The notes below the pieces were generated by a model, which worked only from the letters and a program-made list of their open reading frames with translations, was not told where the DNA came from and did no database searches. The position numbers were made by a program, and so were the translations under genes. From positions 1-33,086 of the forward strand of contig CADAGC010000001.1 of NCBI GenBank assembly GCA_902787365.1: a DNA stretch of 33,086 nt. Reading direction: 5' to 3'. Origin of the DNA: an uncultured Ruminococcus sp. (GTDB taxonomy: Bacteria > Bacillota > Clostridia > Oscillospirales > Ruminococcaceae). This document shows, piece by piece, positions 1 through 33,086 of the stretch. Each line of letters opens with the position of its first letter. Position 1 is the first letter of the stretch.

Positions 1-1386
1 TGCGGCAGCCCTTATCTCGGCATCTGTCGCATCAAGTCGGCCGTAGCGAATGTTCTCTAAAATGCTGTCGGAGAAGATAAAGCTGTCCTGAAGCATTATG
101 CCCATCTGGGTGCGCAGGCTCTTTAGGGTCACGCCGCTTATGTCAACGCCGTCAACGGTTATGCGCCCTTTTTGTATGTCATAAAAGCGTGATATCAGCG
201 AAACGATAGTTGACTTGCCTGCACCCGTAGGCCCTACAAGCGCCACGCTCTGTCCTGCCTTGACATTAAAGGATACGTTCTTTAATACGTCTATCCCCTC
301 TTCATAACCGAAGGTCACGTTGTCAAAGCTCACATTGCCCTCTATCTCGCCTATATCCTCTGCTCCCTCCTTGTCGGCTATAGTCACAGGCTCGTCAAGA
401 GTCTCGAATATTCGCTCAAGGTAGGCTATGTTGTTTATAAAGCTGTTGATGATGTTTGATATGCTCATTATCGGCTGCCAGAAGCGTGAAGCATAGCCCG
501 TCATAGCCGACAGCGTGCCGAGCGACACGGTCGCAGGGTCAAGCACCAACAGCCCGACTATGAACATCGCCGCCCTCACCCAAGTGGAAATATTATCGGT
601 TGACGGCCACACGAGGTTTGAGAACTTAACAGCCTTCATCCAGCTCTTTCGGTATTTCTTATTGAGGTTGTCGTAAATCTGCGCATTCTCCTCCTCACGG
701 GTGAACACCTGCGTTATGCGTGCGCCCACGATATTTTCCTGCAAGTAGGCGTTCATGTTTGAGCTTTTGTTTGAAACGTCCTGCCACGCTCTTCTCTGGT
801 GCTTCTTGATAGCAAACATAACAAGCATAAACAGCGGCAGACCCGAAAGCGCCACGACTGTGAGCCTTACATCAACTATCAGCATGAAAATGAGTATGAA
901 CACCATGTTGAGTATTTCCATGATGAAGTTGATAATGCCGTTTGAAAGCATATCGGAAACGGAGTTTACGTAGTTTATAACACGAATAAGTATCTTACCG
1001 TGAGGTCGGTCATCATAGTAGGTAAAGGGCAGCTCCTGCAAGTGCGCAAAGAGGTCTTCCCTTATATCGAAGATGATATTCTGCCCCACGACTGTCATTA
1101 TGCGTGAGCGAATGTTGCCAAGGGTCACGCTCACAACGTTGCACAAAAGCACAAGCCCTGCTAAGAAAACAAGCTCGCCAATGTTTCCGTCGGGAATGGT
1201 GACATCAAGTGCGTGCTTTGTGATAAGCGGTGAGATAAGCCCCGTTATCGCCGCTAAAATGCTGATGATGAGCGAAACTATCATCTTGCCCTTGTAGCGT
1301 TTAATGTATTTGTATGAGCGCTTTAAGTGGGTGAAGTCAAAGGGGGCTTCAAGCTGCTCGTCTATGTCATATCTGTTTCTTGCCAC
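1..1386 (-). CDS. ABC exporter half-transporter (TMD-NBD), 3' end cut off by window
   Basis: The first 462 codons of a fused membrane/ATPase ABC exporter are present; the 3' end lies beyond base 1. Translation begins VARNRYDIDEQLEAPFDF at a GTG that directly follows the TAA stop of the upstream transporter gene, so the two are tightly coupled. An N-terminal membrane region is followed by a nucleotide-binding domain with Walker A GPTGAGKST (about bases 210–240). The window ends soon after the Q-loop region, before the ABC signature, so the catalytic residues cannot be read. The upstream partner has a degenerate ATPase site, so this half is expected to carry the canonical one, as in BmrC/BmrD- or TM287/288-type exporters. 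Substrate unknown; multidrug or lipid export is usual for the family. It was found by reading the frame on the minus strand. Confidence 0.9.
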   Translation of the reverse strand, partial: MARNRYDIDEQLEAPFDFTHLKRSYKYIKRYKGKMIVSLIISILAAITGLISPLITKHALDVTIPDGNIGELVFLAGLVLLCNVVSVTLGNIRSRIMTVVGQNIIFDIREDLFAHLQELPFTYYDDRPHGKILIRVINYVNSVSDMLSNGIINFIMEILNMVFILIFMLIVDVRLTVVALSGLPLFMLVMFAIKKHQRRAWQDVSNKSSNMNAYLQENIVGARITQVFTREEENAQIYDNLNKKYRKSWMKAVKFSNLVWPSTDNISTWVRAAMFIVGLLVLDPATVSLGTLSAMTGYASRFWQPIMSISNIINSFINNIAYLERIFETLDEPVTIADKEGAEDIGEIEGNVSFDNVTFGYEEGIDVLKNVSFNVKAGQSVALVGPTGAGKSTIVSLISRFYDIQKGRITVDGVDISGVTLKSLRTQMGIMLQDSFIFSDSILENIRYGRLDATDAEIRAAA

Positions 1387-3153
1387 TTAAACCACCGCCC
1401 CTTCTTCTTCGCCGCATTGGAGCTGATATATCTGCTTGTAATAGCCCTCACGCCTTATAAGCTCATCGTGCGTGCCTATGTCAGCTATGCGGCCGTTGTC
1501 GAGAATTATTATCTTGTCGGCATTTCTTGCTGAGGATATGCGCTGTGCTATTATTATCTTGGTACACTCAAAGTCAAGCTCGTTGTTAAGGGCGTTCTGT
1601 ATTGCCGCCTCTGTTTCCATATCAACTGCCGAGGTGGTGTCATCAAGAATAAGCACCGCAGGCCTTACCGCAAGCGCACGGGCAAGGGATATCCTCTGCT
1701 TCTGCCCGCCAGAAAGGCCGACGCCCCTCTCACCTACTATGGTGTCATAGCTTTCGGGCAGCTTTTCTATAAACTCGTTAGCACTTGAAAGCTCGGCGCA
1801 TTTTCTTACATACTCTTCATCTAATGAGCTATCACCGAATGCTATGTTTGAATCTATCGTGTCGGAATATAGCAGCACGTCCTGTGTTGCTATGCTGATA
1901 TTTTTGCGTAAAGCGTGCAGGCGGTGGAGCTTTACCCCTCTCCCGTCAACCAGCACCTCGCCGCTGTCTGCATCATAAAAGCGTGGGATAAGGTTTATCA
2001 TCGAGGTCTTGCCGCAGCCCGTGGGACCCATTACGGCAACAGTCTCGCCTGCGTTTATCTTGAAGCTTAAGTCTTTTAGTATCTCCTTGCCGTCGATAGA
2101 AAAGCCCACGTTCTTAAACTCGATATCGCCCTTCAAGCGCTCGGCAGGTGTGTCTGCGTCCTCACGGTCAACTATCATCGGCGCAAAGTAATATATCTCG
2201 ATTATCTTGCCCGCAGACGCCACGAAGCGGTGAAAGTCGTTGATGTAAGCGCCAAGGTTTCTGAGGGGGTTGCTGACCGCCCACAAAAGCCCCGATATAG
2301 CCACATACTGCCCCATTGTAAGGTGCCGCTGTATCATAAAATAGCCGCCTGCCAGCAGCAGCACAACGCTTAATGACCCTGCCAGCACATCTATAAACGG
2401 CTGATACCTGAGCCACACGTAAGCCGCCTTGATGTTTGATTTGCGGTATTCCTCGTCACGCTTTTTAAACTTCTCTTTTTCAAATTCCTCTCTTGCAAAG
2501 GCCTTTACCACCCTGTTGCCCGAGATATTCTCCTGTGCTGCGGTGTTGAGTGCAGCAGATTTTTCTCTTACCTCTCTGTAAGCAGGGCCTGCGAATTTTG
2601 AAAGCTTGCGCCTTATGATAAGTATAAGCGGCGTCATAGCCAGTATGCACAAAGCCGTTGCATAGTCGATTGTGAAGAAATAGACCATTGACGCCGTAAA
2701 GAGCGCTATGCTCTCGACAGCACCCTTGATGACCCACGACACCATATGCCTTACCATATCAAGGTCGCCCGTGAGCCTTGTCATAAGGTCGCCTGTGCGG
2801 AAGCGGTCATAGAAAGCTATATCCTGCCCCTCTATCCTGCGGAAGAGCTTTGTGCGTATGTTGTATATCATACCCTGCGAGGCCTTTTCGTAGTACATAT
2901 TGCAGGCATACTGAAACAACGTTCTTACAAAGGTAAGCCCTATCATTCCTGCTATCAGCCAGTAAAAAAGCGTGCGCTCGTTTTTGAGGTTTTCTCGTGC
3001 GTTGTCGTTTGCTATGAATGTATCTATAAGCTCTGACTGAAAATAGGGCGATGTGATGTATAGCGCATTACACAGTATCGACAAGCAAAGCGCTATGATA
3101 TAGCCACGCCTGCTGCCCTTCATATTCTCCCAAAGCCATTTGAACTGGAACAT
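1387..3153 (-). CDS. ABC exporter half-transporter with degenerate ATPase site
   Basis: 588-residue TMD-NBD half-transporter. Membrane helices occupy about residues 15–300. The NBD shows Walker A GPTGCGKTS (376–384), signature LSGGQ (480–484) and Walker B LILDDTTSAVD (501–511). The catalytic Glu after Walker B is Asp (DD instead of DE), and the H-loop His is Gln (Q537, in IIIAQRIS). In known heterodimeric exporters this combination marks the subunit carrying the non-catalytic site, so it probably pairs with the product of the adjacent downstream gene. ATG start with AAAGGAG about 8 nt upstream. An extended -10 promoter lies about 75 bp upstream. Export of drugs or lipids is inferred; substrate unknown. 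Confidence 0.93.
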   Translation of the reverse strand: MFQFKWLWENMKGSRRGYIIALCLSILCNALYITSPYFQSELIDTFIANDNARENLKNERTLFYWLIAGMIGLTFVRTLFQYACNMYYEKASQGMIYNIRTKLFRRIEGQDIAFYDRFRTGDLMTRLTGDLDMVRHMVSWVIKGAVESIALFTASMVYFFTIDYATALCILAMTPLILIIRRKLSKFAGPAYREVREKSAALNTAAQENISGNRVVKAFAREEFEKEKFKKRDEEYRKSNIKAAYVWLRYQPFIDVLAGSLSVVLLLAGGYFMIQRHLTMGQYVAISGLLWAVSNPLRNLGAYINDFHRFVASAGKIIEIYYFAPMIVDREDADTPAERLKGDIEFKNVGFSIDGKEILKDLSFKINAGETVAVMGPTGCGKTSMINLIPRFYDADSGEVLVDGRGVKLHRLHALRKNISIATQDVLLYSDTIDSNIAFGDSSLDEEYVRKCAELSSANEFIEKLPESYDTIVGERGVGLSGGQKQRISLARALAVRPAVLILDDTTSAVDMETEAAIQNALNNELDFECTKIIIAQRISSARNADKIIILDNGRIADIGTHDELIRREGYYKQIYQLQCGEEEGAVV

Positions 3154-3223
3154 CTGAGGCTCTCCTTTCTGTTAGTTAGTATTTTCATATACACTTGACG
3201 ATTATTCTTTTTTACGTTTATGT

Positions 3224-3232
3224 ATTATATCA
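3224..3232 (-). promoter_or_regulatory. Extended -10 promoter for the ABC exporter pair
   Basis: On the minus strand the sequence reads TGATATAAT, an extended -10 element (TGnTATAAT). No good -35 hexamer sits 17 bp upstream, which is usual for extended -10 promoters. It lies between the terminator of the antiporter gene and the exporter ribosome site. Confidence 0.6.
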
Positions 3233-3289
3233 CATATCTGCCAAGAATGATATAGTTTATACTATCCTTTTCTTTACATATCCTATCAT

Positions 3290-3326
3290 AAAAAAGCCTC
3301 CGAGGTTTCATATATCCTCGGAGGTT
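3290..3326 (-). terminator. Intrinsic terminator after the antiporter gene
   Basis: Perfect 9-bp stem CCTCCGAGG/CCTCGGAGG (3297–3305 with 3316–3324). On the minus strand it is followed by CTTTTTT, just after the antiporter stop codon. Confidence 0.9.
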
Positions 3327-3330
3327 TTAT

Positions 3331-4539
3331 TCAGTTTGCAGCCAACTGTTCGCTGCCGACTGTTTCTTCTTCCTTTTCGCCTTGATAGAGCAGTTTTAGC
3401 AGTATCGGTGTAGAAACAGATGAAACGATTATCAGCAGGATAACGCAGGCAAAGTATTTCGAGTCGAGCAGGCCGACCGACAAGCCTTTTTGCGCCACTA
3501 TGAGTGCGACCTCGCCCCTCGTCATCATACCGACGCCTACCTTAAGGCTGTCTTTGCTTTTAAAGCCCATGAGCCTTGCAGTCAGCCCACAGCCGATTAT
3601 CTTTGTAAGAAGTGCTACAAGCACAAAGCCGAGCGAGAACAGAAGCAGGTCTGTGTTAAAGCCGTCAAGGGTGGTCTTAAGGCCTATGCTTGCAAAGAAC
3701 ACAGGACCGAAGAACATATATGAGTTTATATCAACACGCCTTGCGATGTAATCAGAATCACTAAGGCTGCAAAGGATAAGCCCTGCCACGTAAGCGCCCG
3801 TGATGTCGGCGATACCGAAAAACGCCTCAGCCGCAAATGCCAAGAACATACAAAGAGCAAGACCTAATATGGGTATCCTGCGCTGGTGGGGGTAGAGCTT
3901 GTCTATCTTCTTGAAGATATAGTATGTAAGGAAGCCCACCCCGAAGCTGAACACGAAAAACAGCCCTGTGTGTATCAGCACGGTTGACGGCTTGCTTGAC
4001 GGGTCTTTAAAGCCGATAACGAACGTGAGCACGATAATGCCGATAACGTCGTCGATTATAGCAGAGCTAAGTATCAGCGTGCCGATTGTGCCTTTTAAGC
4101 GCCCGAGTTCTTTGAGCGTTTCAACTGTTATGCTGACACTTGTTGCAGTCATTATCGTGCCGATAAAAAGCGCCCGCATGAATTTCTCGCTGCCCACTTC
4201 CCCGAAGCCGTAGAAAGCGCTATACAGCAGCGTGCCCCCGATAAGCGGCACAAACACGCCCACGCTGGCGATAAGCAGCGCCTTGGGGCCTGTTTTTATA
4301 AGGTCTTTGAGGTTAGTGGTAAGGCCTGCGCCGAACATAAGCATTACAACGCCTATCTCGGCTATAAGCTTCAAGTAGTCAGAATCACCCACAAGCCCCA
4401 GCACGCAAGGGCCGATGAGCAGGCCTGCTATTATCTCGCCCACCACCTGCGGGGCTTTGAGCTTTCCCGCCAAAAGCCCGAACAGCTTTGCCGAAACTAT
4501 TATCACCGCAAGATCACGGAAAAATTCTATCCTATCCAA
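3331..4539 (-). CDS. Cation/proton antiporter, NapA/GerN-like (CPA2)
   Basis: 402-residue polytopic membrane protein with about 12 hydrophobic segments. TATSVSITVETL (131–142) and the DD pair in SSAIIDDVIG (163–164) are typical of the NapA/GerN branch of CPA2 Na+/H+ antiporters; the Asp pair is the ion-binding site of electrogenic members. There is no C-terminal RCK/KTN nucleotide-binding domain, so it is not a full KefB/KefC. The family exchanges Na+ (or K+) for H+ across the cytoplasmic membrane for pH and ion homeostasis. The start is TTG, with AAAGGAG about 10 nt upstream. A possible three-way-junction RNA lies 34 nt before the start and may control expression. Monocistronic, ending at its own terminator. 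Ion specificity is not readable from sequence. Confidence 0.9.
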   Translation of the reverse strand: MDRIEFFRDLAVIIVSAKLFGLLAGKLKAPQVVGEIIAGLLIGPCVLGLVGDSDYLKLIAEIGVVMLMFGAGLTTNLKDLIKTGPKALLIASVGVFVPLIGGTLLYSAFYGFGEVGSEKFMRALFIGTIMTATSVSITVETLKELGRLKGTIGTLILSSAIIDDVIGIIVLTFVIGFKDPSSKPSTVLIHTGLFFVFSFGVGFLTYYIFKKIDKLYPHQRRIPILGLALCMFLAFAAEAFFGIADITGAYVAGLILCSLSDSDYIARRVDINSYMFFGPVFFASIGLKTTLDGFNTDLLLFSLGFVLVALLTKIIGCGLTARLMGFKSKDSLKVGVGMMTRGEVALIVAQKGLSVGLLDSKYFACVILLIIVSSVSTPILLKLLYQGEKEEETVGSEQLAAN

Positions 4540-4573
4540 AAATTATACGCTCCTTTTTAGACTTGTTCGTTAA

Positions 4574-4632
4574 GGCAATACCGCACGACCATTGTATGTC
4601 AGATGCGCTGACAAATTTTTCGTCAGATTGCC
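4574..4632 (-). promoter_or_regulatory. Candidate three-way-junction leader RNA of the antiporter gene
   Basis: On the minus strand: closing stem GGCAAT/ATTGCC (4627–4632 with 4574–4579); hairpin CTGAC/GTCAG (4622–4626 with 4608–4612); second arm CGCA/TGCG (4604–4607 with 4582–4585) extended by GAC/GTC (4598–4600 with 4587–4589). The linkers between stems are 0, 0 and 2 nt, so a compact three-way junction of 59 nt is predicted. It ends 34 nt before the TTG start. It does not match any riboswitch class I can name. Structure inferred by eye from one sequence only. Confidence 0.4.
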
Positions 4633-4700
4633 TATATCCGCCGCAGTTTTACTGGCGTAAGACAAGGTGCCCTGTTCATTTCAATAGCCAAAGCGCACAA

Positions 4701-4725
4701 TAAAAGCCCCCTGTTATGGGGGCAA
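4701..4725 (-). terminator. Intrinsic terminator after the TraX-like gene
   Basis: Stem GCCCCC/GGGGGC (4718–4723 with 4706–4711) with a 6-nt loop, then TTTTATT on the minus strand. It closes the PqqD–ABC–TraX operon. Confidence 0.85.
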
Positions 4726-4738
4726 ATTACGGTTTTAT

Positions 4739-5491
4739 TCAATTATAGCCGAATGTGTTAAGCCTTATAAGATATAATATGAATATATGCAAAGGGTAGA
4801 TCAGGTAGAATGCATATTTTGCGGCCTTGCCTTTGATAAAGCCACGCTCGCCGTTATACATATTTATGGGGATGAAGGCGAATATCGCCACATAGGCCGA
4901 GCTTAAAAAACAGCTTCCGAGAATAGCCTGTAAAACTTTCTTGTCACGCATTATATAAATGAACACGATAAGCGCAAAGCCCTTGCAGCCGTAGTCGCAC
5001 CTGAGTATAAAGCTTAATGCAAACAGTATTGCAAGGTATCTGAGCTGTAATGCCCAGTTGTCTTTATAGCGCTCGTATACGCATATGCCTAAATAGCCCA
5101 GAAACAGCGTAAAGAACACATTCTGCGACGAATAGAACAGCCTGCCCGTGTGTTCATAGTTCCACGGTATCTCTGATATCAGCGCAAAGATAAGCAGATT
5201 AATGCCGTAGCGCTTTCTGTCGTGTGTGTGTATATACCCCTCTGTGATAAGAAAGCAGTATATCGGAAAAGACAGCCTGCCTATTTTTCTGACTATAAAG
5301 TAAAGCGTTAGTGCATGAGAGCCTATGCTGATAAACGGCCTGTTTGCAAACGCCGCCTGACTTAGCAGCACAGAGCCTACATGGTCTATCATCATAGTGA
5401 TAAGCGCTATCATTTTTAAGGCGCTGCCCGAAAGGCATTTGTATTTTGAGGTGTTGGTTGATGTGTTGGTAGTTGTCGTTTCCATACTCAC
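4739..5491 (-). CDS. TraX-family integral membrane protein (putative acyltransferase)
   Basis: About 250 residues. After a Thr/Asn-rich N-terminus comes LKMIALITMMIDHVGSVLL, the usual opening of the TraX family, followed by several hydrophobic helices (about 8). The founding member, F-plasmid TraX, is needed for N-terminal acetylation of pilin; chromosomal Firmicute members are mostly uncharacterised. The GTG start overlaps the TGA stop of the upstream ABC gene (GTGA), implying translational coupling; an ATG two codons further in is an alternative. Being in one operon with a PqqD-like protein and an exporter, it could acylate the exported peptide or an envelope molecule, but that is inference. 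No conjugation genes are nearby. Confidence 0.8.
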   Translation of the reverse strand: MSMETTTTNTSTNTSKYKCLSGSALKMIALITMMIDHVGSVLLSQAAFANRPFISIGSHALTLYFIVRKIGRLSFPIYCFLITEGYIHTHDRKRYGINLLIFALISEIPWNYEHTGRLFYSSQNVFFTLFLGYLGICVYERYKDNWALQLRYLAILFALSFILRCDYGCKGFALIVFIYIMRDKKVLQAILGSCFLSSAYVAIFAFIPINMYNGERGFIKGKAAKYAFYLIYPLHIFILYLIRLNTFGYN

Positions 5492-7197
5492 CCCACGACT
5501 CCTTCATCATTAAATTCTATCACTCTGTCGCAAATGTCGAGTGCGGCGGGGCGGTGAGTGACTATAACTACCGTTTTGTCGGTCATTTCTCTCAGGTTTT
5601 TGAGCATCTGCTTCTCGGTGTTCTCATCAAGTGCGCTGGTGGCCTCGTCAAGAAGAAGTATCGGGCTGCCTGCATATATAGCCCTTGCTACGGCTATCCT
5701 CTGCATCTGCCCCTCCGAAAGGCCTGTGCCACGCTCGCCAAGCAGCGTGTCAACGCCCTCTTCAAGCTCGCCTACAAACTCATCTGCGCAGGCTATGCGC
5801 AGAGCGTTCATTATCCGCTCGTCGTTGTGCCTGTCCTCAGGCTGTGCAAAGCATACCACATCACGTATAGTGCCGCTCATAAGCCTGTTGCCCTGGGGCA
5901 CATAGGCAAAGAGCCTGTGATAGAGCGATGACAGCTCCTCCTCTTTGCTTGGTGTAAGTCTTAGATACCTCTGCCCTCTGTCAAGGCGGTATATGCACAT
6001 AAGCAGCTTGAGCACCGTGCTTTTGCCGCAGCCGCTGTGGCCTGTGAACGCCACGAACTCGCCCTTTTTAAGCTCAACCGACATATTGTCAAGCACTTTG
6101 GGCATATTGGCCTTTGTCAGCGCACCTATGCTCGAACAGCTTGCATAGTAAGCAAAATCCGCATCTCTCAGCCCGAAGCTTTCAAGCTCGTTATGATAGA
6201 TGTCGGTTATCTTCTGAATATCATACGGCTCCTGCTTGATGTCATCATCAAACAGCTCTATCTCCATAAGTCTCTCGCCGCTTGCAAGCATTGCGTAGTA
6301 CTTCGGCAGATAACCGGTGATGTTTGCAAAGGGCGCCTGTATCTGCGAAATAAGCTGTGTTATGGCGGTAAGCGTACCGTAGGTTATCCTGCCCATAAGT
6401 ATGCCGTAGCCGCAGTAGCACACGCCGAAGAGATACATTCCGTCCATAATGATATTAAAGCCGATATTTGAGAAGTTGGCAAAATAATTGCGGCGCATTC
6501 TTGCTTTTTTGTGGTCGCTCATCTTCTCCTCTGCCTGCTCACGGGTGCTCTCTTCCGCCGCAAAGGAGCGTATTATCATAAGCGAGCCTATCCTCTCCTG
6601 CAAGAATACACGCAGCTTGCCGTCGCTTTCCTGAATGCGCTTGTGCAGGCGCTTTAACACCTTGCGAAAACCGTAGGTGACGAACATCATAAGTATGCCG
6701 CCCGGAATGAACACGAATGCAAAGCGGTAGTCAAGCAGCACTATCATAACAAGTGCGCTTATCATCTTGACTATCATACCGATAAGCCCCGGGAATATCT
6801 CGACACAGCTCTGTGAGATGACCACCGTATCATTGGTAAGGCGGTTGAGCCACTCTCCCGAATGAACAGCGCTCACCGCCGAAAAATCCTTCTTAAGTAT
6901 CTGCGACAGCAGGCGCTTTTTGAAGATGTTCTCTATCTCCGCCCTTGCAAGCTCGTTAAGCCAGCGTATAAGCGCTTTGAACGTCACCTGCACGAGTACG
7001 AGCACCACTATCATCACCGCAGCGGTCACAAAGCCGCTTTTGTCCTTATTGGCGGCGCTGTCAACGATATTGCGCAAAAACAGAGCGTACAACACACCCG
7101 ATGCGCCGTTTAAAGCCTGAATGATGATAAGTGCCAGTATGTAGAGCTTTTTTCTGCCGCAGGCCTTATAGAGCCATTTTACAGCACTACTCTCCAT
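5488..7197 (-). CDS. ABC exporter (TMD-NBD) in the PqqD/TraX operon
   Basis: 569 residues. Membrane domain about 15–300; NBD with Walker A GHSGCGKST (386–394), a variant signature LSEGQ (493–497), Walker B ILLLDEATSALD (513–524) and H-loop H548, so the ATPase looks competent. There is no N-terminal C39 peptidase domain, so it would not itself cleave a leader peptide. Its ATG overlaps the stop of the pqqD-like gene by one base (TAATG), and its stop overlaps the traX-like start by four. A residue stretch before the NBD (about 315–365) is atypical and probably a linker. Neighbouring a leader-binding protein, it is most simply a peptide exporter, acting as a homodimer. Export of a RiPP is inference. 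Confidence 0.88.
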   Translation of the reverse strand: MESSAVKWLYKACGRKKLYILALIIIQALNGASGVLYALFLRNIVDSAANKDKSGFVTAAVMIVVLVLVQVTFKALIRWLNELARAEIENIFKKRLLSQILKKDFSAVSAVHSGEWLNRLTNDTVVISQSCVEIFPGLIGMIVKMISALVMIVLLDYRFAFVFIPGGILMMFVTYGFRKVLKRLHKRIQESDGKLRVFLQERIGSLMIIRSFAAEESTREQAEEKMSDHKKARMRRNYFANFSNIGFNIIMDGMYLFGVCYCGYGILMGRITYGTLTAITQLISQIQAPFANITGYLPKYYAMLASGERLMEIELFDDDIKQEPYDIQKITDIYHNELESFGLRDADFAYYASCSSIGALTKANMPKVLDNMSVELKKGEFVAFTGHSGCGKSTVLKLLMCIYRLDRGQRYLRLTPSKEEELSSLYHRLFAYVPQGNRLMSGTIRDVVCFAQPEDRHNDERIMNALRIACADEFVGELEEGVDTLLGERGTGLSEGQMQRIAVARAIYAGSPILLLDEATSALDENTEKQMLKNLREMTDKTVVIVTHRPAALDICDRVIEFNDEGVVG

Positions 7198-7457
7198 TAT
7201 TTTTCAAGTGCGCCTATGTTCTTAAGCTCTAAAAGGACCTTTCTTACGTCCTTTTCTATAACACCCTCGGGGGCTTCATACTTTGCCCTGAGAGCCTTTA
7301 CTATCTCTGCCTCGGTAGTGTCTTTCTTAAGCAGCTCGAATATCTCGCCTGTTGTCTTGTTGCCCTTTACCATGCCCGAAAAGCTTGCCTTGCCTGTTGA
7401 CACCAGCATAGCCTCGTTGCCTGAATTATGGGTTATGAATTCCTTTTTCAGTTTCAT
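7197..7457 (-). CDS. PqqD-like protein (RiPP recognition element)
   Basis: 86 residues, the usual PqqD size. The pattern 'F..HNSGNEAMLVSTGKASFSGMVKGNKTTGEIFELLKK…' followed by helices with 'EIVKALRAKYEAPEGVIEKDVRKVLLELKNIGAL' matches the winged-helix PqqD fold: strands binding the leader peptide, then a three-helix bundle with 'I.DV…L..L…G.L' at the end. PqqD-type domains bind leader peptides of ribosomally made, modified peptides and deliver them to a modifying enzyme. First gene of the operon with the ABC exporter and TraX-like protein. Strong SD (AAAGGAG) and a near-consensus promoter. No radical SAM, cyclase or precursor gene is seen nearby, which makes this an orphan. Confidence 0.82.
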   Translation of the reverse strand: MKLKKEFITHNSGNEAMLVSTGKASFSGMVKGNKTTGEIFELLKKDTTEAEIVKALRAKYEAPEGVIEKDVRKVLLELKNIGALEK

Positions 7458-7496
7458 TTTTTTGCTCCTTTATAATAGAATATAGCATACACAGAT

Positions 7497-7525
7497 ATTA
7501 TAGCATATTTTTTACAATTATTCAA
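7497..7525 (-). promoter_or_regulatory. SigA promoter of the PqqD–ABC–TraX operon
   Basis: TTGAAT (7520–7525), 17-bp spacer, TATAAT (7497–7502) with TGC just upstream of the -10 (extended -10), about 40 bp before the pqqD-like start. Confidence 0.85.
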
Positions 7526-7545
7526 GGGGTTGAGGGGGAAATATT

Positions 7546-7582
7546 GCAAAAATCCCCCGTATCTTTCATCGGATACGGGGGA
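7546..7582 (-). terminator. Intrinsic terminator after the BspA-like gene
   Basis: Perfect 10-bp stem CCCCCGTATC/GATACGGGGG (7572–7581 with 7554–7563), 8-nt loop, then ATTTTTG on the minus strand. Confidence 0.92.
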
Positions 7583-7601
7583 GCACTAAGCTATGCTGTT
7601 A

Positions 7602-9110
7602 TTACTTGCACTTAACTTTCTTAGCTGTAGTCCATTTGCAGGCATATTTCTTGTTGTTTACCAACTTGTATGCACGAATGCGCACATAGTAGGTCTTCTT
7701 GCTCTTAAGCTTAGAAATAGTCTTTGAAACGGTCTTTGCCTTCTTGACGCCATATGTTTTAACGCCCTTCTTGAAGTTCTTGTCGGTAGATATCTGCACC
7801 TGATAGCCCGACACGCCGCCTGCTGACTTCTTCCACTTTACAGTTACCTTCTTGGCCTTAGTTGACTTGACACTTGACAGCGTAGCCTTTGCAGGCTTGA
7901 TGATGAACGAGCGCTTTGTCGAGCCTGTGTACTTGCCTGTGCCTGTGATAGTTACAGTTGCCTTGCCGCACTTTTTGTTGTTCTGGTAGGTCAGCGTGTA
8001 GTCTGTGCCCTTAACAAGCTTGTCACCTGCGGAGTTTGTGATAGTTACTGAGGGCTTAACGCCTTTTTTGTTGTATGCATAAGTCTTGCTGGGTATGCTT
8101 ATCTTACAACTCGAGAGCCTTACATCAACATACTTGAATGAGTAAACCTGTGCATAGCTCTTGGCTGTATCGCCCGAGCCGTAAACGACATAGTCCTTTA
8201 TCTTTTCGTATTTGGCAGCACCTGTGGCGTGGATATAGCCGAAAGCATACTTGCCGATGCTGCTTACAGAATCGGGAATGACCACATCGGTAAGCACCGT
8301 GCAATTTTCAAATGCGCTGTTGCCTATGGTCGTTACGCCGCCGGGAATTGATAATGCCTTTAAGTGGTTGCATCTGTCGAATGCTTCTTCGCCTATTTTC
8401 TTAAGGCTGCCCGGCAGTATCACACGGGTCAGGGCTGTGCATGATGTAAATGCACGCCAGTCGATAGCTGTTACCTTGTTGGGAACTCTTATTGTTGAAA
8501 GGCTTGTACACCATGCAAAAGTATCGTCCTTAATCTCAGTAAGGTCCGCGGGAAGTGTAACGCTCTTAAGGGCTGTGCAGTTCTCAAAGAAATAGCCGCC
8601 CATAGTTGTTACTGTGTCGGGTATCACGATATCTGTAAGTGCGCTGCACCCATAGAACACATACGTGCCCATAGTCTTTAACCCTGAGGGGAGCTTTACA
8701 GTCTTAAGGCTCGTACACTTATAGAATGTGTAGTCGCCTATGCTTGTTGTGCCGCCCGAGAATGTAACGCTTGTAAGGTATGCCGACTCTCTGAAAGCGT
8801 CCATACCAACGCTCTTTACAGAAGCGGGTATAGTAATTGTCTTTATCTTGCTCATATAAAAAGCCTGATCACCTATGCGTGATACAGTCTTGCCGCCAAG
8901 CTTTTCGGGGATAGTCACGCTTGTAGACGAACCGTTGTAGCCTGAGATCTCTACAGTTCCGTCAGAAAGCGCCTTATACTCATAGTCGCCCGAAACTGCG
9001 GCACTTACGGTCATATTTGCACCAAGATCCATAATACCCTCGGGCAGTACTGCTGCCGTACTTAAAATCATTGAAACAGAAAGCATTCCTGCTATGATCT
9101 TCTTTCTCAT
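7602..9110 (-). CDS. Secreted BspA-type leucine-rich repeat protein
   Basis: 502 residues from the ATG preceded by AGGGAGGATC; a longer upstream frame has no ribosome site. Residues 1–38 form a signal peptide (MRKKIIAGMLSVSMILSTAA). Residues about 70–300 hold about nine LRR_5/BspA repeats of about 23 residues, each of the type 'L..V.IP..V..IG..AF..C'. Residues about 330–405 form an Ig-like MBG-type module. Residues about 408–502 resemble a fibronectin type III domain and are very Lys-rich. No LPXTG or transmembrane anchor is seen, so the protein is probably released or held by charge to the wall. Such proteins often mediate adhesion or substrate binding in gut bacteria. Monocistronic with its own promoter and terminator. 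Confidence 0.9.
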   Translation of the reverse strand: MRKKIIAGMLSVSMILSTAAVLPEGIMDLGANMTVSAAVSGDYEYKALSDGTVEISGYNGSSTSVTIPEKLGGKTVSRIGDQAFYMSKIKTITIPASVKSVGMDAFRESAYLTSVTFSGGTTSIGDYTFYKCTSLKTVKLPSGLKTMGTYVFYGCSALTDIVIPDTVTTMGGYFFENCTALKSVTLPADLTEIKDDTFAWCTSLSTIRVPNKVTAIDWRAFTSCTALTRVILPGSLKKIGEEAFDRCNHLKALSIPGGVTTIGNSAFENCTVLTDVVIPDSVSSIGKYAFGYIHATGAAKYEKIKDYVVYGSGDTAKSYAQVYSFKYVDVRLSSCKISIPSKTYAYNKKGVKPSVTITNSAGDKLVKGTDYTLTYQNNKKCGKATVTITGTGKYTGSTKRSFIIKPAKATLSSVKSTKAKKVTVKWKKSAGGVSGYQVQISTDKNFKKGVKTYGVKKAKTVSKTISKLKSKKTYYVRIRAYKLVNNKKYACKWTTAKKVKCK

Positions 9111-9143
9111 TAAATGATCCTCCCTTAATAATTTGGTAATATA

Positions 9144-9172
9144 AGTATAACACACCCAGGTTAATATGTCAA
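9144..9172 (-). promoter_or_regulatory. SigA promoter of the BspA-like gene
   Basis: Consensus TTGACA (9167–9172), 17-bp spacer, TATACT (9144–9149) with TGT immediately before the -10, about 35 bp upstream of the start. Confidence 0.9.
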
Positions 9173-9273
9173 ATAAATTGATAAATTTCGGCGTATTGTC
9201 AAAAAATGCCTTTACCCCCCGCCCGTATTTATTGATTTTCCGATGTTTTCGTGCAGGTGTTTTGCCCACAACC

Positions 9274-9304
9274 AAAAAAGACACAGCCGCAAAGCCGTGT
9301 CTTA
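9274..9304 (-). terminator. Intrinsic terminator after tadA
   Basis: Stem AAGACAC(GGC)/(GCT)GTGTCTT overlapping the tadA stop codon, with TTTTTTGG following on the minus strand. Confidence 0.8.
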
Positions 9305-9763
9305 TTTTTTCTTTTTCTCCCTAAGCCCTTTGAAAAACTCGCTCAAAAGCCCTGCGCACTCCTGCTCCATCACCCCGCCGATAAGCTCGGGCTTGTGGTT
9401 GAAAGGCAGGTCAAAGAGGGTTATCACCGAGCCGCAGGCGCCGAAGCGCTTGTCGTATGCGCCGAATATGACATTCTCTATCCTTGAATTGATGATAGCG
9501 CCGCTGCACATAGGGCATGGCTCTAAGGTAACATATAACTCGCAGTCTATCAGCCGCCAGCCGCCAAGTGTGCGGCTCGCTTCGTCTATCGCTGAAAGCT
9601 CGGCGTGGGCAAGCGGTGAGCGCTCGCTCTCACGGCGGTTGAAGCCCCTGCCAACTATCTCGCCTGTGGCCTTTTTGACTACCACCGCCCCTACAGGCAC
9701 CTCGCCCAAAGCCGCCGCCTGCCTTGCAAGGGCTATGGCTTCTTCCATAAAGCGTGTGTCCAT
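9302..9763 (-). CDS. tadA: tRNA-specific adenosine deaminase (A34 to I34)
   Basis: 153 residues, normal for TadA. It converts A34 to inosine in the anticodon of tRNA-Arg(ACG). The zinc/catalytic motifs are present: HAE (H53, E55) in SPLAHAELSAI, and EPCPMC (81–86) giving the two Cys ligands. The C-terminus ends in a Lys run. The ATG follows the stop of the upstream membrane-protein gene by one base (TGATATG), with no clear SD of its own, so expression depends on coupling. Terminator immediately downstream. Confidence 0.95.
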   Translation of the reverse strand: MDTRFMEEAIALARQAAALGEVPVGAVVVKKATGEIVGRGFNRRESERSPLAHAELSAIDEASRTLGGWRLIDCELYVTLEPCPMCSGAIINSRIENVIFGAYDKRFGACGSVITLFDLPFNHKPELIGGVMEQECAGLLSEFFKGLREKKKK

Positions 9764-9764
9764 A

Positions 9765-10955
9765 TCACGATACCATAATGTAGAGCCACACTACACCGCT
9801 TGCAGCAAGCCATGTTATCGTGGGCATAGCCGTAACGAATGTCTTTAGCTTGTCACGGAAAACAAGCTCGGTGTCTGCGCTTTTTATGTTCACCTTGTAA
9901 TCTTCAAAGCTAATGAGCCTGCCTATGCAGAAAAGCGCTATGCCGATGATGAATATGCAGACAAGCAGCATATACAGCTCGCCGCCCGCATTGTCTGCGT
10001 TTTCGGTATTTATCAGCTTAAGGGCAAAGAATATAAGGTTTATCTCTACCCTGCCCGCTATAGCACACAGCAAAGAGCCTGTCTTTATGGTAAGGATAGA
10101 TATGATGATGCTCAGCACAAAATGCGTTCCTATATTTATAAAGTTTATCGCCATTATGCTCTCAACAGCCGCCGTGAGCATTATTGCAGTAGAGTCGCCA
10201 AACTGCCGCAGCAGCTGCAAAATAAGCCCGTTCATCAGAATTGCGTGAAGTACGGGGGTTATGAAATACTGCACGCCGAAACAATGGATATTGAGCCCCA
10301 CGCTGTCGCACCACACAAAGCCCCCAGGCACCGACATCAGCTGCGTACCGAAGACCATGCCGAGAATAGCCGACACAACATAACATACCGCCGCACAGCC
10401 GCCCACAACACCGAAAAGGCATAAGGTGTGCCTTTTGGGTATCTTTGTGCCCCTTGGCATAAATACTTTTTTAGGCAGCTTTGTGAACATCGCTATAAAG
10501 AATATGCTGATGAGCAGCGACAAGGGTTTGAACAGCGAAAGCACTATCGTGGCTGAAATATCGGTCGGGTGAGTGTTGCCGTAAACTTCTATTGACGAGC
10601 CTGCCAGCAGATGCCCCGCACGGGAGTCGAACATCACCTGAAAAAGCCTTATGACCGCCGATATGAGCATAGTTCCGCCGATAAGGTTGGAGCAGAATTT
10701 GAGCGACTCACGCTCGGAGTCGGAAGCAAGGTCATTCTCAAAGCCCTCACCGAAAGCGTAGGTATGCTCACGGGTGTCCTTTACATACTTGTAGCCGAAG
10801 CGGTTGTTATCCTTGGTGCGCCACTTTGTAAACGCCTCTCTGTACTCCTCGTCCTGCCCCGAATACTTACTCTCCGAGGCTATATCTATAAGATAATCCT
10901 TTGTGTTGCTCAAATCTTTCACCACGCTTTTTAAAATGCATAATTCATAATACAT
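9765..10955 (-). CDS. Polytopic membrane protein, degenerate CPBP-like
   Basis: Up to 396 residues. A soluble N-terminal segment of about 90 residues is followed by about eight hydrophobic helices. The block 'HAILMNGLILQLLRQFGD…NFINIGTHFVLSIIISILTIKTGSLLCAIAGRVEIN' has the layout of CPBP (Abi/Rce1-like) intramembrane glutamyl proteases, but the usual EExxxR opening is MNGLIL and other catalytic positions look lost, so activity is doubtful. The assignment rests on pattern alone. The first eight codons (MYYELCIL) lie in an intergenic heptamer repeat, and no SD precedes that ATG. GTG codons at 10925 or 10922 are alternative starts. It is translationally coupled to tadA. Function unknown. Confidence 0.7.
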   Translation of the reverse strand: MYYELCILKSVVKDLSNTKDYLIDIASESKYSGQDEEYREAFTKWRTKDNNRFGYKYVKDTREHTYAFGEGFENDLASDSERESLKFCSNLIGGTMLISAVIRLFQVMFDSRAGHLLAGSSIEVYGNTHPTDISATIVLSLFKPLSLLISIFFIAMFTKLPKKVFMPRGTKIPKRHTLCLFGVVGGCAAVCYVVSAILGMVFGTQLMSVPGGFVWCDSVGLNIHCFGVQYFITPVLHAILMNGLILQLLRQFGDSTAIMLTAAVESIMAINFINIGTHFVLSIIISILTIKTGSLLCAIAGRVEINLIFFALKLINTENADNAGGELYMLLVCIFIIGIALFCIGRLISFEDYKVNIKSADTELVFRDKLKTFVTAMPTITWLAASGVVWLYIMVS

Positions 10956-11097
10956 AATGCATAATTATTGTGTCCGCCTTGTGGCGGACGAATGCCCATT
11001 CGGGCTTTTGCTCTCACTAAATCGCCAAAACAAGGCCGAATGGCCATATATCGCCGTAGGCGCACCTTAATTATGCATTATGCATTTTGCATTATGT
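10938..11097. repeat. Heptamer/hairpin intergenic element A (inverted pair of half-units)
   Basis: Left array of four 7-mers, GCATAAT-type (10938–10965), and right array of four 7-mers, ATTATGC-type (11070–11097), in inverted orientation around about 105 bp. Left half: hairpin GTCCGCC/GGCGGAC (10972–10989), 6-nt linker to the array, and box ATGCCCATTCGGGC (10992–11005). Right half: box GGCCGAATGGCCAT (11034–11047) and hairpin CGCC-GTA-GGCG (11052–11062). The architecture is shared with the elements at 23131–23401 and 30741–30819. MITE-like, no coding capacity. Confidence 0.75.
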
Positions 11098-11103
11098 ATT
11101 GAT

Positions 11104-11131
11104 ATAAAAATCCGCCCCGATGCACGGGGCG
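11104..11131 (-). terminator. Intrinsic terminator after recR
   Basis: Stem GCCCCG/CGGGGC (11125–11130 with 11114–11119), loop TGCAT, then GGATTTTTAT on the minus strand. It ends the SRP RNA–dnaX–ybaB–recR unit. Confidence 0.85.
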
Positions 11132-11151
11132 TGATCAGCAGGCAGTGCTGC

Positions 11152-11754
11152 CTAAATTTCGTTCCTGTTTTCAAGAGCACGGTAAAGCGTCACCTCGTCG
11201 GCGTATTCGAGCATACCGCCTACTGGCAGGCCGAATGCGAGCCGTGTGACCCTGACCTCAAAGGGCTTTAGCAGCTTTGCTATATACATAGCCGTAGCCT
11301 CGCCCTCGACTGTGGGATTTGTGGCCATTATGACCTCGTCTACCTCACCGCCGCTTACTCTCTTTACAAGCTCTTTTATGTGTATCATGTCGGGCATTAT
11401 CCCCTCAACAGGTGATATAAGCCCGTGAAGCACATGGTAAACGCCTTTGTACTCCTTCGTCCTCTCAAACGCCGTAACGTCCTTGGGGCTTTCGACCACA
11501 CATATAGTGTGCTGATCCCTCTTGGGTGAGGAGCATATGGGGCAGACCTCTCTGTCTGTGAAGTTGAGGCACACCCTACAGCTTTTTACCTTTTTTCTTG
11601 CGCCCTCAAAAGCGCTTATGAACGCCTTTGCATCAGCCTCGTCCATTTCCATGACGTGGTATGCAAGGCGCTGCGCCGATTTCATACCTATGCCAGGCAG
11701 CTTTGCAAACTGCTCGGAGAGTATGACAAGCGGCAGAGCACTCGCTTCAGCCAT
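11152..11754 (-). CDS. recR: Recombination mediator RecR
   Basis: 200 residues from the ATG at 11754, the normal family length; a longer frame running back into ybaB is not needed. HhH region 'LPGIGMKSAQRLAYHVM' near residues 19–35, four-Cys zinc finger C59, C62, C71, C74 (CRVC…CPIC), then a Toprim domain beginning ICVVESPKD. RecR works with RecF/RecO to load RecA at gapped DNA. The start lies one base after the ybaB stop (TGATATG) and lacks a strong SD, so it is translationally coupled. Last gene of the dnaX operon. Confidence 0.96.
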   Translation of the reverse strand: MAEASALPLVILSEQFAKLPGIGMKSAQRLAYHVMEMDEADAKAFISAFEGARKKVKSCRVCLNFTDREVCPICSSPKRDQHTICVVESPKDVTAFERTKEYKGVYHVLHGLISPVEGIMPDMIHIKELVKRVSGGEVDEVIMATNPTVEGEATAMYIAKLLKPFEVRVTRLAFGLPVGGMLEYADEVTLYRALENRNEI

Positions 11755-11755
11755 A

Positions 11756-12106
11756 TCAGAAGAGGCCGGGGAATGAAACGCCGCCTGTGAGCTTCTGCAT
11801 CTCAGCGTCGCTCTCCTCGTCAAGCTTTGCAACTGCCTCGTTGAATGCGCTCATTATAAGATCCTGGAGCATCTCTATATCGTCGGGGTTAACTACCTCA
11901 GGCTTGATGTTGAGAGAAAGAACGTTTCTCTTGCCGTTGATAGTGATATCGACCATGCCGCCGCCTACAGAAGCCGAGAACTCTCTCTGCTCGAGATCCT
12001 CCTGAAGAGCTGTGATGTCGCTCTGCATCTTCTGAGCCTGCTTGATCATCTGGTTCATGTTGTTGGAAGGGCCCTTGCCCATACCCTGGGGAAGTCTTGC
12101 TTTCAT
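11756..12106 (-). CDS. ybaB: YbaB/EbfC nucleoid-associated protein
   Basis: 116 residues. N-terminal Met/Gln-rich segment 'NNMNQMIKQAQKMQSDITALQEDLEQREFSASVGGGMV' followed by the helix 'DDIEMLQDLIMSAFNEAVAKLDEESDAEMQKLTGG', characteristic of YbaB/EbfC. These small dimeric proteins bind DNA and are almost always encoded between dnaX and recR, as here. ATG start with AAGGAG about 10 nt upstream, 22 bp after dnaX. Proposed roles are nucleoid organisation and repair; the precise role in Firmicutes is not settled. Confidence 0.95.
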   Translation of the reverse strand: MKARLPQGMGKGPSNNMNQMIKQAQKMQSDITALQEDLEQREFSASVGGGMVDITINGKRNVLSLNIKPEVVNPDDIEMLQDLIMSAFNEAVAKLDEESDAEMQKLTGGVSFPGLF

Positions 12107-12128
12107 GGTTAAATAACTCCTTTTTATA

Positions 12129-13724
12129 TTATTCTGGTTTTTTTATTTCAACCTCGATACCCATATTCTGAGCACGGCTCTTAAGAACATTGATAGGGTT
12201 TTCCTTATCATTTATGTCTACAGAGCTTGCTGTGTAGAGCATGAAATCGAAGTCTTTGTTATAGAAATCGTGGACTATCTTCTTAAGCTTTGCGCTGTCA
12301 TTCGACGCTTTGAATTTCATCTTGTAGAAATCAGATGCGCAGATGATGTTGAAGGTGTCGCCCTCTATAGCTGCCGCCGAGTTTTCAAGGAATGCGGCTA
12401 TGCCCGGGTATTCCTCCCTGACTCTGTCGAGTATCTGCTGCCAGTCTTCAAGCGGGGTGTAGTTGTTCACATCAAATTTCTTAAGCGGCGCTGCGGGCTT
12501 TTTGGGCTTTGGCGGTGCGGGCTGCTGCCCTGCGTTCATTCCCTGCGGCGGTGTGCCGCCTGCTGCGAGCCGCCTTTCAAGCTCGTTTATCCGGTTTATA
12601 AGCGCCTGCGTGTCCTCCGTCGGAGCTGATGCTGCCTTTGCAGGCACACCCGAGCACAGGCGGATTATGCACATCTCAAGCTCGGTGCGCTTTGACGATG
12701 CGCCCCTGAATCTGTCAAGACAGTCCTGAAGCGAGGTCAGCTGATAGAGCACCGTGTCGATATTCACATTTGCGGCTATTGCCTTTAAGCGTTCAAGCTC
12801 GTCGGGCAGACAGGTTATAAGGTCTGTCTGGCCGTTTATAGCCTTTAGGAGCATTACGTTTCTTAATTGCTCAATAAGCTCGGAGCAGAGTATCTTCAAG
12901 TCCTTGCTCATGCCGTAAAGCTCGTTTATCCTTGAAAGAGCGCCTGCCGTGTCCTTTGCGACAAGCTTTTCTATTATGTCAAACAGATAGTCACGCCCTG
13001 CGATACCTGCGGCGGTGGATACTACCGATGTGTCGATATTATCCGAATAAGCCGCACACTGATCCAGCAGCGAGAGCGCATCTCTCATACCGCCGTCGGA
13101 AAGCCTTGCTATCAGCTCTGCGGCGTTATGTTCAAGCCCTAAGCTTTCCTGCGATGCGATGTATTCTATCCTTGCGACTATGTCCTCAGTTCTTATGCGC
13201 CTAAAATCATAGCACTGACAGCGCGAAACGATAGTTGCAGGCACCTTGTGCATCTCGGTAGTCGCCAGCACGAATTTAACGTGCGGCGGCGGCTCCTCCA
13301 TAGTTTTGAGCAGCGCATTGAATGCACCCGGGCTCAGCATATGCACCTCGTCGATGATATACACCTTGAACTTGCACATCTCGGGGGTATACACAACGCC
13401 CTCACGCAGTTCTCTTATATCGTCCACCTTTGAGTTTGAGGCGGCGTCTATTTCAAATATATCGGGCAGCGTGCCGTTATCGGCATTTTTGCATATCTCG
13501 CACTCTAAGCACGGCTCGCCGTCCTTGGGGTTTAAGCAGTTGATAGCCTTTGCGAAAATTCTCGCACAGGTGGTCTTACCCGTGCCCCTTGACCCCGTGA
13601 AGAGGTATGCGTGGGCTGTCTTATCGTTTTTTATCTGATTTTTGAGGGTCTGCGTGACCTGCGGCTGAGAAACAACGTCATCAAACGACATAGGCCGCCA
13701 TTTTCTGTATAATGCACGGTACAC
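12129..13724 (-). CDS. dnaX: DNA polymerase III subunit gamma/tau
   Basis: 531 residues. AAA+ clamp-loader ATPase: Walker A GSRGTGKT (44–51), zinc Cys C63, C72, C75, C78, DEVH Walker B (125–128), and an SRC sensor/arginine-finger motif near 167–169. Domain III extends to about 370. A Pro/Gly/Gln-rich linker (about 385–415) leads to a C-terminal tau-type domain. It loads the beta clamp at the replication fork. GTG start (YRALYRKWRP begins the conserved N-terminus) with AAGGGG upstream. No slippery run producing a short gamma form was recognised. Directly downstream of the SRP RNA and transcribed from the same promoter. Confidence 0.97.
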   Translation of the reverse strand: MYRALYRKWRPMSFDDVVSQPQVTQTLKNQIKNDKTAHAYLFTGSRGTGKTTCARIFAKAINCLNPKDGEPCLECEICKNADNGTLPDIFEIDAASNSKVDDIRELREGVVYTPEMCKFKVYIIDEVHMLSPGAFNALLKTMEEPPPHVKFVLATTEMHKVPATIVSRCQCYDFRRIRTEDIVARIEYIASQESLGLEHNAAELIARLSDGGMRDALSLLDQCAAYSDNIDTSVVSTAAGIAGRDYLFDIIEKLVAKDTAGALSRINELYGMSKDLKILCSELIEQLRNVMLLKAINGQTDLITCLPDELERLKAIAANVNIDTVLYQLTSLQDCLDRFRGASSKRTELEMCIIRLCSGVPAKAASAPTEDTQALINRINELERRLAAGGTPPQGMNAGQQPAPPKPKKPAAPLKKFDVNNYTPLEDWQQILDRVREEYPGIAAFLENSAAAIEGDTFNIICASDFYKMKFKASNDSAKLKKIVHDFYNKDFDFMLYTASSVDINDKENPINVLKSRAQNMGIEVEIKKPE

Positions 13725-13743
13725 GTTCTCAACCCCTTAACTC

Positions 13744-13885
13744 AAAAAGTCGGCCCGACATAAAGGCATGCAGGCGAAACTGTGTCACACGAAACAAACC
13801 GCTTAATGCTGCTCGGTTCCCCGCCTGACATGGTTCACAGCGTTTCATTGCACAGGACCTGCACACCCATATCTCGAGCCGACGG
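13744..13885 (-). ncRNA. ffs: Signal recognition particle RNA (small, Alu-less type)
   Basis: On the minus strand the conserved domain IV hairpin is clear: GUCAGG, then CGG-GGAA-CCG with the GGAA tetraloop, then AGCAGC (bases about 13805–13835). The flanks pair along the molecule, and the 5' GUCGGCUCGA pairs with the 3' UCGGGCCGAC, followed by UUUUUGAG. At about 135–140 nt it is the short form, without the Alu domain typical of Bacillus scRNA. Exact ends are estimated from the terminal helix. It lies just upstream of dnaX, as in many Firmicutes. It binds Ffh for co-translational membrane targeting. Confidence 0.93.
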
Positions 13886-13915
13886 TTTTGCAAATGTCCT
13901 TTATATCACTTAACT

Positions 13916-13944
13916 ATTATAACACATATCATTCTAAATTTCAA
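13916..13944 (-). promoter_or_regulatory. SigA promoter for SRP RNA and dnaX operon
   Basis: TTGAAA (13939–13944), 17-bp spacer, TATAAT (13916–13921) with TGT before the -10. Predicted transcription begins about 25 nt before the mature SRP RNA 5' end, so 5' processing is expected. Confidence 0.88.
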
Positions 13945-14011
13945 GCCCTTTTTGAAAAAAATTTAAGCTGTCGGATAAATCGGAGATTTGCTGTGGAAAC
14001 CCCAACTTATC

Positions 14012-14656
14012 TCAGAAAAACCATCCCTTTTTCTTCTTCGCCTTTTCAAGAAAGCGGTGCAGCGCCGAATTATGCATAACGCCATGCTGCAAGCGCTTAT
14101 AGCACATCTCTGCTATATCCTTTTGCGACATAGTGCGGTAGAAATCCTTTTGCAGGAACTTGTATTCATCGCCACCGCCGCTGCTGCCTGCCGAGCTGCC
14201 CTGGCAGAAGTTTGAAAGCTGCAAAACGGGCTTTGAATCATAGTCGAATTTCAGCGTGACGATATCAACGCCCTCACGGCTGCTGTAATCCCCTGCCCGT
14301 GCAAGCTCAATGTTGCTGTGAACAAAGGCAAGGCGGTGCTCCTTAGCGGCCTTTTCGGCTATGCTGTCAAATTCGCCCCTAAACAGCACGTCATTCTCAC
14401 GCAGGTGTTTAACCGTCTGCTCATCAAGGCCTAAGTCCTTGACGCTCTTTGATGTTTCTATCTCACCGATGTTTGGAATAAGGGCAAAAAGCCCCTTCTC
14501 GACCTCAGTAACGCCCTCAGCAAGCTCGACATACACGCTTTTAGGCTCGGCAAACCACGGCAAATCGAGCCATTCCTCAATATCGCATACCAGCAGCATA
14601 CCCTCACCCTTGACGCAAAGGCCCGTTTTCTTGTGGGAACTCGAAATGCTTATCAT
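14012..14656 (-). CDS. Uncharacterised protein with a BspA-like LRR segment
   Basis: 214 residues from the ATG at 14656, which has GAGGTG about 8 nt upstream; a GTG three codons earlier falls in that ribosome site. No signal peptide or membrane segment. The central part (about 45–120) resembles a single degenerate LRR_5/BspA block: 'VYVELAEGVTEVEKGLFA…', then 'FDSIAEKAAKEHRLAFV', which matches the 'GSYAEKYAKENGI.FV' end of such domains. A Ser/Gly-rich linker follows, and the C-terminus ends in a basic/aromatic tail (KKKKGWFF). Likely cytoplasmic. Downstream of the CheX-like gene beyond its terminator, so possibly expressed by read-through. No function assigned. Confidence 0.72.
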   Translation of the reverse strand: MISISSSHKKTGLCVKGEGMLLVCDIEEWLDLPWFAEPKSVYVELAEGVTEVEKGLFALIPNIGEIETSKSVKDLGLDEQTVKHLRENDVLFRGEFDSIAEKAAKEHRLAFVHSNIELARAGDYSSREGVDIVTLKFDYDSKPVLQLSNFCQGSSAGSSGGGDEYKFLQKDFYRTMSQKDIAEMCYKRLQHGVMHNSALHRFLEKAKKKKGWFF

Positions 14657-14670
14657 ATACAACACCTCAA

Positions 14671-14699
14671 TAAAAATCCCCTGCCTTGCCGACAGGGGA
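14671..14699 (-). terminator. Intrinsic terminator after the CheX-like gene
   Basis: Stem CCCCTG/CAGGGG (14693–14698 with 14678–14683), then ATTTTTATT on the minus strand. It partly separates the CheY/CheX pair from the next gene. Confidence 0.82.
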
Positions 14700-14708
14700 G
14701 ATTATGTC

Positions 14709-15593
14709 TTAGCCGTTTGATATTACGAAGTTTACCTCGCCGAAGCTGAATGATACGGGGATAAGGAACGCAGGGTTCTCGAAAACTATCTTATCGTCTG
14801 TGTGTATCTCCTGCGGGTCAAGCTGAAGCTCTATGCCGTGCTCGTTTGACTCGTTTACTGTGAACAGACCGTTGTTTACGTTCATAAACTCGCCTACCGT
14901 CGCATCAACGAAATCATCGACCTCTGTGAACTCTTCCTTTGCGAAGCGCTCTGCGAAAGCCATATACTCGGCAGTATCGGCAGCCACGCAGGTTATTGAG
15001 TTGTATGCGCCTGTTACTGCCTGCTTAACGATATGGGGCGCTTCAAGCTCGTGGATTATGCTCGAACCTAAAGGCGTAAAGTCATCGCCGATAAATCTGA
15101 TTATATCCTTGAAAAGCAGAGTGGTATACTCTGTGTATATTCTTGCATTTGCAGCCGTGTCAAAGTGATAGAAGCCCGAGATAAGCTTTGAGAGCTTGTC
15201 AGACTGGTTGCCCGAGATATCGTCATTCGAGAGGGAATTCTCATTCTTATACTCGATGATAGCCGACTCGAAATCAGCATTTGACATAACGCCACTGTTA
15301 ACGAGTGTCTGCCCCAGCAGCAGATAATCTGTGGGCTGCTCGGAAAGGAGCCTTTCAACATCGCTGTCAGTCAGATAGCCAAGCTCAACGCAGAGGTCAC
15401 CGAAGCGCTTATCAACGCTCTGCTGAGTAACATTTACGTGCTCGACCTGCTCAGAAGTCATAAGCCCTGCGTTTATGGCAAGAACACCAAGACGCATTCT
15501 TGTGTTCTTCTTCTCCTCAAATGCCTGTGTAAGGTCAGCGGCCGTTACAAGCCCCTTATGTAATAGAAAGCTTCCAAAAAACTGTGCAAACAT
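14709..15593 (-). CDS. Four MshEN-like repeats fused to a CheX-like phosphatase domain
   Basis: 294 residues, no signal or membrane segment. The N-terminal half has four 24-residue repeats at 5–28, 34–57, 63–86 and 92–115, each separated by exactly five residues, on the pattern '[R/F/L]xGxxLxxxGxxxxxxLxxxLxxQ'. Repeats 2 and 3 begin with Arg (R34, R63). This is the 24-5-24 spacing of the c-di-GMP-binding MshEN domain. After a linker (116–150), residues 150–294 resemble CheX/CheC CheY-P phosphatases, with an ExxN active-site motif at E235–N238 (EFMN). It lies 41 bp after a cheY-like gene in the same operon. Inferred role: c-di-GMP-regulated dephosphorylation of that CheY. The CheX assignment rests on motif and context; no homology search was run. 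Confidence 0.75.
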   Translation of the reverse strand: MFAQFFGSFLLHKGLVTAADLTQAFEEKKNTRMRLGVLAINAGLMTSEQVEHVNVTQQSVDKRFGDLCVELGYLTDSDVERLLSEQPTDYLLLGQTLVNSGVMSNADFESAIIEYKNENSLSNDDISGNQSDKLSKLISGFYHFDTAANARIYTEYTTLLFKDIIRFIGDDFTPLGSSIIHELEAPHIVKQAVTGAYNSITCVAADTAEYMAFAERFAKEEFTEVDDFVDATVGEFMNVNNGLFTVNESNEHGIELQLDPQEIHTDDKIVFENPAFLIPVSFSFGEVNFVISNG

Positions 15594-15634
15594 AAAAATA
15601 TCTATCCTTTCGGCGCACGCTCACGGTGCGAAAA

Positions 15635-16015
15635 TTATTTCATTTCCTTAGCAGTATTTTCAAGTATCTTCTGTATCTGGTCATTGGATATAGGCTTCTG
15701 GATAAAGTCGGAAGCGCCTGCCATTATAGCGTCACGCAGGTGGTTCTGCGTACCAACCGACGAAGCCATTATCACCTTAGCCGCAGGGTCAAATTCGATT
15801 ATCTCCTTAACAGCCTCGATACCTGTCTTTTTGGGCATAACTATATCCATAAAAACAACATTGGGCTTTGAGGCCTTGTATTTTTCTACCGCCTCTTCAC
15901 CGTCGGCCGCTTCAAGCACCTCTGCCACGCCAAGACTGCTTATGAAATTTATAAGCTTCTTCCTCGCAAACATCGAGTCATCGGCTATCATTACCTTTAC
16001 ACTCTCAAGTCCCAT
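15635..16015 (-). CDS. CheY-like single-domain response regulator
   Basis: 126 residues, one receiver domain and no output domain. Acidic pocket D12/D13, phospho-acceptor D57 (VVFMDIVMP), switch Ser S85 and conserved Lys K107 (IQKP) are all present, so it should be phosphorylatable. ATG with GGAGG 8 nt upstream. First gene of a two-gene operon with the MshEN/CheX-like protein. No histidine kinase, CheA or flagellar gene is in the window, so the phosphodonor and target are unknown. Typical targets would be a flagellar switch, type IV pilus motor or another partner protein. Confidence 0.93.
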   Translation of the reverse strand: MGLESVKVMIADDSMFARKKLINFISSLGVAEVLEAADGEEAVEKYKASKPNVVFMDIVMPKKTGIEAVKEIIEFDPAAKVIMASSVGTQNHLRDAIMAGASDFIQKPISNDQIQKILENTAKEMK

Positions 16016-16063
16016 TTTTCATTCCTCCATAGTTTAATATTACACGATAAACGCTCTATAGTA

Positions 16064-16092
16064 ATTTTACCATAAATCGCACTAAAAATCAA
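16064..16092 (-). promoter_or_regulatory. SigA promoter of the cheY–cheX-like operon
   Basis: TTGATT (16087–16092), 17-bp spacer, TAAAAT (16064–16069) with TGG before the -10, about 50 bp upstream of the cheY-like start. Confidence 0.75.
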
Positions 16093-16199
16093 GTAGAATT
16101 TTGAGTATTTTTTATAGTGATAATGTATAAATTTAATTGGTTAAATTATAGCGAAATGACAATTTGACGTTAATATTTTTTACAAAACGCCCGAAATTG

Positions 16200-16229
16200 T
16201 TGACTTTTGAGAAAGGTATGGGGTATAAT
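16200..16229 (+). promoter_or_regulatory. SigA promoter of upp
   Basis: TTGACT (16200–16205), 18-bp spacer, TATAAT (16224–16229). Divergent from the cheY-like operon; leaves a 5' untranslated region of about 90 nt. The stretch 16093–16199 between the two promoters is AT-rich and no further feature was recognised in it. Confidence 0.85.
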
Positions 16230-16244
16230 TATTGTGTGAGATAA

Positions 16245-16293
16245 ATTGGGAGCCGTAGGATTGCGCCGCCGAGTGAAACCTTTCCGCCCCAAT
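16245..16293 (+). promoter_or_regulatory. Structured upp leader sharing a 26-bp segment with intergenic element B
   Basis: ATTGGG (16245–16250) can pair with CCCAAT (16288–16293), enclosing 37 nt. Within it, 16261–16286 matches 23142–23167 at 22 of 26 positions, and all four differences are transitions. No match to a riboswitch class I know, and no PyrR-type loop seen. It could be cis-regulatory RNA or a captured repeat. Confidence 0.4.
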
Positions 16294-16325
16294 AATACAA
16301 TAGATTATAAAGGACGGTGTTAACT

Positions 16326-16955
16326 ATGCCAACAGTACTTATTATGGATCATCCGCTGTTAAAGCACAAAATATCTCTCCTGCGGGACGAGAACACGGGA
16401 ACGAGGGATTTTCGTGTGCTGGTCGAGGAGATAGCTATGCTCATGGGCTATGAAGCCCTGCGTGACCTGCCTACCGAGGAAGTGGAAGTCAAAAGCCCCG
16501 TATCCACCTCTATGCAGCCCATGCTCTCGGGCAGAAAGCTTGCCGTCGTGCCGATACTGCGTGCAGGGCTTGGAATGGTGGGCGGAATACTCGCCCTCGT
16601 GCCGTCGGCAAAAGTGGGGCATATCGGCCTTTACCGTGACGAGGTGACTCACCAGCCCCACGACTACTTCTGCAAGCTGCCCGAGAATATCGACGAGCGC
16701 CTTGTTATACTGCCCGACCCTATGCTCGCCACAGGCGGCTCGGCAATTGCGGCGGTGGATTTTATAAAGGCCAAGGGCTGCAAGAACATCAAGTTTATGT
16801 GCATTATCGCCGCACCCGAGGGTCTTGAAGCCCTCAAAGCCGCTCACCCCGATATCGACATATATGTAGGCTCACTTGACGAAAAGCTCAACGACAGCGC
16901 CTATATCATTCCCGGCCTCGGCGATGCGGGCGACAGGATATTCGGGACGAAGTAG
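16326..16955 (+). CDS. upp: Uracil phosphoribosyltransferase
   Basis: 209 residues from the ATG at 16326, the family's normal size; an in-frame GTG three codons upstream is too close to AAAGGA to be used. It converts uracil and PRPP to UMP (pyrimidine salvage). PRPP-binding loop DPMLATGGS (131–139), conserved ILRAGLGM (77–84) and C-terminal uracil-binding segment PGLGDAGDR (196–204) are all intact. Own promoter, about 90-nt leader, and a strong hairpin after the stop codon. Confidence 0.97.
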
Positions 16956-16975
16956 TATTACAAAAAGGCCTGAAT

Positions 16976-17015
16976 CCCTCTGTGGCGGCGCTTTGGTGGA
17001 TAGTGCCGCAGAGGG
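16976..17015 (+). other. Strong hairpin between upp and the acidic-tail gene
   Basis: CCCTCTG/CAGAGGG (16976–16982 with 17009–17015), extended inward by about five pairs including G·U. No U-tract follows, so it is a weak terminator candidate, processing site or mRNA-stabilising hairpin rather than a classical terminator. Confidence 0.5.
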
Positions 17016-17049
17016 ACAGTAAGAAATAAAAAGCGAGGAGATTACAATT

Positions 17050-17670
17050 ATGAAAAGAAAAGTTTTGTCAGAAAAGAAAGTACTCAAGGAATTAAATATT
17101 TCGGATTTCAGCCAAATGCCTAATGATGAAGAGAAAATCAAACAATTCGCAGGTATGTTACCATATATGGATAAAGAAGTTGCATTGAAGGCAATTGAAC
17201 AATTACCCGAATATAAAGATATGGCTTGTCAGCTTGCAAACACTTATAAACAAATTCTTTCAGATATTATATCGAATAATAGCAAAACCGTTGATGCTAA
17301 CATTGATATTTGCAATAAAATAATCGATTCTCTTACAAAAACGCTCGAAAAAGACAATCTTACTCCAGATGTAATCAAAAGCACACAAGAGAATATGCTA
17401 GAAATTGCAAAACTTATGAAAGAAATTGACGCACAAAACAAAGGTTTCTTATTAAAACTAGCCGGACTAAGTGCAGGCATTATAGCGATTTTAGTTGCAG
17501 GCTTAAAAATTGCAGGTACTCTGCTTGATGCTAATTCACTTGGTCAAGATGTTTATGAATCAGATGATGACGACGATGATGATGACGATGATTATGACGA
17601 TGATTATGACGATGAAGAGGACTATGACGACGACAACATAATAGATGTTGACAATTATACTAATAGTTAG
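17050..17670 (+). CDS. Uncharacterised single-pass membrane protein with poly-Asp tail
   Basis: 206 residues. Cytosolic helical/coiled-coil-like N-terminal region (1–130), one hydrophobic segment at about 133–158 (FLLKLAGLSAGIIAILVAGL), then an extremely acidic tail (about 170–200) made almost only of Asp with some Tyr and Glu, encoded by a GAY-rich microsatellite-like stretch. AGGAG lies 9 nt before the ATG. Codon use is visibly more AT-rich (AAA, GAT, TTA, ATA) than in neighbouring upp and the dynamin genes, which suggests separate origin. It ends at a strong bidirectional terminator facing the tRNA gene. No family recognised; the N-terminal pattern 'F..MLP.MDKEVALKAIEQLPEY' may help a search. 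Confidence 0.78.
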   Translation: MKRKVLSEKKVLKELNISDFSQMPNDEEKIKQFAGMLPYMDKEVALKAIEQLPEYKDMACQLANTYKQILSDIISNNSKTVDANIDICNKIIDSLTKTLEKDNLTPDVIKSTQENMLEIAKLMKEIDAQNKGFLLKLAGLSAGIIAILVAGLKIAGTLLDANSLGQDVYESDDDDDDDDDDYDDDYDDEEDYDDDNIIDVDNYTNS

Positions 17671-17686
17671 TATTCACATTTAGAGA

Positions 17687-17719
17687 AACGCCCCGACACA
17701 AACGTGTCAGGGCGTTTTA
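17687..17719 (+). terminator. Intrinsic terminator between convergent gene and tRNA
   Basis: AACGCCC/GGGCGTT (17687–17693 with 17710–17716) plus GACAC/GTGTC (17695–17699 with 17704–17708), followed by TTTTAT on the plus strand. It can also act on the minus strand as the end of tRNA-Leu transcription (GTTTCTCT). Confidence 0.85.
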
Positions 17720-17806
17720 TGGTGCCGGTGGCGGGGGTCGAACCCGCACGGTGTTGCCACCAACGGATTTTGAGTCCGTCACGTCTGCCAATTCCATCAC
17801 ACCGGC
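17720..17806 (-). tRNA. tRNA-Leu (anticodon CAA)
   Basis: 87 nt including an encoded CCA (17720–17722). Acceptor GCCGGTG pairs with CACCGGC; D-loop with GGAATTGGCAGAC; anticodon stem ACGGA/TCCGT with loop CTCAAAA giving CAA; long variable arm; T-arm GCGGG-TTCGACC-CCCGC. The class II variable arm and anticodon fit leucine. Confidence 0.96.
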
Positions 17807-17834
17807 TTATATATCCTCAAAAGAGGACTTAACC

Positions 17835-17863
17835 ATTATATCATTTTAAGTGCCTTTTGTCAA
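17835..17863 (-). promoter_or_regulatory. Consensus SigA promoter of tRNA-Leu
   Basis: TTGACA (17858–17863), 17-bp spacer, TATAAT (17835–17840) with TGA before the -10. It is a full consensus match about 29 bp from the mature tRNA 5' end. A small CCTC/GAGG hairpin lies in the short leader. No gene is seen in 17864–17996. Confidence 0.92.
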
Positions 17864-17996
17864 GCGCTTTCGCCACGGCAGGGCACAAAACGTCGCCCGC
17901 CGCCACTAAAAGACCCCTTATTTGGTCAATGTGCTGTAATCGGGGTACTATATATTGTGCAACTGCCTATATTTTTTATACATTTTTACCAAATTG

Positions 17997-18026
17997 TTGA
18001 CAGCTTTGCAAAAAACGTGCTATAAT
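17997..18026 (+). promoter_or_regulatory. SigA promoter of the dynamin operon
   Basis: TTGACA (17997–18002), 18-bp spacer, TATAAT (18021–18026) with TGC before the -10. Leader of about 115 nt containing a TGTGG/CCACA hairpin near 18032–18055. Confidence 0.9.
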
Positions 18027-18150
18027 GATATTTGTGGTAATAGATAAAAAGCCACACCGTGTAATTTTTTGGACAGCTGATGCTGAGGGTTTATCATTTT
18101 GTGACTAAGGAATATCGAAAGAATATATAATGAATGTCTGGAGGTCAAAA

Positions 18151-20196
18151 ATGGATAAGCTGATCGACTACGGCGGGTATGCCGCCTATCGTAAAACAGT
18201 TGCTGAGCTTACCGCTAATCTTAAGACGCTTCTTGAGCTTAGCGAGGGCGTACAGCTCCCCAATACCGCCGATTCCATCAAGGAAACGATAGAAAAGACG
18301 AGCGACGAGCATTTCGAGGTCGCTATCGTCGGCGAGTTTAAAAGAGGCAAGAGCACACTTATCAATGCCCTGCTCGGGCAGGAGGTGCTTCCTGCCGACG
18401 TTCTGCCTGCCACGGCAACTCTTAACAGAGTCACCTACTCCACAGACCCTTATGTGTCGGTAGAGTATAAAAACGGCACGCACGAGCGTGTAGATATCGA
18501 CAAGCTCGCTGACTATGTCACAAAGCTCACCGCCGAGAGTGAGGAAAAGGCCGAGACCGTTAAGGAAGCGACCGTTTATTATGATACCGAGTTCTGTAAG
18601 AACAACGTTGATATCATAGACACCCCCGGCCTCAACGATGATGAGCAGATGACAAGCGTTACTCTTTCTATCCTTCCCAAGATAGATGCGGCGGTCTTTG
18701 TTATTTCTGCAAACAGCCCCTTCTCGCAGTTTGAGAAAGACTTCTTGGAAAAGAAGATGCTCACATCCGACGTGGGCAGGATAATCTTCGTTGTAAACTG
18801 CTTCGGCACCTTTGCAAGAGAAGACGAAAACAAGATAGTTGAGACTGTAAGAACACGTATCACCCGCTACGTTATGGAAAAGGCCAAGAAGGTAATGGGT
18901 GAGGATTCGAGAGAGTTCGCAGCATATAAGCGTAAGATAGGCACGCCCAGAGTTATAGGCGTGTATGCGAAGCGTGCCCTTACGGCTAAGAAGATAGAAG
19001 ACCCCAACCTGCTTGAAGAGAGCAATTTCCCCGAGTTTGAAAAAGCGCTGGAGACTATGCTCACCAAGGAGAGGGGCGTTATCGCACTCCAGATACTTGC
19101 AAATAAGATAACCAACTCGGGCACAGAGATCATGAGAAGCGTCGTTATGCAGGAAAACGCCCTCATGATGGAAAACGACGAGTTCATGAAGAAGTATTCG
19201 GCTGCTATTGATGAGATAGAGTCGATAAGAAATAAGAAGAGACAGGAGTTCGTTAAGATAAACGACGCCGCAAACAAGGTCTTTGCAGACCTGCAGCCCG
19301 TGCTTGACAGCTACTGGTCGAATATCGAGAACGCCGCTATGGAGGTTATTGATAACTTCCAGATGTCCTCTGACGACTTCAAGAAGGACAGGCTCAAGAT
19401 AGTTACCAACAAGCTCACCGATAAGATAAAGGAAAATATCGAGACAAGAGCACAGCTCATCTGCGAGCAGATTCAGAACTCTATCAACGTTGCTATCAAC
19501 GTCGAGGCTGAGAGACTTCAGGACTTCGAGGACGAGTTCTTTGAGTCTGTTTCCAAGATACAGCAGATGTTCGCAGTATCCGACAGAGTTTCCAAAAACG
19601 GCGGCATCGCTGATAAGGTAACAGGTGCGGCTATCGGCTCGTTCGGTGTGGGCGGCGCATTCTTAGGCTTCCGTGAAGCGGGCGTCAAGGGCGCACTCTT
19701 AGGCGGTGCAACCGCCTTTGCAGGCTTCTCGGCTACTTACTATGCCGCTATGATGCTCGCAAGCTTCATAGGCCTTGCCTCTGCCCCCGTTACCCTCTGC
19801 CTTATGGCTTTAGCAGGCCTTGCAGGCACATTCACAAGCTCGTTTGCTATAGACAAGCTGCTTGTTAATGAGAGGATAGATAAGTACAAGACCAACTTCA
19901 AGACGCAGGTCAGAAAGCAGTTCCACGAGATGAAGCTCAACAACGACTTCACCGAGACTGTCAGAAAGCAGGTATTCACAGCGTTTGAAGGTCTTAAGAC
20001 CAAGATCGAGGACGAGACTGAGATAATCCTCCGTGACACACAGGAAACACTTGACAACTTAAACAATATGAAGGCCGAAAAGAGCCATATCTCCGAAAAG
20101 GAAATGGACAGGCTGCATGATATAGCCGAAAAGGCAAGTAAGATAGTTTCAGACGCTTATGCGCTGAGAAAGGCTCTTACCGAGGAGAATGAGTAA
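18151..20196 (+). CDS. Bacterial dynamin-like GTPase with membrane-insertion segment
   Basis: 681 residues from the ATG at 18151, which has GGAGG 6 nt upstream; an in-frame ATG at 18130 has none. GTPase domain: G1 GEFKRGKST (61–69), switch I Thr region (about 86–92), G3 DTPG (157–160). The G4 position reads VNCFGTF (215–221) and lacks the usual Asp, so guanine specificity may be altered. Helical stalk about 300–480 and 570–681. A long hydrophobic region at about 493–565 is probably a membrane-inserting paddle or two-helix hairpin, as in cyanobacterial BDLP. Such proteins bind, tubulate or fuse membranes. First gene of an operon with a degenerate M48 protein and a second dynamin. Function in this organism unknown. 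Confidence 0.9.
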   Translation: MDKLIDYGGYAAYRKTVAELTANLKTLLELSEGVQLPNTADSIKETIEKTSDEHFEVAIVGEFKRGKSTLINALLGQEVLPADVLPATATLNRVTYSTDPYVSVEYKNGTHERVDIDKLADYVTKLTAESEEKAETVKEATVYYDTEFCKNNVDIIDTPGLNDDEQMTSVTLSILPKIDAAVFVISANSPFSQFEKDFLEKKMLTSDVGRIIFVVNCFGTFAREDENKIVETVRTRITRYVMEKAKKVMGEDSREFAAYKRKIGTPRVIGVYAKRALTAKKIEDPNLLEESNFPEFEKALETMLTKERGVIALQILANKITNSGTEIMRSVVMQENALMMENDEFMKKYSAAIDEIESIRNKKRQEFVKINDAANKVFADLQPVLDSYWSNIENAAMEVIDNFQMSSDDFKKDRLKIVTNKLTDKIKENIETRAQLICEQIQNSINVAINVEAERLQDFEDEFFESVSKIQQMFAVSDRVSKNGGIADKVTGAAIGSFGVGGAFLGFREAGVKGALLGGATAFAGFSATYYAAMMLASFIGLASAPVTLCLMALAGLAGTFTSSFAIDKLLVNERIDKYKTNFKTQVRKQFHEMKLNNDFTETVRKQVFTAFEGLKTKIEDETEIILRDTQETLDNLNNMKAEKSHISEKEMDRLHDIAEKASKIVSDAYALRKALTEENE

Positions 20197-20243
20197 TACC
20201 CTCTCCGTATCAAAACAAGTCTGTTAATATAAGAAGGTGATAT

Positions 20244-21254
20244 ATGATGGCTGATTCTCTGAATATGGAGAATAATGCGGCTTCGCAGGAGGTGCAAAAC
20301 CCTCTGCTTAAGATAGATACAAGCTTCCGCACCTACCTCAACGTCTACACAAGAAGCTTTGATAACCACGTAGTCGGCGGCTCGCTCGACTATGCGCTGG
20401 ATTCTGACTTTGCGCTGAGGCAGAAGCTTTCGGGCATACTCGGCTGGGGCAGGCTTTACAGAGCCATTACCACAGGCGATATCTCCGCCGAGGGCAAGGA
20501 ATGCTATATGACCTGCGTTCAGGCAGGCAACCTCAAATACCCCGAGGTATACGATATAACCAAGAAATGCACCGAGCGCCTTGAACTCAACCCGCCCACG
20601 GTGCTTATAAAGGAAGATGATGAGCCGAGGATATACTCGCTGACAAGTGACAGCTTTGAGCCGTCGATAGTTATATCCACAGGGCTTCTGGAACTGTGCA
20701 GCAGCGAGGAGCTTCAGTTCCTTATCGGCTGTGAATGCGGCAGGCTGCAAAACAACCACACGGCATTCAATTTCGCATTTACATATCTTAACTACAACAA
20801 GCTTTGCTACCGCCCCAAAGAACGCACCTATAAGCAGGCAGTAGGCGGTCAGCTGGCACGTATGCTCATTCAATGGGTCAGATATGCAGACCTTACCACC
20901 GACAGGGCAGGCATGATATGCCTTGACGAGCCGAGCCACTACGGCAAGCTGCTGTGTGACCTCTACGAAAAGGGCTATGCAGACTTCTTCGGAAGAAAGA
21001 ACGAGAAGATGGACTTTGAGAATATACTCGAGGTCTATGAAAAGATCAAGGACGAGAAAGAACCCAGACATATAGCTATTGATAAGTCGATACCCGCCAT
21101 AAAGCGCCGTGTTATCGCAGGAATGGATTTCCTCGACTGCGTGACGCTGTATAAGTGGCGTATGGATATCAAGAGGCCTAATTACCAGCTCCGCTCGCAG
21201 CAGATGAGTGATATCCGCTGCAACCTTATCATGGGCTCGGATACGGAGGTGTGA
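20244..21254 (+). CDS. Degenerate M48-like metallopeptidase homologue
   Basis: 336 residues, cytosolic, with no signal or clear membrane helix. The segment 'IVISTGLLELCSSEELQFLIGCECGRLQNNH' (143–172) matches the M48 pattern '…TGLL..LS.EEL..V.GHELGH...NH', but the HExxH zinc/catalytic motif is C163-E-C-G-R167: both His ligands are replaced and the Glu is kept. The third-ligand region 'W.R.AELTADRAG' reads WVRYADLTTDRAG (211–223) with Asp for Glu. It is therefore probably not a classical zinc protease; Cys-based metal binding or a scaffold role is possible. AAGGTG precedes the ATG; a second ATG follows at once. Sandwiched between two dynamin genes and overlapping the ribosome site of the next. 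Confidence 0.75.
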   Translation: MMADSLNMENNAASQEVQNPLLKIDTSFRTYLNVYTRSFDNHVVGGSLDYALDSDFALRQKLSGILGWGRLYRAITTGDISAEGKECYMTCVQAGNLKYPEVYDITKKCTERLELNPPTVLIKEDDEPRIYSLTSDSFEPSIVISTGLLELCSSEELQFLIGCECGRLQNNHTAFNFAFTYLNYNKLCYRPKERTYKQAVGGQLARMLIQWVRYADLTTDRAGMICLDEPSHYGKLLCDLYEKGYADFFGRKNEKMDFENILEVYEKIKDEKEPRHIAIDKSIPAIKRRVIAGMDFLDCVTLYKWRMDIKRPNYQLRSQQMSDIRCNLIMGSDTEV

Positions 21255-21256
21255 AT

Positions 21257-23029
21257 TTGGAAAACTTGAATATTTACGCTGATTCACACGAGGATATCGA
21301 AAAGGTAAGAGCAAGGCTCAAAATGATAATCGACGACGAGATGATAGCTAAGATACTCGGCGAAGATTTTATCAAGAATATGGTCGAGTGGGACGAGCTG
21401 ATAGAAAAGCGCTCGAAAGAGCCGTTCACGCTGGTCATCTTAGGTGAGTTCAAAAGGGGCAAGAGCACAATAATCAATGCTCTTCTCGGCAAAGAGCTCG
21501 CACCGATGAACATATCCCCCGAAACATACACCATAAATGAGATAACCTACGGCAGAGTGCAGGGCGTTGAGGCTGTTTTTGATAACGGCAAGAGAATGCG
21601 CCTTACCATGCGTGACACCACAAGGGAACGATTAGAGGCAAGGGAAAAATTCTTCCCCGGCAAGATAGAATACCTCGACATCAAGGACAACTCCCCCATT
21701 CTAAAGGAAATGAGGATAGTTGACACCCCCGGTCTGTCAGACCTTGACGACCTTGACAAGCAGGTGACCGATTATCTTGTAAACGCCGATGCGGTAATGT
21801 ACGCCACATCTGCTCTCCTCCCGTTCTCGGAGAGCGAGCAGGTGTTCTTAGGGTCGCATATTCAGCCGCAGAGGTTCAGTATGCTCTATATCCTTGTGAA
21901 TATGATAGACGCCCTTAATACGCAGGAGGACGTTGACAAGATAATGAAGCGCTTTGAGGGCATAGCTTCCGAGATAGTGCCGAATGCCTTTGTTTACGGC
22001 ATAAGCGGCTTTGATGAGCTTGCAAGAAAAATGGGGCAGAAGCGCCCCGCCGACAAGGGCACGAGAGAATTCTACGAGAGCCAGTTCTTCCAGTTCGAGC
22101 TGTCGCTCAAGCGTGATATAATGCTGCAAAAGGACATTATCCGCACAAAGCGTGTTATCTCGATGCTGCGTCAAATGGTAGATGAAACATCTGCCAAGAT
22201 GAATATGTTCTACGAGATGAGCACCCTTGACAAGCAGAAGCTCGAAACCGTTTCGCAGGAGTTTGAATCGGAAGCGCAGAAGATAGAGCAGGCTTTAGAG
22301 CAGAAAAAGCCCCTGCTGCACCTTAGCATAACCGAAATGCAGCAGCAGGCTGAGCAGTGGATGTATGAATTCTTTGCAAAGCTCAGAAAGAGCATACTCG
22401 AGTGCCTTGACAAGGATGAAAACGGCGAGCCTGTCTACAAGGCCGAGGATATCGAAAAGTTCTTCTACCCGTTCCTTATGGAAAAGGTGGGCGAAGCGTA
22501 TCGTGCCTGCATAGAGATGCACCGTGAAGCTATAAGAAAGACGATAGAGACCATATCCGCCGAGCTTGCACAGAAGCTTGGCATAGCAGACCTTTCGGAA
22601 GTTACGCAGTCAACCAGCGTTGACAGGATAATGATGAGCATGAACAAGAACGTTACCCGCTCGGTAATGGGCGTCAAGCTCTTCGGCACCAGCGAGACAT
22701 TCCCGCCTGCGACGATGACCTCATTCTCGCAGATATTAAAGAAGAAAAAGCAGACCACCGATATAATCGATATAGCCCTTGAAAACTATGACGATATCAG
22801 GATAAACATAGTCAACGACATCAAGCTCGTTTATCAGGACTTGGAGACAAAGGCGGTCAAGCAGCTTGAATCTATCTGCAAATATCAGACCGAGATAGGC
22901 CGCAAGACCCTCGACCACGCAAAGGAGGTTTCCTCCGAGTTCAAGTACGAGGACGTAAGCGACGCTCTTAGTACGGCCATGTCGATACTCAAAGAGCCTG
23001 CAAGGATACTTGCAAAATACGACGACTAA
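21257..23029 (+). CDS. Second dynamin-like GTPase, without transmembrane segment
   Basis: About 590 residues. The TTG at 21257 has GGAGG at 7 nt spacing; the GTG at 21251 lies inside that SD and is unlikely as a start. GTPase domain: G1 GEFKRGKST (63–71), G3 DTPG (156–159), G4 NMID (215–218, in LVNMID), so the nucleotide motifs look complete. The rest is largely helical, with no hydrophobic stretch long enough to cross a membrane. The GEFKRGKST motif is identical to that of the first dynamin, suggesting related paralogues acting as a hetero-oligomer, one membrane-anchored and one soluble, comparable to other tandem bacterial dynamins. Last gene of the operon, followed by a strong terminator. 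Confidence 0.88.
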   Translation: MENLNIYADSHEDIEKVRARLKMIIDDEMIAKILGEDFIKNMVEWDELIEKRSKEPFTLVILGEFKRGKSTIINALLGKELAPMNISPETYTINEITYGRVQGVEAVFDNGKRMRLTMRDTTRERLEAREKFFPGKIEYLDIKDNSPILKEMRIVDTPGLSDLDDLDKQVTDYLVNADAVMYATSALLPFSESEQVFLGSHIQPQRFSMLYILVNMIDALNTQEDVDKIMKRFEGIASEIVPNAFVYGISGFDELARKMGQKRPADKGTREFYESQFFQFELSLKRDIMLQKDIIRTKRVISMLRQMVDETSAKMNMFYEMSTLDKQKLETVSQEFESEAQKIEQALEQKKPLLHLSITEMQQQAEQWMYEFFAKLRKSILECLDKDENGEPVYKAEDIEKFFYPFLMEKVGEAYRACIEMHREAIRKTIETISAELAQKLGIADLSEVTQSTSVDRIMMSMNKNVTRSVMGVKLFGTSETFPPATMTSFSQILKKKKQTTDIIDIALENYDDIRINIVNDIKLVYQDLETKAVKQLESICKYQTEIGRKTLDHAKEVSSEFKYEDVSDALSTAMSILKEPARILAKYDD

Positions 23030-23053
23030 CTACTTTTCATTCTATAGGGGAGG

Positions 23054-23092
23054 CACAGCACAGCCCGTGGTTCGGGAGGTGCTGTGTTTTTT
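23054..23092 (+). terminator. Intrinsic terminator of the dynamin operon
   Basis: CACAGCAC/GTGCTGTG (23054–23061 with 23079–23086) with an inner CCCG/CGGG, followed by TTTTTT. Confidence 0.93.
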
Positions 23093-23130
23093 ATGCCAAA
23101 AATGCTGCTGCGACTAATAAAACGGTATTT

Positions 23131-23401
23131 GTGGGGGGCGCTTGCGCCGCCGAGCGGAACCCCTCCGTCACCGCCGCCTTTGGCGTCGGCGCCACCTCCG
23201 AGCTTTTTCAGCCGCAGGCTGATAATGCGTTCAGGGGAGGCTGTTTGGGGGCTTTCGGTTTCAGCTTGCTGAAACCAGCGCCACCCATACCCCTTCGGAT
23301 ATGCGTTCTCCCGCATTAAATCCGTCGCCCGAATGGGCATCTGTGCGGCAAAGCCGCACTCCTCAATTGTGCATTGTACATTGTTGCATTGTGCATTGAT
23401 A
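23131..23401. repeat. Hairpin-rich intergenic element B with heptamer array
   Basis: Non-coding stretch between convergent operons. Contains GGCG-CTTG-CGCC (23137–23148), CAGCC-GCA-GGCTG (23209–23221), GGTTTCAG-CTTG-CTGAAACC (23257–23276), box GCCCGAATGGGCAT (23327–23340), hairpin GTGCGGC-AAA-GCCGCAC (23343–23359), a 6-nt linker, then ATTGTGC-type repeats (7, 7, 8, 7 nt; 23366–23394) ending ATTGATA. The right end aligns with the reverse complement of the left half of element A, including the identical 14-nt box. Confidence 0.7.
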
Positions 23402-23429
23402 ACCGCCGGTTTATCCCGCTATTTTACAA

Positions 23430-23466
23430 CAAAAAACCCGCCGCCTTTCTTAAGAAAGACAGCGGG
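23430..23466 (-). terminator. Intrinsic terminator of the str operon (after tuf)
   Basis: 13-bp stem with two G·U pairs (23437–23449 with 23454–23466), loop TTAA, followed by TTTTTT on the minus strand. Confidence 0.93.
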
Positions 23467-23500
23467 TCTTATATTTTAGAATAATTCTATAGGCTTTAAA

Positions 23501-24700
23501 TTAGTCCTTAACGCCAGTAACAACGCCGGAACCAACTGTTCTACCACCCTCACGGATAGCGAAACGGAGGCCTTCCTCGATAGCGATAGGAGTGATGAGC
23601 TCAACGTCCATAGCTACGTTATCGCCAGGCATGCACATTTCCTTGTCAGCAGGAAGTGTGATAACGCCGGTAACGTCAGTTGTTCTGAAATAGAACTGAG
23701 GTCTGTAGTTGTTGAAGAAAGGAGTATGACGGCCGCCCTCTTCCTTCTTCAGAACGTAAACCTGACCGCTGAACTTTGTGTAGGGGTGAATGCTGCCGGG
23801 CTTGCAAAGAACCTGACCTCTTTCGATCTCTGTTCTCTGGATACCACGGAGAAGAGCACCGATGTTGTCGCCAGCCTCTGCATAGTCGAGGAGCTTTCTG
23901 AACATCTCGATACCTGTAACAACAGTCTTCTTTCTCTCTTCTGTAAGACCGATGATCTCAACTTCATCGGACATATTGAGCTGACCTCTTTCAACTCTAC
24001 CAGTAGCAACTGTACCACGGCCTGTGATTGTGAATACGTCCTCAACAGGCATAAGGAAAGGAAGATCTGCCTTTCTCTCAGGTGTGGGGATGAAGGAGTC
24101 AACAGCGTCCATAAGGTCAAGGATCGGCTTGTAAGCGGGATCGTTAAGATCGTCGGGAGCTTCGAGAGCTGCAAGAGCAGAACCCTTGATGATAGGAGTA
24201 TCATCGCCAGGGAACTCGTACTTGTCGAGGAGCTCACGGATATCCATCTCAACGAGCTCGAGAAGCTCTTCGTCGTCAACCTGGTCAGCCTTGTTCATGA
24301 ATACAACGATTGCAGGAACGCCAACCTGACGAGCAAGGAGAAGGTGCTCTCTTGTCTGAGCCATAGGGCCATCAGAAGCAGCAACAACGAGGATAGCGCC
24401 GTCCATCTGAGCAGCACCTGTGATCATGTTCTTAACGTAGTCTGCGTGTCCGGGGCAGTCAACGTGAGCATAGTGACGGTTCTTTGTCTCATACTCAACG
24501 TGAGCTGTGTTGATTGTAATACCTCTCTCTCTCTCTTCGGGAGCAGAGTCGATATTAGCATAATCCTTCTTCTCAGCAAGACCCTGCATAGCAAGTGTCT
24601 TTGTGATAGCTGCTGTAAGGGTTGTCTTACCATGGTCAACGTGACCGATGGTGCCGATGTTTACATGGGGTTTGTTTCTTTCAAATTTTGCCTTTGCCAT
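23501..24700 (-). CDS. tuf: Elongation factor Tu
   Basis: 399 residues, full length. G1 GHVDHGKTT (19–27), G3 DCPGHADY, G4 NKAD, followed by the beta-barrel domains 2 and 3. Delivers aminoacyl-tRNA to the ribosome as a GTP complex. ATG with AGGAGG 9 nt upstream. It sits at the end of the str gene order but also has its own promoter (24750–24778) in the 150-bp gap after fusA, consistent with the need for high expression. Confidence 0.99.
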
Positions 24701-24749
24701 TGGAATATTCCTCCTTAATAAAAATTACGGTAAATTATAACGTAATACT

Positions 24750-24778
24750 ATTATATCACATTTAAATAGATTTTGCAA
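24750..24778 (-). promoter_or_regulatory. Internal SigA promoter of tuf
   Basis: TTGCAA (24773–24778), 17-bp spacer, TATAAT (24750–24755) with TGA before the -10. About 45 bp upstream of the tuf ribosome site. Confidence 0.82.
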
Positions 24779-24814
24779 TAGATTACCGAAAAATTTTGTA
24801 AATTTATATTCCCG

Positions 24815-24837
24815 CCCCTTCCCTTATCGGGAAAGGG
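24815..24837 (-). other. Hairpin between fusA and tuf
   Basis: CCCTTTCCC/GGGAAGGGG (24829–24837 with 24815–24823), nine pairs with one G·U, loop GATAA. No U-tract follows (CGGGAATATAAA), so it looks like an mRNA processing or attenuation hairpin rather than a full terminator. Confidence 0.5.
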
Positions 24838-24850
24838 AGGAAAAATATCA

Positions 24851-26929
24851 TTAGTTCTTGCTTCTTGAAGCAACGATCTTTTCCTGGATGCTTCTGGGCA
24901 ACTCGATGTAGCTGTGAGGCTCCATTGTGTACTGACCACGACCCTGTGTCTTAGATCTGAGGTCGTTGGAGTAGCCGAACATCTCGGAAAGCGGAACAAG
25001 TGCGTCTACCTGTGCGGTGCCGTTTCTTGTTTCCTGACCCTGGATCTGGCCACGTCTGGAGTTGAGGTCGCCTATTACTGTACCCATATAGTCGTCGGGA
25101 GCAATAACAGTAACCTTCATGATAGGCTCGAGGATTACAGGGTCTGCCTTAGCCATAGCCTCCTTGAAGGCCATAGAACCGGCGATCTTGAATGCCATTT
25201 CAGACGAGTCAACCTCATGGTAAGAACCGTCGTAAAGTGTTACCTTAACGTCAACAACGGGGTAAGCTGCAAGTACGCCGGCTTCCATAGCACCCCTGAT
25301 ACCTGCATCGACTGCGGGGATATACTCCTTCGGGATAGCACCGCCGACAATGTTGTTGATGAATTCGTAGCCCTTGCCGCTCTCGTTAGGCTCAACAGTG
25401 ATCTTAACGTGACCGTACTGACCCTTACCACCTGACTGCTTAGCGTACTTGTGGTCAACATCAGCAGTCTTTCTGATCGTTTCCTTATAAGAAACCTGAG
25501 GAGCACCAACGTTAGCCTCAACCTTGAACTCACGCATAAGTCTGTCAACGATGATCTCAAGGTGAAGCTCACCCATACCGGCGATGATAGTCTGGCCTGT
25601 TTCCTCGTCAGTCCATGTTCTGAATGTAGGATCCTCTTCAGCGAGCTTGCTGAGTGCGATACCCATCTTCTCCTGACCGGCCTTAGTCTTAGGCTCGATA
25701 GCGAGCTGGATAACAGGCTCAGGGAATTCCATAGACTCGAGTATTACAGGGTGATCCTCATCACAGAGTGTGTCACCTGTTGTTGTATTCTTAAGACCAA
25801 CTGCAGCAGCGATATCGCCGGCATAAACCTCTTCGATATCCTTTCTGTGGTTGGAGTGCATCTGAAGGATACGGCCGATTCTCTCAGTCTTGTCCTTAGA
25901 AGCGTTGTATACATTGCTGCCTGCCTTGAGCACGCCCGAATATACACGGAAGAAGCAAAGCTTACCAACGAACGGGTCTGTAGCGATCTTGAAAGCAAGA
26001 GCTGCAAAAGGCTCGCTGTCAGAAGAAGGCTTTTCGCACTCCTCGCCTGTGTCGGGGTTAACGCCCTTGATATGGTCTATATCAGTAGGTGCGGGCATAT
26101 AGTCAATGATAGCGTCAAGAAGCTTCTGAACGCCCTTGTTTCTGTAAGAAGTACCGCAGCATACAGGTACGAAGGTATTAGCTATTGTACCCTTTCTTAT
26201 GCACTTCTTCATCTCCTCGATAGTGAGCTCCTCACCCTCGAGATACTTCTCCATGATCTCCTCGTCCTGCTCTGCAACAGCATCAAGAAGAATGGATCTG
26301 TATTCCTCAGCCTTATCCTTCATATCGTCAGGTATATCAACTACCTGGATATCTGTGCCGAGGTCATTTGTGTAGATGTAAGCCTTCATCTCAAGAAGGT
26401 CGATAAGACCCTTGAAATCGTCCTCAGCGCCGATAGGCAGCTGAATAGCTACAGCATTACACTTAAGTCTCTCATGGAGCATATTCATAACGTTGTAGAA
26501 GTCTGCGCCCATGATGTCCATCTTGTTTACATATACCATTCTCGGTACTTTGTAATTATCAGCCTGTCTCCAAACTGTTTCAGTCTGGGGCTCAACACCG
26601 CCCTTAGCACAAAGAACTGTTACCGAGCCGTCGAGAACACGAAGAGATCTTTCAACCTCAACTGTAAAGTCAACGTGTCCGGGAGTATCTATTATGTTAA
26701 GTCTGTGACCCTTCCAGTAAGCTGTTGTAGCAGCGGAAGTGATAGTGATACCTCTCTCCTTCTCCTGCTCCATCCAGTCCATTGTGGAAGCGCCGTCGTG
26801 TGTCTCACCGATCTTGTGGTTGATACCGGTATAGAAAAGGATACGCTCGGTAGTAGTTGTCTTACCGGCATCGATATGTGCCATGATACCAATGTTTCTG
26901 GTATCCTGTAAAGAGCATTCTCTTGCCAT
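24851..26929 (-). CDS. fusA: Elongation factor G
   Basis: 692 residues, standard EF-G length. G1 AHIDAGKTT (17–25), G3 DTPGHVDF, G4 NKMD, then domains II–V with the translocase signature region. Catalyses GTP-driven ribosomal translocation. Starts [17 protein letters not shown] purine-rich ribosome site (AAAGGAAAGGA) precedes the ATG, 21 bp after rpsG. Third gene of rpsL–rpsG–fusA–tuf. Confidence 0.99.
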
Positions 26930-26950
26930 AAATCAAAATCCTTTCCTTTA

Positions 26951-27421
26951 TTACCATCTGTAGTGAGCGAAAGCCTTGTTAGCCTCAGCCATTCTGTGAG
27001 TTTCGTCACGCTTCTTGCATGAACCGCCCACACCGTTGAGTGCGTCAAGTATTTCTGCTGCAAGTCTTTCCTTCATTGTTCTTTCGTTTCTCTCTCTGGA
27101 GAACTTGGTTATCCAGCGAAGACCAAGTGTCTGTCTTCTGTCAGGTCTAACCTCCATAGGCACCTGATAGGTAGCACCGCCGACACGGCGAGCCTTTACC
27201 TCGAGTTCGGGCATTATGTTGTTCATAGCCTCCTCGAAAACCTCAAGTGCAGGGCGGCCTGTCTTCTCCTCTACGATCTCGAATGCACCGTAGACGATCT
27301 TCTGTGCAACACCCTTCTTACCGTCGAGCATTATGTTGTTTACAAGTCTTGTAACGAGCTTTGAATTGTATACAGGATCCTGTAAAACGTCTCTCTTTGC
27401 AACTCTGCCTCTTCTTGGCAC
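26951..27421 (-). CDS. rpsG: 30S ribosomal protein S7
   Basis: 156 residues from the GTG at 27421, giving the canonical N-terminus (M/V)[12 protein letters not shown] longer frame starting at 27439 would begin inside the AAGGAGGG ribosome site and is rejected. S7 nucleates 30S head assembly by binding the 3' domain of 16S rRNA; in other bacteria it also represses translation of its own operon. About 200 nt of structured, non-coding RNA precede it. Confidence 0.98.
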
Positions 27422-27623
27422 TTTGATTCCCTCCTTCACAAATAAATGAATTCACAGGTACTCGCTCTGTAGCCTTATTCTACAGCCCCGTCAGTTCCAA
27501 TGCAGAGTAGAAGGCAGCACGCCGCCGCCTTTATATATCAATCACTCCACATTATCTAAACTGTGGTCTTCGCACCTCTTTAGGTGCGACAATGAGTTTG
27601 TGTCTTTTTAAGTTTTGAGCTGA
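27422..27623 (-). promoter_or_regulatory. Structured rpsL–rpsG intercistronic region
   Basis: 202 nt with no gene. Hairpins on the minus strand: CGCACCT-AAAG-AGGTGCG (27571–27588, no U-tract) and CTGTAG-(7 nt)-CTACAG (27467–27485), plus a GC-rich arm in between. The length and structure suggest a ribosomal-protein binding site or processing region; in Escherichia coli S7 binds the S12–S7 intercistronic RNA. No promoter recognised. Confidence 0.4.
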
Positions 27624-28049
27624 TTACTTAGCAGCTCCAGCCTTAGGCTTCTTAGCGCCGTACTTGGAACGAGCCTGCATTCTCTTTGCAACGCCCTGAG
27701 CATCGAGTGTACCTCTGATGATGTGGTAACGCACACCAGGGAGATCCTTAACTCTTCCGCCTCTGATAAGAACAACGCTGTGCTCCTGAAGATTGTGGCC
27801 TATACCGGGGATGTAAGCAGTTACCTCGTTGCCGTTTGTCAGACGAACTCTGGCGATCTTTCTCATAGCTGAGTTAGGCTTCTTAGGTGTAGCTGTTCTT
27901 ACAGCGGTGCAAACGCCTCTCTTCTGGGGGCAGCTCTGGTCAATAGCGATCTTCTTCTTAGAGTTATAACCCTTCTGAAGAGCAGGTGCTGTTGACTTTG
28001 TCATGAGATCCTTTCTACCCTTTCTTACTAACTGGTTAAAGGTCGGCAT
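27624..28049 (-). CDS. rpsL: 30S ribosomal protein S12
   Basis: 141 residues from the ATG at 28049 ([14 protein letters not shown]), preceded by AGGAG at 7 nt; an upstream in-frame extension lies within the leader. The decoding-centre motifs [10 protein letters not shown] and [14 protein letters not shown] have the usual wild-type residues at streptomycin-relevant Lys positions. First gene of the str operon, driven by a full consensus promoter. Confidence 0.98.
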
Positions 28050-28075
28050 ATCAACACTCCTTTCATAGATTTTTT

Positions 28076-28092
28076 GGCAAATGACATTTGCC
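28076..28092 (-). promoter_or_regulatory. Leader hairpin of rpsL
   Basis: Perfect GGCAAAT-GTC-ATTTGCC stem-loop followed by AAAAAA, ending about 16 nt before the rpsL SD. It may stabilise the transcript or take part in feedback control. Confidence 0.45.
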
Positions 28093-28126
28093 GGGGTATA
28101 CCGATAATTATTCAGCATACTCAAAT

Positions 28127-28155
28127 ATTATACACTTATTTCCCCCGTTTGTCAA
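28127..28155 (-). promoter_or_regulatory. Consensus SigA promoter of the str operon
   Basis: TTGACA (28150–28155), 17-bp spacer, TATAAT (28127–28132): perfect match to the vegetative consensus, about 78 bp upstream of rpsL. A small GGGC/GCCC hairpin lies upstream around 28165–28180; nothing else is recognised up to 28290. Confidence 0.93.
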
Positions 28156-28294
28156 GCATTTTCGGGGCTTTTTGCCCTTGTGATATCTAACAAACTTTTG
28201 CTCTGTCTATTCCCCATTATTGACCGATAACTCAAAAATCCGCAAGTTTAACAGAATATTTACATTTTAAAGGCGAATTCCCTGCTCGTAAACG

Positions 28295-28341
28295 GCCAAA
28301 AGCCTCCCCACAACAGCCGTCTGTGCGGAAAGGCTTTTGGC
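28295..28341 (-). terminator. Long hairpin terminator after the sigma-factor operon
   Basis: 11-bp perfect arms GCCAAAAGCCT/AGGCTTTTGGC (28331–28341 with 28295–28305) with further inner pairing. The T-run is inside the arm rather than after it, so termination may be incomplete. Confidence 0.6.
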
Positions 28342-28365
28342 TTTATATCATCTTTTGTTCTTTTA

Positions 28366-30228
28366 TTACTCCATACCCTCGGTATCGACAAAGTATTTTT
28401 TCACTATCTCTTTCTCGTCACCGAATGCTATCTTATCAGGCGCTGCGCCGAAGATCTCGTCGTAATACACATAATACCCTGCCGAACTGCCGTCTTCGTT
28501 CTTTATTTTATAAATGCCGTTATAATAGGTGTAGTCGTCATAGTCACTTCCGAAACCCTGCCAAGTAAACGTCCCCCATTCAGGCGATACCATTTCAAGG
28601 TAAACATAGGGCATATCCTCGACCTCGCTCGCCTTTACAGCTTTGATATGCTCATCACACACCTCGTCAGCCCCCGTGATAAGTGTTCCCATAGGGCTGC
28701 TGTAAGCCTTGGCGCCCGTGTTAAGGAACGTTCTGTACGTCCATGTGCTGTTGCTGTGATCTTTCACGCCGTCATCGGCAGTCCATGTGAGAGATTCCGA
28801 GTTTTCAATACACGGCTCTGTGTCTGGTATCCCTACGGTGAATACATAATGTGCCGAATCCTCGGGGTAGCGTTCTCCGTCAGAAACAACGTGTATCTCA
28901 ATAGTTTTCCCTGCAAGCTTGTACTGGGGCGGAATGTCCACCGCAATAGACGTTCCGTCCGAGCCGCCTAACAACCCGCAGATATAACAATTGATCTTTG
29001 TTCCCTCGGGCATCAGATACGCCTGCGTACTCAAATGTCTGCAAACCTCGTCCACGCTGCCCGAGGTAACACCCCTTACCAAAACCATCAGCCTGGCCGA
29101 TATGCCGTCACTTATCACGCCCTCACATTTAAGCTCTGTCGAGTATGCATAGCCGCTCTCCTCGCCGGGCTTCAGGTCGTTTCTTGTAAGACGCTCGGTA
29201 TCCTTTCCTGTCATGCCCGTGCCTTTGACTATGTCTGTCGTGATATTATTGCTGTAATAGTCCACATTATATGCCGCCGCATAGCCGTTTACATATCTGC
29301 GCAGGATATCAAAAACATCCCCCTCATTCGATACGTTTATGCTCTCCTCCGAGGGCTCTATCTTTATGTCCATGTGATAGTAGCCGTAGTGAACATCATT
29401 TGTGTTCTTTATTTCTATTGGCAGATACTCCTGCTGTTTTTCATCATACTCCTGCACATAGATTTTGGGATATAAATGCACATCGGCGATTATATCATCA
29501 TACCCCTCATCAGGCAGCCTGCCCGACAGACTCGTCTCTATGCGTACATACCAGCCCACATAGCCGTTTATGCTCTTGACATTGACGCTCTTAGGCTCTA
29601 TCTCACGCCCTGCCTTTTTGTCATAGATGCATACGTGGGGCGTGAACCTATCCATTACATCTGCCCGCTCGTAATCCTGCCCGAGATTTCCCTCACGGCA
29701 TTTGAATTTCACAAGCGCCGTCAGCGTGTTCTCTTCAAGCAGATATCCCTCGCAGACTACCTCATAATCCTCTTCCGCAAAAGCGTAAGGGTCTGCCTTT
29801 GCAAGCTCTGTTATATTCTCGGCTATCTCCAGCGAGTCGCTCTGTGCTATGCCGTTGTCTCTTGTGTAGATAAGCCCACAGCCTGTGTTTTTGTATTTCC
29901 CGCTCAAAGCTTCAAGCCCCGATTCGTCTGCGTTCGGGTAGTATTTTGAGAGTATCTGCCGCACATAAAACTGCGCTGTCTTGTCATCAGCCACGCTTTC
30001 GGGTGCCGTGGGAACAGTCTCTATCCCCTCATCATTCTTAGTTCCCTTCCAAAGGAAAAATCCCTCAATACTCAAAGCAAGCGCCACCGCTGCGGCTATA
30101 GCTATCTTCCAAACATTGTTCGTCTTTACTCTTGCGTATATCCCCTTGCCCTGCGCTATCTTTTTGGCACGGCTTTTCCATTCGTCGGGGGTCTTGTAGC
30201 TGTCAATAAGCTTCAGCCTGCTTTTCAT
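28366..30228 (-). CDS. Membrane-anchored partner of ECF sigma factor (putative anti-sigma)
   Basis: 620 residues. Cytoplasmic N-terminus of 39 residues, one transmembrane helix at about 40–60 (WKIAIAAAVALALSIEGFFL), then a large extracytoplasmic region of about 560 residues rich in Asp, Glu and Tyr. AAAGGAG lies 9 nt before the ATG. The gene overlaps the 3' end of the sigma gene by 26 bp. This gene order and topology are typical of anti-sigma or co-regulatory proteins that hold an ECF sigma at the membrane and sense an envelope signal. No zinc anti-sigma motif (HxxxCxxC) is seen. The ectodomain is not recognised. Confidence 0.75.
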   Translation of the reverse strand: MKSRLKLIDSYKTPDEWKSRAKKIAQGKGIYARVKTNNVWKIAIAAAVALALSIEGFFLWKGTKNDEGIETVPTAPESVADDKTAQFYVRQILSKYYPNADESGLEALSGKYKNTGCGLIYTRDNGIAQSDSLEIAENITELAKADPYAFAEEDYEVVCEGYLLEENTLTALVKFKCREGNLGQDYERADVMDRFTPHVCIYDKKAGREIEPKSVNVKSINGYVGWYVRIETSLSGRLPDEGYDDIIADVHLYPKIYVQEYDEKQQEYLPIEIKNTNDVHYGYYHMDIKIEPSEESINVSNEGDVFDILRRYVNGYAAAYNVDYYSNNITTDIVKGTGMTGKDTERLTRNDLKPGEESGYAYSTELKCEGVISDGISARLMVLVRGVTSGSVDEVCRHLSTQAYLMPEGTKINCYICGLLGGSDGTSIAVDIPPQYKLAGKTIEIHVVSDGERYPEDSAHYVFTVGIPDTEPCIENSESLTWTADDGVKDHSNSTWTYRTFLNTGAKAYSSPMGTLITGADEVCDEHIKAVKASEVEDMPYVYLEMVSPEWGTFTWQGFGSDYDDYTYYNGIYKIKNEDGSSAGYYVYYDEIFGAAPDKIAFGDEKEIVKKYFVDTEGME

Positions 30229-30718
30229 CGGGTATCTCTCCTTTCTCAGGTTTTAGATATTGCTCTCTCAGTTTGTCTCTTGCACGCTTTAGTGATGAGC
30301 GCACAGTGCTTTCACGCTGCCCTGTTATCCCCGCTATCTCCTTTGTGCTGTAGCCTAAGTTGTAATAGAGATACAAAAGGTTTCTCTGCTTTTCGGGCAG
30401 GGTGAATAAAAGCTCTGTAAGCTCTATCTCCTCCTGCTTTTTAAACGGCTCGGTCACGTCGGGCAGGTTGACCTCTCTGTGCCTGAGTGTAAATCGCAGG
30501 ACTGACTTGCACTCGTTGTACGCCACCTTTGCGAGCCACTTTGCCGTGTCCTCGATCTCCCTGCCTTTTTTGAGGGTGATAAACAGCTTTTCAAACACCG
30601 CCAGATAGGCGTCCTGCGCATCTATCATATTCCCGAGCATAAGTATGCATATCCTCGTCACCATGTCCGAGTGCTCGTCAATCGCTTCTTCAAACACGGC
30701 ATTTATATCCTTTTCCAC
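30203..30718 (-). CDS. ECF-type RNA polymerase sigma factor
   Basis: 171 residues. Region 2 at about 10–80 (AYLAVFEKLF…WLAKVAYNECKSVLR) and region 4 at about 99–152 (LPEKQRNLLYLYYNLGYSTKEIAGITGQRESTVRSSLKRAR, a classical helix-turn-helix). Directs RNA polymerase to its own regulon, released by signals through the partner gene it overlaps. GTG start with a G-rich ribosome site (GGTGGTG). Its probable promoter is inside heptamer element C. Confidence 0.9.
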   Translation of the reverse strand: MEKDINAVFEEAIDEHSDMVTRICILMLGNMIDAQDAYLAVFEKLFITLKKGREIEDTAKWLAKVAYNECKSVLRFTLRHREVNLPDVTEPFKKQEEIELTELLFTLPEKQRNLLYLYYNLGYSTKEIAGITGQRESTVRSSLKRARDKLREQYLKPEKGEIPDEKQAEAY

Positions 30719-30740
30719 GCAGTCACCACCCTATTTCAGC

Positions 30741-30819
30741 TAACAGTTAACAGTTGATGTGTCCTGCTTCGCAGGACTTATTATAAAAGCTTCCGCCATA
30801 ACAGTTAACAGTTAACTGT
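30741..30819. repeat. Heptamer/hairpin intergenic element C
   Basis: Two TAACAGT units (30741–30754), 6-nt spacer, perfect hairpin GTCCTGC-TTC-GCAGGAC (30761–30777), about 20 bp of core, then three units TAACAGT, TAACAGT, TAACTGT (30799–30819). Same plan as elements A and B (7-bp stem beginning GT and ending AC, 6-nt linker, 7-nt repeats) with a different heptamer. Confidence 0.7.
30780..30808 (-). promoter_or_regulatory. Probable promoter of the sigma-factor operon, inside element C
   Basis: TTAACT (30803–30808), formed by the heptamer repeat, 17-bp spacer, TATAAT (30780–30785). Transcription would start near 30773 and carry the element C hairpin in the leader. Confidence 0.5.
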
Positions 30820-30823
30820 ATAA

Positions 30824-30895
30824 GAGCCCCCGCCCGTCAGGAAAGCATTATTATCGGTCAACTTTTTTGGAGAGATACGGGCGGTTTATCGGCTC
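30824..30895. other. Long-range paired structure upstream of element C
   Basis: GAGCC/GGCTC (30824–30828 with 30891–30895) encloses CGCCCGT/ACGGGCG (30831–30837 with 30877–30883), with 39 nt between. No U-tract, no coding capacity. Could be an end structure for the lipoprotein transcript or part of the repeat element. In the remaining gap to 30996 only a weak GCCG/CGGC hairpin near 30964–30987 is seen. Confidence 0.35.
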
Positions 30896-30996
30896 TCATA
30901 AATAAAGACGCACAATGGCGGCGAAATGTTGCATATCGCTTTGTAAACATTTTGTGAACAAAACTGCCGCCCGCATTTTGAGAACGGCAAACATTG

Positions 30997-31485
30997 CTAT
31001 TTATTGTCAAGATAATGCGCCGCTATCTCGTGACTGCACACTATAAGGGTATCATTGTTATCGGTCTTGGTCACTCTGCTGCTCAAAAGCTCATCAATTG
31101 TAACTACCGTACCCTCTTTAAAGCCGTTTACCTTGCATTTATCGGCGACCTCTCCATAGTCAAGCTCCGCGTCAGTCTGCGACTTTGTGGCTTTCTCGGC
31201 TTGTATCAGGTCAAACATAATGGTATCTGAGTGGTCGATAACCACCCTCTCGCCCTTTTTAAGCGTTATACCGCCACTTTCGTAGTCATCCATAAACTCC
31301 CCCACGAGCCGCCCCTTGTCATCAGTCCCCGTTACCCTTATTTTCATCTCACAGGAAAACTCGGTTTCGGGTCCGACGGGCATCTGCGTTTTTTCAGTCT
31401 GCGCCGACGATGACGAGTCTTGTGTCTGCGAGCACCCGCACAGCAGAGCGCACGCCGCAAGAATGAGAATTATTGCTTTTTTCAT
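30997..31485 (-). CDS. Small secreted lipoprotein
   Basis: 162 residues from the ATG at 31485, which has GGAGGTG just upstream; the longer frame reaching 31542 has no support. Lipoprotein signal peptide MKKAIILILAACALLCGCSQ with a lipobox-like LCGC, C18 being the probable lipidated Cys. A Ser/Gln/Thr linker follows, then a soluble domain rich in beta strands ('FSCEMKIRVTGTDDKGRLVGEF…ITLKKGERVVIDH') that is not recognised. It lies directly after the rpoC hairpin with no evident promoter, so it may depend on read-through from rpoBC. Adjacent to the sigma operon; a functional link is possible but unproved. Confidence 0.82.
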   Translation of the reverse strand: MKKAIILILAACALLCGCSQTQDSSSSAQTEKTQMPVGPETEFSCEMKIRVTGTDDKGRLVGEFMDDYESGGITLKKGERVVIDHSDTIMFDLIQAEKATKSQTDAELDYGEVADKCKVNGFKEGTVVTIDELLSSRVTKTDNNDTLIVCSHEIAAHYLDNK

Positions 31486-31505
31486 AACACACCTCCAAAT
31501 ACAAC

Positions 31506-31535
31506 ATATCCCCCTTACTATTGCAAGGGGGATAT
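31506..31535 (-). terminator. Hairpin terminator after rpoC
   Basis: Perfect 11-bp stem ATATCCCCCTT/AAGGGGGATAT (31525–31535 with 31506–31516) just after the rpoC stop. The downstream tract GTTGTATTT is only weakly U-rich, so partial read-through is likely. Confidence 0.7.
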
Positions 31536-31543
31536 AAGTCATA

Positions 31544-33086
31544 TCAGATCATATGATACGGATTAACGATTTCCGAAGACATAGCGCTGCTGCTTGTCTC
31601 GTTTTTGATAACCGATACATTGTTGTAAACGTCAAGACCCGTACCTGCGGGTATGAGCTTACCGATGATAACATTTTCCTTAAGACCTACGAGCTTATCC
31701 GTCTTGCCCTTGATAGCAGCGTCGGTAAGAGCCTTTGTGGTCTCCTGGAATGAAGCCGCAGACATGAACGAATCGGAGTTCGACGATGCCTTTGTGATAC
31801 CCTGGAGAACAGGTACTGTCGAGATGAGTTTTGCATCTTCAACGCCTGCATCTATCTCCTTCTGTATCTCTGCATTTATAGCGGCTACGTCGCCCTTGTC
31901 GATGAGTGTGCCGGGGAGCTGGTAGCTCGAGCCTGCGTCGTCTATCTTGACCTTTCTCATCATCTGACGAACGATTACCTCGATGTGCTTATCGTTGATA
32001 TCAACACCCTGTAAACGGTAAACCTTCTGTACCTCGGTGATGATGTAGTTCTCAACAGCCTCAATGCCGCTTACCTCGAGTATATCAGCAGGGTAGATAG
32101 AGCCTTCTGTCAGCGGCTGACCTGCCTTGACATGGTCGCCCTCTCTTACCTTTATCTTGTAGCCGTAAGGAACTGTGTAACGCTCCTCCTCGAGTGCTTC
32201 TACATCGTCAGAAGTTATAACTATCTGCTTGTTCTTCTTGACTTCTTCTATTCTTACCTTACCTGTAACTCTTGAAACGATAGCAGCACCCTTGGGCTTT
32301 CTCGATTCAAACAGTTCCTCAACTCTGGGAAGACCCTGTGTGATATCACCTTCACCCTTTGTAACACCGCCGGTGTGGAAGGTTCTCATGGTCAGCTGTG
32401 TACCGGGCTCACCGATAGACTGAGCAGCGATGATACCAACTGCCTCGCCTATTCTTACGGGGTTGGAGTTTGCAAGGTTAGCGCCGTAGCACTTAGCACA
32501 TACGCCGTGCTTAGCTTCGCAGGCAAGTACCGATCTTATCTTTATCCTGTCCTTGCCCTCGGCCTCGAGTGTAGCGATAATGCGCTCTGCATCGTGGCCT
32601 GTGATGAGCTTGTTGTGAGATACAATCATCTCGCCTGTCTTTGAATCCTTAAGGTCAGCAGCAAGATATCTGCCTGTAAGTCTTTCCTTGAAAGGCTCGA
32701 TCATCTCGTTGCCGTTCTTTATCTCAAATACCTCAATGCCGTTTGTAGTGCCGCAGTCTTCCTCACGAATGATAACTTCCTGCGATACGTCAACAAGACG
32801 TCTGGTCAGATAACCCGAGTCAGCTGTACGAAGCGCCGTATCGGCAAGACCCTTTCTCGCACCACGGGAGGAAATGAAGTATTCCAGTACGTTAAGGCCT
32901 TCACGGTAGTTAGCTCTGATAGGCATCTCGATAGTTGAACCCGATGTGTTAGCGATAAGGCCACGCATACCTGCGAGCTGTCTGATCTGTGACTGCGAAC
33001 CACGGGCACCGGAGTCTGCCATCATGTTTATGGGGTTGTAGGGGTCGATGTTTGCAAGAAGTGCATCTGATACTTCATCAGTTGCT
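31544..33086 (-). CDS. rpoC: RNA polymerase beta' subunit, C-terminal part (5' end outside window)
   Basis: The last 514 or so codons of rpoC; the frame is open to the window edge, and [14 protein letters not shown] near the edge is internal conserved sequence, not a start. Present are the bridge-helix/trigger-loop proximal sequence GARGS, the zinc-binding Cys cluster CGTTNGIE…[13 protein letters not shown], and the trigger-loop region [27 protein letters not shown]. The C-terminal jaw/clamp ends [11 protein letters not shown]. Followed by a strong hairpin. Confidence 0.97.

Follow-up and report, generated by a model that had tools for sequence, protein, structure and literature searches.

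The window, a 33,086-nucleotide stretch of DNA from an uncultured Ruminococcus sp., encodes at positions 18151–23029 two dynamins, a predicted membrane-inserting one (D1) and a soluble one (D2), and between them an M48-fold protein whose zinc site is destroyed (M). We read these, with moderate confidence, as one machine in which a heterotypic dynamin pair works with a pseudoprotease adaptor, the whole being derived from a protease-containing module. At the level of sequence, this reading is built on obligate linkage, fixed gene order, purifying selection, the loss of both the zinc site and the D1 G4 motif, and a conserved N-terminal motif in M. The selection on D1 shows in a relative that has 98.8% identity in this protein, 90.9% in upp and 88.0% in dnaX. 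No description of the trio, and nothing specific on its function, was found in searches of the literature. The dynamin / M48-like / dynamin operon proposed in an earlier note on this DNA was confirmed by three ORFs on one strand (18151-20196, 20244-21254 and 21251-23029) and by Pfam, which places Dynamin_N in D1 and D2 and Peptidase_M48 in M. The features are as follows.

17997..18026, + strand: sigma-70-type promoter-like site, TTGACA-18-TATAAT with extended -10 (12/12 consensus match, TG before the -10)
18151..20196, + strand: D1, putative membrane-inserting dynamin-like GTPase, 681 aa (Pfam Dynamin_N, 6.2e-33)
18331..18357, + strand: G1/P-loop of D1, GEFKRGKST (identical in 92/98 D1-class rows)
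18796..18807, + strand: degenerate G4 of D1, NCFG replacing N/TxxD (NCFG in 91/98 D1-class rows)
19741..19851, + strand: hydrophobic stretch of D1, residues 531-567, putative paddle-like membrane insertion (Kyte-Doolittle 19-residue mean up to 2.0)
20244..21254, + strand: M, M48-fold pseudo-peptidase, 336 aa (Pfam Peptidase_M48, 2.8e-6)
20298..20339, + strand: N-terminal motif of M, NPLLKIDTSFRTYL, residues 19-32, proposed docking motif (8 positions invariant in 80/80)
20730..20759, + strand: degenerate HExxH region of M, CECGRLQNNH, residues 163-172 (first His gone in 80/80)
20889..20903, + strand: degenerate third zinc-ligand motif of M, DLTTD for ExxxD, residues 216-220 (Asp in 80/80)
21251..23029, + strand: D2, soluble dynamin-like GTPase, 592 aa (Pfam Dynamin_N, 9.4e-21)
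21899..21910, + strand: intact G4 of D2, NMID (N and D in 98/98 D2 rows)
23048..23092, + strand: terminator-like hairpin and T run (-28.3 kcal/mol, z -5.04)

The strong promoter that had been claimed at 17997–18026 recurs beyond the window, as 79 of 87 regions upstream of D1 relatives (near-copies included, with no thinning) scored 11 or 12 of 12, compared with 9/87 on the reversed strand. Folding energy likewise bears out the strong terminator claimed downstream, with 0/200 shuffles folding as well as 23048-23092, a site that is not among the matches of a consensus scan. The operon is single-copy and chromosomal, and its neighbours are the housekeeping genes upp, dnaX, tuf, fusA, rpsG and rpoC. 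As GGAGG precedes the GTG at 21251 by no more than about 2 bases, D2 may instead start at the TTG at 21257.

Judged from sequence comparison, D1-M-D2 is a fixed three-gene unit of Ruminococcus-type gut and rumen bacteria. Whether homologues of M always stand between two dynamins was checked for orthologues in the best 80 of 183 genome-collection relatives: D1 lay upstream and D2 downstream in 74, and in the remaining six the contig ends on the side of the missing dynamin. No unlinked M orthologue was seen among these 80 loci, so that the widespread unlinked homologues raised as an objection in the earlier note are not found at the level of orthologues; nor is the operon restricted to one strain, a further objection raised there, as it occurs in many genera. 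R. albus 8 is among its carriers (L074). Within the family, D2 was present in 20 of 148 genomes, each of which belongs to the 22 that gave an M match, and the two with an M match and no D2 had the weakest M matches. Eighteen of 20 family loci inspected carried the complete trio, one was partial and one had no dynamin; these loci overlap with the 80 from the genome collection (at least 8 proteins in common). M was found in 7/7 genomes of the genus, and the search by genus gave matches in 20/126 genera, some of them distant M48s. Such distant M48 proteins occur widely, for the most part with no link to dynamins: the phylum-level search matched 87/348 genomes, and in the 20 contexts considered there a dynamin adjoined the M48 in 4 of the 13 top-ranking ones and in none of the 7 that followed. 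That the three genes are chance neighbours was rejected on the 74/80 linkage and the constant company of D2 and M in family genomes. Separately, YceG, which is absent from the window genome, was commoner in operon genomes (10/20 vs 10/128; Fisher 1.7e-5, kinship between genomes ignored).

The two dynamins share the GEFKRGKST and DTPG motifs attributed to them previously, and both possess a Dynamin_N GTPase domain with G1 and G3, as in bacterial dynamin-like proteins. By sequence search, the nearest solved relative of D1 is BDLP 2j68 (2.1e-27 across residues 52-661). The D2 model, although modest (pLDDT 73.7, pTM 0.52), has a BDLP-like fold, matching BDLP 2j69 (8.2e-19), IniA (8.8e-16) and the C. 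jejuni DLP pair (6.6e-14). The abnormal G4 seen earlier in the first dynamin and the intact NxxD in the second were recovered as NCFG and NMID, respectively, leaving the N/TKxD-type specificity motif in D2 and not in D1. NCFG occurs in 91/91 full-length D1s adjoining a pseudo-M, whereas the 7 of 98 D1-class rows without it are dynamins that adjoin an M48 whose HExxH is intact. A membrane-inserting region in D1 alone had also been proposed; hydropathy agrees, with a Kyte-Doolittle mean reaching 1.6 in 96/98 D1-class rows vs 1/98 D2 rows, but the region lies at residues 531-567 rather than about 493-565. The suggested division of labour between the dynamins is supported, with the hydrophobic stretch in the D1 class and the intact G4 in D2.

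For M, the Pfam match (Peptidase_M48, 27.7 bits, cut-off 20.3) and the predicted fold (AlphaFold2, pLDDT 87.2) agree, in keeping with the M48-like layout noticed earlier. The best fold matches were Ste24p, ZMPSTE24, HtpX and BepA (E 2.7e-3 to 0.05), none falling below E 0.001, and M has no strongly hydrophobic segment (maximum Kyte-Doolittle 1.05). Where M48 peptidases carry the HExxH zinc site M reads GCECGRLQNNH, with CECGR in its place, and the third-ligand Glu of ExxxD is Asp in 80/80. Across the best 80 of 183 relatives Glu164, His172 and Asp216 are each invariant, while position 163 varies (C, S, A, R, G, I, F or Y) and position 167 is Arg in 64/80. Because Asp is able to serve as a zinc ligand in some metallopeptidases, the lost first His bears most of the case for a dead site; taken with the Asp as third ligand, its loss in 80/80 upholds the earlier view of a peptidase-dead middle protein.

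In the N-terminal motif of M, N19, P20, L21, I24, T26, F28, Y31 and L32 are identical in 80/80 (again the best 80 of 183 relatives), though residues 1-25 and 32-37 have a pLDDT under 50 in the AlphaFold2 model. The motif, which was defined after inspecting the linked set, is present in 103/104 dynamin-linked rows (94 distinct and 10 repeats) vs 0/37 other M48-like frames, and it is absent from M48s that are linked to dynamins in other arrangements (L154, L264, L267, L268 and L270). It would predict the place at which M, the third protein of the unit, docks.

On the tree, the pseudo-M rows form one clade, the whole of which is spanned by the zinc-site loss as a single change (support 100). In sister operons, whose gene order is the same, M has kept HECGH together with the third Glu, and the D1s have kept N/TxxD (3/3), such that relatives of M show the step from an intact to a dead protease site with gene order unchanged. 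At L038 the whole HExxH core is lost and the operon retained. No more than three complete sister operons whose M48 is intact came to light, and the coincidence of the HExxH and G4 losses therefore rests on few outgroups. Operons with an intact M48 are sporadic (1/38 and 1/16 genomes in two families, each search also matching one more distant M48). In the ancestor, an active M48 protease probably stood between the dynamins, and a binding-only version took its place in the Ruminococcus lineage. More tentatively, and as a scenario that we regard as possible rather than probable, a sporadic module of M48 protease and two dynamins may have been domesticated in this lineage, losing the zinc site and the D1 G4 on the same stretch of the tree, and a proteolytic, OMA1-like switch may so have become a scaffolded, non-proteolytic dynamin machine held by the docking motif of M.

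In the machine that we favour, D1 would be the membrane component through its hydrophobic hairpin and D2, with its complete set of GTPase motifs, the soluble partner; the joint loss of the D1 G4 predicts a dynamin incapable of working alone. D1, M and D2 would bind each other, with M docking through its N-terminal motif. Catalytically dead, M may hold or position the dynamins, perhaps still reading peptide or membrane cues, and D1 may need D2, through a heterotypic G-dimer, to carry out GTP-driven work, as in C. jejuni DLP1/DLP2, for which heterotypic pairing and GTPase stimulation are described (PMC6104087). The trio would then remodel, tether or repair the cell membrane. Paired bacterial dynamins are common and their regulation is little understood; here the two flank a fixed, obligate third gene that encodes no dynamin.

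Comparison with known systems places the trio near several of them. C. jejuni DLP1/DLP2 (5owv, 5oxf) are likewise two unequal dynamins encoded together, whose chains D1 and D2 match by sequence and D2 also by fold, but an M48 protein between the genes goes unmentioned, and the word 'peptidase' is absent, in the text of the paper (PMC6104087). Nostoc BDLP1 (2j68, 2j69) is the best solved relative of D1 over nearly its whole length and of D2 by fold; in the window, however, a second dynamin and a non-dynamin gene are fixed partners, and D1 is without G4. Other Bacillota have active M48-dynamin-dynamin sets (L267, L270, L268, L264) in which the M48 adjoins one or two dynamin genes, but there it stands at the end, has an intact HExxH and lacks the N-terminal motif. 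Membership of the firmicute DynA family was rejected, as the NCBIfam equivalog for two fused dynamins, whose cut-off is 1600, gave 56.5 and 39.3 bits and the window dynamins are separate genes. LeoA/LeoBC (PADLOC; E. coli ETEC) is also a tandem dynamin system with low-scoring profile matches here, yet the window has no split LeoC/LeoB, M is absent from PADLOC, and D1 and D2 reach at most 68.9 bits vs 338-375 for the Leo-type genes of L144 (NCBIfam LeoA model: 24.9, cut-off 325), and Leo membership was rejected. Those L144 Leo genes stand beside an M48, to which we gave no weight because L145, from the same genus, does not repeat the arrangement. In mitochondria, too, an M48-fold protein, OMA1, is paired with a dynamin, OPA1, and the kinship of M with OMA1 is claimed for the M48 fold only: OMA1 is an active, membrane-bound protease, whereas M has neither a zinc site nor a strongly hydrophobic segment.

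Mitochondrial OMA1 cleaves OPA1 (PMC8027119), and M might similarly still be an OMA1-like protease, or another hydrolase, acting on the dynamins via Glu164, Asp216 and His172. The constancy of these three residues and the HECGH and third Glu of sister M proteins speak for this; nevertheless, window-type M lacks the zinc site of an active M48 protease cleaving its own dynamin, the variable position 163 and Arg167 argue against any M48-type metal site, His172 and Glu164 are a legacy of active M48s, and L038 keeps the operon without the core, making this very improbable. As HECGH operons and pseudo-operons can be compared, M48 control of dynamins outside mitochondria is directly testable. Scarcely credible is a decaying M without function: it is the fastest evolving of the trio (86% identity to the relative vs 98.8 for D1 and 94.9 for D2), but its dN/dS to the nearest relative is 0.11 (D1 0.02, D2 0.04) and its frame is open in all 80 loci, 80 distinct sequences. 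The passenger-gene reading was rejected on dN/dS.

A constitutive housekeeping role in growth of the envelope, in division or in sporulation, with M as a structural subunit, as for DynA/DynB of Streptomyces, would suit the conserved promoter, the presence in all seven genus members, the single chromosomal copy and the slow evolution. We consider it unlikely, as the operon is present in only 20/148 family genomes, and the family as a whole can therefore divide without it. Also unlikely, in our estimation, is an anti-phage or conflict unit like Leo or DynA, curbing phage release or killing the infected cell. DynA of B. subtilis reportedly confers phage tolerance (PMC8844932), intact-M48 operons are sporadic, a 386-aa ORF and, after it, a protein kinase-NACHT protein come next to the sister operon L142 on its downstream side, and PADLOC Leo profiles give low-score matches (D1 68.9 and 66.0 bits, D2 46.0 and 38.1 bits). 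Against these stand the 338 and 375 bits of genuine Leo proteins in L144, the presence of the window-type operon in every genome of the genus, its slow evolution, conserved near-consensus promoter and housekeeping surroundings, the lack of any M relative in 2.9 million viral contigs (none of 30 pattern matches being confirmed) and plasmids yielding only three distant M48 matches. On the viral and plasmid searches, phage or plasmid cargo was rejected. Separately, MT836781, an unverified phage-collection record ('Bacteriophage sp.', no annotated features), carries a full D1-M-D2 beside an integrase; we regard it as probably a contig of bacterial or conjugative-element origin.

In the window, three closely spaced genes encode a predicted membrane-inserting dynamin-like GTPase (D1), a putative pseudo-peptidase (M) and a soluble dynamin-like GTPase (D2), arranged with their signals as follows.

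17997–18026, +: extended −10 promoter-like site, 12/12 match
18151–20196, +: D1, dynamin-like GTPase, 681 aa (Pfam Dynamin_N, 6.2e-33)
20244–21254, +: M, 336 aa (Pfam Peptidase_M48, 27.7 bits vs a curated cut-off of 20.3)
21251–23029 (perhaps from TTG 21257), +: D2, dynamin-like GTPase, 592 aa (Dynamin_N, 9.4e-21)
3' of D2, +: hairpin and T run (predicted fold)

A scan of one genome for each of 84,980 species gave 183 relatives of M, and we examined the best 80 of these. In 74 of the 80, M was flanked immediately by D1 on the upstream side and D2 on the downstream side, all three on one strand, with median gaps of 36 bases (D1–M) and −1 base (M–D2); in the other six, the missing gene falls at a contig start (three) or contig end (three), and no locus among the best 80 had room for a dynamin partner yet lacked one. 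Within the Ruminococcaceae, 22 of 148 genomes gave matches to M and 20 to D2, all 20 lying within those 22; the two without D2 (G096 and G059, E 1e-8 and 5e-5) carry other M48s. D1 matches were also obtained in 22 genomes, namely the 20 with D2 plus G096 and G135 (1e-22), although in G042 the match is its D2, D1 itself being off the contig. Eighteen of the 20 family loci fetched were complete, the exceptions being L041, where D2 accompanies a shortened M, and L042, which has no dynamin, and M was present in 7/7 genomes of the window's genus. Thus, the D1–M–D2 composition is fixed. Two complete loci have a loosened M–D2 spacing (L037, ~990 bases; L039, ~430 bases); at L037 a 189-aa ORF with no Pfam match (9612–10181) is inserted between these two genes. 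In the open-licence literature we found no paper in which 'dynamin family protein' occurs together with 'M48 family', nor a description of a bacterial dynamin–M48 operon, and the text of two conflict-system surveys contained neither 'dynamin' nor 'M48'. We class the trio as a pair of dynamins with a third component that is new.

The AlphaFold2 model of M (47 aligned relatives) reached pLDDT 87.2 and pTM 0.84. Using this model, Foldseek ranked Ste24p, ZMPSTE24, HtpX and BepA first (E 2.7e-3 to 0.05, probabilities 0.77–1.00), with no match at E ≤ 0.001; by itself this lends moderate support to a predicted M48 fold, in agreement with Pfam. Sequence searches against solved structures found no relative of M, and placed D1 and D2 closest to BDLP of Nostoc and to the dynamin pair of C. 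jejuni. Among the 80 named relatives (the best 80 of 183), all with distinct M sequences, the first zinc His position is occupied by C (43), S (22), A (6), R (4), G (2) or I, F and Y (one each), the second by R (64), H (12) or K (4), and Asp replaces the third ligand, Glu, in 80/80, whilst the catalytic Glu and His172 are kept in all 80. At the family loci with a window-type M (L023–L039) the first His was absent in 17/17 and Glu164 present in 16/17, with D at position 216 in 14 and C, N and T in one each. M is an M48 homologue; judged by these residues, the zinc site that defines the family is gone, which would leave a predicted M48 fold without enzyme activity.

Complete D1–M–D2 operons with HECGH and the third Glu were identified at L040 (same family) and at L142 and L143 (other families of the same class). 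L040 (3234–11611) and L143 (4460–11664) each contain five genes (an extra upstream dynamin, a zinc-ribbon protein, D1, the HECGH-containing M48 and D2), and L040 has an additional small zinc-ribbon-like ORF ahead of D1. L142 carries a zinc-ribbon protein upstream of the operon, and downstream a 386-aa ORF followed by a protein kinase–NACHT protein (8344–12138), a neighbour that is a possible sign of a conflict function in this lineage. These operons are rare, occurring in 1/38 and 1/16 genomes of two families (each with one further distant M48 match) and, in a search of 306 family genomes (52 M matches, a minority of the new ones inspected), known from G051 and G042 only. A quick IQ-TREE analysis of 62 M48 rows places all 42 pseudo rows on one side of a branch (support 100), adjacent to L040–L041, L142 and L143, with a single change of zinc-site state (0/500 shuffles as low). 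The tree by itself does not separate gain from loss; we read the change as loss because HExxH is the M48 norm. Dynamins also neighbour more distant M48s whose sites are intact, in other gene orders (L264, L267, L268, L270 and L154). At L154 (1857–9105, −) one gene run comprises an M48 with HECGH, two dynamins and a 558-aa protein weakly similar to LeoBC. At L144 (8553–13736) the genes after an HECGH-containing M48 match LeoBC and LeoA strongly (338 and 375 bits), an arrangement that does not recur at L145 from the same genus.

The two dynamins are unequal, with a strongly hydrophobic stretch in 96/98 D1-class proteins vs 1/98 D2. The G4 N..D is kept in 98/98 D2 and G4 reads NCFG in 91/98 D1-class rows (82 distinct proteins), the seven exceptions all adjoining an M48 with intact HExxH (L040, L142, L143 and L154). 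D1 retains G1 and G3 and may therefore still bind nucleotide, with a changed specificity. By simple Nei–Gojobori counts (dS 0.4–0.9), dN/dS was 0.021, 0.111 and 0.039 for D1, M and D2 against the nearest relative, and 0.031, 0.105 and 0.038 against the next; in the relative whose D1 is 98.8 % identical, the figures for upp and dnaX are 90.9 % and 88.0 %.

Residues 1–37 of M were modelled mostly at pLDDT < 50; nevertheless, N19, P20, L21, I24, T26, F28, Y31, L32, R37 and H42 are invariant in 80/80 (best 80 of 183). A pattern for this N-terminal stretch, composed after inspecting the dynamin-linked set, was present in 103/104 M of D1–M–D2 operons (93/94 distinct; only the shortened L041 lacks it) and in 0/37 other M48-like frames, some partial or very distant. 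For the C. jejuni dynamins, a short helix at the N-terminus of one partner is described as docking on the other (PMC6104087); by analogy, the motif of M may serve in docking.

The sequences demonstrate the linkage and gene order of the trio, selection on it, the loss of two active motifs and the conservation of the N-terminal motif. Beyond this, D1, M and D2 would form a physical complex in which M acts as an adaptor and the heterotypic dynamin pair performs GTP-driven membrane work. As to function, we rank membrane repair or remodelling above both housekeeping and defence, because the promoter is conserved (score 11–12 in 79/87 D1 upstream regions; control 9/87), evolution is slow and the neighbours are chromosomal housekeeping genes, and because D1 and D2 score low against Leo profiles and relatives of M are absent from the viral contigs searched. 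YceG- and TelA-type genes (YceG_bac and TelA) were found directly 3' of D2 in five loci (L032, at 11189–13999, L095, L097, L114 and L120, with identical M in L032 and L120), and YceG was present in 10/20 operon genomes vs 10/128 others. In Bacillus, genes of these types belong to envelope-stress operons.

Upstream of the operon in the window, a 206-aa protein (17050–17670, +) that has a hydrophobic stretch and ends in a long poly-Asp tail lies just before tRNA-Leu in window coordinates; no family reached its cut-off in profile searches. Another extended −10 promoter-like site with a perfect match (17863–17835, −) precedes tRNA-Leu(caa) (17806–17720). Tyrosine integrases occur near the operon at L258 (5807–7228, a phage-labelled record) and L046 (5944–7227, a rumen Ruminococcus), perhaps representing integrative elements beside it.
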